Shown: one piece after another, positions 1 through 46,066 of the stretch
How positions within the stretch are numbered: position 1 is the stretch's first letter
How the letters are laid out: the number at the start of each line of letters is the position of its first letter
Virus record (IMG/VR): IMGVR_UViG_3300047388_000137
Coordinates: 1-46,066 of that record
Direction: 5' to 3' (one strand)
DNA from: a virus
DNA length: 46,066 nucleotides
The notes under the pieces: model-generated
Database searches by the model: none
Told to the model about the DNA's origin: nothing
The model's input: the letters and a program-made list of their open reading frames with translations, nothing else
Position numbers and translations under genes: made by a program

Positions 1-302
1 TGTGAGCCGAGCAGCTCCTGAAGCTGCCCATGCACGTTGCCGGTGTCGACGCCAAGGTTCGTCAGCATCCCGGTGGTCGGGTCGATACTCCCCTTGTAGC
101 CGTACTGCTGAAGCAGCCCCGTGCGTTGCGCGTTGAAGCGGACGAGCGCGCGCTTGTAGGCGTCACTCGCCCCGGCGTACTGCTGTGCCGCGTCGACCGA
201 ACCCGGAGCGACGGTGCTCGCCGCGGATCCACTCGGGGGCGCGGGGGTTGCCGCCCCTGCGGCAGAGCTGGGGTAGCCGGACCACTGCGTCTCAGCAGGC
301 AC
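1..302 (-). CDS. N-terminal part of a virion protein, cut by the window edge
   Basis: A GTG at 302 follows the TAA of the upstream gene (303-305) directly and opens a frame of 100 codons that runs off the left edge. The N-terminal third is rich in Ala, Pro, Gly and Ser. After it come a helical stretch (AYKRALVRFNAQRTGLLQQY) and a short segment ending LLGS. I do not recognise the family. As the last gene of the left-hand late operon it is probably a tail or internal virion protein. The open frame at the right edge (45828-46066) could be its C-terminus on a circular map, but joining the two ends directly is out of frame. Confidence 0.6.
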   Translation of the reverse strand, partial: MPAETQWSGYPSSAAGAATPAPPSGSAASTVAPGSVDAAQQYAGASDAYKRALVRFNAQRTGLLQQYGYKGSIDPTTGMLTNLGVDTGNVHGQLQELLGS

Positions 303-869
303 TTAGGCCCTCGTGATTCTGATGTAGGCGGGCATGTACCCGACCGTGCCCGAAACACCAGCGCCAACGCTCGGCGTGCCCGTCGTACCCGACACGACCG
401 CCGTGATGGAATAAGTATGTGAACCCGCAGATGGCGTAAAGCGCCGCCGTGTGAACGCCGGGACAGCCAGGTTCGCGGCAGTCGGGGGGACTACCGCGCC
501 CATCCGGCCAATCTGCGTGGCCCCCTCAAACAGGCTGACGATCAAGTAACCGCCCGCCACCGCCGGAGAAGTCAACGCAGGCGAGAAGAACTCAACAACC
601 ACAGGCGAGGAGCCATCCGCCGTGAAAGCGGGCGCGGTCACGATCAACGTCCCTGTCGCCTCCGTCGTTGACACGACGTTTACCGTGGCGGTGATCTCCG
701 CGTAAGCCAACTCGTAGCCAGGCGCGAGAGTGCCCGCTGGGCGCGCGACAAGGAGGGTGTTGATGTCGTCCATCGCCCCGTTGAAGCCGAGACCGGACGG
801 TGCGTCAACGGACGTATTGTATTTCCTGATCCCGAGCGAAGTAGGTGCTCCGGTGGCGTCAGTCGGAAT
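303..869 (-). CDS. Small beta-rich virion protein, probable ATT start
   Basis: The frame opens after a TGA at 873-875 and has no ATG, GTG or TTG before codon 33 (ATG at 773). The upstream codons read as ordinary protein (IPTDATGAPTSLGIRKYNTS). They begin with ATT exactly 6 nt after GGAGG, inside a ten-base SD (AAGGAGGTGA, 873-882). I therefore place the start at ATT 869, giving 188 aa; an ATG start would give 156 aa. The product is rich in Thr, Val and Ala with alternating beta pattern, like small tail or fibre-associated proteins. It follows the tail-side gene at 887-1384 closely. Function is not recognised. Confidence 0.7.
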   Translation of the reverse strand: MPTDATGAPTSLGIRKYNTSVDAPSGLGFNGAMDDINTLLVARPAGTLAPGYELAYAEITATVNVVSTTEATGTLIVTAPAFTADGSSPVVVEFFSPALTSPAVAGGYLIVSLFEGATQIGRMGAVVPPTAANLAVPAFTRRRFTPSAGSHTYSITAVVSGTTGTPSVGAGVSGTVGYMPAYIRITRA

Positions 870-882
870 GACTCACCTCCTT
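870..882 (-). promoter_or_regulatory. Very strong Shine-Dalgarno that decides an ATT start
   Basis: AAGGAGGTGA on the minus strand matches the 16S anti-SD at every base. It ends just before GTC-ATT-CCG. The GGAGG core is 6 nt from ATT 869 and about 100 nt from the first ATG in frame, so it can only serve the ATT (or GTC) codon. Confidence 0.7.
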
Positions 883-886
883 CTGC

Positions 887-1384
887 CTATGCGGCCTTGA
901 ACTGGATGCCGTCGAGAGAGACGAGCACGTTGCTCGACGGTGACTGTGGGATGACGAGACCGGCCGACGTGATGTCGACGATCCCGAACGCGCCGTTGGA
1001 GACGACCGAGTGGCGCGACGTGGAGGACGGGCGATGCCCCGGCGGCAGCACGAAGGCTGCCAGCCCGAGCGTGCCGCTCTTGACTGCCCCGCGGAGACGC
1101 TCCCAGCCGTCCGCGCTGCGCGTGTACGCAGCGGGGAAGTACGGAGCACCGCCGTTCACCCACGCGTTTGCGTACCCGGCCTGACCGGATGCGCCGACCA
1201 CGTTGATGTTCAGGAAGCGGCTGAGGATGATCGAGCCCTGGACGGTGAGCGTCCCGGCCACGATCAGGTCGTCGACCGTCAGACCCCCGAGGTGGTCGGG
1301 GGCATAGACGTTGATCGCCTCCCGAATCGTCCTCTGAAGGTCGGAGGAGGACATGCCCCCGATGGTGTCAGCGGGCTGCGGCAC
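887..1384 (-). CDS. Tail-associated / receptor-side protein
   Basis: This 165 aa protein starts at a GTG that shares a base with the TAG of the upstream nozzle gene (TAGTG arrangement). An N-terminal helix (SSDLQRTIREAINVY) leads into a shoulder-like segment (LTVDDLIVAGTLTVQGSI) of the type seen in trimeric phage fibre and spike proteins. A beta-rich C-terminal domain follows. Position after the adaptor and nozzle genes supports a tail tip or receptor-binding accessory role. This is inference from order and composition; no catalytic motif is visible. Confidence 0.7.
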   Translation of the reverse strand: MPQPADTIGGMSSSDLQRTIREAINVYAPDHLGGLTVDDLIVAGTLTVQGSIILSRFLNINVVGASGQAGYANAWVNGGAPYFPAAYTRSADGWERLRGAVKSGTLGLAAFVLPPGHRPSSTSRHSVVSNGAFGIVDITSAGLVIPQSPSSNVLVSLDGIQFKAA

Positions 1385-3789
1385 TAGAGCCGCCCGGCGC
1401 GCTGGAGCTTGTACCCCAGTTGAAACGGCCCGATCTGCATTCGCGTCACGGACGCCGAGTTCTGGTACAGGCGGAACGCCATGTACTGGTTCTTCTTCTG
1501 GAAGCGCACGCGCTTCGGCACGAACACGGACTGCACGACGGCAGACCATGTTGCGAACTGCGCCTTCAGCGCGTCCCATGTACCGATCTGTCCGCGGAGC
1601 GTGTCCCAGGTGAAGCCGGAGACAGGGAAGTTCCCCGTCAGCGTCTGCCCGATGTCGTTGAGTCCGAGCACCACGTCGACCTTCATCAGGTCGCCCTGCG
1701 CGAGGTACCAGACCATGAGCAGCTTGAACCGCTTGAGCCGGAGTCCGTCACCCGCGTCGTACTTCTTGGACTCGACGTAGAAGTCCGGCCCGGCCGCGGC
1801 AGAGCCGTCACAGACAATCGAGTCGACGCCCTCCTGATTGAAGAGCGCCTCGCCGTCGCAGATGATCGCTTTCGACGAGTCGTTGACTAGGTACCACATT
1901 GTGCGCCCAGCCGAGCCGGGGATGCTCGCCGAGCCGCGGATGTCCAGGTTCGTGAACGTGGTCACCGCACGCGAGATCATGTTGATCGCGATGGTGTACT
2001 TCGTCGGGGTCGTGGAGACGTTCCCCTTTACGACGGCCACTGTCGGTGCGATGCTCTCGATGAAGAGCATGTAGTGGTCGCGGTCGACCATCGACCACAT
2101 GCGGTACTTGGTCGGGTCGAACGTGCGCATGGTGTTGCGCCAGTAGTCGCCCAGCTTCGCGGCGGTCAGGTTCTGTGCCTGGATCCCGTCGTAGAAGTGG
2201 ATGCCCTCGCGCCCCGCCCAGATGACACCGCCCGCGTATGCCTGAATCGAGCCGCCGCTGATCGCGCCGTCGTCTTCGAGCTTGCGCACGTTGAAGCTGG
2301 AGGGGGAGGAGCCGCCGACGATGAACGTCTCGGTCTCCTTGAACATGAGCAGCCCGTTGTAGGCAGCCTGTGCGCCGCGGATCGGCTCGTTCACGTTCGA
2401 GGTGGAGACCACGTCGATCCAGTCGCCGTCGAAGTCGCTCATGTCGATGATCTCGGGGTCGGCCGTGTCGGAGAACCAGCCGCGCGAGGTCTTCGCGAAG
2501 TCCGCGCCGTTGTTGAAGTACCACTGCCGGTCTGCGTAGTTGGCCGAGATGAACCCGACCTTCTGCGTCGTGCCAGTGGTGATGAGGGAGAAGTTCGCAT
2601 CGGCGCGCACCGCGACGTATGCCTCGTCGGCGAGCGAGATCGCGGCGTTCGCGAGCAGGGTGAGCCCGACTTCGGACTGCACGCTGAGCACGGTTCCGAT
2701 CCACGTCATGTCGCTCGCGCGGTAGAGATCCCACGGCACCTTGAAGGTGAGCGCGACCGAGCCCGGCGAGCCAGTCGAGACGACCGTCAGCGTGACCTGC
2801 GTCGAGCTGTCGACGGAGAGGATGCGCGCGGCGGCACCGATGTTCGTGCCGGTTACGGGCATCCCCTTGGTCAGTCCGGTGGTCGAGCTGATGCCGGTGA
2901 TGACGGCGCTCGCGTTGGTCGGCGTACCGTTCAGCACGGTGCCCGCGTCGAGCTTCTGCGAGCGGAACTTAGTCGAGCCCCCGGTCACGGTCGCGGCGGC
3001 CACGTCCGTGGTCAGGTGACCCTTGGCGACCTTCGGGGCGAGCCCGCGGAGGGACTGGAAGGTGCCGGTGCGCGCGGTGATCGTGTAGCCGGACACGGCG
3101 ACGAGCGTGAGGCTCGTGTTCGAGTCGACCGACTTGACCACGCCGATGTACGCCTGCGTGTACGGGTCGTCCGTGTCGGCGAACAGGAACATGCCTGTGT
3201 CGACGCCCGCGGTGAAGCCAGTGCCGGTGACCGTGGTCGATCCGCGCGTGCCGGTGACCGTGATGGTCGCGTTCGCCTTCGTGCCGCCGTACCACAGGCC
3301 AAGCGCCTGGTTCGGAGCTGCGGCGTCGTAGGCCGAGGAGACCCCAATCCACGCACCCCCGCGCATGGCGGGCTTCGCGTCGATCAGCCGGTAGCTCGCG
3401 CCACCGCCGGGGTTGGTCGGCAGCGGGTGCGGCCACGCGAGGTCGACGGTCGTGGAGAGGGTCGAGTCGTACACGGTCAGGTAGCCGTTCGAGTTGTCGC
3501 CGGTCAGGACGCCGAAGCGCGACGCGCCCGTGGGGTTGAGCGCGGCGATGAGAGCGGAGCCCTTGCGCGGGAGCACGGCGAGCCCGGACACGGCGACGAC
3601 CGGGCCCCTGCGCCGGGTGAGGCCGGGCCGGTCGACCAGAACGTCCTGGAGGTAGCGGGCCTCGGTGTCGTCAATCTCTTGCGCCGGGAGGGCGAGGTTC
3701 ATGCCGCCGGGCATACCGTCGAACGTCTGCGTGGTGAGCCCGGAGGCCGGGATGATGCTGATGCCGGGGATGCCCGAGGAGGAAGCCAT
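1384..3789 (-). CDS. Tail nozzle / hub-like structural protein (801 aa)
   Basis: A long structural protein directly downstream of the putative adaptor, the position of the tail nozzle in T7-like and P22-like podoviruses. The N-terminus is Gly- and Pro-rich, followed by propeller-like beta repeats. Residues about 170-340 contain repeated Thr, Val and Gly-rich segments (such as GTRGSTTVTGTGFTAG and TGLTKGMPVTGTNIG) that look like two inserted Ig-like domains. The middle part has motifs typical of phage hub proteins: DRQWYFNNG, FKETETFIVGG, GVIWAGREGIHFYDG. The start is the ATG at 3789 after CCGGAAAGGGGG. The nozzle assignment rests on context and fold-like pattern. Confidence 0.75.
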   Translation of the reverse strand: MASSSGIPGISIIPASGLTTQTFDGMPGGMNLALPAQEIDDTEARYLQDVLVDRPGLTRRRGPVVAVSGLAVLPRKGSALIAALNPTGASRFGVLTGDNSNGYLTVYDSTLSTTVDLAWPHPLPTNPGGGASYRLIDAKPAMRGGAWIGVSSAYDAAAPNQALGLWYGGTKANATITVTGTRGSTTVTGTGFTAGVDTGMFLFADTDDPYTQAYIGVVKSVDSNTSLTLVAVSGYTITARTGTFQSLRGLAPKVAKGHLTTDVAAATVTGGSTKFRSQKLDAGTVLNGTPTNASAVITGISSTTGLTKGMPVTGTNIGAAARILSVDSSTQVTLTVVSTGSPGSVALTFKVPWDLYRASDMTWIGTVLSVQSEVGLTLLANAAISLADEAYVAVRADANFSLITTGTTQKVGFISANYADRQWYFNNGADFAKTSRGWFSDTADPEIIDMSDFDGDWIDVVSTSNVNEPIRGAQAAYNGLLMFKETETFIVGGSSPSSFNVRKLEDDGAISGGSIQAYAGGVIWAGREGIHFYDGIQAQNLTAAKLGDYWRNTMRTFDPTKYRMWSMVDRDHYMLFIESIAPTVAVVKGNVSTTPTKYTIAINMISRAVTTFTNLDIRGSASIPGSAGRTMWYLVNDSSKAIICDGEALFNQEGVDSIVCDGSAAAGPDFYVESKKYDAGDGLRLKRFKLLMVWYLAQGDLMKVDVVLGLNDIGQTLTGNFPVSGFTWDTLRGQIGTWDALKAQFATWSAVVQSVFVPKRVRFQKKNQYMAFRLYQNSASVTRMQIGPFQLGYKLQRAGRL

Positions 3790-3811
3790 GCGCTACCCCC
3801 TTTCCGGCGGT

Positions 3812-4450
3812 CTAGTCGTAGAAGTCGTCGTAGCGGTCGGTGATCTTGATGTGGTCGGGCCGGTCGTACTGACGCATCCAGATCGAGCTGCGCATGTCCT
3901 GAAGACCCTTCTCGTAGAGCTGCTGGAAGCGCACCGAGAGGTCGGTGTCGTCTTCGAGGTCGTACAGCTTCACGAGCGTCGCGAGCAGCAGCACCTCGTG
4001 GTGCTCCTTCGGAAGCAGGATCGCCGACTCGATGTCGGTCTGGAGGACCTTCGGCTGGAGGCGCGTGTAGCGCATCCGCAGCGTCGTGCTCGCCGAGGGA
4101 ACCTGCGCGACCCGGAGCTGCGAGCCGATGAAGTAGTAGTAGTACGGCGTCCCCGCCTGCGTGAGCAGGAGAGACATCGCCTCGTCGGCCTCTTGGAGGC
4201 GGACAGGCTGGAGCTTCGTGCCAGTGTCGAGGCGCACGATGTCGAGCACGGACTGGAGGTCGACCGGCGCGTTCGACGGGTACGGATTCGTGCCGTCGAA
4301 CGTCAGGTCAATGGACTGCTCCAGGAACGGCCACGGTTCGCGCGAGGAGAGATCCCAGAGGGCGGCGTTGATCTTCTCCAGCTTGCGGATCGAGGTCGTA
4401 TCCGTGAACCCGTAGTCGCTGAGCGCGTCGATGATCTCCTGAACGGTCAT
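3812..4450 (-). CDS. Head-to-tail adaptor protein
   Basis: 212 aa beginning MTVQEIIDALSDYGFTD. The pattern is that of phage adaptor or connector proteins (gp11/gp4-like, 'phage adaptor' family): a short helical N-terminus, a central KLEKINAALWDLSSREPWPF segment, then a beta region, then long C-terminal helices (EHHEVLLLATLVKLYDLEDD). It lies between the capsid region and the nozzle gene, as expected for a ring bound below the portal. Assigned by pattern and order; no enzymatic residues are expected. Confidence 0.8.
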   Translation of the reverse strand: MTVQEIIDALSDYGFTDTTSIRKLEKINAALWDLSSREPWPFLEQSIDLTFDGTNPYPSNAPVDLQSVLDIVRLDTGTKLQPVRLQEADEAMSLLLTQAGTPYYYYFIGSQLRVAQVPSASTTLRMRYTRLQPKVLQTDIESAILLPKEHHEVLLLATLVKLYDLEDDTDLSVRFQQLYEKGLQDMRSSIWMRQYDRPDHIKITDRYDDFYD

Positions 4451-4453
4451 CGT

Positions 4454-5116
4454 CTAGAGCTGCGCTCCGGGCCGCCTGGCGTTGCCGCCGAGGTCACTGG
4501 ATCCGACGACGCTGTCCGTCGAGGGGTCGTAGTAGAGTCCGTTGCCGAGGTGAATCGCTCCACCGCTGGAGGGGTCAGTCCGGTAGAAGTCGGAGCTGGG
4601 CGAGGTCAGCGTTTCGGTGCCGCCTGTCGGAGACGCGATTGTGGGTGCCAACGTTCCCGCGGGTGCATAGGGTGCGGGCAGCGAAGGTCCGGGAGATACA
4701 GGGCCGGGGGACGCGGGGGCGGGAAGTGCGTCGGCCACCGGACCAGGAGCGGTGCTAGCCGGAGACTGCGTTGGGTCGGTCGGATCGGGGATGGACGGGT
4801 AGTCGTACCCACCGCCGCCCGAGCTGTACGCGCCAACGTCCGCGGGGTGTCCGAAGCCGTTGCCGACGCCGTTACCGATGCCCGCGCCAGGACCCCCGCG
4901 CAGCGAGAGACCACGAAGAGAGGTCGGATGCTCACGCAGCGAGCTGTGGATCTGCTGACCCCCGCCACGCTGTGCGGCACCGGCCGCGCCGCGCTGAAGC
5001 AGGGCGCGCATCTTCTGGCGGCGCATCACGTTCTGAGCAGCGTTCTGTGCGAGCTGTTGAACCTGTGCGCCACGGTGTGCAGGTCCCATCACGTCGATGG
5101 GGTTGAAGAGCGTCAT
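4454..5116 (-). CDS. Gly/Pro/Ser-rich virion protein
   Basis: 220 aa from the ATG at 5116 (MTLFNPIDVMG), with GGAGG upstream. An open-frame extension to 5191 lacks an SD and overlaps the upstream gene, so it is not used. The N-terminus carries a Gln- and Arg-rich helix (QQLAQNAAQNVMRRQKMRAL). The rest is low-complexity Gly, Pro and Ser, ending in a short folded-looking tail. It sits between the 145 aa gene and the adaptor. A flexible capsid- or portal-associated protein is likely; the family is not recognised. Confidence 0.75.
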   Translation of the reverse strand: MTLFNPIDVMGPAHRGAQVQQLAQNAAQNVMRRQKMRALLQRGAAGAAQRGGGQQIHSSLREHPTSLRGLSLRGGPGAGIGNGVGNGFGHPADVGAYSSGGGGYDYPSIPDPTDPTQSPASTAPGPVADALPAPASPGPVSPGPSLPAPYAPAGTLAPTIASPTGGTETLTSPSSDFYRTDPSSGGAIHLGNGLYYDPSTDSVVGSSDLGGNARRPGAQL

Positions 5117-5139
5117 CTGATGGGACCTCCGAATGCGGT

Positions 5140-5577
5140 CTAAGGAATGAAGACTTTTGACGTGCTGCCGATGTGGCGCGCGATGCCCCACTCCGCGTAC
5201 TCAGCGGTCTCCTCGATGGCGTCGTCCGCAGCCCGGCGCTTCTCGGCCTGGATCCTGTCGTTCGTCTCCTGGATCTGACGGAGCAGCTTGTCGCCGTGGC
5301 GGTGCGTGTCGTGCCGTTCGAGGATCTCGCGAATCTCTGTGGGCTCGGGCAACTCCTTGCCGAAGCCGATGACCGGGAACATCCGGTCGGGGCCGAGCTG
5401 GATGAACGCGACCCAGTCGCCCGTGCCTTCGTGCAGGGCGAGGATTAGGCGGTCGTCGTAGTCGCTGACGGCCTTCGTGGCCTTGCGCAGACGGAAGTCG
5501 ACGAAGCCCTGGCCGGGGATGTAGAGGCGCTGCTCTTCCTGAGCGACGCGCCCGACGATCTCGTTCGATGAGGACAT
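5140..5577 (-). CDS. Hypothetical late protein, charged helical C-terminus
   Basis: 145 aa from the ATG at 5577, placed 5 nt after AAGGAGG; the ATG ten codons upstream lacks an SD. The first part is mixed (RLYIPGQGFVDFRLRKATKA, then a beta region with WVAFIQLG). The second part is a long charged helix (RQIQETNDRIQAEKRRAADD). It lies between the terminator after the Endo VII-like gene and the 220 aa gene. Possibly a head completion protein; not recognised. Confidence 0.75.
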   Translation of the reverse strand: MSSSNEIVGRVAQEEQRLYIPGQGFVDFRLRKATKAVSDYDDRLILALHEGTGDWVAFIQLGPDRMFPVIGFGKELPEPTEIREILERHDTHRHGDKLLRQIQETNDRIQAEKRRAADDAIEETAEYAEWGIARHIGSTSKVFIP

Positions 5578-5600
5578 GGGCCTCCTTGAAGGCGGATGGT

Positions 5601-5640
5601 GAAACAAGAAAAGGTGCCCGGCGCTTTAGGCGCACCGGGC
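5601..5640 (-). terminator. Intrinsic terminator after the Endo VII-like gene
   Basis: The minus strand forms GCCCGG-(bulge)-CGC-loop-GCG-CCGGGC followed by a U-rich run (CCTTTTCTTG), 8 nt after the stop of the HNH gene. It probably ends some capsid-region transcripts before the downstream head and tail genes. Confidence 0.65.
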
Positions 5641-5647
5641 GGAAGCC

Positions 5648-6040
5648 TCAGAACTTGCTCACGTACTCAGCGGCAGCCATCAGACGCTCGGGACTGTGTT
5701 TCAACAGTCCGATGCCGAGGTTGCAGGAGTTGCAGAGCAGGCCGCGCCCACGTTGACCGAAGGGTCGGTCGTCGGTGTGGTCGATGACCAAGCCGTTCAG
5801 TCCGTCGAATGGGTCGAGTTCTGACTGACAGATCTCGCAACGACCTTCCGCGCGGGTTGCGATGCGCTCGTACTCCTCGTGAGTGACCCCGCGGCTGCGA
5901 AGCCGGTGGTCGAGCGCGTGCGTGCGGTACGTCGCCGAGCGACAGACCTTGCAGTGAGTCTGGAGTCCGTCGTAACGGCTCCTGTTGTTGCCGAAATCAG
6001 CGCGCGACTTCGCGACGCCGCACCGGGCGCAGGTCTTCAG
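5648..6040 (-). CDS. Free-standing HNH (Endo VII-like) endonuclease, CTG start
   Basis: 130 aa. An N-terminal zinc knuckle (CARC ... CKVC) is followed by a recombination endonuclease VII-type core: RCEICQSEL, then LVIDHTDD, then GRGLLCNSCNLGIGLL and a C-terminal helix. Such genes in phage intergenic spaces are usually homing endonucleases. The frame opens at 6082 and holds no ATG, GTG or TTG before the catalytic core. A CTG at 6040 lies 6 nt after AGGAGG (6047-6052), so I use it. The gene sits alone between the capsid gene and the 145 aa gene with hairpins on both sides, as expected for an inserted mobile gene. Confidence 0.75.
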   Translation of the reverse strand: MKTCARCGVAKSRADFGNNRSRYDGLQTHCKVCRSATYRTHALDHRLRSRGVTHEEYERIATRAEGRCEICQSELDPFDGLNGLVIDHTDDRPFGQRGRGLLCNSCNLGIGLLKHSPERLMAAAEYVSKF

Positions 6041-6068
6041 AGAAACCCTCCTGACAGGGTGAGTAGAA

Positions 6069-6099
6069 GAGGGGCTGGAGGTTCAGGCTCCAGCCCCTC
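6069..6099 (-). terminator. Hairpin between capsid gene and Endo VII-like gene
   Basis: A perfect 12 bp inverted repeat, GAGGGGCTGGAG / CTCCAGCCCCTC, with a 7 nt loop lies 21 nt after the capsid stop. The run after it on the minus strand is only moderately U-rich (TTCTACTC), so this may be a leaky terminator or a 3'-end stabilising hairpin. Confidence 0.5.
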
Positions 6100-6120
6100 A
6101 ACTTGTGCTTCAGCTAGTGG

Positions 6121-7347
6121 CTAGAAGCCCGTGGTATCGGTGAGCCCACTCATGACCAAATGTGTGTTCCTGCGTGAAACACCCAAGTTGATGTAACGAG
6201 CAAGGGCCGCCTGCCAGGCATCCTGATCCGTGACCCACCGGGTCGACAGACCATCCTGGTCCAGCATGTGCCAATCCCTGTTGCTGAAGATCTTGATGAA
6301 CCGCTTGTCGAGCATCCGGATCGCGCCGAACGGAGCGAGCCTGTCGCCGACGAGGTCGTACCCGCCGACACTCAGGGCCTCGTACCCACCCTTGAGCTTC
6401 GTGGGCTCGGTGACGTAGCGAACCTGAGACTGCATCAGGTTGAACGTCTGCCGCTGGATGCCCAGCGAGGAGAGCATGACGCCAATCTGGCCGCCGTTGA
6501 CCTTGACCTGGTTGATGTTCTTCTGGATGTTGTCCAGAGAAACAGCGCCGCCGGTCGTGTCGCGGAGGTTGTCCCAGTAGCCGTTGCCCGCGCCGCCGGA
6601 GTTGATCGTTCCGACAGTCAGGCCAGCCGTGGCCGACACGAGCTTCGAGATCCCGTTGTCGATCTCGTTGACGGTGCCCGTCGAGGACACGTTGCCCGCG
6701 ACGTAGCCGAAGTTGGTACCGGCCGTCAGGCCGCCACCAGTGATCGTCGCCAGCGTGATCGACGGGGTCGCGATGTTCACGTCCGTCACCAGGTCAGCCG
6801 CGTTCAGCGAGGAGCCGTTCGCAGCGGTACCGATGTCGAGGACCTGGTTGATGTAGCAGAAGCCCTTGCGCAGCGGCTCCGAGGACACCAGGGTCGGCGT
6901 CACGGTTGCGCCCTGCGTGGCGAATGCCACGACAGCACCCGTACCGTCACCGTAGACCTGGCGAGCCAGGTCGATGGTCAGGTCGTTGCGGAGGAAGTCC
7001 AGCTCGGCCTTGAAGGCCTGGAGGAATGCCCCGCGCGGATCCGCCGACAGCTCGACGCCCGGCCCAGAGATCTGAGCGCGGCCGTACAGGTACTTGAGCT
7101 GGTAGATCGCGTTCGCGTAGCCCTGTGCCGATGAGACCGGCAGGGTGCCGTACTCGGCGCGTGCGCCGATTCCGCCCGAGCGGCGCGAATGCACCGGGAC
7201 GATGGCCCGACGACCGACCAGTTCCTCGTCGCTCGCATCCAGAAGCTGGAAGACGAGCACTTCGTTGTTGAGCTGCTCAACAACAGGAGCGATGTAGAAC
7301 TCCTTGAGGATCGGGTCGAGCGTCGTGGCGATGGAAGGAAATGCCAC
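6121..7347 (-). CDS. Major capsid protein
   Basis: 408 aa, starting with GTG (MAFPSIATTLDPILKEFY) 6 nt after GGGAG. The sequence pattern is that of HK97-fold coat proteins of podoviruses. It has an N-terminal arm, an early helix (PVVEQLNNEVLVFQLLD), the AEYGTLPVSSAQGYANAIY segment and the spine region (FLQAFKAELDFLRNDLTIDL). The C-terminal portion contains the usual P-domain-like strand and helix ending (DWHMLDQDGLSTRW). It directly follows the scaffold gene, the standard order, and is followed by a hairpin. Confidence 0.85.
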   Translation of the reverse strand: MAFPSIATTLDPILKEFYIAPVVEQLNNEVLVFQLLDASDEELVGRRAIVPVHSRRSGGIGARAEYGTLPVSSAQGYANAIYQLKYLYGRAQISGPGVELSADPRGAFLQAFKAELDFLRNDLTIDLARQVYGDGTGAVVAFATQGATVTPTLVSSEPLRKGFCYINQVLDIGTAANGSSLNAADLVTDVNIATPSITLATITGGGLTAGTNFGYVAGNVSSTGTVNEIDNGISKLVSATAGLTVGTINSGGAGNGYWDNLRDTTGGAVSLDNIQKNINQVKVNGGQIGVMLSSLGIQRQTFNLMQSQVRYVTEPTKLKGGYEALSVGGYDLVGDRLAPFGAIRMLDKRFIKIFSNRDWHMLDQDGLSTRWVTDQDAWQAALARYINLGVSRRNTHLVMSGLTDTTGF

Positions 7348-7405
7348 TTGTTACTCCCGTGGGGTTGCAGTTGCGAAGAACCCCGCGGCGGATCGAGGGG
7401 GAGTG

Positions 7406-8326
7406 CTAGGGCAGGAGCTTCGCGGCGGCCATCGCAGCCTTGTGAGCTGCGTCGAGGTCACCACCGAAGTCCATGCCGCGCGAAAGACCGGGCACTGCCG
7501 CCGGAAGCGGAGCCAGTGCAGGGTTGTTCTGCGCTGCGCCCTTGCCGTTCAGGACTCGTGTGAGATGTGCCGAGGTGATCTCCGCGTAGGCGTTCGCACC
7601 GGCAACAAGGTCTCCACCGAAGTACGCGGCGAGCTTGTAGCTGCCGTCGATGTCCTCCTGCGTCCAGGTCGGATTCTGCTCCTTGATGAGCTGCTCTTCC
7701 TGGTTGAGCCGTGCGATGATCTGCCCTGCGCGAATCTCGTTCTGTCGTACCTCGGCCTCGCTCGCGGCCTGCTGCTCGAAGGATGCGAGCCGGGCCTCAA
7801 GAGCCTGAATGCGCTGCTCCTCGGGATCGAGAGAGGACAAGTCCTCCCCGCCAGCCAGTGTCTCCTGGACGTGTGTGGTTGCTGCCGCGGTGGCTTCCGC
7901 CTGCGTCAGTCCTTGCGCCCTGAGAGCGTCGGTCAGCTCCGAGTGGAACTGCACGATCTGCTGAGGATCCTGAAGTGCTGCGTACAACTCGGCCGAGTTC
8001 CTGAGTCCGTCTACGTCAAGGCCGGTTTCTTCGGCCAGCTTCCGATACGGGGCGGCTTCCTGCATCTTGCGCGTGTAGTCCGCCTGCATCGAGTCGTAGA
8101 ACGGCCGGGCTTCGGCCGGGATGGTGCTGGGATCAAGTCGCGTAAAGCTGTCTGCCATCTCTTCGACGGAAGTTGCAGCGTCAGCTACCTGCGTCCCTTC
8201 GGGAGTCGCTTCGGTCGGGGTTGCTGTACTCGGCTCGGTCGGTAGCGCCGCGGCGGCCTCTAGGCCACGTTGGTGCATTTCCTCCGGCGTCGGAGTGACA
8301 GTCCCTTCAGTTGCGAGTTCGGACAA
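7406..8326 (-). CDS. Capsid scaffolding protein
   Basis: 306 aa, Ala-, Glu- and Gln-rich and largely helical, immediately upstream of the major capsid gene. A disordered acidic and Thr-rich N-terminus is followed by long coiled-coil-like helices (EEQRIQALEARLASFEQQAA). The basic C-terminal helix (DAAHKAAMAAAKLLP) is the usual coat-binding element of scaffolds. The start is TTG 8326, 6 nt after AGGAG. No protease motif is seen, so scaffold removal would depend on another factor or on exit through pores. Confidence 0.8.
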   Translation of the reverse strand: MSELATEGTVTPTPEEMHQRGLEAAAALPTEPSTATPTEATPEGTQVADAATSVEEMADSFTRLDPSTIPAEARPFYDSMQADYTRKMQEAAPYRKLAEETGLDVDGLRNSAELYAALQDPQQIVQFHSELTDALRAQGLTQAEATAAATTHVQETLAGGEDLSSLDPEEQRIQALEARLASFEQQAASEAEVRQNEIRAGQIIARLNQEEQLIKEQNPTWTQEDIDGSYKLAAYFGGDLVAGANAYAEITSAHLTRVLNGKGAAQNNPALAPLPAAVPGLSRGMDFGGDLDAAHKAAMAAAKLLP

Positions 8327-8335
8327 ATGGTTCTC

Positions 8336-8743
8336 CTAAGTAGTGGGAAGAGTCCCCGGACAGGGTTGCTCTCCGTACTCGACGATCCGATGACAGTTCG
8401 CGCATAGAAGGTCGCACTTAGCGACTTCGGCGCGAATCGACTCACGACTGCGGCCGAGGCACTTGGTGCTCAGCGCGAACTTCTTAGTCGAGGGATCGCG
8501 GTGGTGAAAATCAAGAACATGGGGCGGATACGTTCCACCGCACTTCTCGCACGACCGTGACTTGAACGTCGTGTTGAGCCATTCCGCGTCATTGACGTGC
8601 CGCTCCCGGCGCTTGCTGTTGAGCAGTGCTCGGTTAGCGTCGCGGTACTCGTGCTGGTACTGATTGCGGAGCGCGCGAACAGCGGGATCCGCTTGGTAGG
8701 CGCGCTGATACTCGCGGCGCGCCTCTGGATCTTTGTGTGGAAC
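8336..8743 (-). CDS. Free-standing HNH endonuclease with no canonical start
   Basis: An open frame of 135 codons. A basic helical N-terminus (ARREYQRAYQADPAVRALRN) leads to a zinc-bound HNH core: CEKCG, LDFHHRDPSTKKF, CDLLCANCHRIVEY. The family is the common phage HNH homing endonuclease. The frame opens after a TAG at 8753-8755 and contains no ATG, GTG or TTG ahead of the core. The codon 5 nt after AGGAGG is GTT (8743), given here as provisional start. The SD itself lies in an 11 bp stem (8750-8787). It could be weakly expressed, or a start-damaged remnant. It lies between the HTH and scaffold genes. Confidence 0.65.
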   Translation of the reverse strand, partial: VPHKDPEARREYQRAYQADPAVRALRNQYQHEYRDANRALLNSKRRERHVNDAEWLNTTFKSRSCEKCGGTYPPHVLDFHHRDPSTKKFALSTKCLGRSRESIRAEVAKCDLLCANCHRIVEYGEQPCPGTLPTT

Positions 8744-8749
8744 GTGACC

Positions 8750-8796
8750 CTCCTAGACAGGGTGTCGCCCGCGGGTCTGTCTAGGAGCCTGCGGGC
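8750..8796 (-). promoter_or_regulatory. Interleaved hairpins (possible pseudoknot) masking an HNH SD
   Basis: A perfect 11 bp inverted repeat, CTCCTAGACAG (8750-8760) with CTGTCTAGGAG (8777-8787), pairs the SD of the HNH gene with the stop region of the preceding gene. A second repeat, GCCCGC (8767-8772) with GCGGGC (8791-8796), starts in the first loop and closes outside it. The two can form a pseudoknot or alternate. SD masking is known for phage homing endonuclease genes such as I-TevI. Confidence 0.55.
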
Positions 8797-9290
8797 AACG
8801 CTTTGAACTCTGCTTCCTCGATGACCAGCTCTGCGTCAACGAGTTCTGCCTGGCGAATACGGCCGCTCTCGATGGCCCCGTTGAGGAGGCCGGACATGAG
8901 CGCCCGCGCGTCGTCCGCACTGGGCAGATGGTGAACGTGGTCGACCTGGGTCTTGTTGACCGGGCCTTCCACGCGCGTGATCTTGTCGTCGAGCACCCCG
9001 ACCACGGTGACCAGGGCTGCGCCCTTGAACAGTCCCGCGTCGATCTGACGCTCGATCTCTTTCACGGCTTTGTTGCGCACGCGCTTGGCGTCCTCAACGA
9101 AGCTGTTGACCGCTTCCGTTACCGCCTCGACGGGCGGGGGATTGGTCTCGAACTCAGCCTTCCAGCGCCGGACAGTCGTCTCGTTGACGCCCGTGTCGCG
9201 CGCAGTGCGCTTCACGTTGCCGTCATTCGAGAGCAACGTCGTGTAGACCGTCGCCCTGTCCGAATCGGAGTAGGGCGACTTCCCCGCCAT
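8781..9290 (-). CDS. HTH protein, candidate terminase small subunit
   Basis: 169 aa with an N-terminal helix-turn-helix (NVKRTARDTGVNETTVRRW, about residues 25-44) followed by helices (SFVEDAKRVRNKAVKEIERQ). The acidic C-terminus ends near AELVIEEAEF. HTH plus helical oligomerisation region plus acidic tail is the layout of terminase small subunits, and no other candidate is seen in the late operon. It lies between portal and scaffold rather than next to the large subunit, so a regulatory or head role is possible. Confidence 0.6.
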   Translation of the reverse strand: MAGKSPYSDSDRATVYTTLLSNDGNVKRTARDTGVNETTVRRWKAEFETNPPPVEAVTEAVNSFVEDAKRVRNKAVKEIERQIDAGLFKGAALVTVVGVLDDKITRVEGPVNKTQVDHVHHLPSADDARALMSGLLNGAIESGRIRQAELVDAELVIEEAEFKALPAGS

Positions 9291-9302
9291 GAGGAGGCCG
9301 CC

Positions 9303-11669
9303 CTACTTCCGTGGAGGAGCGCTCTTACCGAGCTGCTCCGTCCGCTTCTGCGCCAGTGTGATGTCCGCCGCGGTCTTCGCGACGTGCATCTGGTGCTGCT
9401 CTTCTGCGTGCTGCATCGACTGAAGCTGCTCGGCGTCGTCCAGCGGGTTGTTACCCGCCGCCTGAACCTGCGGATCAGCCGTGTCACTCGTGACCCATGT
9501 CTCCAGAGGCGGCTGCGCAAGGTTCTGCGCGTTCGCTTCGGGGACACCGCCGCGGAAGAGGATCTGCGACGCGGTCTCCGGGTCGACCGTACCCTTGAGC
9601 TGCATGGTGGTGCGCACAGCTTGCGGGTCGGGCCTACTCGGCAGTGACAGCATGACGTGAAGTGTTGACTCCCAGTGGTCGATGAACCGTTCCTGGGCGT
9701 CCGGTGGTAGTGCCTCGAACTCGACGCTCTTCATGTACAGCGCGTGCGTGTCGAGGTGCGTCTGGTAGTTCTCGAACGAGAGAGGCTTGAGCGCCGCGTT
9801 CTGCACGATCTGCTGCGGGTTGTCCTGCGGCCCCAGCGGCTGGCCCGTCTCCGGGTTCATGCCCTGATCGAGTGCCTCGATGGCATCGTGCATCGCCTCG
9901 GGGTTGATCGGATCGCCCTTCGTCAGCTTGTCGTGCTCGCGGTACGCCTGCTCTTCGTCGGCAGCGAAGATCGCTGCGAGTCCCTTGAGGTCGGCCACGT
10001 CGAGGTGCTTCCACGCCTGGTCGGCGCGCATCACACCCATCTGAATGAGCGACTCGATCCGCGCCTGCCGTCCCGCGCGTGTGCGAGGCAGGCCTGAGCC
10101 CGCCTCCGCGTAGAACCCGAAGCCGCCGTCGATGTCGCTGCCGAGGAACCGTTTGGCTTTCGTCGTACCGCCGGGGCCGATGATCTTCATAAGCCGGGGC
10201 TCAGTGTAGAGCTTCTGCGCCAGCCGGACCAAGAGGTCGCCCGCGCGTGCGAGCGCGTCCTCCATCGCCCCGATGACGGGGGAGATCTGGTCGACCGATG
10301 CCTCCTGGAGGAGGTCGATGGCGATGCCAGCCTCGACGTTCGGCGGGACATCGCCCCGCGTCACGGCCTGGAGGTTGAACAGCCGGTCGAGCCGACCCTG
10401 GATGCCGTCCATGTGCTGGAAGACGTAGGCCGGTAGCCCCGGCATCTCGCGCCACTGAGGCACGACGTTGCCGATGGGCATGAACTCGATGATCGCGCCG
10501 GGCTCGTCGGTGATGCGTTGCGAGAGTGACCCCTGCGCCGCGAGGAGTTGCGGCTTGAGCGTCAGGTTCTTGTGCATCACGACCTGCGAGATGGTGCGAT
10601 TAAGCTCCTTCTGGAGCGGCCGGGCGTGCGTCACGACGGCCTCGTCAGTGACGGAGCCGGGGACGCGCGGGCCGGGGAACTTCACGAACGGCATGTCGTG
10701 CGTCGGGAACGGCCACGGCCCATCGAAGAGGATGAGCGCGGGGTCTTCGGCGAACACGACGTAGCGGCCGTTCGGCAGCATCGCGGTCGGGGGGAAGTAG
10801 CCGACGAAGATCTCGACCACGTCCTTCTCGCCGCTGGAGGAGCCCGAGCCGAGACCGAGGACGCCGTCGGGGATCTCCCAGGCGTCCATCGTGGTCGTGG
10901 CGTTCAGGTCCTTGCCGTAGCGCATCTTGACTTCGTCCGGCGTCATCGGGTGCTTGCACACGATGGCCTTCGAGTCAGAGAACGACTGCGCGGCGTCGAG
11001 CACGAACAGCGAGTCGGGCGGAATCACGTCGACACGTACGTCGCCCATGTAGACCGTCTTCTCGTACTGCCGCGGATCTTGGCCCTCTTGGGTCAGCTCG
11101 TCGCGGTAGATGTCGGCGAGTATCTGGTCGTTGATCGGCTGCCCGTCGGGACCTACGAGGAAGGTCATCGACTTGCCCGCGAACGGATCCCAGGAGATCT
11201 TCCAGTACCCGGCCGACCCGAGGATCGACCAGAGAAGGGCCTCCTGGAGCTTCGCCTTCAGGTGCAGGTCACGCCACCAGGACTCGTAGAGCTGCTCGGC
11301 CATCTGCGCCGCGCGGATGTCGCGCTCAGCGCCGGAGTCGGGCGTCGCGGAGATGACCGGCTTGGTCTTGGTCATCATCGCGAGCAGCCCCTGCACGCCG
11401 GGCAGGATCTGGTTCGAGGTGAGGCGCACGCGGTAGCGCGGCCCGTCGCCCTGATCGGGCTGCGGGACGGACTGCACCTGGCCGCTGTAACGGTTGAACC
11501 AGACCCACTGGTTGCCGCGGTAGAACGCCATGTTGAGCTTCCAGTCGCGCTCCTGCTTGACCCGCGCGTTGCGGATCTGCTGGACCTTCGAGACGAGCGA
11601 CTTGGCGTCGGTCAGCTTCGAGATGCGGCTGAGGTCGGGCGCTGCGTTCGTGGGGGCGGTGTCCGCCAA
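9303..11669 (-). CDS. Portal protein
   Basis: 788 aa, TTG start after GGGAGG. The N-terminus (ERDWKLNMAFYRGNQWVWF) and the SNQILPGVQGLLAMMTKTKP segment are characteristic of podovirus portals. The following wing and stem region includes WWRDLHLKAKLQEALLWSIL. The C-terminal 150 residues are Gln-rich and helical, suggesting a barrel extending into the capsid as in P22-like portals; the length (about 790 aa) is in the large portal range. The gene lies downstream of the terminase and upstream of scaffold and capsid. Confidence 0.85.
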   Translation of the reverse strand: MADTAPTNAAPDLSRISKLTDAKSLVSKVQQIRNARVKQERDWKLNMAFYRGNQWVWFNRYSGQVQSVPQPDQGDGPRYRVRLTSNQILPGVQGLLAMMTKTKPVISATPDSGAERDIRAAQMAEQLYESWWRDLHLKAKLQEALLWSILGSAGYWKISWDPFAGKSMTFLVGPDGQPINDQILADIYRDELTQEGQDPRQYEKTVYMGDVRVDVIPPDSLFVLDAAQSFSDSKAIVCKHPMTPDEVKMRYGKDLNATTTMDAWEIPDGVLGLGSGSSSGEKDVVEIFVGYFPPTAMLPNGRYVVFAEDPALILFDGPWPFPTHDMPFVKFPGPRVPGSVTDEAVVTHARPLQKELNRTISQVVMHKNLTLKPQLLAAQGSLSQRITDEPGAIIEFMPIGNVVPQWREMPGLPAYVFQHMDGIQGRLDRLFNLQAVTRGDVPPNVEAGIAIDLLQEASVDQISPVIGAMEDALARAGDLLVRLAQKLYTEPRLMKIIGPGGTTKAKRFLGSDIDGGFGFYAEAGSGLPRTRAGRQARIESLIQMGVMRADQAWKHLDVADLKGLAAIFAADEEQAYREHDKLTKGDPINPEAMHDAIEALDQGMNPETGQPLGPQDNPQQIVQNAALKPLSFENYQTHLDTHALYMKSVEFEALPPDAQERFIDHWESTLHVMLSLPSRPDPQAVRTTMQLKGTVDPETASQILFRGGVPEANAQNLAQPPLETWVTSDTADPQVQAAGNNPLDDAEQLQSMQHAEEQHQMHVAKTAADITLAQKRTEQLGKSAPPRK

Positions 11670-11683
11670 ACGCCCTCCCTTCC

Positions 11684-11989
11684 CTAGCTCAGGTCAGATA
11701 CGCCGAGCCCTAGTCCTTCGAGGATCTCCGGCAGATGCACTTTGCTGAGACCGAGATCGCTGACGATCTTTTCGGCCTCTTCGGTCTCGCTCAGCCACTC
11801 GCCGTCGCCCACCTCGGCGGTCTTGCCGTCGGGGAGCACGAGCGGCGTGTCGCCGGGAGTGATGCGGGCCGGGAGGCTCGGCTGCCCGCGCGTCGCGCGC
11901 AGGTAGTCGATCTCGGCGACCAGGATGCGGATGTGCGCGTCCTTCTCCACGAGCAGACGCTCGTAGAGCTTCGACTTGCCGAAGAGCAC
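11684..11989 (-). CDS. Hypothetical coiled-coil protein before the portal
   Basis: 101 aa from GTG 11989, which shares its G with the TAG of the upstream gene. The longer open frame to 12175 would overlap the secreted-protein gene and is not used. N-terminal coiled coil (KLYERLLVEKDAHIRILVAEIDYLRATRG), a Pro-rich linker, then an acidic helical tail (SETEEAEKIVSDLGLSK). Likely a small head-assembly accessory; not recognised. Confidence 0.7.
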   Translation of the reverse strand: MLFGKSKLYERLLVEKDAHIRILVAEIDYLRATRGQPSLPARITPGDTPLVLPDGKTAEVGDGEWLSETEEAEKIVSDLGLSKVHLPEILEGLGLGVSDLS

Positions 11990-12801
11990 TACCGCTTCTC
12001 TGCGGGCTCGCCCTTGTAGAACCCCGCGTCGGACTCGTGGCCCTTGCGGACGTTCGTGAGGATCTGCCAGCCGAACGAGTTGAGGTATTGCGCGTAGCCC
12101 CCCGGACGAATCCAGAACGGCTGCTGCGTCACACCCATGAAGTCGTACCGCGCGCCCACGCCGTCGTTGAACCACGCTGGCGTGATGAAGTCGCTGATCT
12201 CGACTCCCGCGATCTTGTACGAGTCGGCCTCGACGGGGTCACAGACCTCGTTGAACCAGCCCACGGCGTCGGAGTAGTTGGCCTTCAGATCGCCGCTCTT
12301 CTTCTCCAGCCAGTAGTAGCCGGTCGGGTAGCCCATGTTCACGTAGGACGTGACGGGGTCGGCCGCAAGCTCGAACAGCTCGTGTGTGAACGAGACACTG
12401 TTGCTGTACCCGAAGTAGTCGCCCGTGCCCGCGTAGACGGTGATCGCCGGAGCGTTCCCGCCCAACCAGTGGTAGGCGAGTGCGCCCTTGACCGGACCCT
12501 TGTTGACGAACACGGCGGACATCTGGCCGACCGGAGCGCGCTGGGTTCCGATGAACACCAGCTTGAACCTGGTCGTGTGCCAGTACCGTGCGAAGTCGAC
12601 GTTGACCGCCTGCTGCCACGCAGGGATGTCCTTACGGATCGTCGCGTCGGAGATGTACTGCGGCGCGAGGTTGCGGATGTAGAGCGTCTGCGACGGCTGC
12701 GCCACGATGGTGCGCGTGCTCGGCGAGCTGGTGATGTCAGTCGCTGCCAGTGTGAAGAACACGGCGGCGAGTGCGACAAGTGCGCCGGAGGTTTTACTCA
12801 C
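11989..12801 (-). CDS. Secreted metallopeptidase-like protein
   Basis: 270 aa, GTG start overlapping the previous gene. Residues about 6-22 form a hydrophobic signal or anchor segment after MSKT. The central motif FTHELFELAADP, followed about 60 residues later by GWFNEVCDPVEAD and ISDFITPAWF, resembles secreted bacterial proteins with a HEL.E...DP ... E(I/V).D pattern thought to be zinc-peptidase-like. The canonical HExxH is absent, so activity is uncertain. Its position between terminase and portal suggests a virion or host-envelope function, but a lysogenic 'moron' role is also possible. Confidence 0.65.
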   Translation of the reverse strand: MSKTSGALVALAAVFFTLAATDITSSPSTRTIVAQPSQTLYIRNLAPQYISDATIRKDIPAWQQAVNVDFARYWHTTRFKLVFIGTQRAPVGQMSAVFVNKGPVKGALAYHWLGGNAPAITVYAGTGDYFGYSNSVSFTHELFELAADPVTSYVNMGYPTGYYWLEKKSGDLKANYSDAVGWFNEVCDPVEADSYKIAGVEISDFITPAWFNDGVGARYDFMGVTQQPFWIRPGGYAQYLNSFGWQILTNVRKGHESDAGFYKGEPAEKR

Positions 12802-13222
12802 TCGGAGTCACCTTCGGGGTTGCGGGTTTGCGGACGGTTGCGGGCTTCAACTTCGCCAGCTCAGCGCGCACGATCTCGCCGACTGTGTCGGCACTGACCA
12901 CGCGGTGCTGCTCGTTGCGCGCGAGCGCGAGTTCACCTTCGAGCTGGGCGACCTGCTCTTCGAGAGCACGGCCTGCGGTCTGCGCGGCTTCAGTCTCTAC
13001 GGCCGAAGCCATGCCGAGCGCCTGGCCGAGCTGGAGCACGCACGGCTCGCAGATGTAGATGCGGTTCGATGCGTGCGAGAGCGTGCCCCCCGCCTGCGTG
13101 TTGCGGCGGGTGTCGATGACCTTCATCTCCTCCTGCTGAGGAGAGTTGGCGCAGATCCAGCAGTCGCCGGGCGGGAGAAGCGGGCGCGTGCCCTCTTCGG
13201 TGCCCTTACCGAATACGTCCAT
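12794..13222 (-). CDS. Hypothetical protein with CxxC pairs and coiled coil
   Basis: 142 aa, ATG start abutting the preceding stop. Residues about 20-60 carry two cysteine pairs (CWIC, then CEPC), a likely zinc-binding module. A coiled coil follows (ETEAAQTAGRALEEQVAQLE) and the tail is Lys- and Pro-rich. It lies between a 65 aa gene and the secreted protein gene, within the head operon. No named family is recognised. Confidence 0.7.
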   Translation of the reverse strand: MDVFGKGTEEGTRPLLPPGDCWICANSPQQEEMKVIDTRRNTQAGGTLSHASNRIYICEPCVLQLGQALGMASAVETEAAQTAGRALEEQVAQLEGELALARNEQHRVVSADTVGEIVRAELAKLKPATVRKPATPKVTPSE

Positions 13223-13420
13223 CTACGCCTCGTACTCGACGCGCTTGACGGTACCGTTCGGGTAATACTCGATGGACTTGACCTTGCGCGAACCAACGAA
13301 GATGGTCGTGCTCGGACTAACGTACGGCGGCGACCAGTTCGGGTACTGCGGGAACTGAATGTTGCCGACCTGGGCCTGACCAGAGATGTTGTTATGATCG
13401 GTGTTCGGGCGGTAGTACAA
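13223..13420 (-). CDS. Small hypothetical protein after terminase
   Basis: 65 aa from a TTG at 13420, 7 nt after AGGAGG. The longer frame to 13609 lies inside the terminase gene in another frame and is rejected. Tyr-, Pro- and Asn-rich start (YYRPNTDHNNISGQ) and a basic beta-like end (VKSIEYYPNGTVKRVEYEA). Such C-terminal YYPNGTVKRVEYE repeats resemble short structural proteins near terminase genes. Function unknown. Confidence 0.7.
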   Translation of the reverse strand: MYYRPNTDHNNISGQAQVGNIQFPQYPNWSPPYVSPSTTIFVGSRKVKSIEYYPNGTVKRVEYEA

Positions 13421-13436
13421 GTAAGGGCCTCCTGGC

Positions 13437-14927
13437 TTAGTAGAACTCGCCAAGCTCTGGATCGAACCGCGCGGTGCCTCTGCGGCCAATGTCGTCGAGC
13501 GCTCTGAGTTCACGAGCCGCGGCCTCTTGAAGGTCACGCGGCGGACGGTTTTCTGCCTCGGCGTCGAGGTGTTGCTGCACGGTGGGAAGCAGGACGCCAG
13601 CGAGACCAAGTGCGATCTCCACTGCGTCGAGCATGTCGTCGCGGATCGACTTCTTGGTCGAGTCCCACGACACCCACTGGTCGATGAAGTCGCGCTCGAA
13701 GCGCGAGATGCGGATGCGGCCTGTGCGGAAGAACGGGGCCATCGCCATGATGCGCTGCTCCTTCTTCCCCTTCGAGAAGATGGGCACGATGTTCGGCATC
13801 CCCGGCAGACGCATCGACTGCTGCACGAGGGCCGCCTGGTAGGCGACGGACTCGATGCCGATGTACATGGGCCGGTAGAGCGCGTTCCACTCGCCGATCA
13901 GCTCGACCTGCTCCGGGAACGGAACGTGGCCGCGGAAGGTCTTGAGCAGGTACGCCTGAGTGTTGTCCTCGGTGACGCCGATGATCGCCATAGCGAAGTC
14001 GTCCGCGGTGTCGCGGATAGAAATGGCGGGGTCGACGGCCATGAACTTGCGAAGCGCGATCTGGGGGTCGAGCCGGATGTCGTCCGGCGACTGGAGCGGA
14101 GTGGCCTTGCCCGTGACGTAGTAGTGCAGCCAGTCGGACTGAAGCTCGATGCCTGCGAGAGCGTCGAAGCTCGCGAGGTACTCCTGCTTGAACAGGAACG
14201 GGTGCGTGTGCGCGCGTTCGTAGTCCCAGATCTGCTTCGGGAAGTGGGGGTTGTCGAGCGACGTGTACTCGACGCGGAACTGCTGAGCGTCCGCTTTCGC
14301 AGCGTCGCCCCAGAACTCGTCGTAGAGCCAGTTGCGGCCGAACGGCGTGGTCGTCGTAACGAGACGGCCGATCTTGTCACCGAGCGCCGGACGGATCGTG
14401 TCCCAGGCTTCGGAGTTCGGGAGGAACGCTGCTTCGTCGATCCACAGGAGGTCGAGTCCTGGGCCACGAAGGCTCTGCGGGTCGTCCGCTGACCGGAACT
14501 CGACGAGCGTCCCGTCAGGGAACTCGATGATCTTCTCGGTCTTGTTGTATTCGTAGTCGCGGCCCTTGACGAGCCCGATCTTGCGCAGCACGGAGAGGAA
14601 CGTGAGCAGTGCCGGGCGTCCGACCTTGTGGTCTTTCGCCAGCACCCAGATCCACAACGGATCGCTCTTGTCCTCCCCGTGCGCGTCGAGGTGGAACTGG
14701 TTGGGGTGGATCGCGTAGAACGCGGTCTCCCATGCGGCCGACAACGTCTTGCCGCCACGCCGCCCCGCCACGAGGTGACGGAACCGGGTCAGTTCGTCCG
14801 CCGTGTCCGCAGCTCCGTGGAACAGGATCTGGTAGGCGTGCGGGAGGTAGCCCTTCTGGGCGAACCAGAGGAACTTCACCGGGAAGGCGTCGACCGCCTT
14901 CACGATGTGAGGCTGGACGGCGTCCAT
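13437..14927 (-). CDS. terL: Terminase large subunit
   Basis: 496 aa. The ATPase domain has Walker A VAGRRGGKT (about 53-61) and Walker B LLWIDEAA (about 160-167), followed by the coupling TTTTPFG segment (about 191-197). The C-terminal nuclease has the acidic set D299 (MAVDPAIS), E359 (IGIESVAYQ) and D434 (RDDMLDAVEIA), the RNase H-like arrangement of large terminases. It packages DNA into the procapsid through the portal encoded downstream. The ATG at 14927 follows CCGCCAGGGA, a minus-strand relative of the early-region start motif. Confidence 0.92.
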   Translation of the reverse strand: MDAVQPHIVKAVDAFPVKFLWFAQKGYLPHAYQILFHGAADTADELTRFRHLVAGRRGGKTLSAAWETAFYAIHPNQFHLDAHGEDKSDPLWIWVLAKDHKVGRPALLTFLSVLRKIGLVKGRDYEYNKTEKIIEFPDGTLVEFRSADDPQSLRGPGLDLLWIDEAAFLPNSEAWDTIRPALGDKIGRLVTTTTPFGRNWLYDEFWGDAAKADAQQFRVEYTSLDNPHFPKQIWDYERAHTHPFLFKQEYLASFDALAGIELQSDWLHYYVTGKATPLQSPDDIRLDPQIALRKFMAVDPAISIRDTADDFAMAIIGVTEDNTQAYLLKTFRGHVPFPEQVELIGEWNALYRPMYIGIESVAYQAALVQQSMRLPGMPNIVPIFSKGKKEQRIMAMAPFFRTGRIRISRFERDFIDQWVSWDSTKKSIRDDMLDAVEIALGLAGVLLPTVQQHLDAEAENRPPRDLQEAAARELRALDDIGRRGTARFDPELGEFY

Positions 14928-14938
14928 TCCCTGGCGGG
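14928..14938 (-). promoter_or_regulatory. CCGCCAG start-associated sequence before terL
   Basis: CCGCCAGGGA directly precedes the terL ATG. It is the only late-gene copy I see of the CCGCCAGAGAGGA sequence found before early genes. Confidence 0.4.
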
Positions 14939-14956
14939 AGTGGAAGCCAGGCAGAG

Positions 14957-15076
14957 TTACCTCCGAAGTAGGCGGACGAAGCGCCGCCAGAGCGGCTCGT
15001 GCTTCAAGCGGTAGTCGGCGACCTGCCAGCCCGGAAGACGCCCATCAGGCGGCGAGGGCAGCGGGGGACGTGACAC
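14957..15076 (-). CDS. 39 aa basic hypothetical protein
   Basis: GTG at 15076 overlaps the TAG of the preceding gene (TAGTG). The frame runs 39 codons to a TAA at 14957. It is rich in Pro, Arg and Trp (LPGWQVADYRLKHEPLWRRF). It fills the gap between two late genes with the same overlap style as other genuine genes here. Function unknown. Confidence 0.5.
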   Translation of the reverse strand: MSRPPLPSPPDGRLPGWQVADYRLKHEPLWRRFVRLLRR

Positions 15077-15456
15077 TAGCTGACTGCGGGGGACTTCAGC
15101 GCGACAACGACGTTGGCGTTCTGGAGCGCGCCCGCGTTGTTGTTCGTCAGCGTGATCTTGACCTTCTCGATGCCGAACAGGCTGTACACGGCGAGCGCGT
15201 TTGCGACGTTCGCGGCGAGCACGTTCGCAGGCGACGTGATGGCGACCGGGAGGTTGATCGGGACGAGCACCCCGAGGTCGTCGTAGGCCTGGACCGTGAC
15301 GGCCACATCGCCGAGTGCTGTCGCCGGGGTGGCCGCGTTGCCGATACGTGCGATGACGGTCATCGTGTTGAACCCGGTCGTCACAACATCAACGGTCTGC
15401 GTGCCCGCAGCGCCTGTGGTCGTTGTCTGCTTGTCGATGGGGCGGATGACGGACAA
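15076..15456 (-). CDS. Small beta-rich, decoration-like protein
   Basis: 126 aa, TTG start (MSVIRPIDKQTTTTGAAGTQ), 4 nt after the previous stop. Strongly Val-, Ala-, Thr- and Asn-rich with alternating strands, ending in TNNNAGALQNANVVVALKS. The composition resembles small head decoration proteins or fibre stalk proteins. The position at the head of the late operon, paired with a similar gene (15460-15780), suggests an abundant virion surface protein. That is inference only. Confidence 0.7.
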   Translation of the reverse strand: MSVIRPIDKQTTTTGAAGTQTVDVVTTGFNTMTVIARIGNAATPATALGDVAVTVQAYDDLGVLVPINLPVAITSPANVLAANVANALAVYSLFGIEKVKITLTNNNAGALQNANVVVALKSPAVS

Positions 15457-15459
15457 GTG

Positions 15460-15780
15460 CTAGACCCCGGAGATGGTGATGATGAAGACCACGTTCTGAA
15501 GCGCAGCCGAGGCGTTCACCAGCTCAGTGCCCGATGCGGAGAAGACCTGCATCAGCCCGGTCGCGGGGTTGAACGAGCCGTAGTGGCCTGAACCAAAGAC
15601 GACGGGCGATACCGCGGCGATGGTGTTCGCACCATTCGGGACGGGCAACGCGAAGCCGCCGGTCACGTAGGTGTCAGCCGCGCCAACAACGCCCTTGAGG
15701 ACGGATTCCTTCCAGTCGCCAACGACGTGGACTTGCTTGCCTGCGGGAAGCAGGGACGTGTAAACGGGCGCAACGGCCAT
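15460..15780 (-). CDS. Small beta-rich virion-like protein
   Basis: 106 aa, ATG 15780 with CAGGAG 6-10 nt upstream. Beta-rich and Gly/Val/Ala-rich (LPVPNGANTIAAVSPVVFGS ... QNVVFIITISGV). It shares the ending ALQN.VV with the next gene, so the pair may be distant paralogues. Probably a late structural protein; the family is not recognised. Confidence 0.7.
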   Translation of the reverse strand: MAVAPVYTSLLPAGKQVHVVGDWKESVLKGVVGAADTYVTGGFALPVPNGANTIAAVSPVVFGSGHYGSFNPATGLMQVFSASGTELVNASAALQNVVFIITISGV

Positions 15781-15783
15781 GTG

Positions 15784-15942
15784 TTACTCCTGGTCTGGGT
15801 CGGGGCGGCGTGTGTTGTCGTTAGGGCACGCGACCCAGAAGTGTCTGAGCCAGCTCCCGCAGGACGGGCAGCGCCAGTCCGCCGCCGGGGGCCTGGGCCT
15901 TCGCCATCCGGCGTTCGTGCCGTCGGTGACGTGTGCGTTCAT
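15784..15942 (-). CDS. Small zinc-ribbon-like protein
   Basis: 52 aa from ATG 15942. A CPSCGSW knuckle followed by HFWVACPND gives a likely short zinc ribbon, and the tail is Pro- and Asp-rich. The stop lies 3 nt before the next ATG, and the downstream SD sits inside the last codons, consistent with coupling. An in-frame ATG at 15984 would add 14 residues. Function unknown. Confidence 0.5.
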   Translation of the reverse strand: MNAHVTDGTNAGWRRPRPPAADWRCPSCGSWLRHFWVACPNDNTRRPDPDQE

Positions 15943-16209
15943 AGGTAGATGGGGGATCGTCCGCGCTTGACAGCAGGGCTTCAAGGCTCCCGAAGGAACC
16001 GGCCCCGCCGCCTACGGACTCACTGCCGTCATTCGCTCGTCGCCGAATCTCGAACCCATCCGGGCAGGATGTTCCGGGCGCAGTTCCGCGTCGAATCCCA
16101 TTCGATGGGCGCGGTGCCGCTCCGGCATCCAATCGCAGTTGTCTACGAACCTTCCGAGCACGAGCATGGTGGGCTGATAGCGAACTAGACATGCCGACGA
16201 TCCCCCAAG
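15943..16209. other. Gap between tRNA-Asn and first late gene
   Basis: No convincing gene. A minus-strand frame from ATG 16192 runs 123 codons to 15821 (Arg-, Ser- and Gly-rich, no SD, overlapping the zinc-ribbon gene in another frame). It could be a poorly conserved protein but has little support. No second tRNA could be folded from the sequence. Confidence 0.4.
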
Positions 16210-16282
16210 CTGTGGAGGCTGGGCTCGAACCAGCGCGCTCCCGGTTAACAGCCGGGCGCTCTTCCAACTGAGCTACTCCACA
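16210..16282 (-). tRNA. tRNA-Asn (anticodon GTT)
   Basis: Read on the minus strand it folds as a complete cloverleaf. The acceptor TGTGGAG/CTCCACA has 7 perfect pairs. The D arm is AGCTCAGTTGGAAGAGC, the anticodon arm is CCCGG-CTGTTAA-CCGGG, and the T arm has GGTTCGAGCC. The anticodon is GTT, reading AAC/AAT. The discriminator is G and CCA is not encoded. It lies first in the leftward late transcript. Confidence 0.93.
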
Positions 16283-16289
16283 AGAGGGT

Positions 16290-16325
16290 GAGAGGCCCTC
16301 CACCGTCCGCCGAAAAGGGCCTCTC
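16290..16325. repeat. 9 bp inverted repeat upstream of the tRNA
   Basis: GAGAGGCCC (16290-16298) and GGGCCTCTC (16317-16325) form a perfect stem with an 18 nt loop, 8 nt upstream of the tRNA in the leftward direction. An AT-rich segment (TTATAT on the minus strand) follows at about 16325-16331. It could be an operator, a processing stem for the tRNA or part of the late promoter. Confidence 0.4.
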
Positions 16326-16609
16326 ATATAAGTAACCAACGAAATGGGCGGTTTTGCGCACTTTCTTGCGTACGTTTTACATTGAGGCCCCATTCCAAGC
16401 CGTTTCGCCCGCGCGCCCGGAAAAGTTGGGGACCCGGCGCGGGGGGAGAGGAGGGTCGACCACCGCTCGGCACCAGGTCCCCGCCGACATGGTTACAAAT
16501 GTGGGGTGGGTCGTGCGTTGGTACCGACGGCCTTCGGCCTGACGGCCGGGCCGCGGGGGGAGATCGGGGCTCACGCGCGCACGCGGTAGAGCTTCAACCC
16601 TCCCCATAA

Positions 16610-16670
16610 GGTTCTGTCCCGAAGGGACGTAAGAACCGTCTTCCCTAAGTAAGAAATACACGCGCGTGTA
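16610..16670 (+). repeat. Structured repeat element, copy A
   Basis: GGTTCT-GTCCC-GAA-GGGAC-GTA-AGAACC (16610-16637) is followed by CCCTAAGTAAGAAATACACG. Copy B at 24051 has the same inner stem and trailer, but its outer stem is AAGCGGTT/AACCGCTT. Pairing is thus kept while the sequence changes. Confidence 0.65.
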
Positions 16671-17153
16671 CGCGCACGCGAGGGAGGGCGCCACACGGAG
16701 CTGTCGATCCCGCCGATGGAGCCCGGTTTGACGCCCCTCGTGGTGCCCCCTCGCTGACGCTCGGGAGGAGCAGGACTCTCTCGCCAAGTGCGACCCAACG
16801 TGTCCCGGCTCGTAGGGCTTCGAGAGTCCTCACGTTGCCGGGGGAGACAATGGGGTGTCGCTGGGAAGTGCTTGGGCACTCGAATCTGGCATGGCGACTT
16901 GCCACCATCTCACGCTTGCGCGAACGGGGGTACGTCCCATCGCCCCGTATATGTAGCCCGGATGGGCAACGATGCTTAGCCCGGTTAACCGTGGACAATC
17001 TCCATCGTTGGCAGTGCCCATGAGTACGTTGGGCGTCGGGATGAGATTGGTTGACTGTCACTACGATGGTAGCACCCCACGATTGACTCACCCCACGACT
17101 AGCTCGCGCTCTCACTACGCACGCACTACCGTCGAGCTAACCGACGAATGGGC

Positions 17154-17179
17154 GATTCGACGGCACGATTCGACGGTTA
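17154..17179. repeat. Tandem GATTCGACGG direct repeat
   Basis: GATTCGACGG occurs at 17154-17163 and 17167-17176 with a 13 bp period, inside the upstream control region of the early genes. This is typical of a protein-binding site; the protein is unknown. Confidence 0.35.
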
Positions 17180-17238
17180 GCCCGTGAGTCCTGTATCCGC
17201 GCCGTTTACCACTTGCAAAGATGAGTAGTTTCCACGGA

Positions 17239-17266
17239 TAGACACCGGCTGGACAGATGCTACATT
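17239..17266 (+). promoter_or_regulatory. Putative early promoter
   Basis: TAGACA (17239-17244), a 16 nt spacer and TACATT (17261-17266) match the vegetative sigma consensus reasonably. They lie about 90 nt upstream of the first early gene, in an intergenic stretch. Confidence 0.4.
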
Positions 17267-17337
17267 GTGTCTACGTTCGATTGACAGATAGGCGGCGACA
17301 TAGCCGCACTCCCGCGAGAGTCGCTCCGTGGGATCTC

Positions 17338-17352
17338 CCGCCAGATAGGAGG
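17338..17352 (+). promoter_or_regulatory. Start-associated sequence (CCGCCAGATAGGAGG)
   Basis: First of the CCGCCAG-plus-SD sequences, with GGAGG 5 nt before GTG 17358. Confidence 0.6.
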
Positions 17353-17357
17353 CACTC

Positions 17358-17522
17358 GTGCATTACGTTGTCACCCTTCCGCGCCGCGTCGAGCATGTCG
17401 AAGCGTGCGAGCACTGCACCAATATCGCGCTACGCGCCAGTCCGGCCGCGTCCGCGTCGCCCGATTCATCTATCCCCGCGTGCGAGTTCTCATTCGAGGG
17501 GTGCGACGATGCCCGCGCATAG
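17358..17522 (+). CDS. Small Cys-containing hypothetical protein
   Basis: 54 aa from GTG 17358, 5 nt after AGGAGG. Four cysteines lie at EACEHC, PACEF and EGCDD, a possible zinc site. It is the first gene of the rightward early block and overlaps the next by 14 nt. No family is recognised. Confidence 0.55.
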   Translation: MHYVVTLPRRVEHVEACEHCTNIALRASPAASASPDSSIPACEFSFEGCDDARA

Positions 17523-17757
17523 GAACCCCCGCAGACGGACTAGGAACCCGTCGAGCGCCAATCTGACCACTGCCTACCGCGCGGCTGGTCACCTCGCCGA
17601 CAATCCGAACCGCGGCAAGCGCTCCGCAAGTGCGCTAGATCAAGCTGGGCGCTTTGAGCATGGTCTAGAGCGCGCGAGGGACTACACGCCGCTCACGATC
17701 CATACGCCGATCAAGCGCGCGAGGATCGAACCGCGCACGACTCACTACACAATCTGA
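17509..17757 (+). CDS. Small basic hypothetical protein
   Basis: 82 aa from ATG 17509, inside the end of the previous gene and behind GAGGGG. Strongly basic (NPRRRTRN, KRARIEPRT) with a central helix-like part (TTAYRAAGHLADNPNRGKRS). It may bind nucleic acid. The upstream extension of this frame to 17257 has no ribosome site. Moderately supported by position and tiling only. Confidence 0.5.
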   Translation: MPAHRNPRRRTRNPSSANLTTAYRAAGHLADNPNRGKRSASALDQAGRFEHGLERARDYTPLTIHTPIKRARIEPRTTHYTI

Positions 17758-17759
17758 GC

Positions 17760-17903
17760 ATGGACAAATACGACGCAGCATATGAGCAGGGCTACGCAGA
17801 CGGCCTAGCCGGACGCGCGCCCGAGCCGCCCGAGGATGACACCGAGGTAAACTATCGCGACGGTTACGCAGACGGAGACTTCAAGCGCCGACAGACGGAC
17901 TAG
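17760..17903 (+). CDS. 47 aa protein with repeated GYADG motif
   Basis: ATG 17760 lies 2 nt after the previous stop. EQGYADGLAGR and RDGYADGDFKR form an internal repeat separated by an acidic Pro-rich linker. This (E/R)xGYxDG pattern is seen in many small phage proteins of unknown function. Confidence 0.6.
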   Translation: MDKYDAAYEQGYADGLAGRAPEPPEDDTEVNYRDGYADGDFKRRQTD

Positions 17904-17934
17904 CCCGAGCTAACACAAATCCAGCAGCTTTACC

Positions 17935-17954
17935 GCGACCCCTTCGGGGGTCGC
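17935..17954 (+). terminator. Hairpin terminator after the first early genes
   Basis: GCGACCCC-loop-GGGGTCGC (8 bp, small TTCG-type loop) is followed by ATTCGTTCCC, 31 nt after a stop codon. It is symmetrical enough to fold on either strand. Confidence 0.55.
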
Positions 17955-18060
17955 ATTCGTTCCCAAGTTTCGGCGCGTAACCCGCCAGCCGATGCCGCGC
18001 GCGACTCCCCCGCCAGGAGCGTTGGTCGAGTCGCCGCGGCGAAGTTCAACCCCCCGTAAC

Positions 18061-18073
18061 CCGCCAGAAAGGA
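18061..18073 (+). promoter_or_regulatory. Start-associated sequence (CCGCCAGAAAGGA)
   Basis: Lies 9 nt before ATG 18083. A partial copy without a clear gene (CCGCCAGGAG) is found near 18010-18020. Confidence 0.55.
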
Positions 18074-18082
18074 CAGCCGAGA

Positions 18083-18412
18083 ATGACACGCTACACACTG
18101 ACCGTGCCCGCGACGCTGAATGACGGCGCAGCGGTGTCACTTTCCGACATCGCGCATATCGAGGCGCGACTTCTTGCCATCGCTGGAGGGCTCACCCTGA
18201 CCCACGGAATCGGCGCATGGGCTGGAGAGTCTGAGACCTACCGCGAATCGGTGCGACTGTATGCGGTGGATACCGAAGAGTCGGAGTACATCGCGGCACC
18301 GCTGCGAATGCTCGCCGAATGGATCGCGCTAACGCTCGATCAAGAGGCCGTCTATCTGACCTCGCAGGAGATATCCGCGCGCTTGATCTATCGGCCGAAG
18401 GTGATCGCGTGA
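18083..18412 (+). CDS. Hypothetical early protein (109 aa)
   Basis: ATG 18083 behind the start-associated sequence. A beta N-terminus (TRYTLTVPATLNDGAAVS) is followed by a helical segment and a C-terminal amphipathic helix (EWIALTLDQEAVYLTSQEIS). The length and balanced composition indicate a real folded protein. It overlaps the next gene by 4 nt (GTGA). No homologue is recognised. Confidence 0.7.
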   Translation: MTRYTLTVPATLNDGAAVSLSDIAHIEARLLAIAGGLTLTHGIGAWAGESETYRESVRLYAVDTEESEYIAAPLRMLAEWIALTLDQEAVYLTSQEISARLIYRPKVIA

Positions 18413-18582
18413 CTCTCTCCGACGGCCACTATGCGGTAGTCGATAGGCGCGGCAAAGTGATCGCGCGCTATTCGGAGAATCGTCGCGCACGTATGCGCTC
18501 CGCGTTCCTGATTGACGCGCGCGTCCTGTACGTATCCGGCCGACTGCACGTCGCGCGAGAGGGCACCCCGTGGGTCTCGTGA
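18409..18582 (+). CDS. Small hypothetical protein (57 aa)
   Basis: GTG 18409 overlaps the TGA of the previous gene by 4 nt, giving translational coupling. The chain is mixed, with a beta start (SDGHYAVVDRRGKVIARYS) and a basic helix. An upstream extension of the same frame to 18319 lies in the previous gene. Function unknown. Confidence 0.6.
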   Translation: MTLSDGHYAVVDRRGKVIARYSENRRARMRSAFLIDARVLYVSGRLHVAREGTPWVS

Positions 18583-18647
18583 TCGCTTACACAATCGTCG
18601 CGGTGCTCGTCGGATTCGCATGGTTCGGTCGCAATCGCGACAGCTAG
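18579..18647 (+). CDS. Very small membrane peptide (22 aa)
   Basis: GTG 18579 overlaps the upstream TGA (GTGA); an in-frame GTG at 18570 is the alternative. The chain is one hydrophobic segment (IAYTIVAVLVGFAWFG) followed by RNRDS, the layout of single-pass phage membrane peptides. Confidence 0.45.
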   Translation: MIAYTIVAVLVGFAWFGRNRDS

Positions 18648-18695
18648 CCCGACGTTGCCGCGGGGGATTCAGACAGAACCGCTGCTACTCGAAAC

Positions 18696-18735
18696 GACAC
18701 AGCGTCCGCGCTTGAGACACAGCGCTAGCGCTTGA
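18696..18735. repeat. Two tandem 20 bp repeats with palindromic core
   Basis: GACACAGCGTCCGCGCTTGA (18696-18715) is followed at once by GACACAGCGCTAGCGCTTGA (18716-18735). They differ in three central bases. The second contains the perfect palindrome AGCGCTAGCGCT, and CCGGTACCGG follows at 18738-18747. This looks like an operator cluster. Confidence 0.6.
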
Positions 18736-18758
18736 GTCCGGTACCGGCGCTCTAGATT
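18732..18758 (+). promoter_or_regulatory. Possible promoter beside the tandem repeats
   Basis: TTGAGT (18732-18737) and TAGATT (18753-18758) are separated by 15 nt, slightly short. The -35 would overlap the end of the second 20 bp repeat, so a bound regulator could block it. Confidence 0.3.
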
Positions 18759-18790
18759 CATCCCCGCGCGTGAGCGTCCGAAGTCCTTTC

Positions 18791-18803
18791 CCGCCAGAAG
18801 GAG
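18791..18803 (+). promoter_or_regulatory. Start-associated sequence (CCGCCAGAAGGAG)
   Basis: Lies 9 nt before ATG 18813 at the head of a new gene group. Confidence 0.6.
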
Positions 18804-18812
18804 ACACCCCGC

Positions 18813-19424
18813 ATGACTTCCACCGAGTCGCGCCTATTGGCGCATTGGAACGACACCGCGCGCACTGGTCGCAGGGCACGCGGTCGCGCATGGTATCCGG
18901 CCGCTCGCGCATGGGCCGAGACCCTCGCGCATGAGACCGGGCATACGCTCGAACAAGTGGTTGCGGTGCTCGCGATCACTTCGCCCGGCGCACAGCTTCG
19001 CACGAATCTCGCATGGACTGAGTCGATTCTCCGCGGCGAGTGCGAGACCGCGGGGCGGTTCCCGAATGCGAATCGCCCGAAGATCGCGAACGTGCTCAGC
19101 GATCCCGCGAACGCCGCTGAGTACGTCACCGGCCCGAAGGTCGGCCCGTTCCACCATGCAATCCTTGGCGACACTTCCGCGCTCGTACTCGACCGCTGGG
19201 CGATCTTCGCGGCGACGGGCGAGCGTGGCGACCAAGCGGTCGGCAAGGTCGCCGACACGAAGCGCCGCGACGCAGTCGACACCGCGTACCGCAACATCGC
19301 GCGCCGCGTAGGGCTCAGCGTCCGCGACTTTCAAGCGGCCATCTGGATTCACGTCCGCGAGACCACGCCGAAGATCACCCCGCGCGGGCCGGTCTTCGTG
19401 CGCTACGCGGACATCACCGCCTAA
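18813..19424 (+). CDS. Phage protein with HhH/glycosylase-like pattern (203 aa)
   Basis: The largest gene of the first early block. It follows a pattern I recognise from many actinophage hypotheticals. It has an N-terminal YPAARAWAETLAHETGHTLE helix pair, a VVAVLAITSPGAQLRTNLAW segment (S-P...W/L..N), NRPKIANVLSDP, then GPKVGPFHHAILGD and LVLDRWAIFAA. The C-terminus is ARRVGLSVRDFQAAIWIHVR. The helix-rich layout with GPKV and DRWA resembles helix-hairpin-helix DNA glycosylase folds, but no catalytic residue can be fixed. Its own operator-like upstream region suggests separate control. Confidence 0.75.
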   Translation: MTSTESRLLAHWNDTARTGRRARGRAWYPAARAWAETLAHETGHTLEQVVAVLAITSPGAQLRTNLAWTESILRGECETAGRFPNANRPKIANVLSDPANAAEYVTGPKVGPFHHAILGDTSALVLDRWAIFAATGERGDQAVGKVADTKRRDAVDTAYRNIARRVGLSVRDFQAAIWIHVRETTPKITPRGPVFVRYADITA

Positions 19425-19437
19425 CCGCCAGAGAGGA
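19425..19437 (+). promoter_or_regulatory. Start-associated sequence (CCGCCAGAGAGGA)
   Basis: Begins directly after the TAA of the previous gene and ends 7 nt before ATG 19445. Confidence 0.65.
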
Positions 19438-19444
19438 AAATGAA

Positions 19445-19720
19445 ATGGCCGAGTACATCACCAACGCCGACTTCCTGCGTCAGAAGAGCGCGCTCACCCG
19501 CGCGATCAACTCGAAAGACCCGCTCAAGGTACTCGCGACGGTCGAGAAGACCCTCGACGAGTGGGGTGACAAGTGCTGGCCCGACGCGTGGTCGCGCTGG
19601 AGCGTGGCTCTGTACGACGCATGGCTCGCGTACGAACGCAACCCGTCCGGCGAAGAGCTGCGGCCTGGGGCCGTTGCGCACGTCGAACGCTTCCGCCAGG
19701 CCTACGAGCGGTTCTCCTAA
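19445..19720 (+). CDS. Hypothetical helical protein (91 aa)
   Basis: ATG 19445 (MAEYITNADFLRQ). An ATG five bases earlier opens another, Arg/Ser-rich frame that looks like a shadow. Predominantly helical with Trp-rich centre (EWGDKCWPDAWSRWSVALYD). It ends in TAATG overlap with the next gene. No family is recognised. Confidence 0.7.
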   Translation: MAEYITNADFLRQKSALTRAINSKDPLKVLATVEKTLDEWGDKCWPDAWSRWSVALYDAWLAYERNPSGEELRPGAVAHVERFRQAYERFS

Positions 19721-19863
19721 TGGATAACGAGCATCACGACAACCGCTACGAGGACGGCGAACCGCTGTTCCCGCTCGTCGCAGCGTTCGCCTATCGCGAA
19801 TGGTTCGACACTCCACAACCCGCCAGAGAGGAACCAACATGCTCACCGTCTCACAATGCGTGA
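19720..19863 (+). CDS. Small acidic hypothetical protein (47 aa)
   Basis: ATG 19720 overlaps the preceding TAA by one base. The acidic His-rich start (DNEHHDNRYEDGEPLFPLVA) is followed by an aromatic segment. The last 25 nt overlap the next gene and its start-associated sequence. The overlap makes it less certain; the C-terminal residues may be fortuitous. Confidence 0.45.
   Translation: MDNEHHDNRYEDGEPLFPLVAAFAYREWFDTPQPAREEPTCSPSHNA
19820..19832 (+). promoter_or_regulatory. Start-associated sequence (CCGCCAGAGAGGA)
   Basis: Lies 6 nt before ATG 19839 and within the end of the 47 aa frame. Confidence 0.65.
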
Positions 19864-20153
19864 CCGTTGCGTACTACCGGCGCGACTGCGGCGAGATCAT
19901 CTGCCGCGACTGCGCCGTCCGTGAATACTCGTCCATCGGGATCGAGCGCCTGGACGAGGGGCTCTCGTCCTCCGCATCGAACAGTCTCGAACCGCTGATC
20001 CGCTACTCGCTGGACGAGATCATTGGCGAGTGCGCAGCGAACGACGCCGAAGACCAGTACAGCTACGCGGCCGATCCCGAGAAGTGGCAGGCCGCGTACG
20101 ACGCCGCGCCCGACTCGTACCCGTGCGACTCGTGCGGGGAGGCGATCTCGTGA
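19839..20153 (+). CDS. Zinc-ribbon-like hypothetical protein (104 aa)
   Basis: ATG 19839 behind the start-associated sequence. A Cys pair near the N-terminus (CGEIICRDC) and another at the C-terminus (YPCDSCGEAIS) could form one zinc site closing the chain. The middle is acidic and helical (LIRYSLDEIIGECAANDAED). It overlaps the next gene by 4 nt. Similar Cys-bracketed proteins occur in actinophage early regions without known function. Confidence 0.7.
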   Translation: MLTVSQCVTVAYYRRDCGEIICRDCAVREYSSIGIERLDEGLSSSASNSLEPLIRYSLDEIIGECAANDAEDQYSYAADPEKWQAAYDAAPDSYPCDSCGEAIS

Positions 20154-20323
20154 CTGACCTGCTCTCTCAGATCATCGAGTACGAAGACGGAGCGCTTGGC
20201 GAAGAGGACACCGTTGCGCTCTTCCAGCAGCTTGTCGACAACGGCCTGGCCTGGACGCTCCAAGGCCACTACGGCCGCACCGCGACCGACCTAATCTCGG
20301 CCGGTCTCGTGACCCTTCCCTAA
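20150..20323 (+). CDS. Conserved small phage protein (57 aa)
   Basis: GTG 20150 (GTGA overlap). The chain matches a widely distributed small family: LLSQIIEYEDGALGEEDTVA, then LFQQLVDNGLAWTLQGHYGR and a final DLI..GLV. I have seen near-identical proteins in unrelated phages, always unannotated. It is a compact helical protein, probably a regulator or host-takeover factor. Confidence 0.8.
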   Translation: MTDLLSQIIEYEDGALGEEDTVALFQQLVDNGLAWTLQGHYGRTATDLISAGLVTLP

Positions 20324-20336
20324 CCGCCAGAGAGGA
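20324..20336 (+). promoter_or_regulatory. Start-associated sequence (CCGCCAGAGAGGA)
   Basis: Starts at the base after the TAA of the previous gene and lies 5 nt before ATG 20342. Confidence 0.65.
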
Positions 20337-20341
20337 CAACC

Positions 20342-20659
20342 ATGGTTCACACAGACGGAAAGCCCACCATCGCGTGGGCGGATCCACCCGGCGTGGTGCG
20401 GAAGAAGCGCTACGCGGTCGTCCGTGCTCGCACGGAGCGCGAGGCTGCCGCGTACCTGCCTGACAACTACTGCGTCCTAAGCTCGCACGACGCAGACCCC
20501 CACGGTCGCACAAAGAACGTCGTGATCGAGGGCGTAGATTGTCGGGGCTGGACGCTCGACGGGTACGTCATCCCTCGGCTCGCGAGCGGGCTGATCGGCT
20601 GTAAGGAGTACCCGTCCCGCCACGACGCCGAAGACGCCGCGTGCGCGGCGATGAACTAG
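20342..20659 (+). CDS. Hypothetical early protein (105 aa)
   Basis: ATG 20342. Alternating beta and loop segments (RKKRYAVVRARTEREAAAYL; NVVIEGVDCRGWTLDGYVIP) and a short final helix (SRHDAEDAACAAMN). Looks like a small alpha/beta fold. It is followed by a GC-rich hairpin. Function unknown. Confidence 0.7.
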   Translation: MVHTDGKPTIAWADPPGVVRKKRYAVVRARTEREAAAYLPDNYCVLSSHDADPHGRTKNVVIEGVDCRGWTLDGYVIPRLASGLIGCKEYPSRHDAEDAACAAMN

Positions 20660-20672
20660 CGCCCTCGCCTGA

Positions 20673-20699
20673 CGCGGGGAGACCTACGGGTCTCCCGCG
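20673..20699 (+). terminator. GC-rich hairpin, terminator-like
   Basis: GCGGGGAGACC-TAC-GGGTCTCCCGC is nearly perfect and begins 14 nt after a stop codon. There is no T-run after it, so termination would be inefficient or factor-dependent. Confidence 0.4.
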
Positions 20700-20726
20700 C
20701 GTGAGTCGAATGGCTCAGAACGTCCC

Positions 20727-20740
20727 CCGCCAGAGAGGAG
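20727..20740 (+). promoter_or_regulatory. Start-associated sequence (CCGCCAGAGAGGAG)
   Basis: Lies 9 nt before ATG 20750, after the hairpin. Confidence 0.6.
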
Positions 20741-20749
20741 AACCCGAAG

Positions 20750-20944
20750 ATGGAACATGAGCAGCACTCCGTGAGGGCGCCCCGCGTGCCCGGCGTCGGC
20801 TCAAAAGTGGTAGTCGACGGCCGCGAAGGCGAGGTCATCGGCACGCGCTACGCACCCGATCCGGGGGAGATCGTTGTCTGCGTCCTTCACGCGGGGCACG
20901 AGAAGCACTGGTACCCCGCCTCCGCGTGCGAGGTGAGGGCATGA
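20750..20944 (+). CDS. Small SH3/KOW-like protein (64 aa)
   Basis: ATG 20750. After a charged start, VPGVGSKVVVDGREGEVIGT and IVVCVLHAGHEKHWYPASAC read like a small beta-barrel of the KOW/SH3 type (G-x-V-V-V-D-G-R-E-G). Such proteins are common early phage hypotheticals. Coupled to the next gene by ATGA. Confidence 0.65.
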   Translation: MEHEQHSVRAPRVPGVGSKVVVDGREGEVIGTRYAPDPGEIVVCVLHAGHEKHWYPASACEVRA

Positions 20945-21102
20945 CCGCCGACAATCTCCCGATCACCCTGTCCGCCGAAGAGCTGCACCAGCTCGAACGG
21001 TGGTACCTCGCGCACTACCTCGCCGAGGAGAACTCCCGCGCGGACGACGAGCTTCGTGGGAAGCTCATCGCTCACCGGGCGCTCAGCAGGCGCGCGGCGT
21101 GA
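20941..21102 (+). CDS. Small helical hypothetical protein (53 aa)
   Basis: ATG 20941 overlaps the upstream TGA by 4 nt. Helical throughout: LSAEELHQLERWYLAHYLAE, then a charged helix and a basic end. Another GTGA overlap links it to the next gene. Function unknown. Confidence 0.6.
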   Translation: MTADNLPITLSAEELHQLERWYLAHYLAEENSRADDELRGKLIAHRALSRRAA

Positions 21103-21326
21103 CCGAGGCCGAGGTCGATCCGCACGAGGACTTGATCGGCCGCACGTTCACGAGTAACTACCGCGGAAGGTTCGACTTCACGACCGAGGTCACCGGCTGT
21201 GCTCCGTGGAACGCGGCCTACGTGAACGTCAACGTGACCGATCACCGAACCGGCAAGGTCACGCCGTCGTCGCGCAGGGTCGAGCACGTCCGGCAACGTC
21301 TTGCCGCACAGCCTGCTCCGTCGTGA
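21099..21326 (+). CDS. Hypothetical protein (75 aa)
   Basis: GTG 21099 overlaps the previous TGA. Beta-rich middle (RTFTSNYRGRFDFTTEVTGC; AYVNVNVTDHRTGKV) and basic helical end. The longer upstream frame lies in the previous gene. Not recognised. Confidence 0.65.
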   Translation: MTEAEVDPHEDLIGRTFTSNYRGRFDFTTEVTGCAPWNAAYVNVNVTDHRTGKVTPSSRRVEHVRQRLAAQPAPS

Positions 21327-21471
21327 GCTAGCCCGTTCTGCGGCACGGGTGAAGGGCCAACGGCCGAGTGGCGCACGTTACGCGCCTGTGTCCGGCGTGA
21401 GTCAAATCGCGCCGGGCACTTCGGGAGTGCGCGCCGCCTGGCGGGGGCGTCGCACCCCGTACTCATCTATC
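21327..21471. other. Short intergenic stretch with small hairpin
   Basis: No gene seen. GCAC-TTCGG-GAGTGC near 21416-21430 is a weak hairpin, and ACTCATCTATCCCGCC leads into the next start-associated sequence. Confidence 0.4.
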
Positions 21472-21486
21472 CCGCCAACGAGGAGG
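21472..21486 (+). promoter_or_regulatory. Start-associated sequence, variant (CCGCCAACGAGGAGG)
   Basis: A CCGCCA version with a full GGAGG core, 4 nt before ATG 21491. Confidence 0.6.
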
Positions 21487-21490
21487 CACC

Positions 21491-21637
21491 ATGAACAAGC
21501 GCATCGTGCTCGTCTTCGATCTCGACGAGCCAGACTCAATGAGCGAAGAGCAGCTATCCAAGCTCGCGTCCGAACTGGGTGAGTTCGTCGTTCACTTCAT
21601 CGGCTATGAGGGCTGGCGCGTGGAGGATGACGCCTAA
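21491..21637 (+). CDS. Small hypothetical protein (48 aa)
   Basis: ATG 21491 with GAGGAGG 4 nt upstream. MNKRIVLVFDLDEPDSMSEE begins with a beta strand and acidic loop, then LSKLASELGEFVVHFIGYEG gives a helix and strand: a ferredoxin-like half-fold. TAATG overlap with the next gene. Confidence 0.65.
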   Translation: MNKRIVLVFDLDEPDSMSEEQLSKLASELGEFVVHFIGYEGWRVEDDA

Positions 21638-21717
21638 TGTGGCTCGCCTACGTGCTCGGCATCGACGCACTTTTCATCATCGTCGGACTCATCCTGTTCC
21701 CGGCGGTGAAGAAATGA
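21637..21717 (+). CDS. Single-pass membrane peptide (26 aa)
   Basis: ATG 21637 overlaps the preceding TAA. The chain is one transmembrane segment (LAYVLGIDALFIIVGLILF) with PAVKK at the cytoplasmic end. It is coupled to the next gene by ATGA. Confidence 0.6.
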   Translation: MWLAYVLGIDALFIIVGLILFPAVKK

Positions 21718-21977
21718 GTCGCCGCCGGGCACCCGCACCGCGCCCATCCGCGGACAAGGACACGTACCACGTCCTCGATCCGAAGGGCGTACAGATCGGC
21801 ACGAAGACCGAAGCGGCGCACGCGCTCGTGTTCGCACACCGCGCCGCTGAGCAGTACCCCACTGAGGTCGTCCTCACCGTCGAGCGCCGTACGCTCTTCG
21901 GCCCGGCCGTGGCCCTGTACCGGGTCACGCGCGACGAGGGCGGTACCGTGTTCACGAACGCCAACCGGGAGGACTAA
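21714..21977 (+). CDS. Hypothetical protein (87 aa)
   Basis: ATG 21714 (ATGA overlap). A basic Pro-rich N-terminus is followed by TYHVLDPKGVQIGTKTEAAH and ALVFAHRAAEQYPTEVVLTV, an alpha/beta pattern, and VALYRVTRDEGGTVFTNA. Located in a tightly tiled run of four small genes. Not recognised. Confidence 0.65.
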   Translation: MSRRRAPAPRPSADKDTYHVLDPKGVQIGTKTEAAHALVFAHRAAEQYPTEVVLTVERRTLFGPAVALYRVTRDEGGTVFTNANRED

Positions 21978-22186
21978 TGAGTGACCTACTCTTCTCGCAG
22001 CTTGCGGGCAATCTGACCGCCGGGAAGATCGGACTCGATGTGTGCGTCGTTCGATACTTCCAGCCCACCGTGTGCGGCAAGCTGCTCCGCGTTCACGAGG
22101 GACAGCTTCTCGTAATCGAAGGTCAAGGATCGTTCCATGTGGCGGAGATCTCCTCCGTCGAACTAGCCGCTAACCGGGAGGACTGA
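21977..22186 (+). CDS. Hypothetical protein (69 aa)
   Basis: ATG 21977 (TAATG overlap). Helical start (SDLLFSQLAGNLTAGKIGLD) and beta-rich end (GKLLRVHEGQLLVIEGQGSF), suggesting a small barrel domain. Overlaps the next gene by one base. Confidence 0.65.
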   Translation: MSDLLFSQLAGNLTAGKIGLDVCVVRYFQPTVCGKLLRVHEGQLLVIEGQGSFHVAEISSVELAANRED

Positions 22187-22356
22187 TGCGCCGGTACAAA
22201 GGAACGTGGACGGCCCGCGTCCAGCAGGACTTCGAGATCGAAGCTGTGAACGAGGCCGAGCTGGATCGCCTCATGGGCGACGAGATGCACCCGACGAACG
22301 TGGTCGAGCTGCTCGACTTCGAGTACGACATCGAGGACGAAGAGGATCTGAGCTAG
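22186..22356 (+). CDS. Small acidic hypothetical protein (56 aa)
   Basis: ATG 22186 (TGATG overlap). Basic N-terminus (RRYKGTWTARVQQDFEIEAV) and strongly acidic C-terminus (EYDIEDEEDLS). The charge separation recalls small DNA-mimic or inhibitor proteins, but this is only composition. Last gene before a 0.3 kb gap. Confidence 0.6.
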   Translation: MRRYKGTWTARVQQDFEIEAVNEAELDRLMGDEMHPTNVVELLDFEYDIEDEEDLS

Positions 22357-22643
22357 CGCAACGCACTGCACTAAGTTCCGCACGAAGGCCATACCCGTCG
22401 AGGGGCTCCTTCGCGCAGAGCGGTACTACCGAACCCTGTTGACGGCGCAGCCACTGCGGCAGTAAGACGCTCAACGGCAGGGGGAGAAGCGACGCGGCGT
22501 TCGTAACCGCGCTCGGACACCCTGAGACACATCGGCGGCCTTCGCGCACGCTGAGACACGTCAACCCTTGGGAATGTCCGTCCGTACCTGGGCCATGCCC
22601 GGTACGTCGATGACCCCGAGGGCCTTTCCAGGCTCTCTCCACC
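22357..22643. other. Intergenic region with TGAGACAC repeats
   Basis: No supported gene. TGAGACAC occurs at 22523-22530 and 22552-22559 (29 bp apart). The same octamer is at 18713-18720 in the other operator-like gap. TTGACG at about 22439 with TAAGAC 18 nt later is a weak promoter candidate. Probably a regulated start point for 22663 onward. Confidence 0.45.
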
Positions 22644-22655
22644 CCGCCAGAGGAG
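22644..22655 (+). promoter_or_regulatory. Start-associated sequence (CCGCCAGAGGAG)
   Basis: Shorter copy, 7 nt before ATG 22663. Confidence 0.6.
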
Positions 22656-22662
22656 ATCCACC

Positions 22663-22845
22663 ATGAGCACTCCCGTCGTTTCCGACGACCGGACGTTCGC
22701 TGCCGTCGACCGGCTCATGCGTCAGCGCCCGCTGTCGCACACGGACGCGAGCATCGAACGTGCGGCCATCGAGGCCCAGAACCGCGCCGTGCGTGACCGT
22801 CTGCGCGCCCGTCGTGGCCCCGTCGTCTTCTCGACCCTCGACTGA
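22663..22845 (+). CDS. Hypothetical helical protein (60 aa)
   Basis: ATG 22663. DDRTFAAVDRLMRQRPL and ASIERAAIEAQNRAVRDRLR form two helices, ending RRGPVVFSTLD. Basic, possibly nucleic-acid binding. Followed 2 nt later by the next start. Confidence 0.6.
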   Translation: MSTPVVSDDRTFAAVDRLMRQRPLSHTDASIERAAIEAQNRAVRDRLRARRGPVVFSTLD

Positions 22846-22847
22846 CC

Positions 22848-23117
22848 GTGGCCGACGTTCCCTTCGACCCCGGAGAGGAGAGTGAAGACCCGGCGGTCGG
22901 GATCATCGGCATCGGCACCGCGAGCCTCTCGCTCTTCCCGCGCGAGGTCTCGAAGACGGAACGTGCCCGATGGAAGCGAGAGGACGCGGCGCGCGACAAG
23001 CGCCGCATCCCTATCGGCTTTAGGCTGCCCGATCCTCCCGCGCCGCAACCTCCCGCACCTTCGCGTGCGTCCGCTGCCGCGAAACCCCGAGCACGCTCCC
23101 GATCTCGGCGAGCGTGA
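22848..23117 (+). CDS. Hypothetical protein with Pro/Arg-rich tail (89 aa)
   Basis: GTG 22848, 2 nt after the previous stop. An acidic start (DVPFDPGEESEDPAVGIIGI) and basic middle (KTERARWKREDAARDKRRIP) look genuine. The last 33 codons are Pro/Ala/Arg-rich and overlap the converging HTH gene on the other strand. The true stop is this one, but selection on the tail may come from the opposite gene. Confidence 0.55.
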   Translation: MADVPFDPGEESEDPAVGIIGIGTASLSLFPREVSKTERARWKREDAARDKRRIPIGFRLPDPPAPQPPAPSRASAAAKPRARSRSRRA

Positions 23118-23250
23118 ACGCGGGCTTGCCGTCCCCCCGCGTCGCCCGGTAGGCGCGCATGATCGCTGCGTCCAGTGCAGCGTCGGCGCGCTCTACCTCG
23201 CGGCGATGGTCCCGGACGGTGCGTTGCAGCTCGGTCAGCTCGTCGCTCAC
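23020..23250 (-). CDS. Small HTH DNA-binding protein (76 aa)
   Basis: GTG 23250 overlaps the TGA of the upstream minus-strand gene. An N-terminal coiled coil (LTELQRTVRDHRREVERADA) is followed by a helix-turn-helix (FTLAEIGSVLGVSRQRTHAK) and a short basic end. It is the second gene of a minus-strand pair inside a plus-strand block, a typical place for a regulator expressed on its own. The target is unknown; its own promoter region or the early genes are possible. Confidence 0.7.
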   Translation of the reverse strand: MSDELTELQRTVRDHRREVERADAALDAAIMRAYRATRGDGKPAFTLAEIGSVLGVSRQRTHAKVREVAAREDRAA

Positions 23251-23453
23251 AGCGTCGCCCGTCCACGTCTGCGCTCCGGCCGGGTCTCGACCTCTTTCGC
23301 GAAGGGGAGGATCTCGTCGACCTCCTCGTTCGTGAGGTCGGCGCGTCGAGCGACCGTGACCCCGTCGTAGAACTCAATCCGCACGCGCGCGCCGGAACCC
23401 GGAGGAATCATCACGCCGGACTTGTCGCTCTGCCGTGCCTGAACCAGTGCCAT
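23247..23453 (-). CDS. Small hypothetical protein paired with HTH regulator (68 aa)
   Basis: ATG 23453 with AGGAG 8 nt upstream; a GTG at 23489 would put the start near the predicted transcription start and lacks an SD. MALVQARQSDKSGVMIPPGS leads to a beta segment (RVRIEFYDGVTVARRADLTN) and an acidic-to-basic tail. It has the size and position of a toxin-antitoxin or anti-repressor partner, but no signature proves this. Confidence 0.6.
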   Translation of the reverse strand: MALVQARQSDKSGVMIPPGSGARVRIEFYDGVTVARRADLTNEEVDEILPFAKEVETRPERRRGRATL

Positions 23454-23491
23454 TCCGCAAGCTCCTGATCTGTAGCTCGTGTTGCTCACTG

Positions 23492-23519
23492 AGTATACAC
23501 ACTTCTACCGTCGAATCAA
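23492..23519 (-). promoter_or_regulatory. Promoter of the minus-strand regulator pair
   Basis: On the minus strand TTGATT (23514-23519) and TATACT (23492-23497) are 16 nt apart, close to sigma-70/SigA consensus. The start would fall about 30 nt upstream of ATG 23453. This is among the best promoter matches in the window. Confidence 0.6.
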
Positions 23520-23564
23520 CCCCTATCTCGACGGTGTGCAAACCCTGTGTCAGAGTCAAAACTA

Positions 23565-23577
23565 CCGCCAGAGAGGA
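23565..23577 (+). promoter_or_regulatory. Start-associated sequence (CCGCCAGAGAGGA)
   Basis: Last early copy, 8 nt before ATG 23586. Confidence 0.65.
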
Positions 23578-23585
23578 CAACAAGT

Positions 23586-23885
23586 ATGAGTCAACCGTCG
23601 AATAATCGCAAGGGTCGTCGGTCGGAGGAGATGAAGTTCGCCTACTCCGGCCCATTCTCGTCCCTGCTCGGCCTGCCGCTCCGCGCGCTCAAGCCCGTGC
23701 GTGACCTGGCCGGGAAGGTGCTCGACCAGCAGCCGAAGTACGCGGCCAACTCCGCGGAGCGCTACACCGTCGAGACCGCCGTCGGCCCCGTGGTCGCGGA
23801 CTACCTGATCCACCTCTACGGTCGCGAGACGGGGGCAGACCGTCGCACGAAGCGCCGCCGCACTCGGAAGCCGGTACAGTCGTGA
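23586..23885 (+). CDS. Basic hypothetical protein (99 aa)
   Basis: ATG 23586 behind the start-associated sequence. Basic ends (NNRKGRRSEE; RRTKRRRTRKPVQS) flank a helical centre (LLGLPLRALKPVRDLAGKVL; AVGPVVADYLIHLYG). Possibly nucleic-acid binding. Coupled to the next gene by GTGA. Confidence 0.65.
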   Translation: MSQPSNNRKGRRSEEMKFAYSGPFSSLLGLPLRALKPVRDLAGKVLDQQPKYAANSAERYTVETAVGPVVADYLIHLYGRETGADRRTKRRRTRKPVQS

Positions 23886-24043
23886 CCGAGATCGAGGAGC
23901 TGTTCGAGCGGACCGATGTGATCGCCGCGAAGCTCCGCGAGGTGACCGAGGCGCTCGTGGCAACGACCGAGGCACTCGCCGACAGACTGGACACCGTCGA
24001 GGACATCCTTTGGGGCGACGAGCGCTCCGTCCCTCGCGCGTGA
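23882..24043 (+). CDS. Small coiled-coil protein (53 aa)
   Basis: GTG 23882 overlaps the previous TGA. One long heptad-patterned helix (ELFERTDVIAAKLREVTEAL, then TTEALADRLDTVEDILWG). Probably an oligomerising accessory for the basic protein upstream. It ends just before element B. Confidence 0.65.
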   Translation: MTEIEELFERTDVIAAKLREVTEALVATTEALADRLDTVEDILWGDERSVPRA

Positions 24044-24050
24044 CCACATG

Positions 24051-24112
24051 AAGCGGTTGTCCCGAAGGGACGTAAACCGCTTCTCCCTAAGTAAGTAATA
24101 CACGCGCACGCG
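24051..24112 (+). repeat. Structured repeat element, copy B
   Basis: AAGCGGTT-GTCCC-GAA-GGGAC-GTA-AACCGCTT (24051-24082) followed by CTCCCTAAGTAAGTAATACA. It matches copy A at 16610 in inner stem, loop and trailer, with a compensated outer stem. It stands about 110 nt upstream of the sigma-like gene, between two gene blocks. Confidence 0.65.
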
Positions 24113-24162
24113 AGGGTACCGGCCCTTCCGCCTGGTGGCGGGGGCCGTAAGTCAAGCTGTGC

Positions 24163-24193
24163 TTTACAAAATCCAGCCGTTTCCGACTATACC
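24163..24193 (+). promoter_or_regulatory. Possible promoter before the sigma-like gene
   Basis: TTTACA (24163-24168) and TATACC (24188-24193), or ACTATA at 24186 with a 17 nt spacer, lie in a locally AT-rich stretch. With this -10 the transcript would begin close to ATG 24195, so the mRNA would be nearly leaderless. Confidence 0.3.
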
Positions 24194-24194
24194 T

Positions 24195-24704
24195 ATGGAG
24201 GGACAAATCGCCGATCACTTTGAGCAGCTCTGGACGAACACTCGCCCCGAGCTTCTCCGCTACTACGAACGCCGCCTGCCGAACCCGGCGGAAGCTGAGG
24301 ACGCAGTCCAGAGCCTCTTCGAGCAGCTCCTGAAGGTGCGGGGGGAGATCACTTCCCCGCTCGCCCTGATCCGCACGATGGCCGCACGCCTCCTCGCCGA
24401 CGCATACGACGCGCAGCGCGTGGCCCCCGAGCCGCTGAGCTACGAGAAGCTCATCGGCCTCGACGGCACAGGCCTCGATCACCTCCCGCAGTTCCAGACC
24501 GCGAGCTTCGACGACCTGATGTTCGACGGAGCGCACGACACCGCCGTGCGCGACCTCGCCGACGATCTCCGCGACGCCTACATCTTGGGCGAGCTTCGCG
24601 GGCTTCCTTCGCGTGAGTCCGGGCAAGTGCTCGGGGTCTCGCACGTCACCGCCGCTACCCGCCGGGAGCTGGCGACCACTGTCATTCGAGAGGAGATTGC
24701 GTGA
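24195..24704 (+). CDS. Sigma-70-family (ECF-like) sigma factor
   Basis: 169 aa from ATG 24195. Region 2-like N-terminus: TRPELLRYYERRLPNPAEAE, DAVQSLFEQLLKV and ALIRTMAARLLADAY. A linker follows. The C-terminal region 4-like HTH is ILGELRGLPSRESGQVLGVS then HVTAATRRELATT. This two-domain layout is that of ECF sigma factors, which redirect host RNA polymerase. Region 2 is divergent, so it may be weak or act as an anti-host factor. GGAGGGACAA occurs just inside the frame before ATC 24207, so a start there cannot be excluded. It is the first gene of the replication block. Confidence 0.7.
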   Translation: MEGQIADHFEQLWTNTRPELLRYYERRLPNPAEAEDAVQSLFEQLLKVRGEITSPLALIRTMAARLLADAYDAQRVAPEPLSYEKLIGLDGTGLDHLPQFQTASFDDLMFDGAHDTAVRDLADDLRDAYILGELRGLPSRESGQVLGVSHVTAATRRELATTVIREEIA

Positions 24705-25006
24705 GCGACCTCAAGGTGGGAGACCGCGTCCGCGTTGCGGACGACGGGCTCGGCTACGCGAACAAGCTCGGAACCGTCAGCGCGCCCTACTCGTTTCAGC
24801 AGGACTACGAGACCTCGGTCTACCTCGACGACTTCGACGGCGGCTTCTACATCGAGACCAAGCGCCTGTCTCTTGCCACTGGCGCACGGGTGGCCGCGCG
24901 TGCCGAGGTCACCATCGTGGTCAGCTTCGACGGAGGCCCCGAGTACGAGCTGACGGTCGACGAGACCAACGCGCTCATCCGCGACCTCGAACTGGCCGTG
25001 GCGTAG
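24701..25006 (+). CDS. Hypothetical protein, beta-barrel N-terminus (101 aa)
   Basis: GTG 24701 overlaps the TGA of the sigma-like gene. LKVGDRVRVADDGLGYANKL and VYLDDFDGGFYIETKRLSLA resemble an SH3/KOW barrel. The C-terminal half (EVTIVVSFDGGPEYELTVDE, then a helix) looks like a separate small domain. No known family is assigned. Confidence 0.7.
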   Translation: MSDLKVGDRVRVADDGLGYANKLGTVSAPYSFQQDYETSVYLDDFDGGFYIETKRLSLATGARVAARAEVTIVVSFDGGPEYELTVDETNALIRDLELAVA

Positions 25007-25192
25007 TTGCGCAAGCTGAACCCGCGCCGCGAAAAGGGCCTCCTCAACGAGGCATTCGCGGACCGCTTCGGCAAGAAGAAAACCAAGTCGATCAGGCGCA
25101 AGGAGCGCCACGCTCGCGTGCTCGTGCGTGAGACCGCGTACCTGGTCTCGCTCGGCGTCGACCCGAAGGAGAGCGAGGCCCCAGTCGCATGA
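25007..25192 (+). CDS. Small basic hypothetical protein (61 aa)
   Basis: TTG 25007 follows the previous TAG directly. Lys- and Arg-rich helices (RKLNPRREKGLLNEAFADRF; KKKTKSIRRKERHARVLV) and a helical end. Probably nucleic-acid binding. ATGA overlap with the MazG-like gene. Confidence 0.6.
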   Translation: MRKLNPRREKGLLNEAFADRFGKKKTKSIRRKERHARVLVRETAYLVSLGVDPKESEAPVA

Positions 25193-25506
25193 AGAAGAAG
25201 ACTGCGCTCAAGCTCGTGACCGACGAGCTGACGCGCGCTCGTGCGGGGCACGTCCCGATGCACAGCGCCCACGAGGGGTTCGCTGTCCTCCAGGAGGAGG
25301 TCGACGAGCTGTGGGAAGAGATCAAAGGCAACCAAGGCACAACGCACCGCGGTATCAGTGAGGCCGTGCAGACCGCCGCGATGGCGCTGCGCTATCTGAT
25401 TGACCTGTGCGACGAACCCGCGGCGGCGCAGCATGAGACCAAGGTTCGTACCCATTACGCGTCCGTCCCCGACGGCGGCTGGGGCAGCGGGAGCTACTCG
25501 GGATGA
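25189..25506 (+). CDS. MazG-like nucleotide pyrophosphohydrolase
   Basis: 105 aa, ATG 25189. After a basic start, HSAHEGFAVLQEEVDELWEE and GISEAVQTAAMALRYLIDLC match the compact phage MazG-like family. EEVDELWEE supplies the E..E metal site, and the second acidic site in RYLIDL is partly kept. Such enzymes hydrolyse NTPs or dNTPs, helping pool control or countering (p)ppGpp. The C-terminal tail is Gly/Ser-rich. Confidence 0.75.
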   Translation: MKKKTALKLVTDELTRARAGHVPMHSAHEGFAVLQEEVDELWEEIKGNQGTTHRGISEAVQTAAMALRYLIDLCDEPAAAQHETKVRTHYASVPDGGWGSGSYSG

Positions 25507-25622
25507 CGAACTGGATCTTCTACACCCTGGTCGGCATCGGGACGTACCTCTGGCTGTACTGCGCCGCACACCTCACCAAGGCGGGGTTCAAGGCGCTAAG
25601 GCTGAGCTGGCGCAACAGGTGA
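25503..25622 (+). CDS. Single-pass membrane protein (39 aa)
   Basis: ATG 25503 overlaps the previous TGA. TNWIFYTLVGIGTYLWLYCA is a transmembrane helix, followed by a basic tail (HLTKAGFKALRLSWRNR). GTGA overlap with the nuclease gene. Function unknown. Confidence 0.65.
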   Translation: MTNWIFYTLVGIGTYLWLYCAAHLTKAGFKALRLSWRNR

Positions 25623-26527
25623 ACGACCTCATCACGGTCGACCTCGCCGGGATTATGGAAGTCGAGCTGCAACGCTCGCAGCGCCCGGACGATGGGAAGC
25701 TCCACCCGAGCAGCCATCTCGCCGCGCCGCTCCGGCACGCACAGCTCGACAGGGCGGGGGCTCCGAAGAAGCCCCGCCCCTTCGCCGAAGAGATGACCCT
25801 CCACATCGGTACGTCGATCCACGAGTGGCTGCACGACACGATGCGCCGTCAGGGCGTCCCGTACATGGCCGAGGTCACCCTCACGCCGTGGATGCAGGAC
25901 GGCTGGGCGGGCACCGCGGACGCGATCATCTGGCAGCCGGACTACAAGGCGTTCGTCCTCGTCGACTTCAAGACGGCGAAAGGCGAGTCGCTTAGGTTCC
26001 GGCGGCAAGGCGGGGCTTCCGAGGATCACATCCTCCAGACGAGCGTGTACTGGCACGCGCTGAAGCGGATGGGCATTCCGCTCGTGAAGAAGATCGGCGT
26101 GCTCTACATCCCGAAGAACGCCGTGCGCTCACCCGAGCCCGCGGAGCCCCTGATGGTGGACTTCGACCCGCTCCCCGTCCGCGCCCTCAACGCGCAGATG
26201 GCCGAGCGGAAGAAGAAGGTCGACCGCTACGTCAGCGCGCTGCCGAAACCGAACCCACGTCCCCTGCACGTCGAGGAGTTCCTGACGGACACTCTCGCGC
26301 CGGAGCAGGAGATGGAGCAGCGCGCCTACTTCGACCGCGCGTCGGGGGATCAAGTCCTCAAGCTGGTACCGCACTGGTCCGCCGCGTACTGCCCGTTCCC
26401 GACGGAGCTGTGCGGGTGCGGCGAGCAGCGCTCGACCACCATCGGTCGCTGGCGCAACGAGTCGCCCGATAGCTATGAGGCCCGGAAGGGATACGAAGAG
26501 ATCCAGCCCGTCGTTTCGCCGGGCTGA
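25619..26527 (+). CDS. PD-(D/E)XK (RecB/Cas4-like) exonuclease
   Basis: 302 aa from GTG 25619 (GTGA overlap); the open frame upstream to 25400 lies in other genes. The nuclease core has IGTSIHEWLHDTM, E85 (MAEVTLTP), D101 (GTADAIIW) and VDFKTAKG (D116, K118), then a Q-containing helix (HILQTSVYWHALKRMG), the RecB-family motif set. A C-terminal cysteine group (YCPFPTELCGCG) may hold an Fe-S or zinc centre as in Cas4-like enzymes. Upstream of Erf, it likely resects DNA ends for annealing. Confidence 0.8.
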   Translation: MNDLITVDLAGIMEVELQRSQRPDDGKLHPSSHLAAPLRHAQLDRAGAPKKPRPFAEEMTLHIGTSIHEWLHDTMRRQGVPYMAEVTLTPWMQDGWAGTADAIIWQPDYKAFVLVDFKTAKGESLRFRRQGGASEDHILQTSVYWHALKRMGIPLVKKIGVLYIPKNAVRSPEPAEPLMVDFDPLPVRALNAQMAERKKKVDRYVSALPKPNPRPLHVEEFLTDTLAPEQEMEQRAYFDRASGDQVLKLVPHWSAAYCPFPTELCGCGEQRSTTIGRWRNESPDSYEARKGYEEIQPVVSPG

Positions 26528-26954
26528 CGAACCTGCGTCGGACGCGAACCCTCAGGGCTACTGAGAAAGCGCGCTCCCGTTGAAGGGGGCACGTCCGGCG
26601 CGGACACATCGAGGAGTTCACAGGTGAAGGCCGCGCGCGGCCCAGACACTCCTCGGCCACGGATAACCACGGCTCGGCCGTGGAGGTGCCGTGGGGAGGA
26701 GGGCGGACACTGAGCCGCGGGGGCGAGCGCGAGGTGGGAAGGCGACCTCGCCCGAAGATTGCACACGGGTCGCGGCGACGGCCGCATTTCGTTGGCCGCG
26801 TGTGCAGCATCGCACGACGGTGCGAGCATGCCGACGAGAGGATGCGCGGCCAGGGATCGGCGCTGGCTCCGATTAGACCCGGCTCGGCCGGGAGGTAATG
26901 CGGGGAAGGCGGCCCCGACGCGCCCACTCACTTCTTTCAACTGACAGGAGACGC
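26528..26954 (+). other. Structured intergenic region upstream of erf
   Basis: Over 400 nt without a credible gene. Dyads: nested CCACGG/CCGTGG stems (26657-26694), TGCACACG with CGTGTGCA (26760-26767, 26799-26806) enclosing GGCC...GGCC, and TCGCAC-GACG-GTGCGA (26810-26825). Before the recombination and polymerase genes this could be a replication origin, a non-coding RNA or a long structured leader. Confidence 0.5.
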
Positions 26955-27440
26955 ATGGCCGTACCTAAGTCGCTCGACGAAGCGCTGCTCGCGTTCCAGA
27001 AAGACCCGATCTCGCTGGAGAAAGACGCCACCAATCCGGCCTTCGGTCGCGGCTCGAAGTACATCTCCCTCGACGCAGCGCTGCCGAAGATCCTCGCGAT
27101 CCTGAACAGCCTCGGCGTCGTGCTCACGCAGTCGCCGTCGCATATTGACGGAGCGCCCGCGCTCACCACCCGGCTGCGCCACGTCGCGACCGGCAGCGAG
27201 CTGGAGTCCACCATGCCGCTGATCCTCGACAAGGACACAGCGCAGGGCCAGGGCTCAGCGATCACCTACGCGAAGCGCTACGCGCTGCTCTCGATGCTCG
27301 CGCTTGTGGCCGAGACGGACGACGACGGCAACAAGGCGTCGGAGAAGCCGGTCGAGGTAGTGAACAGGCGCACCGCCCGTGGTCGCCGCACGTCCGCAGC
27401 CGCTGAGGCAGCAACGGTCGACGACACGGACACGTACTAG
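26955..27440 (+). CDS. erf: ERF-family single-strand annealing protein
   Basis: 161 aa, ATG 26955 behind CAGGAG. The ERF superfamily core is visible: SLDEALLAFQKDPISLEKDA, FGRGSKYISLDAALPKILAI, the (T/A)RL.HVATG segment and the signature QGSAITYAKRYALLSMLALV followed by AETDDDGN. The C-terminus is basic then acidic (DDTDTY). It anneals complementary single strands, likely with the upstream nuclease and the SSB. A long upstream open frame lacks a ribosome site. Confidence 0.88.
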   Translation: MAVPKSLDEALLAFQKDPISLEKDATNPAFGRGSKYISLDAALPKILAILNSLGVVLTQSPSHIDGAPALTTRLRHVATGSELESTMPLILDKDTAQGQGSAITYAKRYALLSMLALVAETDDDGNKASEKPVEVVNRRTARGRRTSAAAEAATVDDTDTY

Positions 27441-27443
27441 AGC

Positions 27444-28586
27444 TTGCGCATCCGCGAGTTCTGCTGGGACTCGTGGGCGAAGTGGGCGTTCGAGCGTTGG
27501 GCCGTTGACCTACCGACGGCCATCGCCGTCGACACTGAGACCACGGGGCTCGGCTTCCACGACGTGGCGTTCTGCGCCACGCTCACCTGGCGGCGTCCGA
27601 ACGGTGACCTCCAGAGTGCGTACATCGAGCTGGACGACGCTGACTGTCGCCCCATCGCGGGCGCGGGGATGCCCCCAGCAGGTGACCCCGAGAACCGGCG
27701 CGCCCTACTGAGGGCGATCCTCCACGGCACGGAGACCTGGGTGTTCTGGAATGCGAAGTTCGACCTCGCGCGCCTCGACTACCTCGGCATCCTGCCCCCG
27801 CTCGACGGGCACATCATCGAGGACGGTCAGCCCATCGCCGCGCTCATCAACGAGAACCGGCGCATGAAGCTGAAGGTCCGCGCCGTCGAGGATCTCGGCT
27901 TCGTGAACACGATCCAGGTTCAGGTGCAGTCCGGCCCGCGTAAGGGCGAGTGGGACGCGAAAGCGAAAGAGGAGCACCTCCTCGGCAAGCTGCGCACGAA
28001 GCTGAAGCTGACCAAGGAGGACGGCTACCACCTGATCCCCCGCGAGGCGATGATCCCGTACGCGCTCACCGACACCGAGCTGACGCTCCGCTGGTGGGAG
28101 AAGCACGCGCCGCTGCTGCCGGAAGATCTCATCCCCGTCTACGACGAGGAGATCGAGGTCGCGCACATCCTGCGCAAGATGGAGGGCAACGGCGTCGGCA
28201 TCGACGTGCCATACCTGACCGAGGCTGAGGACGAGTGGGGCGCGAAGGTGATGACCACCTGGCAGACGTTGGTTGGCCTGATCGGTCGGGATGACTTCAA
28301 CCCCAACTCGCCGAAGCAGCTCCTCGCCGCGTTCAAGACGGCGGGCGTGACGCTGGAGTCAACCGACAAGGCGCACCTCCGCGACATGGTCGCGAACAGG
28401 GCCTCCCCCAAGGAGGCCGTCCAGATCGCCCTCGCTCTGCGTGAGTATCGCGACGCGGAGAAGGTACATGGCACGTACTTGACTTCGCTGCTCGCGGATC
28501 AACGCGACTCGATTGCGCACCCGTGGCTGAACCCAGTCGGCCCCCGTACGGGGCGCATGTCCTCCTCCGTGGCGACGAACGATTAG
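27444..28586 (+). CDS. polA: DNA polymerase A, N-terminal part (exonuclease, palm start)
   Basis: 380 aa, TTG 27444. The 3'-5' exonuclease motifs are intact: Exo I AVDTETTG (D30, E32), Exo II VFWNAKFDLARL, Exo III YALTDTELTL. The thumb and start of the palm follow, ending at TGRMSSSVATND then TAG. Family A polymerases continue this RxSS motif with ..NxQNLP, which is found 955 nt downstream (29542). So this is the 5' part of one polymerase gene interrupted by an insert. It is either spliced or works as a separate subunit. Confidence 0.85.
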   Translation: MRIREFCWDSWAKWAFERWAVDLPTAIAVDTETTGLGFHDVAFCATLTWRRPNGDLQSAYIELDDADCRPIAGAGMPPAGDPENRRALLRAILHGTETWVFWNAKFDLARLDYLGILPPLDGHIIEDGQPIAALINENRRMKLKVRAVEDLGFVNTIQVQVQSGPRKGEWDAKAKEEHLLGKLRTKLKLTKEDGYHLIPREAMIPYALTDTELTLRWWEKHAPLLPEDLIPVYDEEIEVAHILRKMEGNGVGIDVPYLTEAEDEWGAKVMTTWQTLVGLIGRDDFNPNSPKQLLAAFKTAGVTLESTDKAHLRDMVANRASPKEAVQIALALREYRDAEKVHGTYLTSLLADQRDSIAHPWLNPVGPRTGRMSSSVATND

Positions 28587-28932
28587 GAAGCTGACCGAGG
28601 CCCATCGCCGGGCCTATCAGCGCGCCTACCACTCGGCGAACAAGGAGAAGTTCTGGGAGCGGAATCTCCGCGTCAAGTACGGCATCACGCCCCCGGACTA
28701 CTACCGGATGCTCGAAGAGCAGGACGGTGCGTGCGCGATCTGCTTGTCGACGGAGGACTCCTACGGGCGCTCGAAGTTCAGCGTCGACCACGACCATGAG
28801 ACCGGCGCTGTCCGCGGACTGCTGTGTACGCACTGCAACCGCGCCATCGGAATGTTCCGCGACAACGGGGAGCACCTCCAGCGTGCGGCCGACTACATCA
28901 ACTCAGGAGGCGGATGCGTTACGTCCAAATAG
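28582..28932 (+). CDS. HNH (Endo VII-like) homing endonuclease inside polA
   Basis: The open frame covers a helical N-terminus (HRRAYQRAYHSANKEKFWER), NLRVKYGITPPDYYRMLEEQ, then DGACAICL, VDHDHETG and VRGLLCTHCNRAIGMF: a full Endo VII-type nuclease. The first ATG (28708) would remove the N-terminal half. Upstream only ATT 28582, overlapping the polA TAG (ATTAG), or CTG 28591 is available. Neither has a good SD. I give ATT as provisional start (116 aa). Probably the mobility enzyme of the insert. Confidence 0.7.
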   Translation: MRKLTEAHRRAYQRAYHSANKEKFWERNLRVKYGITPPDYYRMLEEQDGACAICLSTEDSYGRSKFSVDHDHETGAVRGLLCTHCNRAIGMFRDNGEHLQRAADYINSGGGCVTSK

Positions 28933-29541
28933 TCCTGACGGACAGCCAGGCCGCACTGCTCGCGACGGGGCTGCCATACCTCACCGATCTGAACGATGAC
29001 CCCGTCGAGTGCGAGCAGATCAAAGCGCTCGCACAGTTCTTCTCAGCGGTCGCATCGAACCCGCTCGCGTTCCCCGTGCGGACACAGGCGATGGCGCGCT
29101 CGATCAAGAAGCGCGCGAAGCGTCTCCGAGCCGGTAGGTAGCTCTGAGCGACATAGAGCTGGCCTGGGCCGCTGGGTTCTTCGACGGCGAAGGCTGCGTG
29201 AGCATCTCACGCACCAAGCACAAGAACGGGCGCGAGTATCACCAACTCAAGGTAAAGGTTGGTCAGCGCGACCCACGCCCCCTCGAACGGCTCGTCGCGA
29301 TGTTCGGCGGAAACTCAAGGACTAACGGACGCGGGGTTGCGCTGTGGGAGGTCTCGTCCAGCGGCGCAGCCGCGATGCTGACGGCGTTGCTTCCGTACCT
29401 GCTCAACAAGCGCGAGCAGGCCGAGGTCGCACTCACATTCCAAGCTCGGAGAAACACCGGGCGCGGCAGGCTCGCCGTCCAGGATCGTGAACAGGACGCA
29501 GCCGACTTCGAGACCGTCAAGCGCCTAAAGCACGTGTATTG
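28584..29541 (+). mobile_element. Insert splitting polA: intron or homing-gene cluster
   Basis: About 955 nt separate GAT (last polA codon) from AACTGGCAAAATCTG. The exon ends in T and the insert can end in TTG just before AAC, as group I introns require (U at the 5' site, G at the 3' end). Splicing there would restore SSSVATND-NWQNLPG. It carries an Endo VII-like HNH gene, a 75 aa gene and a LAGLIDADG gene. I could not trace a full group I core by eye. Confidence 0.6.
28914..29141 (+). CDS. Small hypothetical protein within the polA insert (75 aa)
   Basis: ATG 28914, 3 nt after GGAGGCGG and overlapping the HNH stop by 19 nt. MRYVQIVLTDSQAALLATGL is a strand-helix start; the C-terminus is a basic helix (MARSIKKRAKRLRAGR). 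Unlike its neighbours it has no nuclease motif. It could be a passenger gene or a maturase-like helper. Confidence 0.6.
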   Translation: MRYVQIVLTDSQAALLATGLPYLTDLNDDPVECEQIKALAQFFSAVASNPLAFPVRTQAMARSIKKRAKRLRAGR

Positions 29542-29542
29542 A
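29144..29542 (+). CDS. LAGLIDADG homing endonuclease, CTG start
   Basis: 132 aa single-motif LAGLIDADG protein. ELAWAAGFFDGEGCVSIS is the LAGLIDADG helix with its catalytic acid, followed by LKVKVGQRDPRPLERLVAMF and a second alpha/beta half. One motif implies a homodimer. The frame opens after a TAG at 29135 and offers only CTG 29144, 5 nt after GGTAGG. It shares 32 identical bases with the copy at 34515. Its TGA overlaps the TTG of the downstream polA part. Confidence 0.8.
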   Translation: MSDIELAWAAGFFDGEGCVSISRTKHKNGREYHQLKVKVGQRDPRPLERLVAMFGGNSRTNGRGVALWEVSSSGAAAMLTALLPYLLNKREQAEVALTFQARRNTGRGRLAVQDREQDAADFETVKRLKHVY

Positions 29543-30327
29543 ACTGGCAAAATCTGCCCGGAGATCTGGTCGTTGTTCGCCGGGCCATCACTCCGAAGCA
29601 CCCTGAATGGGTGCTGCACGACTTCGACTTTTCCAAGATAGAGCCGCGCCTCCTCGCCTACTTCGCATCGAAGCGCGGGGACGATTCACTGGCCGGGTAC
29701 ATCCGCGACGGCCGCGACCCATACAAGGCGGTCGTGTCGCGGGTCTACGGAAAGACCGAGGCCGAACTCACCGACGCGGAATACAAACGCGGAAAAATCC
29801 TGTTCCTCTCGCTCATGTATGGCGGGGGGATCAAGACCATCCGCGAGCAGTTCGGCGTCGAGCACAAAGAGGCCAAGCGTCTCATCAACCAGTTTCACGA
29901 CGCATGGCCCATCGTGCGGCACTTGCAGGACGATCTCGTGCGCGTCGCCGAGAGGCGCGGGTACGTGCGCACACCGTGGGGTCGGCATCTTCACATGGAA
30001 GAGTTCGGATCCCACAAAATGTTGAACAAGCTCGTCCAGGGTAGTGCGGCGCACGCCTTGAAGCGTGCGCTGATCCGTGTCGACCGCTGGCTGGTCGAGA
30101 ACCCGCAGCTCCAGTCCCACATGATCCTGACGATCCACGACTCCATCGACTTCGACGGCCCTGCCGACGAGGCCGAGATTCTGCACGAGAACGTGCCCGG
30201 CCTGATGGTCGACGAGCCGCTGATCCAGGCGGTCGTTCCGCTCCTGGTCGAGCACGAGATCTCGCCACACAACTGGGCGGAACATCTGCCCTACGACGAA
30301 TGGAAGGAGAGCCTTGCCCAAGTGTAA
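29539..30327 (+). CDS. polA: DNA polymerase A, C-terminal part (palm/fingers)
   Basis: 262 aa from TTG 29539 (TTGA overlap with the LAGLIDADG stop), if translated alone. NWQNLPG continues the broken RxSS motif. Motif A is DFSKIEPR (D30, E35); motif B is KRGKILFLSLMYGGG (K86, Y94); motif C is ILTIHDSID (H200, D201). All polymerase catalytic residues lie here, with the exonuclease upstream. No SD precedes TTG, which favours splicing or coupling. Confidence 0.85.
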   Translation: MNWQNLPGDLVVVRRAITPKHPEWVLHDFDFSKIEPRLLAYFASKRGDDSLAGYIRDGRDPYKAVVSRVYGKTEAELTDAEYKRGKILFLSLMYGGGIKTIREQFGVEHKEAKRLINQFHDAWPIVRHLQDDLVRVAERRGYVRTPWGRHLHMEEFGSHKMLNKLVQGSAAHALKRALIRVDRWLVENPQLQSHMILTIHDSIDFDGPADEAEILHENVPGLMVDEPLIQAVVPLLVEHEISPHNWAEHLPYDEWKESLAQV

Positions 30328-30499
30328 GGTAACGATCACGCCCCCGGTCGAGTGTGACGCGGAGATCCAGTTGACGTTCACGCTCCGCGAGTTCCGCGCG
30401 CTACACAGCGCAGTTGAGGGACGCGGGACGATGCAGGGCGCATGGGGTCCGATCCTGCTTGCGCGGAAAGAGCTGACCGAGAACGGGATCACCATTTAG
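30314..30499 (+). CDS. Small hypothetical protein (61 aa)
   Basis: TTG 30314 overlaps the end of polA by 14 nt, behind GGAGAG. Beta start (CKVTITPPVECDAEIQLTFT) and helical end. TAGTG overlap joins it to the next gene. Not recognised. Confidence 0.65.
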   Translation: MPKCKVTITPPVECDAEIQLTFTLREFRALHSAVEGRGTMQGAWGPILLARKELTENGITI

Positions 30500-30789
30500 T
30501 GCCGCTCGATCCTGACGATCCCGCCCGCGCGAAGATCCTCGAACTGAAAGAGGCGGGAGCGAGCAAGGACGAGATCATGGCCGCGTTCGACACCTACGAC
30601 GTGAGCGCGTCCTACCTCGTCAAGGCCCTCTCGCCGGGGCACGCTCGGCTCATCATCGCCGAGCTGATCGAGCACATGATCCAGACCCACGTCGAGAAGG
30701 GCACGGTCGCTCTCTCCACCGCGTTCGCGAACCCGGAACCGATTGCGTGGCTCGATGGCCCACTATTCGGAGGTCCCCTGAATGGCTAA
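30499..30789 (+). CDS. Hypothetical HTH-like protein (96 aa)
   Basis: GTG 30499 shares a base with the previous TAG. The first half (DPARAKILELKEAGASKDEI, then MAAFDTYDVSASYLVKALS) reads like a winged or tri-helical DNA-binding domain. The second half is a helix and loop region. Location beside polA suggests a replication accessory; unproven. Confidence 0.65.
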   Translation: MPLDPDDPARAKILELKEAGASKDEIMAAFDTYDVSASYLVKALSPGHARLIIAELIEHMIQTHVEKGTVALSTAFANPEPIAWLDGPLFGGPLNG

Positions 30790-31069
30790 GGCACAACCTC
30801 TGGTCAAAGAGGTCGAGCGCACCTTCACTGTCACCGAGACTGAAGTGACCGGCATCCAGCTCGAACTGACCACCGACGAAGCGCTGTACGTCACGGCCAT
30901 GCTCGGGCGCGGCAACCCGCACAAGATCGGCGCGAACGTCAGCGGGTACACACCGTTCAACGCGCTGTACGACGCTCTCGGTCTGGGTAAAGCGCCCTAC
31001 GACAGTGAACTGAGCAAGAAGTACCGCAAGCTGTATAGCGGCGTGCGCACGTACCTGAGCGGCGAGTAG
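30782..31069 (+). CDS. Hypothetical protein (95 aa)
   Basis: ATG 30782 overlaps the upstream gene by 8 nt. VERTFTVTETEVTGIQLELT is beta; DEALYVTAMLGRGNPHKIGA and the KKYRKLYSGVRTYLSG end resemble a small conserved actinophage protein of the replication region. No enzymatic motif is visible. Its stop overlaps the next GTG. Confidence 0.65.
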   Translation: MAKAQPLVKEVERTFTVTETEVTGIQLELTTDEALYVTAMLGRGNPHKIGANVSGYTPFNALYDALGLGKAPYDSELSKKYRKLYSGVRTYLSGE

Positions 31070-31506
31070 TGGCCGAGGACTTCACCGTCAAGGACTCCGG
31101 CGAGCGCAAGCAGTTCGAGTCCGGGATGGTGCGCGACACCTCGGAGGGCAAGGTCAACTTCCTCCTGGTGCGCCCCGGCCCAATGCTCAAGCGCTGGGCC
31201 GCACACCTGACGAAGGCCGAGGCCAAGTACCCGCCCGTCGCGACTGGCGTCCCCAACTGGACGCTCGCTGCGGGGGAGGCCGAGCAGGAGCGCTTCCGCG
31301 AGTCCGCCGCTCGGCACTTCGAGTCGTGGATCAACGGGGAGCGTGACGAGGACCATGCCGCTGGCGTGTTCTTCAACATCAACGGTGCGGAGTACGTGCG
31401 CGACCGTCTCGCCGAGACCGAAGTGGACCACGCCGTCTACGAGTACGAGCGCATCCCCGTCCACGTCCCCGAGTTCCATGAGATCAGTCTGGGCGAGCTT
31501 GACTAA
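31069..31506 (+). CDS. dATP/dGTP diphosphohydrolase-like protein (N-terminal domain family)
   Basis: 145 aa, GTG 31069. It has the hallmarks of the phage family annotated from the N-terminal domain of dATP/dGTP diphosphohydrolase: RKQFESGMVRDTSEGKVNFL, EAKYPPV..GVPNW, EQERFRESAARHFESWINGE and DEDHAAGVFFNINGAEYV. In such phages it is linked to dNTP pool change, sometimes with modified bases. The catalytic HD partner is not fused. It is placed among replication genes. Confidence 0.75.
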   Translation: MAEDFTVKDSGERKQFESGMVRDTSEGKVNFLLVRPGPMLKRWAAHLTKAEAKYPPVATGVPNWTLAAGEAEQERFRESAARHFESWINGERDEDHAAGVFFNINGAEYVRDRLAETEVDHAVYEYERIPVHVPEFHEISLGELD

Positions 31507-31516
31507 GCCGCGCGTC

Positions 31517-31957
31517 ATGGGCGACACACCCCGCCACACAGTGGTGGTCGACTGGGATGGCACGGCTGTCCCGGCGATGTGGCCCGAGCAGCCCACCACG
31601 TTCCTGCCCGGATTCGTGGAGGCCATGCGGCGCTTCCGCGACGCAGGGCATCCCATCATCATCCACACGGCGCGGATCAACCCCATCGACCCGTGGTCGG
31701 GGGAGCGTCGGCCGCAAGCGCACATCGAGGCCGAGGTGCAGTACATCCGTGACGCGCTCGACGCGGCCCGGCTGAACTTCATCGGGATCTACCGCGGCGA
31801 GGGTAAGCCCGGCGGTGCCGTCTACATCGACGACAAGGCCGAACGCTACAACGAGGGCCTGAACAGTTGGGGCCGTCTCGCCGACAAGATCCTGCTTCGC
31901 CTCGACGGCGAGGAGCCGATCTTCCCGCACCACTCATCACAGGAGGTAACGCCCTGA
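31517..31957 (+). CDS. HAD-superfamily phosphatase
   Basis: 146 aa from ATG 31517; TTG 31499, in frame and overlapping the previous stop, is an alternative start. Motif I is VVVDWDGTA (D12, D14), motif II IIIHTARI, and the late acidic motif is YIDDKAERY. A small cap is inserted (RINPIDPWSGERRPQAHIEA). Likely a nucleotide or polynucleotide 3'-phosphatase type enzyme acting in DNA metabolism. The substrate cannot be read from the sequence. Confidence 0.78.
   Translation: MGDTPRHTVVVDWDGTAVPAMWPEQPTTFLPGFVEAMRRFRDAGHPIIIHTARINPIDPWSGERRPQAHIEAEVQYIRDALDAARLNFIGIYRGEGKPGGAVYIDDKAERYNEGLNSWGRLADKILLRLDGEEPIFPHHSSQEVTP
31941..31953 (+). promoter_or_regulatory. Strong Shine-Dalgarno that decides a CTG start
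   Basis: AGGAGGTAA with GGAGG (31942-31946) exactly 7 nt from CTG 31954 and 22 nt from the only nearby ATG (31969). Confidence 0.65.
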
Positions 31958-32133
31958 CCCAAGATGACATGCGCGAGCGCATCCGTGAGTTGGACGGCGG
32001 ACAGGAGATCCTGACGCAGAAGATCGACCGCCTGGAGCGTGCTCTGACCAAGCTAGTCGACGGGGTGGCCTACAACCCGGTCTTCGCTGCTGAGTGCGCA
32101 AGCGAGATACTCAGCTCGACGTTCCCGATCTAG
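31954..32133 (+). CDS. Small coiled-coil protein (59 aa), CTG start
   Basis: CTG 31954 overlaps the preceding TGA as CTGA, the same geometry as the ATGA and GTGA overlaps elsewhere, and is 7 nt after GGAGG. An ATG five codons on (31969) is too far from the SD. The protein is a coiled coil (MRERIRELDGGQEILTQKID then RLERALTKLVDG) with a short tail. Its stop overlaps the GTG of the primase-helicase. Perhaps a helicase loader or small partner; not recognised. Confidence 0.65.
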   Translation: MTQDDMRERIRELDGGQEILTQKIDRLERALTKLVDGVAYNPVFAAECASEILSSTFPI

Positions 32134-33530
32134 TGGCGCTAGACCCCGCCGCGACTCGCTGGTTCGAGTCGCGCAGGGGTATCAAGAAGACGACGGTCGA
32201 AGCCTTCGGTGTCTACACGGAGAAGCGTGACCTCGTCTTCCCGTACCCCGGAGGACTCATCAAGCGGCGCTACTCGACCGACCCGGACAACCCGTTCGGG
32301 CTAGAGAAGGAAGAGCGCCGCTTCACCTGGGAGGACGCTGACGGCGGCCCGGCCGGAGCGGGGCAGGTTCCTTTCCTGCCGCCCGACTTCGAGATGGGCA
32401 CGCACGGCTTCCTCGTCGAGGGTGAGACCGACACGATGGCGCTCTGGCAGAACGCTCCCGAAGCGGCACGTAAGCAGATCGTTGGACTGTCCGGCACCGG
32501 CTCGTTCGAGAAGTCCGGCGCGGCCGACCTCTACGAGGACGCGCGCGTCGTCTTCGTGGTCTTCGACAACGACGACCCGTACGTCTCCAACGACGCAGCG
32601 GAGTCGACTGAACGTGCCTGGCGCACCGTCCGTTCCAAGCTGGGCGCGAAGGCCCGTCGTGTGACGCTCCCCCAGGGCGTCAACGACGTGGCCGAGTTCT
32701 TCGAGAAGTACAGTTGGTCCGCCTTCAAGGTGCTCCTGGAGGCAGCGTCGACCCCGCAGATGAACTACCCGCGGCTCGACCTGAAGAAGGAGCCGAAGCC
32801 GGTCGACTGGATCCTCGACGGCCTGATCGCCTCGCCGGACATCACGGTGCTGTGGGGCGACGGCGGCGTGTCGAAGTCGCTCTTCATCCAGGCCCTCGCG
32901 GTCGCGATGGCGAACGGCGACAAGACCTTCCTCGACCTGCCGCTGCTGAAGCACGGCCGTATCCTCTACATCGACGAGGAGAACCCCGAGGACGTGGTGC
33001 TCTCCCGGTTGCCGAAGCTGGGGCTCACCGACAAGGGGCGGGAGAACCTCTACTACGTCTGGTACGGCGGCGTCCGTCTCGACTCTGAGCCGGAGAAGCT
33101 GTACGACGACGTGCTGGAGTTCAACCCGACCGCGCTCTTCATCGACTCGTTCTCCCGCATCCAGACCGCTCCCGAGAACGACGCGGACGTGATGAACAAG
33201 ATCTTCACGGACGCGATCTACCCGGTGGCGCGTCGGCTCAAGGTGCCTGTGATCGCGCTGCACCACTCGAACAAGTCCGGCGGGATCCGCGGGAGTACCG
33301 CGATCCGCAACGCCGCCGACCTGAGCTTGAAGGTCGAGGCCGCCACGTCCGGCGCGAACACCCTCATCAACACCTACCGGATGAACCCGGACAAGCCCCG
33401 CCGCGGGCAGTCCACGACGCTGGCCTACAAGGTCATCGGCCGTGACGCCAAGGGCGAGGAGACCGACGTGCTCGATGACGAGGTAACCGTCGAGCTTCAA
33501 TCGCTCGTGTCCCGAGAGGAGATCTACTGA
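32133..33530 (+). CDS. Primase-helicase (TOPRIM plus RecA-like ATPase)
   Basis: 465 aa, GTG 32133 (TAGTG overlap). TOPRIM: FLVEGETD (about 93-100) and FDNDD (144-148), after an N-terminal primase-like part. RecA-like ATPase: Walker A WGDGGVSKS (241-249), Walker B ALFIDSF (334-340), then IALHHSNKSGGIRGSTAIRN as in RepA/AAA_25-type phage helicases. No zinc finger is seen, so priming may be limited. It acts at the fork with the phage polymerase and SSB. Confidence 0.85.
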   Translation: MALDPAATRWFESRRGIKKTTVEAFGVYTEKRDLVFPYPGGLIKRRYSTDPDNPFGLEKEERRFTWEDADGGPAGAGQVPFLPPDFEMGTHGFLVEGETDTMALWQNAPEAARKQIVGLSGTGSFEKSGAADLYEDARVVFVVFDNDDPYVSNDAAESTERAWRTVRSKLGAKARRVTLPQGVNDVAEFFEKYSWSAFKVLLEAASTPQMNYPRLDLKKEPKPVDWILDGLIASPDITVLWGDGGVSKSLFIQALAVAMANGDKTFLDLPLLKHGRILYIDEENPEDVVLSRLPKLGLTDKGRENLYYVWYGGVRLDSEPEKLYDDVLEFNPTALFIDSFSRIQTAPENDADVMNKIFTDAIYPVARRLKVPVIALHHSNKSGGIRGSTAIRNAADLSLKVEAATSGANTLINTYRMNPDKPRRGQSTTLAYKVIGRDAKGEETDVLDDEVTVELQSLVSREEIY

Positions 33531-33661
33531 CCCGTACCTCGCGGCCTTTCGGGCTGCTCGTCCTGCTCGCGCTCGTGCTCGCGTACCTCGGGCATCCGTG
33601 GCTGGTGCTGCTCACGATGTACCTGTCGACCACCGAGTTCAAGACCATAGTGCGGCGCTGA
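33527..33661 (+). CDS. Small membrane protein (44 aa), CTG start
   Basis: CTG 33527 overlaps the primase TGA (CTGA) and lies 5 nt after AGGAG. The frame fills the space exactly and its TGA overlaps the next ATG (TGATG). RPFGLLVLLALVLAYLGHPW and LVLLTMYL form one or two membrane segments, with a basic end (TEFKTIVRR). The first in-frame GTG (33572) would cut the membrane segment. Function unknown. Confidence 0.6.
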   Translation: MTRTSRPFGLLVLLALVLAYLGHPWLVLLTMYLSTTEFKTIVRR

Positions 33662-34155
33662 TGGCGGCGTACCGCTGCACGCTCTGCGGAGTCAACTACC
33701 CCTCCGTCAACCAGTTCTATGTCTGCCCGATCCATGACGAGAAGACGCAAATCCTCAAGGACACTGAACCCGACGAGGACTGGAAGCACAGCTTCGAGCT
33801 GCGCCAGAAGTGGGCTGAGACCGAGGAGGGGCTACGTCAGCTCGTCCCCCGCGTCAACGGCGTGTCCGCGACCGAGGTCGATGGACAGCTCTGGGTCGAG
33901 AACATCGACCTCCAACATGCGGGCCTACGGTTGTCGCGCATGATGCCCGACCAGTTCTACCTCTTCGAGCTGGACGACGGCTGGATCTACGAGACGCAAG
34001 GCTTCGATGATCCTCGCCGCCGCTGGTGGGTCGAGCGCGTCATCGAGGCTGAGCGTCCGTTCGACCTGGCCGAAGACCTGGGACTCGTCGAGCCCGCCGA
34101 CGAGGGCTTCCTGGGGTTCAACGGCCCCATTGAACCGCCGCCCCCGATGGGCTGA
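33661..34155 (+). CDS. Zinc-ribbon hypothetical protein (164 aa)
   Basis: ATG 33661. N-terminal YRCTLCGVNYPSVNQFYVCP gives a CxxC ... C.(I)H zinc site. Then come a charged helical segment (DEDWKHSFELRQKWAETEEG), a beta domain (FYLFELDDGWIYETQG) and an acidic Pro-rich end. Located between primase and a PD-(D/E)XK protein. Possibly a DNA-metabolism accessory; not recognised. Confidence 0.7.
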   Translation: MAAYRCTLCGVNYPSVNQFYVCPIHDEKTQILKDTEPDEDWKHSFELRQKWAETEEGLRQLVPRVNGVSATEVDGQLWVENIDLQHAGLRLSRMMPDQFYLFELDDGWIYETQGFDDPRRRWWVERVIEAERPFDLAEDLGLVEPADEGFLGFNGPIEPPPPMG

Positions 34156-34156
34156 G

Positions 34157-34522
34157 CTGGCGACCAACTACACCCGCGGGCGTGCCTTCGAGTACCGCAC
34201 GCGGGACGCACTGAAGAAGCGCGGCGCGGCGTACGTCATGCGGGCGGCACAGTCGAAAGGCATCGCCGACCTACTCGTGCTCTGGCCCGTCAGGACGTTC
34301 ATGGAGTGTGACCCTGAGCAGACCTGGAGATCGCGCGAGCGACCCTGGCTGGTGCAGTGTAAGTACAGCATCCACGGCGGGGGCTACCTGCCCGGCAAGG
34401 ACGCCATCGAGCTGATCGCTCTGGCCGAACTGACCGGCGCACTCCCCGTCTTCGCCCGGCCCGGCAAGAACGGGCGCGGCGTCGAGTTCACCAACCTCAA
34501 CAGTAAGGAGCCGATTGGCTAG
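34157..34522 (+). CDS. PD-(D/E)XK nuclease, Holliday-junction-resolvase-like
   Basis: Core: TRGRAFEYRTRDALKKRGAA, YVMRAAQSKGIADLLVLW (E, then D), PWLVQCKYS (Q-x-K), and DAIELIALAELTG. This is the archaeal Hjc/VRR-like resolvase arrangement, length 121 aa. Start is CTG 34157, 2 nt after the previous TGA and the last start before the conserved helix. TTG 34130 is a canonical alternative with a 26 nt overlap. Probably resolves branched DNA in replication and packaging. Confidence 0.75.
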   Translation: MATNYTRGRAFEYRTRDALKKRGAAYVMRAAQSKGIADLLVLWPVRTFMECDPEQTWRSRERPWLVQCKYSIHGGGYLPGKDAIELIALAELTGALPVFARPGKNGRGVEFTNLNSKEPIG

Positions 34523-34874
34523 CGTGACAGAGCTGGCCTGGGCCGCTGGGTTCTTCGACGGTGAGGGCAGTTCAGTGTCCGGCCAGAGAGGGGAACCCCG
34601 TCCGAAGAAGGACGGAAGCCCCGGCTCTCGGCAGAGGTCGTACGTGCGGATCTCCATTCCGCAGAAAGACCGATTCAACCTGGAGCGTTTCCAAGCCGCT
34701 GTTGGCGGCGTGGGAAGTATCACCGACGAGATCAGCCGGGACATCTCTCGCTACTCGGCCGCTGGCACACGCGCCCTCTGGGTCATGCACCTGCTGTGGT
34801 CGCATCTCGGCCACGCAAAGCGCGCGCAGTTCGTGCGCGCTCTCCGCGCATCTCACGAAAGGAACACCCAATAG
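34515..34874 (+). CDS. Second LAGLIDADG homing endonuclease (119 aa)
   Basis: TTG 34515, 4 nt after AAGGAG and overlapping the resolvase stop; GTG 34524 is too far from the SD. ELAWAAGFFDGEGSSVS is the LAGLIDADG motif, followed by YVRISIPQKDRFNLERFQAA and a helical end. A stretch of 32 bases (34530-34561) is identical to the copy in polA. It is free-standing between the resolvase and ssb genes, not splitting a gene. Probably targets a neighbouring or allelic site. Confidence 0.8.
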   Translation: MASVTELAWAAGFFDGEGSSVSGQRGEPRPKKDGSPGSRQRSYVRISIPQKDRFNLERFQAAVGGVGSITDEISRDISRYSAAGTRALWVMHLLWSHLGHAKRAQFVRALRASHERNTQ

Positions 34875-35245
34875 TGGCAGATACGTACAGAACGTTCACT
34901 GGGTTCGTCAAGTTCGACCTGAACGACGGAGACGCAGCGGGTAAGCCCGTGCGCAGCTTCGTCATCCGCCAGGCTGGCGTGAAGGATCAGGCGCTCGACA
35001 TCCGCTGCACCCTCTGGCCGTCGCACGACAGCGTCGAGCTGGAGAAGGGTGATGCCGTCCTCGTCGAGGGCAAGTTCACCGTCAACAAGGCGAAGGACAA
35101 GCAGGGCGACCCGCAGACGTACTTCAACCTGTCCGTCTCGAACATCATCGTGCTCGGCCCCGGCGACCGCGGTGAGCGCGTCGAGACCGCCAACACGAGC
35201 ACTGACGACGACCCGGCAGCCGCTGACGACGACATCCCGTACTAG
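34874..35245 (+). CDS. ssb: Single-stranded DNA-binding protein
   Basis: 123 aa, GTG 34874 (TAGTG overlap). OB-fold pattern: TYRTFTGFVKFDLNDGD, FVIRQAG..ALDIRCTLWPS, GDAVLVEGKFTVN and FNLSVSNIIVLGP. The acidic C-terminal tail ends DDDIPY, like the DDDIPF tip that recruits partner proteins. It protects single strands for the primase, polymerase and Erf. Placed next to the resolvase despite the inserted LAGLIDADG gene. Confidence 0.85.
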   Translation: MADTYRTFTGFVKFDLNDGDAAGKPVRSFVIRQAGVKDQALDIRCTLWPSHDSVELEKGDAVLVEGKFTVNKAKDKQGDPQTYFNLSVSNIIVLGPGDRGERVETANTSTDDDPAAADDDIPY

Positions 35246-35248
35246 GGC

Positions 35249-35584
35249 GTGACGAGGGACATGAACGGCGAGGTCGCGGGCTACCGCGATCTCGTCGAGT
35301 CCCTCGCGCGCAAGTTTGTCGGGCGCAACGGCGCGGAGCTTGACGACCTGGTGCAAGAGGGTCTTGTGAATGTGTGGCAGACGCTGGAGCGGGGGATCCA
35401 ACCCAGCGCGCAGATCATCGAGGATCGCATGAGGAACTGGACGAAGCTGATGGGCTCGCAGACCGGCCGGTCGCTGATCGAGGACGCGAACGGGAATCTC
35501 GTGAGCTACGAGACGCTTCTCCCGCTCGACGACTTCCAGCACCTGTCCTACGAGCCCGTCATCGAAGTGGATGCCCTCAGCTAG
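35249..35584 (+). CDS. Sigma factor region 2 protein (split sigma, part 1)
   Basis: 111 aa from GTG 35249 (ATG 35261 is an alternative). YRDLVESLARKFVGRNGAEL, DDLVQEGLVNVWQTLERGI and SAQIIEDRMRNWTKLMG match sigma-70 region 2, which binds the RNA polymerase clamp helices and melts the -10. Region 4 is missing here and appears as the next gene. The last 14 nt overlap that gene in a different frame. Together they look like the SigO/RsoA-style two-subunit sigma. Confidence 0.7.
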   Translation: MTRDMNGEVAGYRDLVESLARKFVGRNGAELDDLVQEGLVNVWQTLERGIQPSAQIIEDRMRNWTKLMGSQTGRSLIEDANGNLVSYETLLPLDDFQHLSYEPVIEVDALS

Positions 35585-35867
35585 GAGCTGGGGTAGCTAC
35601 GACGAAGCTGAAGTCCAAGCGCTGATCGACCACTACTGGAGCTTGCAGTTCCTGAAGCACCGGCCCGTCATCCACGTCCGCCTAATGGACCTGGAGGTGG
35701 CGCTGCGTCACCTTCCGCGCAAGCTCCACGAGGTGATGATCGTGTACGGGCTCCTTCGGTTCACGTCGCGCGCCGCGGGTGAAGCGCTCTCGATCTCGGA
35801 GAGTGCGGTGCGCAAACGCTACCGCCAGGGACTAGACCTAATGCTCTACCGAATGAACGGAGACTGA
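35571..35867 (+). CDS. Sigma factor region 4-like protein (split sigma, part 2)
   Basis: 98 aa, ATG 35571 within the end of part 1, +1 frame. VRLMDLEVALRHLPRKLHEV, MIVYGLLRFTSRAAGEALSI and SESAVRKRYRQGLDLMLY form the sigma region 4 helix-turn-helix that reads the -35. It likely pairs with part 1 on host polymerase to transcribe late or middle genes. A frameshifted fusion is possible; the overlap has no obvious slippery run. Confidence 0.7.
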   Translation: MPSARSWGSYDEAEVQALIDHYWSLQFLKHRPVIHVRLMDLEVALRHLPRKLHEVMIVYGLLRFTSRAAGEALSISESAVRKRYRQGLDLMLYRMNGD

Positions 35868-36137
35868 GTGGGCGAAGAAACACGGCCCTTGAGGCTGGAA
35901 ATCGAAGCTGTCGACGCAGAAGACCTCGCGTCCGCAGAGAACGCGACCATGCTGGTCACGGGCGCGAAGACGACGATCCTCGCGCTGGCTGAGGTGATCG
36001 TGCTCGTCACCGAAGGCACCGTCGTGTCCGCCACGAGCTACTCCGACGGAGAGCCGACGGACATCACCTCGGCCTTCGTCGCCGAGCCGCAGATGATTGA
36101 CCCCCTCGACGCGGGGGACGGGCCTGTCAGCGGCTAA
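35868..36137 (+). CDS. Hypothetical protein (89 aa)
   Basis: GTG 35868 follows the previous TGA. Mixed beta and helix (TRPLRLEIEAVDAEDLASAE; TMLVTGAKTTILALAEVIVL), acidic end. A broad hydrophobic centre could be a membrane or core segment. The phosphoesterase gene begins inside its end. Not recognised. Confidence 0.65.
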   Translation: MGEETRPLRLEIEAVDAEDLASAENATMLVTGAKTTILALAEVIVLVTEGTVVSATSYSDGEPTDITSAFVAEPQMIDPLDAGDGPVSG

Positions 36138-37053
36138 GTTCTCGCCGGAGACGTACGTCGCTCTCCGGGAGCAGGGCCTCAACAACATCCAGATCGCGGA
36201 CGAACTCAAGGTGTCCGAGGCCGCGGTACGCCGCGGACTCCACAAGGCGAACTACTCGCCGTACCTGATCCCCGCGCCGGTCATCAAGCGGCTCGACATC
36301 GCGCTTGAGAAACCGATCCGCCTCGACGTGCGGAAGCAAGGCCCCGGCGCGATCACCTCGGACTGGCACCACCCCGTGACTAACTACGCGCTGGTCAACA
36401 CGTTCATCGACCACGCCCGCGACATCGGCGCAACGAACTGGCTGGTCGTGGCTGGGGACTGGTTCAACGTCGATGCACTCAGCGCGTTCGACTACAAGCA
36501 GGCTGACGCTGACCTGACGAAGGAGATCTACGGCTCGACGCAGACGATGGTCCGGCTGCTGGAGACGTTCGACAAGATCTACCTAAGCTGGGGCAACCAC
36601 GACGCCCGCGTGCACAAGTCGCTCGGCTACAAGGTGCCGTTCACCGCGGCGATGCGGTTCATGTTCTCCGACCTGAGCCCATCGCTGTTCGAGGATCGGA
36701 TCGTGCTGTCGAACCTCGACAACATCATCATCGACTCGGCGCACGGTCCGCTCATGGTGTGCCATCCGAAGGCGTACAGCTCGGTGCCGCTGACGCAGTC
36801 GCGTCGGCTCGCGTCGAAGCACCTGATGTCGGTCATCACCGGGCACTCGCACCACACGGCCATCGGGCACGACGTGTCCGGGCAGTTCGTGGCGGGTGAG
36901 CTTGGCGGGTTCTTCGACAAGAACAAGGTCGAGTACCTCCAGCGCACCACCGCCTTCCCGAATTGGCAAAACGGATACGGCTTCGTGGACGCCGATGGCT
37001 ACCCCTTCATCGAGGGCCAGGGATGGTCTTCACGCATCGGAAAGAGGATCTAG
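36097..37053 (+). CDS. Calcineurin-like phosphoesterase with N-terminal HTH
   Basis: 318 aa from TTG 36097; CTG 36124, 5 nt after GGGGGA, is a plausible alternative. An HTH lies near the start (QGLNNIQIADELKVSEAAVR). The metallophosphoesterase motifs follow in order: SDWHHPV (D.H), VAGDWFN (GD), WGNHDARVH (GNHD), VCHPK and ITGHSHHTA (GH.H). It is a metal-dependent phosphatase or nuclease. DNA-repair, RNA or cyclic-nucleotide substrates are all possible. The HTH suggests DNA targeting. Confidence 0.8.
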   Translation: MTPSTRGTGLSAAKFSPETYVALREQGLNNIQIADELKVSEAAVRRGLHKANYSPYLIPAPVIKRLDIALEKPIRLDVRKQGPGAITSDWHHPVTNYALVNTFIDHARDIGATNWLVVAGDWFNVDALSAFDYKQADADLTKEIYGSTQTMVRLLETFDKIYLSWGNHDARVHKSLGYKVPFTAAMRFMFSDLSPSLFEDRIVLSNLDNIIIDSAHGPLMVCHPKAYSSVPLTQSRRLASKHLMSVITGHSHHTAIGHDVSGQFVAGELGGFFDKNKVEYLQRTTAFPNWQNGYGFVDADGYPFIEGQGWSSRIGKRI

Positions 37054-37281
37054 GTGGAGAATCAGCACCGCAAGATCACCGGCTACCGCGACCTGACGCA
37101 GAACGAGATCGACGCCATGAACTCGATCAAGGCACTGGCCGAGAAGGTCGGTGACATCGTGAGCAACATGGAATCCTCGCTCGGCGCTGAGGACAAGCGG
37201 TGGGTCGCCATCGGTAAGACACATCTTCAGCAGGGCTTCATGGCGCTCACTCGCGCCGTGGCACGGCCTGGTACGTTCTAG
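37054..37281 (+). CDS. acb2: Acb2-type anti-CBASS cyclic-nucleotide sponge
   Basis: 75 aa, GTG 37054. The chain follows the Acb2 (Vs.4) family closely: HRKITGYRDLTQNEIDAMN, then IKALAEKVGDIVSN, KRWVAIGKTHLQQGFMALTR and a final AVARPGTF. Y11 and K26, which I recall as ligand-binding residues in Acb2, are at these very positions. Acb2 forms oligomers that bind cyclic di- and trinucleotides, so the host CBASS signal is removed. Assignment is from remembered family pattern. Confidence 0.85.
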   Translation: MENQHRKITGYRDLTQNEIDAMNSIKALAEKVGDIVSNMESSLGAEDKRWVAIGKTHLQQGFMALTRAVARPGTF

Positions 37282-37583
37282 TGGCGATCAACCAGACGGA
37301 CTGGAACGTCGTACGCAACTCGCTCGGCAAGGGCGAGCAGCTCTATCGGCGCATCACACAGACCGTGACCGAGCTGAACGAGGAGACCGGCGAGGAGACC
37401 TCGCGCGACATCGTCTCCTACAAGGGCGTCGAGGGCGGGGACGCGAACGCGAAGGCGTCGTTCGAGCGGATCGAGGCCGACGTGGAGCGTCTGATCCAGG
37501 AGGTCACCAGCCTCCAGCTCGCCGAGCGTGAGCTGAGATCGGCTCTCGAAGAGCCGGGTGGCGCGGAGATCGCAAGGCGCTAG
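37281..37583 (+). CDS. Hypothetical helical protein (100 aa)
   Basis: GTG 37281 overlaps the acb2 stop by one base. Helices with heptads (FERIEADVERLIQEVTSLQL) and acidic middle (NEETGEETSRDIVSYKG). As it follows acb2 it might be another defence-related protein, but no family is recognised. Confidence 0.65.
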   Translation: MAINQTDWNVVRNSLGKGEQLYRRITQTVTELNEETGEETSRDIVSYKGVEGGDANAKASFERIEADVERLIQEVTSLQLAERELRSALEEPGGAEIARR

Positions 37584-37796
37584 TTGAACTACAACCAGAT
37601 CAGGAACCCCTCCAAGGATCGGACGATGCTCGCCACGTTGCGCATCCCCGGATACCAGCCGAGGGTGATCCGTGTCGGGCCAGCGAAGCCGCCGGACTAC
37701 GGGATCCTGCCCGTGCATGGCGAGGTTCAGTGGCATCTCTGGACGCTGGAGTGGGAGAACGCTCCGCGTGCGGGACTCTGCCGGTTCGGGCGCTAG
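37584..37796 (+). CDS. Hypothetical protein at the end of the replication block (70 aa)
   Basis: TTG 37584 follows the previous TAG. Beta-rich basic chain (MLATLRIPGYQPRVIRVGPA; GEVQWHLWTLEWENAPRAGL). Its stop is 43 nt before a strong terminator. Not recognised. Confidence 0.6.
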   Translation: MNYNQIRNPSKDRTMLATLRIPGYQPRVIRVGPAKPPDYGILPVHGEVQWHLWTLEWENAPRAGLCRFGR

Positions 37797-37838
37797 ACTG
37801 AGCGGGCACCTTCGGGTGTCTATCTCTGGCGGGATAGT

Positions 37839-37866
37839 GGGGTCGCCCTTCGGGGCGGCCCCTTTT
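37839..37866 (+). terminator. Strong terminator ending the replication block
   Basis: GGGGTCGCCC-TTCG-GGGCGGCCCC followed by TTTT. It separates the rightward genes from the leftward integrase, whose stop is 9 nt beyond. Confidence 0.85.
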
Positions 37867-37874
37867 CGTCGTTC

Positions 37875-38702
37875 TCAGATCGGGTCGTCCGCGTAGAGCT
37901 TCAGCACCGCGCGCTGGATAAGCTGCAAGCTCGTCTTGTCGTAGAAGCGGCCCATCACGGTCTGCTCCTCCCAGCCGAGCATCTTCTTCACGAGGCGCTC
38001 CTCTACCCCGTTGTCGAGCAGGCTCGACGTGACCGTGCGCCGGAACCAGTGAGCGGTGAACCCCGGCGCGAAGCCGCGGAGGTCATCGATCCAGGTGTCG
38101 TAGGCCACTCGGCAGGTGCCGCGCGTCGTGACGACGTACGTTTCCGGCGAATCGGCCAGCTCGAACAGCACCTCCCCGAGCACGGGGTGGATCGGCACGT
38201 ACCGCGTGCGGTCGCCCTTCCCCCGCTCGACATGCAGCGACCCGGCGGCGAGGTCGACGTTCGACCAGCGCAGCGAGCGGATCTCCCCCTGCCGCATCCC
38301 CGTATAGGTGAGTAGGTGGTACATCAGCCAGCGCCGGTCGCTGTGGATCCGCGCCTTCATCGCGCGCAGCTCCGCGTTCGGGATCGTCTTCGGCTCCTCG
38401 CGCGGAGCGGGGGCGAGGTACACGTCGAGCGTCGGATCCTTGCGGATCATCCCCCGGCGGTGGGCGTAGCGCAGCGCCCCGCCGAGGTGGATCCAGTGCG
38501 TGTGCTTCGTCGTGGCCGCATAGTCGAGCCCGGCGAGGTATTCCTCCAGGTCCCACGGCTCCATGTCCGCAGCCTTCTTGTCGATCAGGTCTAGGTGGTA
38601 CTGGAACTTCTTTGCTGCCTTGTCGAACGCGATCAGGGTGGCGGGCGCGCGCTTCTTGACGGTCTGAAGCCGCGTGCGATATTGCTCCAAGATGATGTCC
38701 AC
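37875..38702 (-). CDS. int: Tyrosine-family integrase
   Basis: 275 aa from GTG 38702, 5 nt after AGGAGG; a TTG at 38741 would add 13 residues but lacks an SD. N-terminal SAM-like core-binding domain, then the catalytic set R137 (TGMRQGE), basic K in GKGDR, H218..R221 (TAHWFRRT), W244 and Y254 (MGRFYDK). It inserts the phage into, and excises it from, the host chromosome. No attP core could be fixed; the adjacent palindrome (38756-38765) is a candidate arm or promoter site. Confidence 0.88.
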   Translation of the reverse strand: MDIILEQYRTRLQTVKKRAPATLIAFDKAAKKFQYHLDLIDKKAADMEPWDLEEYLAGLDYAATTKHTHWIHLGGALRYAHRRGMIRKDPTLDVYLAPAPREEPKTIPNAELRAMKARIHSDRRWLMYHLLTYTGMRQGEIRSLRWSNVDLAAGSLHVERGKGDRTRYVPIHPVLGEVLFELADSPETYVVTTRGTCRVAYDTWIDDLRGFAPGFTAHWFRRTVTSSLLDNGVEERLVKKMLGWEEQTVMGRFYDKTSLQLIQRAVLKLYADDPI

Positions 38703-38741
38703 GGTGTCCTCCTCGGGCGGGTGTGTTAGAGCCTGTGCCAA

Positions 38742-38844
38742 TACCTACCTTAGCAGCTATATAGCGTCTGTCCAGTAGCTATGTTCTTCGACAAGCTGCG
38801 GGGAACCTTCGCCCGGAGCCTGCGATAGCCGCGCAGTAGAAGCT
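38742..38844. promoter_or_regulatory. Integrase upstream region with GCTATATAGC palindrome
   Basis: The perfect palindrome GCTATATAGC (38756-38765) and a half copy AGCTAT (38776-38781) lie just upstream of int in an AT-rich stretch. It may be the int promoter with an operator, or an integrase arm site. No excisionase gene is seen nearby. Confidence 0.4.
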
Positions 38845-39075
38845 CTAGTCTAGCGGTTCGATCACGGTCTCGTGCGGCCCGATTGTGACGTTCATGTTCA
38901 GGCATTCGGCGAGCGCCTCCAGCGTGCGCAGCGTCGGGTAGCGCCGCCCGCTCTCGATGGCGACGAGAGATGAGTGAGCGATCCCGGTCGAGTCGGTGAC
39001 CTGTCGCAGACTGAGCCCGCGAGTCTCCCGCAGTGCGCGCAGCTCAGCTCCAAGCATCGGAGTCCGCTCCGTCAC
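38845..39075 (-). CDS. Xre-family repressor (76 aa)
   Basis: GTG 39075. A full HTH_3 domain: LGAELRALRETRGLSLRQVT, DSTGIAHSSLVAIESGRRYP, TLRTLEALAECLNM, then a short acidic tail. No oligomerisation or protease domain, so it acts as a small CI/Cro-type regulator, probably of the immunity switch. Its upstream region (39076-39200) has dyads, and a small gene runs the other way. Confidence 0.8.
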   Translation of the reverse strand: MTERTPMLGAELRALRETRGLSLRQVTDSTGIAHSSLVAIESGRRYPTLRTLEALAECLNMNVTIGPHETVIEPLD

Positions 39076-39201
39076 TGTGACGTGAAGCTATAGGCACCTG
39101 GTCACAAATGTACCGGAAAGGGGTATTGCCGTTTGCAAATATAGGTGCAACTATGGCGGCGCACGCCTCCCAGACCCCGAGGTACACGAGAGGATCGCAA
39201 G
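39076..39201. promoter_or_regulatory. Divergent operator/promoter region of the repressor
   Basis: TTGCA (39133-39137) and TGCAA (39146-39150) form an inverted repeat around AATATAGG. TATAGG-type boxes occur near 39092 and 39141, and a TCACTGTGA dyad overlaps the repressor start. Suitable for a switch between repressor and the rightward 52 aa gene. Confidence 0.5.
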
Positions 39202-39360
39202 GTGACTATCGCCGCGCAGGCATCGGCAGCATCCGCACGGCAAGACCTGCTCCCCGCAGCTCAGGAGGCAGCCGTACTGGTTCAAGAAGCCGTCAGCACC
39301 TTGATGATGGCGGCAGCAGCTCTTGAGGGGGTACTCGCGGCAGTCGCAGCGATCACCTAA
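39202..39360 (+). CDS. Small Ala-rich protein opposite the repressor (52 aa)
   Basis: GTG 39202 behind GAGAGGATC. An Ala/Val/Leu-rich helical chain (LLPAAQEAAVLVQEAVSTLM) without a HTH. In the position of a Cro or antirepressor gene but not similar to one. It ends 16 nt before a bidirectional terminator. The frame extends upstream to 39145 without an SD. Confidence 0.5.
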   Translation: MTIAAQASAASARQDLLPAAQEAAVLVQEAVSTLMMAAAALEGVLAAVAAIT

Positions 39361-39376
39361 GACCAGAACGACAAAC

Positions 39377-39420
39377 AGGCCCCCGCGTCTCCCAGAGATT
39401 TGGGAAGTGCGGGGGCCTTA
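39377..39420. terminator. Bidirectional terminator
   Basis: AGGCCCCCGC (39377-39386) pairs with GCGGGGGCCT (39409-39418). The loop holds a further TCCCA/TGGGA stem. TTATTT follows on the plus strand and TGTTTGTC on the minus strand. It ends both the 52 aa gene and the leftward lysis genes. Confidence 0.8.
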
Positions 39421-39428
39421 TTTCGTTC

Positions 39429-39983
39429 CTAGACTGCGGGGCCGAGCTGCGCGTAGTAGCGCCGGACGAGCGCCATGAAGAGGGCGCGCGGCCACAGCGG
39501 GCCGGGGTCGGTGTGGGTGCCGCCGAACGCCTTGGTCGACTCGGCGTGCGTCGAGACGCCCTTCAGTCCTGCCTTGAGGTCGGCGGCCGTCCTGAAGACG
39601 GGCGGGATGTCGAACTTGTGGCAGTGGTACGCGGTCTTGTACGCGGCGCGCTGGAGCGTCTTGAGGTGCGACTTCCAGATCACAAGCGACCACTTGGCGT
39701 ACCCGGCCTGCTCGATGCTGAAGCTGTGCCGGTTCGCGAAGGCGCTGTCCATCGCCCAGGCGATGTCCTCGTCGGCGAGCGTGCGGTAGCAGACGAGGTC
39801 GTCCACGCAGAGGTGCGCCGAGCCCTCGGACTTCGGGTTGGCGAACCAGCTCGCGGCGCTGAGTGCCGACGCGGACTCCTCGTCGTGCAGGAAGACCCAC
39901 TTGATGTCGGAGACGGGCCGCCTGCCCGAGGTGTGGGCGGCGCGGTAGGCGGGGTGGCAGTCCGCGTTGATCGGGTCGCCCAT
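39429..39983 (-). CDS. Endolysin, N-acetylmuramoyl-L-alanine amidase (Amidase_2-like)
   Basis: 184 aa from ATG 39983 (TAATG overlap with the holin-like gene). Zinc ligands of the PGRP/Amidase_2 fold: H33 (VFLHDEES), H146 (STHAES) and D159 (GGTHTDPGP, with H157). Further family features are AHLCVDDLVCYRTLADEDIA, with SIEQAG before the central helix. It cleaves the amide bond between muramic acid and the stem peptide at lysis. There is no wall-binding domain and no signal peptide, so it needs a holin. Confidence 0.8.
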   Translation of the reverse strand: MGDPINADCHPAYRAAHTSGRRPVSDIKWVFLHDEESASALSAASWFANPKSEGSAHLCVDDLVCYRTLADEDIAWAMDSAFANRHSFSIEQAGYAKWSLVIWKSHLKTLQRAAYKTAYHCHKFDIPPVFRTAADLKAGLKGVSTHAESTKAFGGTHTDPGPLWPRALFMALVRRYYAQLGPAV

Positions 39984-40378
39984 TACTTGTCCTCCAGGAA
40001 GATCTCGACGACCTTGAGGGCCGCGCCCCCGCCAGCGATGCCGACGGCGAACAGCGTGCTCTCGATGGTCGTGGTGTCGAGGTGCGATCCGGCGAGGCCG
40101 TGGCTCTTGGCGACCGTGACTGCGACGGCCGCGGTGACGAACGCCTTGAGGGCCGACAGGCCGACACGGCGTAGGCTCGCCCGCGACCACTTACCGGGCG
40201 GCGGCGCAAACGAGGCCGCGACGATCTGAGCGGCGCTCGCGACGAGGCTCTCCTGTGCGCGGCGGACCGCGTCGAGGATCTCAGCGGTGGGGTCGAGTGG
40301 AGCCGCAGGCGGGGGCGTCGCGGTCACGTCGGGCGCGACATCGACTTCCGCGGGCGGCGGCAAGTGCGGGAAGTCCAA
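39983..40378 (-). CDS. Holin-like membrane protein (131 aa)
   Basis: Pro/Ala-rich N-terminus, a charged helix (DAVRRAQESLVASAAQIVAA), then two hydrophobic segments (ALKAFVTAAVAVTVAKSHGL; STLFAVGIAGGGAALKVVEI) and an acidic end. It sits right before the endolysin, the usual holin place. The two-TM layout fits a class II-like holin. Assigned by topology and context. Confidence 0.7.
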   Translation of the reverse strand: MDFPHLPPPAEVDVAPDVTATPPPAAPLDPTAEILDAVRRAQESLVASAAQIVAASFAPPPGKWSRASLRRVGLSALKAFVTAAVAVTVAKSHGLAGSHLDTTTIESTLFAVGIAGGGAALKVVEIFLEDK

Positions 40379-40390
40379 TGGATCTCCTGA

Positions 40391-40804
40391 CTAGTGGAAT
40401 ACGAAGGCGTAGACGGCGGCGGCAACGCTGCCGAGGGTGACAAGCGCGCCCGTGACAGACGCCTTATTGGCGCGGATCTCCCACGCGCGTACCGGCACGG
40501 CGAGAGCCTCGGCGCGCTCGATACGGACACGCTCCTCCTCAGTGCGCCGGTTCGTTTCGGACTTGGCTAGCGTCTCTGCCGCCACTTCGACGGCTAGTTC
40601 GCGCGCGCGTGCCTGCTCCTGCATCGTGCGGATCTCGGAGCCGAGCTTCTCCAACCCGACGCTGACAGACTTCGCCAGGCCCTCGACGGCCTTGGCGTGC
40701 CGCTCGACGCTACCGTTGATCTTGTTGAGGCGGGCAGTGTGCTCTTCGAGGAGCGCGTCAACGCGCCCATCCTTGAGCCCCTGCTCGTATGTGGACTCGG
40801 CCAT
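40391..40804 (-). CDS. Coiled-coil protein with C-terminal membrane anchor (137 aa)
   Basis: Long coiled coil (VERHAKAVEGLAKSVSVGLE; RELAVEVAAETLAKSETNRR) with one C-terminal membrane helix (SVTGALVTLGSVAAAVYAFV). Next to the holin-like gene. Such proteins act as second holins or spanin-like lysis factors in Gram-positive phages. ATG 40804 shares a base with the upstream stop. Confidence 0.65.
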   Translation of the reverse strand: MAESTYEQGLKDGRVDALLEEHTARLNKINGSVERHAKAVEGLAKSVSVGLEKLGSEIRTMQEQARARELAVEVAAETLAKSETNRRTEEERVRIERAEALAVPVRAWEIRANKASVTGALVTLGSVAAAVYAFVFH

Positions 40805-41802
40805 TAGTGGGTCTGGTTCCAGCCGTCGTCAACGTGCACCGGATCGGTGCCGCCGTTGTAGAAGCCGGGAACGTCGCCGGAGCGAAGGCCGAACTTGCCA
40901 GCGACCGGGAGCAACGCCTGGCCGAGCGGAACCCAGCCCTTGCCGGGGATGAACGCTTCACCGTCGAGGGCGTGGCCGCTCAGGTGATTCGAGTGGCCCA
41001 CCCCGCCGACCGCGGCGTTGTGGCCGGGATCGCGGTACCCGGAGGTGACCTTGATCTGTGTCACTCCGGCAGCGCGCCCCGCGTGGGAGATCTTGGCGAG
41101 CAGGCCTGTGTCGACGCCCGTGGTGTCTCCCGTGAACGTGACGCCCCCGCCGCTGTACCCGCCCGGCGAGACATTGCCGGGAGCGCGCGGCGTGACCGGG
41201 GCCGGAGCGCCTGCCCCGCCTGCGGCCTGATGCTGGCGCGCTTCGATCAGCGCCATGAGGTTCGGAGCCTGTACTTGGTTCGAGCCGAAGTTGATCGGTG
41301 AGGCAAACGCGAGCTGCGCGAGCTGCTGCCGCGACAGGCTGTTACCGCCCGCGACGATACTCCCCGCGCCCGGCGTGCCCGGTACGGAGACGCCCCCCTG
41401 CACGTTGACGGGACCGCCCGCGCCGTAGTGGCCGTAGTGGGCCTCGGCGTCAGCGATCTCGGCCTGCGGGTTCGCGGGACGCTCGAACCGGGTGGTGATG
41501 GCGTTGATGGCCGCGTTACCCTTGAGGCCGCCCGCGACCGCGGCGATGCGGTTGAGCGCGTCGTTGATCCCGGCGTGCGACCAGGCCCAGGCGTTGAGCT
41601 GCGCGGGGGTCTGCCCCTTGAAGCGCCCGGTGAGGACGCCGCCAGCGTTATTCTCCTGGAACGGCCCGAAGGCGTGGCCTCCGTCGCCGATCCCGCCGCT
41701 CAGACCTTCGTGCCCGGCGATGGCGAGCACGGCCTCCGGGTCGAGCCCATCTGCGCGCGCCTGCTGGATGATGTACTGGATGCGGGGATCACGCCCTGCC
41801 AT
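40804..41802 (-). CDS. Virion lysozyme / M15 peptidase fusion (332 aa)
   Basis: N-terminal transglycosylase or tail-lysozyme-like part: EAVLAIAGHEGLSGGIGDGG, HAFGPFQENNAGG (catalytic E, then GPFQ). A Gly/Pro/Ala linker follows. C-terminal D-Ala-D-Ala peptidase M15/VanY-like part: VTSGYRDPGHNAAVG, HSNHLSGHALDGE (H, D) and DPVHVDDGW (second H). It opens peptidoglycan both at glycan and peptide during entry. Downstream of the giant internal protein, so a virion role is likelier than lysis. Confidence 0.8.
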   Translation of the reverse strand: MAGRDPRIQYIIQQARADGLDPEAVLAIAGHEGLSGGIGDGGHAFGPFQENNAGGVLTGRFKGQTPAQLNAWAWSHAGINDALNRIAAVAGGLKGNAAINAITTRFERPANPQAEIADAEAHYGHYGAGGPVNVQGGVSVPGTPGAGSIVAGGNSLSRQQLAQLAFASPINFGSNQVQAPNLMALIEARQHQAAGGAGAPAPVTPRAPGNVSPGGYSGGGVTFTGDTTGVDTGLLAKISHAGRAAGVTQIKVTSGYRDPGHNAAVGGVGHSNHLSGHALDGEAFIPGKGWVPLGQALLPVAGKFGLRSGDVPGFYNGGTDPVHVDDGWNQTH

Positions 41803-41805
41803 GCG

Positions 41806-44226
41806 TCACCCCCCGTATCCAGATGGTTTGACCTTCTTACGCTTCTTGCTCGGATCGAGCTTGTCGGCCAGCGCTGCCGCCGCGGGCAGGCTGACGTTCT
41901 TGACCGGGATCCCGAAGAGGCCCGCGACTGACTCCTGCGGGGTCTTCTCGTAGAGGAACGGCTTGCTCGTCCCGTTCGGCTGGACCTTCGGCTTCGGCGT
42001 GCCCTCGATGGCGCGCTTGATGAGCGTGCCGTAGGTCGTGCCGGTGACGGTGTTCGCCAACACGGACGGGAGCACCCCGCCGAGCGTCGAGGCCGGGGCC
42101 TGTGAGCCGAGCTTGTGGCCGCTGAGCTGCTCGACCACGCCGCGGAGGATCGGGTTGATCTGCCCCGCCACGTCCGAGCCGGTCGTCGCACCGTTGCCGG
42201 TGGTGAGCCCGAGCGCCGTCTTCGCGAGGTCGCCCTCGGTCGAGTACGGGTTCAGGCCGTTGGTCAGTAGGAGCGGCGTGCGGCCGTTGTGGTCGTGCAT
42301 CCCGAACAGGGACAGCGGCAGCGCCGAGGACAGGAAGTCGGGGATCTTCCCCAGCATCTTGTCGCGCTCCTGGCCGCCCATCTGCGAGAGCTGCTGCATC
42401 ATCGCGACCCGGCCCGGCTTGTCCTTCACCAGGTTCGAGAAGTGCTTGACGATGTGCTTGTCCCAGAGGTAGAACGGCACGATGTTCTGCACCAGGTGCT
42501 CGGCCGCGTTCTTCGCGACGTAGTCGCCCGCGATGGAGCGGACGTGCTCGACCGCAGCACCGCGGAGGTCGGGGTGCTTGGTCAGAACCTGGTCGATGGC
42601 GCTGTCGATGCTCGTGCCCGGATGCGTCTTGAGGAAGCTCTTGACCTCCGGCGACTTGCGCAGGAAGGACGACAATGCTGCCTCGCGCACCGGCTTGTCG
42701 GCGATGCGGTGGACGAGCGGGTAGAGACCCCGCTGGTACGCCGTCTTGAACTTGCCCGCGTTCTGGTCAGCCTCCAGCACGTTCCCGAAGGTGTTGCCCA
42801 GCTCGTCGGCAAAGTGCTTCTTCCGCCAGTTCGCCGGACGCGCCACAGCCTTCGCCGCGTGCGCACCGAACGCCTTGGTCAGCGCGGCCTCGTCGACCGT
42901 GTGCGCAAGCGCGGGGTGCGCCATCGCTGTGAACTTGGCCGACGCTTCGACGCCCTGCGTGTCGAGGACGTGCTTATGCATCTCCTTGAATGCGGTCATC
43001 GCCGCCCTGTCGCCGTGCGCGTAGCGGACTGCGTCGAGCACGCCGCGCGCCGAGCCGTGACCGGCCTGACGCATCGCGTACATCGTCCAGTTGCCGACCG
43101 CGTTGTTCGTGACGACGCGGGGCGCATAGCCGACCTGCACGCGCTTCCAGATCTTGACGGGGTTCTGGTACAGCTTCGTGAGGAAGTGGGCGCTGTTCTT
43201 GCCCTCGTTCCCGAGGTCGTGAAGGACGCCCCGGCGCACGACGAGCACGGTGCCCGGCTTGCGGCCGAGGTGTGCGGCCTGCGGCTTGTCGACGGTGACC
43301 TCGCGGCCGAGCGTCTCCATCCGCTGCGCCATCGTCTCGCCCTTGCGGTATGCGAGCTTCGGCTTGACGATCCCGTCCTTGCCGAGGTAGGCGAACTCAT
43401 GATGGAGCGGTTGGTCGGCTGGGTGGTCGAAGGCGTGCAGCTTGATGCCCTCGTGGTTCCAGTTCAGGATCTCCGGCTGGAGGATGTGTTGGATCGAGGG
43501 GTCTTCGAGCGCGTGGCCTGCCTTGACGGCGGCCTGGATCTGGAAGTTGTGCGCCGTCATCGCGCCGCTCATCGACTCGCGCAGTGCGAGCCCGCGGTGC
43601 GCCTTCTCGACGTTGGCGAGCTTCTCGTAGAGACGCCCCTGCCGCTCGCTCTGCTTGAACCACGCGGGGAGGTGCGGCTCCAGGTGGAGCAGCGCGCGGT
43701 TCGCGAGCTGGCGGCGCAGGTTCGAGCCCGCGTTGCTGCCGTAGTGCTTCATCATCGGGACGCGCGCCACGCCAGTGTCAGCGGCCCGTGTGTCTTCGAC
43801 CACGCGCGACGTGCGCCTGCCGAGCGCTGCGGCGGACTCGGCGAGCCTGCCGCCCATCCCCGCCTCGCTGAGGCCCGCTCCGATCTTCGCGCTGATGCCC
43901 GCGCCTGCGGAGAACACCGAGGCGACATCGAGCAGCGGAGCGAGCGGGTGGTCGTAAGTCTGGTGGAGGAACTGGACGGGGTGACCTTCGGCGAGCGGCT
44001 TCCAGTCCTGCCAGGTAGCGCGCGCCATCAACTTGCCCGAGCGGATCGGATGCTCGGCGGTCATCACGAGCCCGGTCGGTAGCGCGGTGACCGCGTCCGC
44101 TACGTCGTGCCCGAAGTTCTTGATGAGGCCGAAGACCCCGTGCGAGTGGCCCGGAGACTTACCTCCCCCGCCTAGTACGCCCCCGCCGCTTCCCTTGCTG
44201 CCGCTGAGAACACCGCCCATAGTCAC
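41806..44226 (-). CDS. Large internal virion / ejection protein (806 aa)
   Basis: Gly-rich start (SGSKGSGGGVLGGGGKSPGH), then long helical stretches with basic character (AQRMETLGREVTVDKPQAAH; GNWTMYAMRQAGHGSARGVL) and a Lys-rich end (DPSKKRKKVKPSGYGG). ATG 44226 follows GGGAGGTGA. Size, composition and position beside a virion peptidase match the ejection proteins that line a podovirus portal and cross the envelope. No enzyme motif is visible. Confidence 0.75.
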   Translation of the reverse strand: MTMGGVLSGSKGSGGGVLGGGGKSPGHSHGVFGLIKNFGHDVADAVTALPTGLVMTAEHPIRSGKLMARATWQDWKPLAEGHPVQFLHQTYDHPLAPLLDVASVFSAGAGISAKIGAGLSEAGMGGRLAESAAALGRRTSRVVEDTRAADTGVARVPMMKHYGSNAGSNLRRQLANRALLHLEPHLPAWFKQSERQGRLYEKLANVEKAHRGLALRESMSGAMTAHNFQIQAAVKAGHALEDPSIQHILQPEILNWNHEGIKLHAFDHPADQPLHHEFAYLGKDGIVKPKLAYRKGETMAQRMETLGREVTVDKPQAAHLGRKPGTVLVVRRGVLHDLGNEGKNSAHFLTKLYQNPVKIWKRVQVGYAPRVVTNNAVGNWTMYAMRQAGHGSARGVLDAVRYAHGDRAAMTAFKEMHKHVLDTQGVEASAKFTAMAHPALAHTVDEAALTKAFGAHAAKAVARPANWRKKHFADELGNTFGNVLEADQNAGKFKTAYQRGLYPLVHRIADKPVREAALSSFLRKSPEVKSFLKTHPGTSIDSAIDQVLTKHPDLRGAAVEHVRSIAGDYVAKNAAEHLVQNIVPFYLWDKHIVKHFSNLVKDKPGRVAMMQQLSQMGGQERDKMLGKIPDFLSSALPLSLFGMHDHNGRTPLLLTNGLNPYSTEGDLAKTALGLTTGNGATTGSDVAGQINPILRGVVEQLSGHKLGSQAPASTLGGVLPSVLANTVTGTTYGTLIKRAIEGTPKPKVQPNGTSKPFLYEKTPQESVAGLFGIPVKNVSLPAAAALADKLDPSKKRKKVKPSGYGG

Positions 44227-44250
44227 CTCCCGTCAGGTATCGTGCTGGTC

Positions 44251-44367
44251 GTGAGATGGCTCGCTGGGTCCGTTGCTCTACTGGCAGTAGCCGTGGTGGT
44301 CGCGGCGTTTGTCGCCACTCACCACCACGACCACTGCGTACCTCGTGGCGTTCTGAGTCAGTGCTAG
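44251..44367 (+). CDS. Possible antisense small membrane protein (38 aa)
   Basis: On the plus strand, GTG 44251 (or 44242, both behind weak SDs) opens WLAGSVALLAVAVVVAAFVA and ends THHHDHCVPRGVLSQC: a clean membrane helix with a His/Cys tail. It fills the gap between two minus-strand late genes, overlapping the last by 4 nt. No promoter is seen; coincidence is possible. Confidence 0.35.
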   Translation: MRWLAGSVALLAVAVVVAAFVATHHHDHCVPRGVLSQC

Positions 44368-45824
44368 ATCTGCCAGTCCGGCGGGGCCTGGATCGGCCTG
44401 CCGTGCTGGTCGACGAACGTGGAGAGCAGAGCGTCGCCGATGTGTTTGAACTGGCCGTCGCCGGGCTTGAAGCCCTGCGAGCGTAGGAACGCGCCGATCT
44501 GGTTCGCGAGCCGCTGGTGGTCAGCGGTCGGAACCATCGCCACACCCGTACCAGTCCCGCCGTCGGTGTAGCCGAGGTTCCGGGCGATCCCGCCCGCGGC
44601 CTTGCCCACGTCGATCTTGAAGACGTGTCCGGCGGTCGTCTTGCCGCTGACGATCTTGTTCGTCTCTGCGTTCGTCTTTTTGATCTTCGCCTGAGTGAGC
44701 GCGTCCTTCAGCATCTGCGACTGCGGGTCTACCGCGGCAAGCTGCGTGAGCGTGCTGAGCAGGTTGCCCTTGTTCGCGAACCTCTGCTGGAGGATCGAGT
44801 TGTTCTTGTCGGTGACGGTGCCGACAGCTCCCGCGCGATCCGCCGCCGCCTGGCCGCGCGCTTGAGCGAGCGAGTCCTGGAGCGCCTGGAGCGCCTTCGA
44901 GTTCGTGCCCTTCTCGTCGACCGACTTGCTACGAGCCTCGGCCGCGATCAGGGGGTTCATGTCGCTCGCGTACTGCGCTGAAGCAGCGCCGAGCGCGTTC
45001 GCTGTCCCCGCTGCGTTCTCCCCCGCTGCTGCGATCTGACCCGAGCCGTCGTTGGCCGAGCCGCCGACAGAGCTGGCGAGCGCCTGTGCGAGCGCCGAAT
45101 CGTTCGTCGCTGCGCCGGTAGCCGCGGCCTGGTCGCGACCCGCCGCCGTCTTCAGCCGTCCGAGTACGGAGAGCTTGAAGTTGGGGTCGTTCGGATCGAG
45201 GCCGTACCAGTTGGAGATGTCCGCCTGGTTCTGCTTCTCCTGCCCAGGGTTCGCCGCGACCTGCTTGGCGAGCGCTGCGGCGACCGCATTCTGCGGAGCT
45301 GCCGCGGCGTCACCGTAGTAGCCGGGATCGAACGTACTGCCGACCGCGCCGCCCTGCGAGAGCAGCGACTGGAGGAGCGTGTTGATCGCCGAACCAGCGT
45401 CGACCCCACCCGGAGGTGCAGCTCCCGCGAGCGTGCGAGTCGGAGCCGGAGTGTCCGCGGCCGTGCCGTGCGGAGTGACCCCCGCCGGACCGCCGGTATA
45501 CGTGCCGGTGCCGTGCTTCGCGTTGAACGCTTCGCCGCCCTTGTGGTTGGCGCGGAAGGCGAGCGCGGCTGCCTTCGTCTGCGGGCCGAAGACGCCGTCC
45601 TGCGCCACGTTGAAGCCGTGGTTCATCAGGAACTGCTGCATCGAACGGACCTGCTGCATCGTCATGGCCGCGTGACCGCTGTTCAGACGCACGTTCGGCA
45701 TCAGGTGCACGACGGTGTCGCGGCCCCCTGGGGTGGGGCCGGGCGGGCTCACGCCGGGCGTGAACTGCTGCGACCGCTGGAAGCCCTGGTTGAAGTTGGG
45801 GTCGTTCGGATCGTGTCCGCTCAT
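44364..45824 (-). CDS. Internal virion protein with peptidoglycan-binding domain (486 aa)
   Basis: ATG 45824. Residues about 50-95 hold a PG_binding_1 unit: MTMQQVRSMQQFLMNHGFNV, then QDGVFGPQTKAAALAFRANH. The remainder is Ala/Gln/Asn-rich and helical, with a repeated LDPNDPNF also seen at the N-terminus (DPNDPNF). The last segment (HQRLANQIGAFLRSQGFKPG) is compact. Located between the ejection protein and the end-cut gene. Probably anchors the injected machinery to cell wall. Confidence 0.75.
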   Translation of the reverse strand: MSGHDPNDPNFNQGFQRSQQFTPGVSPPGPTPGGRDTVVHLMPNVRLNSGHAAMTMQQVRSMQQFLMNHGFNVAQDGVFGPQTKAAALAFRANHKGGEAFNAKHGTGTYTGGPAGVTPHGTAADTPAPTRTLAGAAPPGGVDAGSAINTLLQSLLSQGGAVGSTFDPGYYGDAAAAPQNAVAAALAKQVAANPGQEKQNQADISNWYGLDPNDPNFKLSVLGRLKTAAGRDQAAATGAATNDSALAQALASSVGGSANDGSGQIAAAGENAAGTANALGAASAQYASDMNPLIAAEARSKSVDEKGTNSKALQALQDSLAQARGQAAADRAGAVGTVTDKNNSILQQRFANKGNLLSTLTQLAAVDPQSQMLKDALTQAKIKKTNAETNKIVSGKTTAGHVFKIDVGKAAGGIARNLGYTDGGTGTGVAMVPTADHQRLANQIGAFLRSQGFKPGDGQFKHIGDALLSTFVDQHGRPIQAPPDWQI

Positions 45825-45827
45825 GCG

Positions 45828-46066
45828 TTACCCCTTCTTCTTCGAGCCGTTGGTGTATGCGTTCGCGACGATCTTCGCCGCGGGTGTCTTCGGGGCCGGT
45901 GCGGCCGTCTTCGTCTGCGGACGAACCGAGACGGGAGCGGCCTTCGCGGGAGTGCCCAGCCCGTACAGGGCGTTCATCCCCGCGCTACGAGCCGCGAGAG
46001 CGGCGGCAGCGGGAGACTTCCCGGCCTTCTGAGCTGCATTCAGCGCGGCCTGCGCGGCTGCTGAAA
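45828..46066 (-). CDS. C-terminal part of a late protein, cut by the window edge
   Basis: 78 codons and a TAA (45828). Ala/Lys/Pro-rich (NAAQKAGKSPAAAALAARSA; KTAAPAPKTPAAKIVANAYT), ending NGSKKKG, typical of small basic virion proteins. It precedes ATG 45824 with GAAGAAGGGG as SD. It may be the continuation of the frame at 1-302 after circularisation, with some bases missing. Confidence 0.6.
   Translation of the reverse strand, partial: SAAAQAALNAAQKAGKSPAAAALAARSAGMNALYGLGTPAKAAPVSVRPQTKTAAPAPKTPAAKIVANAYTNGSKKKG

Follow-up and report, generated by a model that had tools for sequence, protein, structure and literature searches.

Comparison with related viruses provides strong grounds for stating that the fibre gene at positions 303 to 869 (minus strand) of the window is translated from an ATT codon at 869 into what is most likely a short tail fibre, and that its near-cognate start is a trait of the lineage. 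By the window we mean the whole stretch of DNA that was analysed, the 46,066 nt (GC 0.653) of IMG/VR record IMGVR_UViG_3300047388_000137. Judged by its sequences, this lineage of viruses seems exceptionally permissive as to the sites at which ribosomes can start.

The gene consists of 188 codons followed by TAA (305-303) and is backed by homologues at four loci (L001-L004) as well as by synteny. Its ATT start (867..869, minus strand) stands behind the Shine-Dalgarno (SD) sequence AAGGAGGTGA (873..882, minus strand), whose GGAGG at 880-876 is followed by 6 nt (TGAGTC) and then ATT. An in-frame TGA (873..875, minus strand) closes the frame upstream and leaves GTC and ATT alone ahead of the conserved protein: the frame reads GTC, ATT, CCG and so on, and its first ATG, GTG or TTG is the ATG at 773. 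Direct reading thus agrees with the earlier note, which had described a ten-base SD 6 nt before ATT and a frame lacking canonical starts for 33 codons. In DNA rich in GC, such a run of codons taken alone is probably no rarity; what lifts the ATT frame beyond chance is that homologues share the start residue and that codons 2-32 evolve as protein. Upstream lies a gene of 165 aa (887..1384, minus strand), with homologues of 163-167 aa in L003 and L004; its likely start, GTG 1384, overlaps the preceding gene's TAG, and its own stop (TAG, 889-887) is found 17 nt upstream of ATT. Next comes the gene of an 801-aa virion protein (1384..3789, minus strand; similarity to phrog_511/3287), on which the tree of the relatives was built.

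Fibre homologues were taken from independent IMG/VR viral contigs, and all of those bearing the N-terminal arm (consensus TDATGxPT...GIxKYNTSVDAPSGLGxN) have their start at one and the same aligned residue. At this position ATT is found in the window, G001 and G002 (3300038443_000332 and 3300020080_000827), ATC in two viruses, G003 and G009 (3300013768_000013 and 3300045141_000134), and ATA in G005 and G006, two contigs of one virus (3300021517_000016 and 3300036045_000016); GTG occurs in two homologues (G010, L042), TTG in three (G004, G008, L108) and ATG in the remaining ones (about 13). In none of the ATT, ATC or ATA cases does an ATG, GTG or TTG occur after the upstream in-frame stop and ahead of the arm. 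Between the window and its nearest relative (G001) codons 2-32 show 15 synonymous changes and 1 nonsynonymous change (dN 0.015, dS 1.10), and all homologue pairs point in the same direction of strong purifying selection, which confirms the initial impression that the first 33 codons look like normal protein. Together, the shared aligned start and the selection on codons 2-32 argue that ATT is the start, and neither an error nor part of a 5' extension; initiation at this codon would presumably be with fMet.

An alternative start is offered by the ATG at 773 (771..773, minus strand), the first canonical one of the frame, in which case the preceding 32 codons would be untranslated or a decayed 5' extension. 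We consider this extremely improbable given that codons 2-32 are common to all syntenic relatives and strongly constrained, and that relatives with ATG, GTG or TTG begin at the ATT position; no homologue was found to start at ATG 773. Moreover, the methionine concerned (Met33) is located inside the conserved arm, most of which would be removed by initiation there, and has only GGGG, 2 nt ahead of its codon. As the window is a metagenome contig, it might also be argued that an ATG became ATT through a sequencing or assembly error, yet ATT is seen as well in two contigs from other samples (3300038443 and 3300020080, with 91% arm identity), and ATC or ATA stands at this codon in further contigs, which practically excludes this explanation.

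Recoding is very unlikely too: here translation would start at a GTG at 876 inside the SD (GTG AGT CAT TCC GAC TGA) and shift by +1 at TGAC into the fibre frame. The GTG mini-frame with its TGAC end is indeed present in the window, G001 and G009, but its GTG is without a properly spaced SD and is missing in G003 (ATC) and G005 (ATA), a slippery codon is absent (GAC to ACT), and the TGA is formed by the codons for TD in the arm, which ATG-starting relatives also have. Because the mini-frame is not conserved, this candidate was rejected, as was stop readthrough from the upstream gene, whose TAG, in the window, lies in another frame than the fibre gene. Translation from ATT 869 is the reading followed below.

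The 44-residue N-terminal arm of the fibre protein (codons 2-44, PTDATGAPTSLGIRKYNTSVDAPSGLGFN..., 738..866, minus strand) is conserved in syntenic relatives and under purifying selection, whereas the C-terminal domains are swapped among them; L001 and L002 carry the same head as the window fibre with different N-termini. An AlphaFold2 model (mean pLDDT 76.8) predicts a helix at residues 27-41 and a beta jelly roll at residues 52-188 (306..716, minus strand). This jelly roll is TNF/C1q-like: Foldseek matches include chlamydial Pgp3, the TNF-like lectins PLTL and BC2L-C, C1q-domain phage proteins and tail fibres (best E about 1e-4 for PDB and about 1e-7 for viral models, TM about 0.5). The protein has no Pfam or PHROG match, and homologues of it and of the 801-aa protein were not found among sequenced phages. 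From its predicted fold and synteny, the likeliest role of the protein is that of a short receptor-binding tail fibre, which presumably docks on the tail by its arm. The gene had already been taken for a virion gene, which synteny, domain swapping and the TNF/C1q-like fold all support. An annotation that accepts ATG only would remove the conserved arm, and with it the true N-terminus.

In the 801-aa tree the viruses with ATT (window, G001, G002) and ATC (G003, G009) form one supported clade, within which the ATG pair G007/L010 is nested, while the ATA case (G005) is separate. On this tree the fibre start has switched between canonical and near-cognate codons three times or more. A single substitution would give ATG, and synonymous sites are close to saturated, so a start other than ATG has been tolerated or kept for a long time. 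A gene that passes through ATG, GTG, TTG, ATT, ATC and ATA amounts to a natural experiment on the cost of a start codon, and in this lineage one could test directly whether weak starts persist by tolerance or through selection for dosage.

The ATT start of the fibre gene is not a one-off: near-cognate starts recur across other genes and relatives. We compared the aligned starts of conserved late genes in 16 related contigs and 80 further portal-bearing loci, with starts assigned by alignment and an SD scoring rule that gives modest preference to canonical codons; gene 5140 was excluded from the start counts, and the whole-genome ORF comparison was filtered to drop antisense shadow ORFs. For the terminase large subunit (13437..14954, minus strand; Terminase_6N) the best start in the window is CTG 14954 (context CGGAGGTAACTCTG), with GGAGG at 14964-14960, 5 nt ahead of CTG. 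Its aligned start is likewise CTG in L086 and G005/G006, ATT in G002, TTG in L083, ATG in G008/G015, and ATG or GTG elsewhere. The gene at the scaffold position, between portal and capsid (7406..8326, minus strand), has a TTG start in the window, CTG in G001/G002, L082/L083, G004, G012 and G014, ATT in G003 and G009, ATC in G016, and TTG or ATG in other relatives. In several relatives an ATG or TTG is located about 3 codons downstream of the near-cognate scaffold codon, at a longer SD distance than usual, and there the near-cognate start is likely but not forced. The portal gene (9303..11669, minus strand) starts with TTG in the window and with CTG in G001/G002, and an early SSB-like gene has CTG in G003 and ATA in G004. 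The strongest cases are the fibre gene, the terminase of the window, G002 and L086, and the portal of G001, where no canonical codon exists at or just before the conserved N-terminus.

These starts are concentrated in one part of the portal tree, a clade of 16 rows (clade A, support 99) that contains all near-cognate scaffold cases: 8 of the 15 clade-A scaffold sequences have such a start against 0 of 58 outside (Fisher 4.8e-7). For the terminase the counts are 3/5 and 2/37 (p 0.008), and for the fibre gene alone 4/9 and 1/12 (p 0.12). Near-cognate starts were found in none of 62 sequences of the major capsid gene, nor in a large branch of lower GC (0.43-0.48 in its measured members). Clade A has a GC of 0.56-0.69, mostly above 0.61, and GC may contribute to near-cognate use, but GC pressure does not favour ATT or ATA. 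Separately, the capsid frame of G002 (L049, 7421-8599) is broken or shortened at the 5' end in comparison with the nearly identical G001, possibly due to an assembly error.

The portal of the window belongs to the T7-type family phrog_156 (4.9e-38), identifying the virus as a podophage with a T7-type portal, and terminase and further virion proteins are encoded as well. The nearest cultured relatives by portal are those of the Arthrobacter phage Adat / Microbacterium phage Shocker group (about 26% identity). Unlike the clade of the window, Shocker and its relatives, which served as soil controls, begin terminase, portal, scaffold and capsid at canonical codons wherever the starts can be aligned, without a single near-cognate one. 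A portal search in 84,980 bacterial and archaeal species genomes yielded one contig, from a Dehalococcoidia MAG (L081, JADLBJ010000156.1, 8.5 kb), with a portal that is 46% identical and with homologues of terminase and scaffold; it is possibly a host hint or a mis-binned phage, and too weak for a host call. The window also contains a tRNA-Asn (anticodon GTT; 16209-16282, minus strand) and a tyrosine integrase (37878-38741, minus strand), hinting at a temperate phage.

Several further genes in the window have unusual structures. An HNH-like ORF (8336-8752, minus strand; CEKCG...FHHRDP...CANCHR) is devoid of ATG, GTG and TTG across all of its 138 codons; GGAGGG is found ahead of GTT 8743, and G001 has GTA at a similar place. 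In an endonuclease VII-type gene (5648-6082, minus strand) the domain begins upstream of the first canonical codon (TTG 5791), and CAGGAGGG precedes CTG 6040. A second endonuclease VII-type ORF (28531-28932, plus strand; 2.4e-26) has its first canonical start, ATG 28708, inside the domain. In seven related genomes DNA polymerase A is interrupted near one and the same motif (TGRMSSSVATND / NWQNLPG); in the window its two parts (27444-28586 and 29491-30327, plus strand) have an endonuclease VII-type ORF between them, and the second half shows no consistent start codon. The pattern points to an intron or to a split gene; an Rfam search did not find a known intron. Two weak sigma-factor-like genes (24135-24704 and 35571-35867, plus strand) match region 2 and region 4, and homologues of the former in G003 and G004 have an apparent CTG start behind an SD.

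With regard to mechanism, the strong SD would place the 30S subunit at ATT 869, where the initiator fMet-tRNA could pair at two of the three positions, and ribosomes terminating at the upstream TAG possibly assist. The expected product is fMet followed by the conserved arm (PTDATG...), with the N-terminal peptide PTDATGAPTSLGIR with or without the leading fMet. That a perfect SD may compensate for ATT, as had been proposed, does not hold as a rule: the SD duplex of the window fibre (-16.0 kcal/mol) is the strongest among near-cognate starts, but median pairing is -8.7 kcal/mol for near-cognate (n=19) against -10.7 kcal/mol for canonical starts (n=179; p 0.047), which is the opposite direction. 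In this GC-rich clade of soil podophages, near-cognate codons would replace ATG, GTG or TTG at the fixed start of several non-capsid genes, implying that start-codon identity is weakly constrained or is tuned down for proteins required in small amounts. IF3 normally rejects ATT-type codons (PMC5472188), which leaves a lax host or deliberately low expression as the options; IF3 sensitivity and tuning of the fibre gene would both be expected. No IF3-like product or translation-factor gene was seen among the scanned genes of the window.

Tentatively, then, the clade or its hosts may have loosened start discrimination to the extent that SD placement alone fixes the start and any near-cognate codon (ATT, ATC, ATA, CTG, perhaps GTT/GTA) serves for non-capsid genes, with weak starts keeping scaffold, terminase and fibre at a low dose compared with capsid. 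The absence of such starts in capsid, as opposed to their frequency in the other three, fits dosage tuning without proving it. Coupled reinitiation could be needed instead of de novo initiation: ATT would then work only via termination at the stop of the 165-aa gene, after which a retained 30S subunit accepts the near-cognate codon. Most family members have an upstream stop close before the start, yet the scaffold gene of the window is preceded by an endonuclease-type ORF and a spacer and not by a close conserved stop, so that coupling is not shared by every near-cognate case. The SD is strong and may suffice alone, and reinitiation would modify the ATT start without replacing it; as an exclusive route we deem it rather unlikely.

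Known systems share parts of this pattern. Textbooks treat ATT starts as rarities, and since ATG, GTG or TTG is what gene finders usually expect, phage proteins with other starts are shortened or missed. In phage T4, gene 26* arises from an internal AUU start in a baseplate gene, like the window fibre an AUU start in a structural gene; there, however, it gives a shorter internal product, whereas ATT is here the sole start of a full gene, and lineage-wide. C1q/TNF-like receptor-binding fibres of phages share with the window fibre the jelly-roll head predicted for it, the swappable C-terminal domain and the conserved arm, but no Pfam or PHROG family matches the sequence of the window fibre. One phage annotation has CTG and GTC starts (PMC6389784). 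We found no literature description of a phage lineage with near-cognate starts across several virion genes; as few subscription papers were covered, this is weak evidence, but such use appears undescribed. The closest parallels are infC, which starts with ATT in E. coli and ATC in Streptomyces, and sigR of Streptomyces with GTC, all genuine bacterial genes whose start, as in the window fibre, differs from ATG or GTG in its third base (PMC5472188). These parallels are regulatory genes of hosts for which control by IF3 has been shown, whereas the present ones are phage virion genes; moreover, in the window lineage more than one gene per genome is affected and the codon varies between relatives. 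ATT starts as such were already known from infC, and lineage-wide near-cognate use across virion genes appears to be the new part.

What the first reader, a model, noticed from the sequence alone, without database searches (positions are those of the whole stretch)
27444..30327. DNA polymerase A broken at its RxSS...NLP motif by a two-nuclease insert
The break lies in the most conserved active-site stretch, the kind of site used by polymerase introns such as that of phage SPO1. Ends fit group I rules (T before, TTG at the end), giving SSSVATND-NWQNLPG. The insert has an Endo VII-like gene, a 75 aa gene and a LAGLIDADG gene, an unusual double load. If not spliced, the phage would have a two-subunit polymerase with exonuclease and catalytic parts apart.
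Basis: partly seen in the sequence, partly recalled or inferred. Interest (0 to 1): 0.8.

Follow-up and report, generated by a model that had tools for sequence, protein, structure and literature searches.

The report
Phage DNA polymerase made in halves
In a large family of uncultivated phages the DNA-copying enzyme is encoded by two separate genes, cut at the same point inside the active site; the two nuclease genes seen here are merely among many unrelated genes that have moved into the slot between the halves.

Summary
The break is real, but it is not an intron. Window 27444-28586 (3'-5' exonuclease, thumb, RTGRMSSS) and 29539-30327 (NWQNLP, palm, fingers) together cover one family A DNA polymerase. 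The cut falls between the E. coli Pol I equivalents T672 and N675. Fifty viral contigs including this one (37 non-redundant) have the same arrangement; 48 show both halves. All are cut at the same residue, and the 19 tested form one clade apart from 70 intact relatives (support 100). What lies between the halves differs completely: homing-type endonucleases, glycosyltransferase, aspartate carbamoyltransferase, phosphoesterase, small genes. In four contigs nothing lies there and the two genes overlap by 4 nt (ATGA/GTGA). No Rfam intron is found. In 49 of 50 contigs the codon before the conserved Asn is ATG or one change from it (eight are CTG, ATC, ATT, ATA or ACG), and it usually overlaps or abuts a stop codon, so the catalytic half is translated separately by coupling. 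Catalytic residues are kept, and both genes are under purifying selection in the subgroup tested. Best reading: an ancestral two-subunit PolA whose active site spans both chains. Splicing is refuted with high confidence; reassembly and activity are inferred.

The parts
27444..28586 (+). PolA N-subunit, 380 aa, TTG start: 3'-5' exonuclease (DTET / NAKFD / Y-x3-D) + thumb + RTGRMSSS, then a 5-aa tail VATND and stop
   Evidence: AlphaFold2 model, best PDB match phiVC8 DpoZ 7pbk and Pol I
28582..28932 (+). gap gene 1: Endonuclease VII-like (HNH) ORF without ATG/GTG/TTG before its domain; start probably ATT 28582 (overlapping the N-part stop TAG) or CTG 28591
   Evidence: PF02945 1.8e-26; homolog at the same place in L111, 38% identity; start candidates read from the sequence
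28914..29141 (+). gap gene 2: 75-aa protein, shortest but one member of a small family found in the gap of 6 of the 7 contigs of the window's subclade
29144..29542 (+). gap gene 3: single-motif LAGLIDADG endonuclease-like ORF (CTG start at best); stop TGA 29540-29542 overlaps the C-part start TTG
   Evidence: PF00961 3e-7; homologs just before the C-part in L005 and L111, 35-36%
29539..30327 (+). PolA C-subunit, start TTG then 261 aa from NWQNLP: palm + fingers, motifs A, B, C (HDS in place of HDE)
   Evidence: AlphaFold2 model, best PDB match Bst Pol I

Best explanation
The locus encodes a family A DNA polymerase in two separately translated subunits. The N-subunit carries the 3'-5' exonuclease, the thumb and the Arg668-equivalent with its SSS. 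The C-subunit starts at the Asn675-equivalent and carries the palm and fingers with both catalytic aspartates. They are translated from one operon: the C-part starts at an ATG or near-ATG codon overlapping or abutting the stop of whatever gene lies upstream (translational coupling). They are then inferred to reassemble through thumb/palm contacts into one enzyme whose primer-template contacts come from both chains. The split happened once in the ancestor of this phage clade. The junction has since served as a slot into which complete genes were dropped; in this phage those are an Endo VII-like nuclease, a small clade-specific gene and a LAGLIDADG nuclease. Shown by sequence: the split, its conserved position, single clade, variable or absent insert, start/stop overlap, conserved active sites, purifying selection in one subgroup. 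Inferred: assembly, activity, coupling as the mode of translation.
For: Same cut in 50 contigs including the window (37 non-redundant at 95% nt; 48 with both halves), gap from -4 to 2198 nt. Four contigs (L116, L121, L210, L232) have no insert...GAAGCATGAACGTACAAAAT, stop TGA overlapping start ATG or GTG. Gap contents unrelated: HEGs, GT2-like ORF, aspartate carbamoyltransferase, phosphoesterase, SLOG protein, small ORFs. Split rows are one side of a branch with SH-aLRT 100, one change against 17.6 in shuffles. In 49 of 50 the codon before the conserved Asn is ATG or one mismatch from it, and a stop codon overlaps or abuts it in 47 of 50; chance product about 1e-9 for 11 divergent contigs. In 8 close contigs pN/pS is 0.28 (N) and 0.22 (C), and the first 12 C-part codons have pN 0.000 with pS 0.71, so translation starts right there. 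Exo I/II/III residues and R668, D705, E710, K758, Y766, H881, D882 equivalents invariant in 19 of 19. Models of each half match Pol I folds, and pLDDT falls below 50 only near ends and one loop, including both sides of the cut, N-part 366-380 and C-part 1-17. Precedent: the split family B polymerase genes 43A/43B of Aeromonas phage 25 co-purify and are active (PMC2988022).
Against: No biochemical proof of assembly. No cultured member: best phage-record identities are about 31%. The window's own C-part departs from the other 18 at two active-site positions (R754 equivalent is Tyr, E883 equivalent is Ser), so activity in this particular phage is less sure. The window's start has no detectable Shine-Dalgarno. 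L111 has a 1-nt frame slip at the start of its C-part. Purifying selection was measured only in the L113-L121 subgroup. The tree is a quick search with long intact branches.
Confidence: 0.88

Rival explanations
1. The insert is a self-splicing (group I or II) intron carrying two homing endonucleases; the mature mRNA encodes one 640-aa polymerase.
For: Phage polymerase genes are classic intron hosts; HEG-type ORFs lie in the insert; the break is in a highly conserved motif.
Against: No Rfam hit in 28400-29700 at E<=10 nor in 12 relatives at gathering. The insert is almost wholly coding. Relatives hold unrelated genes or nothing at the same point. The bases before the downstream part are not constant. 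The downstream part has its own start codon overlapping an upstream stop.
Confidence: 0.02
2. The two parts are made separately but act as two independent enzymes: a proofreading exonuclease and a free-standing exonuclease-less polymerase.
For: Domains fall on separate chains; exonuclease-like proteins without a polymerase exist (7r0t ExnV1 matches the N-part).
Against: The N-part keeps the whole thumb and, right before its stop, the invariant TGR-x-x-S that contacts primer-template in Pol I; the C-part begins with invariant N-x-QN-x-P of the same site. Neither would be conserved to the very edge if the chains worked apart.
Confidence: 0.07
3. A recent HEG insertion broke the polymerase of this phage; the pieces are decaying and another polymerase replicates the genome.
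For: Window-only changes R754->Y and E883->S in the C-part; both nuclease ORFs lack standard start codons.
Against: The split is shared by the whole clade and is not tied to HEGs. Both ORFs are full length, and all exonuclease residues and D705, K758, D882 remain. Only one N-part and one C-part are found in the window.
Confidence: 0.05
4. Frameshifting or translational bypass joins the two parts into one chain.
For: In four contigs the frames overlap at ATGA/GTGA.
Against: In 44 of the 48 contigs with both halves, 164-2198 nt of other genes lie between; no slippery heptamer was seen at the ATGA overlap.
Confidence: 0.01

Closest known systems
Split DNA polymerase of Methylophilales phages MEP401/MEP402 (PMC10580990; OP830906)
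   Same: Family A polymerase in two ORFs (N: exonuclease + start of polymerase domain; C: rest) with a small unknown ORF between; also found in most related metagenomic genomes.
   Different: Cut about 20 residues further on, after SSSSPNLQNFDGEIKTLFLSRYGE and just before motif A, so an independent split; its authors thought an intron possible and left it open. It is far from this clade by sequence.
T4-type gene 43A/43B of Aeromonas phages 25 and 44RR; nrdA split by mobE in Aeh1 (review PMC2988022)
   Same: Essential replication gene in two pieces, sometimes with a homing endonuclease between; the pieces co-purify and are active in phage 25.
   Different: Family B polymerase or reductase, not family A; isolated phages and not a large single-origin clade; no cassette-like turnover of unrelated genes described there.
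E. coli / Bst Pol I (Klenow-type) and vibriophage phiVC8 DpoZ
   Same: Fold, motifs and order of domains; the two subunits together match one such enzyme.
   Different: Those are single chains; here the chain ends after the T672 equivalent and restarts at the N675 equivalent, with D673-P674 replaced by a short tail on one side and a start codon on the other.
Group I introns in phage polymerase genes (SPO1-type)
   Same: Interrupted polymerase gene with HEG-type ORFs.
   Different: No ribozyme core, no constant insert, own start codon for the second part, and insert-free split relatives.

Membership tests
Family A DNA polymerase (PF00476) | Complete polymerase domain with motifs A, B, C | tested here: met
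   Profile 3-124 + 129-381 of 381 across the two ORFs; D705, E710, K758, Y766, D882 equivalents invariant in 19 of 19. In the window R754->Y and E883->S.
Family A DNA polymerase (PF00476) | 3'-5' exonuclease domain with DEDDy residues (proofreading phage type) | tested here: met
   PF01612 30.7 bits against cut-off 23.6; exo I, II, III residues invariant in 19 of 19
Split (genes-in-pieces) polymerase | Two ORFs with own start and stop that together make one enzyme, conserved in relatives | tested here: met
   50 contigs, one cut site, one clade
Split (genes-in-pieces) polymerase | The pieces bind each other and are active together | not testable with these tools
   No wet work; one-chain models only
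Group I intron | Conserved catalytic core (P3-P7) in the insert | tested here: not met
   No Rfam match in 28400-29700 at E<=10; none in 12 split relatives
Group I intron | Exons joined at a fixed boundary with terminal G of the intron | tested here: not met
   Base before the conserved Asn codon is G, C, A or T; base before the start codon also varies
Split intein / trans-splicing protein | Intein halves flanking the break | tested here: not met
   Only 3-6 residues follow the SSS motif before the stop, and the C-part starts at its conserved Asn
Homing endonucleases (the two nuclease ORFs) | Endo VII/HNH and LAGLIDADG domains | tested here: met
   PF02945 1.8e-26, PF00961 3e-7
Homing endonucleases (the two nuclease ORFs) | Site-specific cleavage of a nuclease-free junction | not testable with these tools
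   Needs an enzyme assay

The most novel reading that the evidence does not exclude
A large clade of phages lives with an obligate heterodimeric family A DNA polymerase, split once inside the primer-binding site. Its catalytic subunit is translated by coupling from start codons that drift freely over the near-ATG set, and the junction works as a cassette slot that keeps taking up and losing whole genes without touching either half.
Probability: 0.7. Interest if true: 0.72.

Novelty: new variant of a known kind. Interest (0 to 1): 0.62.

Why it matters
It shows that a replicative polymerase can stay broken in the middle of its active site across a diverse clade. That gives a natural heterodimeric PolA for asking how thumb/exonuclease and palm/fingers recognise each other, and whether proofreading and synthesis are tuned by subunit ratio. 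Gene finders that demand ATG/GTG/TTG will miss or misplace some catalytic subunits, and PolA-based surveys of phage diversity will count such genomes as lacking a full enzyme. It also warns against reading every HEG-loaded split polymerase as an intron; the same question was left open for MEP401.

Tried and rejected
Group I/II intron: nothing. Split intein: no room for intein halves. Frameshift or bypass fusion: genes lie between in 44 of 48. A conserved residue, not a start codon, before the Asn: rejected because the codons include ACG (Thr) besides Leu, Ile, Met, Val, and all but one lie within one base of ATG while intact relatives have Pro there. Searches for cultured relatives in phage records gave at most about 31% identity in the listed hits. 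Prokaryote genome contigs gave no split member. An HEG as the cause of the split: no evidence, since HEGs in the gap were seen only in the window, L005 and L111 among the gaps read, and the split is older than that subclade. Literature searches for an earlier account of this cut site found only MEP401-type and family B cases; the library lacks many subscription papers. One search failed on a wrong frame.

Full report
What is there. The window (a 46-kb virus record, 65% G+C, uncultivated) has two ORFs that together make one family A DNA polymerase: 27444-28586 (N-part, 380 aa) and 29539-30327 (C-part, 261 aa after the start codon). Pfam DNA_pol_A is matched at positions 3-124 by the first and 129-381 by the second; the first also matches the 3'-5' exonuclease family. 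Aligned to Klenow chains (605 residues; the fragment begins at residue 324, established knowledge), the N-part profile ends at chain residue 349 and the C-part profile begins at 352, that is T672 and N675 of E. coli Pol I. The cut therefore lies between the TGR(668)LSS segment and the N(675)LQNIP segment, both of which touch primer-template in Pol I (established knowledge). Between the halves lie an Endonuclease VII-like ORF, a 75-aa ORF and a LAGLIDADG ORF.

Relatives. A scan of IMG/VR with the C-part gave two relatives at 46-48% identity, L001 and L002. Both have the gene broken at exactly the same residue with different genes between. Wider scans with alignments raised the count to 50 contigs including the window, 37 after removing near-copies, 48 with both halves in view. 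The N-part always ends within a few residues after TGR-[MTA]-[SA]-S-[SG]; the C-part always begins one codon before N-x-QN-x-P (the Asn is conserved in all but frame-slipped L111). Every relative at 37% identity or more to the clade's C-parts is split; the more distant ones (about 33% or less), which keep ...SSxDPNFQNLP..., are intact. A tree of 19 split and 70 intact sequences, built without the short N tails, puts the split ones on one side of a branch with SH-aLRT 100, a single change against a shuffled mean of 17.6 (quick method, long branches among the intact rows).

The insert is not an intron. Gap lengths run from -4 to 2198 nt. Contents: HNH/Endo VII + small ORF + LAGLIDADG (window; L111 with one further ORF); phosphoesterase + LAGLIDADG (L005); small-ORF family plus others (L001, L002, L006); the small ORF alone (L084); aspartate carbamoyltransferase (L093); SLOG protein and others (L095); a 255-aa glycosyltransferase-like ORF (named by eye, not by a family search) with ATGA overlaps on both sides (L113, L114, L115 and others); one 63-aa ORF (L119). 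In L116, L121, L210 and L232 there is nothing: the N-part stop and the C-part start share four bases, ATGA or GTGA. Rfam finds no intron in the window insert even at E<=10, nor in twelve relatives. No boundary base is constant. An intron hypothesis cannot account for split relatives without an insert.

How the C-part is translated. In 49 of 50 contigs the codon right before the conserved Asn is ATG or one base from it: ATG 25, GTG 14, ATC 3, TTG 2, ATT 2, CTG, ATA, ACG; the exception, L111, has ATGAAC one frame off through an extra T. In 47 of 50 a stop codon overlaps or abuts this codon. Six of the first 19 contigs (L002, L005, L086, L093, L095, L190) have no ATG/GTG/TTG upstream in frame, and the next one downstream would lose the invariant NxQNxP (L006 has only a distant GTG). 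The chance product of near-ATG codons over 11 divergent contigs is about 1e-9, shared ancestry not removed. Some non-standard starts have strong Shine-Dalgarno pairing (L086 AAGGAGGT, L095 AAAGGAGG, L006), while the window's TTG has none. The simplest reading is termination-reinitiation coupling; this is inferred.

Function. In eight close contigs pooled pN/pS is 0.28 for the N-part and 0.22 for the C-part; over the first 12 C-part codons pN is 0.000 with pS 0.71, so the protein is under selection from its first Asn. All exonuclease residues and R668, D705, E710, K758, Y766, H881, D882 equivalents are invariant in 19 sequences. Single-chain AlphaFold2 models of the halves (pLDDT 80-81) match Pol I folds, and both chain ends at the cut are below pLDDT 50, as expected if they order only in the complex. 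No second copy of either half was detected in the window. The mechanism proposed is reassembly of the two chains into one proofreading polymerase. It is supported by precedent: gene 43A/43B products of Aeromonas phage 25 co-purify and are active, and split NrdA of Aeh1 is fully functional (review PMC2988022). It is not proven here.

The nucleases. HEG ORFs in the gap were seen in the window, L005 and L111 only among the gaps read, one subclade of a larger split clade. L111 has homologs of both window nucleases in the same order at 36-38% identity. They most likely invaded an already split gene. Whether an HEG or intron caused the original split is unknown.

Novelty. Split polymerases are known (T4-type family B; MEP401-type family A, cut about 20 residues further on). 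I found no account of this cut site, of a clade-wide two-subunit family A enzyme, of the cassette-like slot, or of the drifting start codons; the library searched is incomplete. I file it as a new variant of a known kind.

Noticed in passing
window 29782-29784 and 30142-30144 (C-part residues 81 and 201): The window's C-part alone among 19 has Tyr for the R754 equivalent and Ser for the E883 equivalent (HDS instead of HDE); this phage's polymerase may be altered or impaired.
   Followed up: partly
window 28914-29141; L001, L002, L006, L084, L111 gaps: The 75-aa ORF belongs to a small family found in the polymerase gap of 6 of 7 contigs of this subclade, alone in L084; a possible accessory subunit. 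No Pfam or PHROG match.
   Followed up: partly
window 28582-28932, 29144-29542; L006 3824; L111 dGTP gene: Other genes in these phages also seem to lack ATG/GTG/TTG starts (L006 N-part ATC, window nuclease ORFs ATT/CTG, perhaps L111 CTG), hinting at wider use of near-ATG starts.
   Followed up: partly
L093 5070-6002: A 310-aa aspartate carbamoyltransferase ORF in a phage contig, sitting between the polymerase halves with an ATTAA overlap to the C-part.
   Followed up: partly
C-part residue 89 (F762 equivalent): Leu in 10 split members including the window subclade, Phe in the 9 others (L113-like and L190); the residue used in PolA-based ecology.
   Followed up: no
window 37878-38741 (-): A phage integrase-family ORF (PF00589), so the phage may be temperate.
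   Followed up: no
L118 1602-2131: Cluster of five tRNA genes within about 530 nt in a split-polymerase contig.
   Followed up: no
L091 (MEP401) 6111-8221: MEP401 polymerase is split at another point, just before motif A, with a 77-aa ORF between; an independent split within about 30 residues of this one.
   Followed up: yes

Follow-up and report, generated by a model that had tools for sequence, protein, structure and literature searches.

A putative phage sigma factor divided between two overlapping genes in a lineage of uncultured viruses

Sigma factors are almost always a single chain, which ties the recognition of the -10 and -35 promoter elements together. Among the split cases compared here, the best studied are the SigO-RsoA pair and the T4 pair, in the latter of which the sigma-4 part is a mimic. 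In Bacillus subtilis, sigma-4 and sigma-2 are carried by two proteins, SigO and RsoA respectively (PMC8103513), and a segment of RsoA resembling region 2.3 is reported, in the title of a reference cited in that paper, to mediate the contact between the two. For phage T4, the term split sigma has already been applied to gp55 together with gp33, a mimic of sigma-4 that has no sequence similarity to it (PMC2988020; structures in PMC7892883), while in phage SPO1 gp34 acts with gp33 in late transcription (PMC3601020). Furthermore, the GafA protein of gene transfer agents contains sigma-like segments that are either fused or, in Hyphomicrobiales, encoded by two genes (PMC9638019). A sequence-only reading of the DNA studied here had proposed that it encodes a sigma factor in two pieces, with one gene for region 2 and another for region 4, and that such a pair would be a new way for phages to control late transcription. 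The second part of this proposal, taken as a first in phages, was too strong, because T4 gp55 with gp33 (PMC2988020), SPO1 gp33 with gp34 (PMC3601020) and SigO with RsoA were already known; the first part is the subject of the present analysis.

The sigma-like genes and their neighbourhood

The window, that is, the whole stretch of DNA that was analysed, is a complete IMG/VR record of 46,066 bases. Its minus strand carries genes for a terminase, a portal, a major head protein and an internal virion protein, as well as endolysin-like genes and an integrase, and its plus strand carries the replication genes; it therefore represents a podovirus-like phage with an integrase. The two sigma-like open reading frames, ORF A and ORF B, lie in the replication operon, after the primase-helicase and single-strand binding protein (SSB) genes (Table 1). 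Their arrangement agrees with the earlier description: the second gene opens in the +1 frame, 14 nt before the first one ends. In the ORF list, ORF A runs from an alternative GTG start at 35249 to the stop at 35584 (111 aa) and is followed by ORF B at 35571-35867. For the region-2 protein, 107 aa is the probable length, because its relatives align from the ATG at 35261 (MNGEVAGY...). In frame 0 of ORF A, a second stop (GGG TAG, 35594-35596) lies 12 nt past the first. ORF A matches Pfam Sigma70_r2 (E 6.2e-8 to 6.8e-8) and ORF B matches Pfam Sigma70_r4_2 (E 3.1e-6), both over the family cut-off, in line with the proposed division of a sigma factor into two genes.

Table 1. Features of the window discussed in the text
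Feature	Position	Strand	Remarks
Putative sigma-2 subunit gene	35261..35584	+	107 aa; sigma-70 region 2 followed by a tail that carries a VSYETLLPLDDF motif
Putative sigma-4 subunit gene	35571..35867	+	Helical N-terminal extension with invariant Tyr, then sigma-70 region 4; 98 aa from ATG
Gene overlap, 14 nt	35571..35584	+	Sigma-4 start within sigma-2 end, +1 frame; from sequence and ORF list
Primase-helicase gene	32094..33530	+	phrog_239, E 2.8e-26; upstream of the pair; query for finding relatives in the viral scan
SSB-like gene	34874..35245	+	phrog_44 single-strand binding protein, E 2e-5; likely start GTG 34874
HTH and metallophosphoesterase gene	36097..37053	+	Pfam Metallophos, E 1.9e-6; downstream of the pair, conserved synteny
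Family-A DNA polymerase, part 1	27444..28586	+	Exonuclease and first third of polymerase domain (PF00476 3-124)
Family-A DNA polymerase, part 2	29539..30327	+	PF00476 127-381
HNH/LAGLIDADG-like gene	29198..29542	+	phrog_5046 family; within the split polymerase
HNH/LAGLIDADG-like gene	34515..34874	+	phrog_5046 family; just upstream of SSB
Second, full-length sigma-like ORF	24135..24704	+	phrog_1740, E 8e-6; PF04542, 22 bits
Phosphoheptose isomerase-like ORF	31343..31957	+	Early operon; phrog_1238, E 2e-9
tRNA-Asn gene	16209..16282	-	

The SSB-like gene lies directly upstream of the sigma pair in the window and upstream of it in relatives too, a case of conserved synteny. Downstream of the pair, the metallophosphoesterases of relatives show 39-56% identity, and most of them have the N-terminal HTH. 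The region-4 protein ends in an NG that is conserved in the alignment of relatives; this may partly reflect overlapping coding, because the start of the metallophosphoesterase gene often overlaps the LNG or MNG codons.

Several further features of these genomes were noted. The family-A DNA polymerase is also encoded in two parts, with an endonuclease VII-like gene and an HNH gene between them. The split point, near a TGRxSS...NxQNIP motif, is identical in more than 35 related loci, none of which was seen to have a single-ORF family-A polymerase, and the gap between the parts ranges from 3 nt (L087) up to 2.2 kb (L050). In addition to the second sigma-like ORF of the window, sigma-like ORFs of 169-233 aa were found apart from the split pair in three genomes (G001, G016 and G018). 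The tRNA was the only match in an Rfam scan.

Relatives of the pair and the identity of its domains

Searches with the DNA or with the single proteins of ORF A and ORF B found no relatives in INPHARED phages or IMG/VR. Relatives were reached through the neighbouring metallophosphoesterase and primase-helicase, and profiles of both sigma domains were then run on the neighbourhoods. After removal of duplicates, this gave 42 distinct viral loci, counting the window, that have both domains and lie on metagenomic contigs. These loci share the gene order primase-helicase, SSB, sigma-2, sigma-4 and then, usually, the HTH-metallophosphoesterase. Sigma-2 and sigma-4 lie in different ORFs in 40 of the 42 and in a single ORF in the other two (L005 and L088). 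The proposed division is thus upheld, and the recurrence of the two-ORF arrangement in 40 of 42 diverged viral loci is far from chance.

Among the 40 split loci, region 4 is in the +1 phase relative to region 2 in 37, in the +2 phase in two (L050 and L036) and in phase 0 in one (L059). The two genes of most relatives overlap by 11-53 nt, those of L050 by 4 nt and those of L003 and L059 not at all. The region 4 of L036 / L087, in phase +2, is without the N-terminal extension and may represent a replacement by an ordinary sigma-4. Three related contigs (L057, L095 and L103) carry neither sigma domain. Of the two single ORFs, that of L005 has a shorter and different region 4, while in L088 the halves are fused in frame and the region-4 ATG is retained; its sequence (RMKDWVRFTKRLRYLQSDESKKAFMDYDTKTIKEF...) runs from the region-2 end into the opening residues of region 4, including the start Met. 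In a quick primase tree with long branches, the phase 0 locus, the phase +2 loci and the L088 fusion were placed separately among the +1 split loci. Because the exceptions are nested in this way, the +1 split is probably the ancestral state and L088 is probably a secondary fusion. A full-length form in relatives had been named beforehand as a sign of error in this sequence; such a form does exist, in L088, but it is derived and does not carry that meaning. We consider the split to be real and old, since about 40 related uncultured viruses share it and one of them has rejoined the halves.

Outside the viral records, a scan of GTDB revealed one Coriobacteriia MAG contig with a split pair (region 2 from position 1814, region 4 from an ATG at 2055, phase +1), which is a mere hint at the host because contigs in such bins can be misplaced. 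A scan of GTDB contigs for the metallophosphoesterase gave no match, and no member was found among isolated phages, the one match being at E 0.08.

All of the aligned region-2 members (31/31) match Sigma70_r2. Their alignment contains an invariant DLxQ followed by a nearly invariant E, residues that we equate with the core-binding motif in region 2.2 of sigma, whose partner is the beta' clamp helices. The AlphaFold2 model of the region-2 protein (pLDDT 84, core >95) has helices at residues 9-16, 27-43 and 50-69 and a low-confidence tail, which in the clade of the window carries a conserved YExLLPxD-like motif; its structure matches were mostly sigma-2 domains, weaker than the matches of region 4. 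For region 4, 13 of 33 members match Sigma70_r4_2, many relatives being too diverged for Pfam alone. The region-4 protein of the window was modelled with a pLDDT of 92.9, with N-terminal helices around the invariant Tyr residues followed by the sigma-4 helices. The leading Foldseek matches of this model were sigma factors, the best having a probability of 1.0 and an rmsd of ~1 Å over ~57 residues to solved sigma-4 domains, with all E values at least 0.07. Homology in region 2, and homology together with the modelled fold in region 4, would thus assign both proteins to the sigma-70 group.

It is conceivable, if rather unlikely, that the region-2 protein is a complete sigma on its own and that its region-4 neighbour acts separately, as a flap-binding or HTH regulator (for example, a coactivator or a Q-like antiterminator) that need not read the -35 element. 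T4 gp55 alone gives basal transcription. In the same phage, gp33 fills the sigma-4 site yet shows no sequence-specific binding to DNA (PMC2988020, PMC7892883), and 7 of the 33 region-4 members match phrog_79, annotated as anti-termination protein Q-like. On the other hand, the model of region 4 shows a complete sigma-4 fold, HTH included, most region-4 members match families of sigma factors, and the L088 fusion keeps the usual sigma order; these observations argue against a separate regulator.

Expression of the region-4 product

A programmed +1 ribosomal frameshift near the region-2 stop would yield one full-length sigma, with the short region-2 protein as a by-product. This explanation was favoured at first, when the phase was a constant +1 in the first 13 loci and most of the relatives found first had the region-2 stop (TAA or TAG), often with a C next, 4 nt ahead of the invariant Tyr codon; it was dropped after the start-codon test and the appearance of other phases, and we now consider it improbable. 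Nearly all members of the region-4 alignment open with a start codon (ATG, TTG or GTG) 1-9 codons before the invariant Tyr, and those of the low-GC clade have a Met 1-4 residues before this Tyr. An ATG lies no more than 10 codons upstream of the Tyr in 27 of 33 loci, whereas the composition of this frame farther upstream would lead one to expect 7.9; the count is far above chance, although the p value is nominal because the loci are related. Similarly, 8 of 13 loci in an earlier set had an ATG within 9 codons, compared to 1.6 expected. In four loci (L075, L078, L084 and L092), the open frame of region 4 starts directly at an ATG after an in-frame stop, and in L003 the region-4 start is downstream of the region-2 stop. 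Furthermore, L050 (an ATGA overlap in phase +2) and L059 (the region-2 stop, 12 nt and then an ATG, in phase 0) keep the start and cannot be +1 frameshifts because of their phases. No shared slippery motif was found at the junction, where AGC, GGC, GGG, AGG, GTC, TCG, GAA, GAG and other codons precede the stop. Sequence comparison therefore disfavours the frameshift that had been named as a point to check at this locus: instead of an invariant phase and no independent downstream start, it revealed phases 0, +1 and +2, starts belonging to region 4 itself and no common slip codon.

Substitutions in the overlap were silent in 78 of 165 cases in the region-4 frame and in 32 of 165 in the region-2 frame, from few independent pairs; this excess appears to point the same way, toward two genes. 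A weak Shine-Dalgarno sequence precedes the region-4 start in the window, L026, L037 and L030, the last of which is without a nearby ATG, but its strength is non-discriminating, as region-2 starts are often weak as well. What speaks against two free genes is that 37 of the 40 split loci share the +1 phase, which such genes would not require, while the phase between region 4 and the gene after it is more variable than that between region 2 and region 4. The predominance of +1 is partly explained, because in most loci region 4 starts while 11-53 nt of region 2 are still to come, and an indel there would hurt both genes.

A sequencing error or a decaying pseudogene of a full-length sigma, which the ordinary-size full-length sigma at the same locus in L005 and L088 might suggest, is refuted by the split relatives, since both halves are retained with start codons in 40 diverged loci and L088 is nested among them.

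A two-subunit model and its known counterparts

In our view, this locus probably specifies a phage sigma factor of two subunits, made from genes that are coupled in translation. The simplest mechanism would be a holoenzyme with two phage subunits, in which region 4 keeps its flap- and -35-binding fold: the sigma-2 protein would dock on the clamp helices of the host RNA polymerase and recognise the -10 element, while the sigma-4 protein would bind the beta flap and recognise the -35 element, so that promoters would be chosen by both. The existence of a natural fusion in L088 suggests that the halves work together, and the overlapping start and stop may couple the translation of the two products. 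The position of the pair would fit a middle or late switch, possibly from the replication operon to later genes.

The ~40 diverged examples, with their three phases and one fusion, lend themselves to a comparative study of how, and for what reason, -10 and -35 recognition can be uncoupled. They also carry a warning for annotation, namely that small adjoining region-2 and region-4 ORFs are real genes. In the open-access literature, we found no report of a phage sigma factor divided into homologous region-2 and region-4 genes, and a split of two homologous sigma domains throughout a phage lineage seems to be undescribed.

Of the systems compared, GafA is likewise a transcription factor with sigma-like segments that has both fused and two-gene forms, but its likeness to sigma is tentative and its action runs through the omega subunit. 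The SPO1 gp33-gp34 pair, two phage proteins that act jointly in late transcription (PMC3601020), may be a parallel to the window pair. The likeness to T4 lies in the combination of a phage sigma-2 protein with another small protein that serves the sigma-4 site (PMC2988020, PMC7892883); however, gp33 is unrelated to sigma-4 in structure and has no sequence-specific DNA binding, whereas the second protein of the window has, according to Pfam and Foldseek, a true sigma-4 fold. As judged from the two reading frames, sigma-2 and sigma-4 would be on separate polypeptides, as in SigO-RsoA. In contrast to that pair, the one described here is encoded by a phage, its region-2 gene comes first and overlaps the region-4 gene, and it has been kept through a viral lineage, beside the replication genes.
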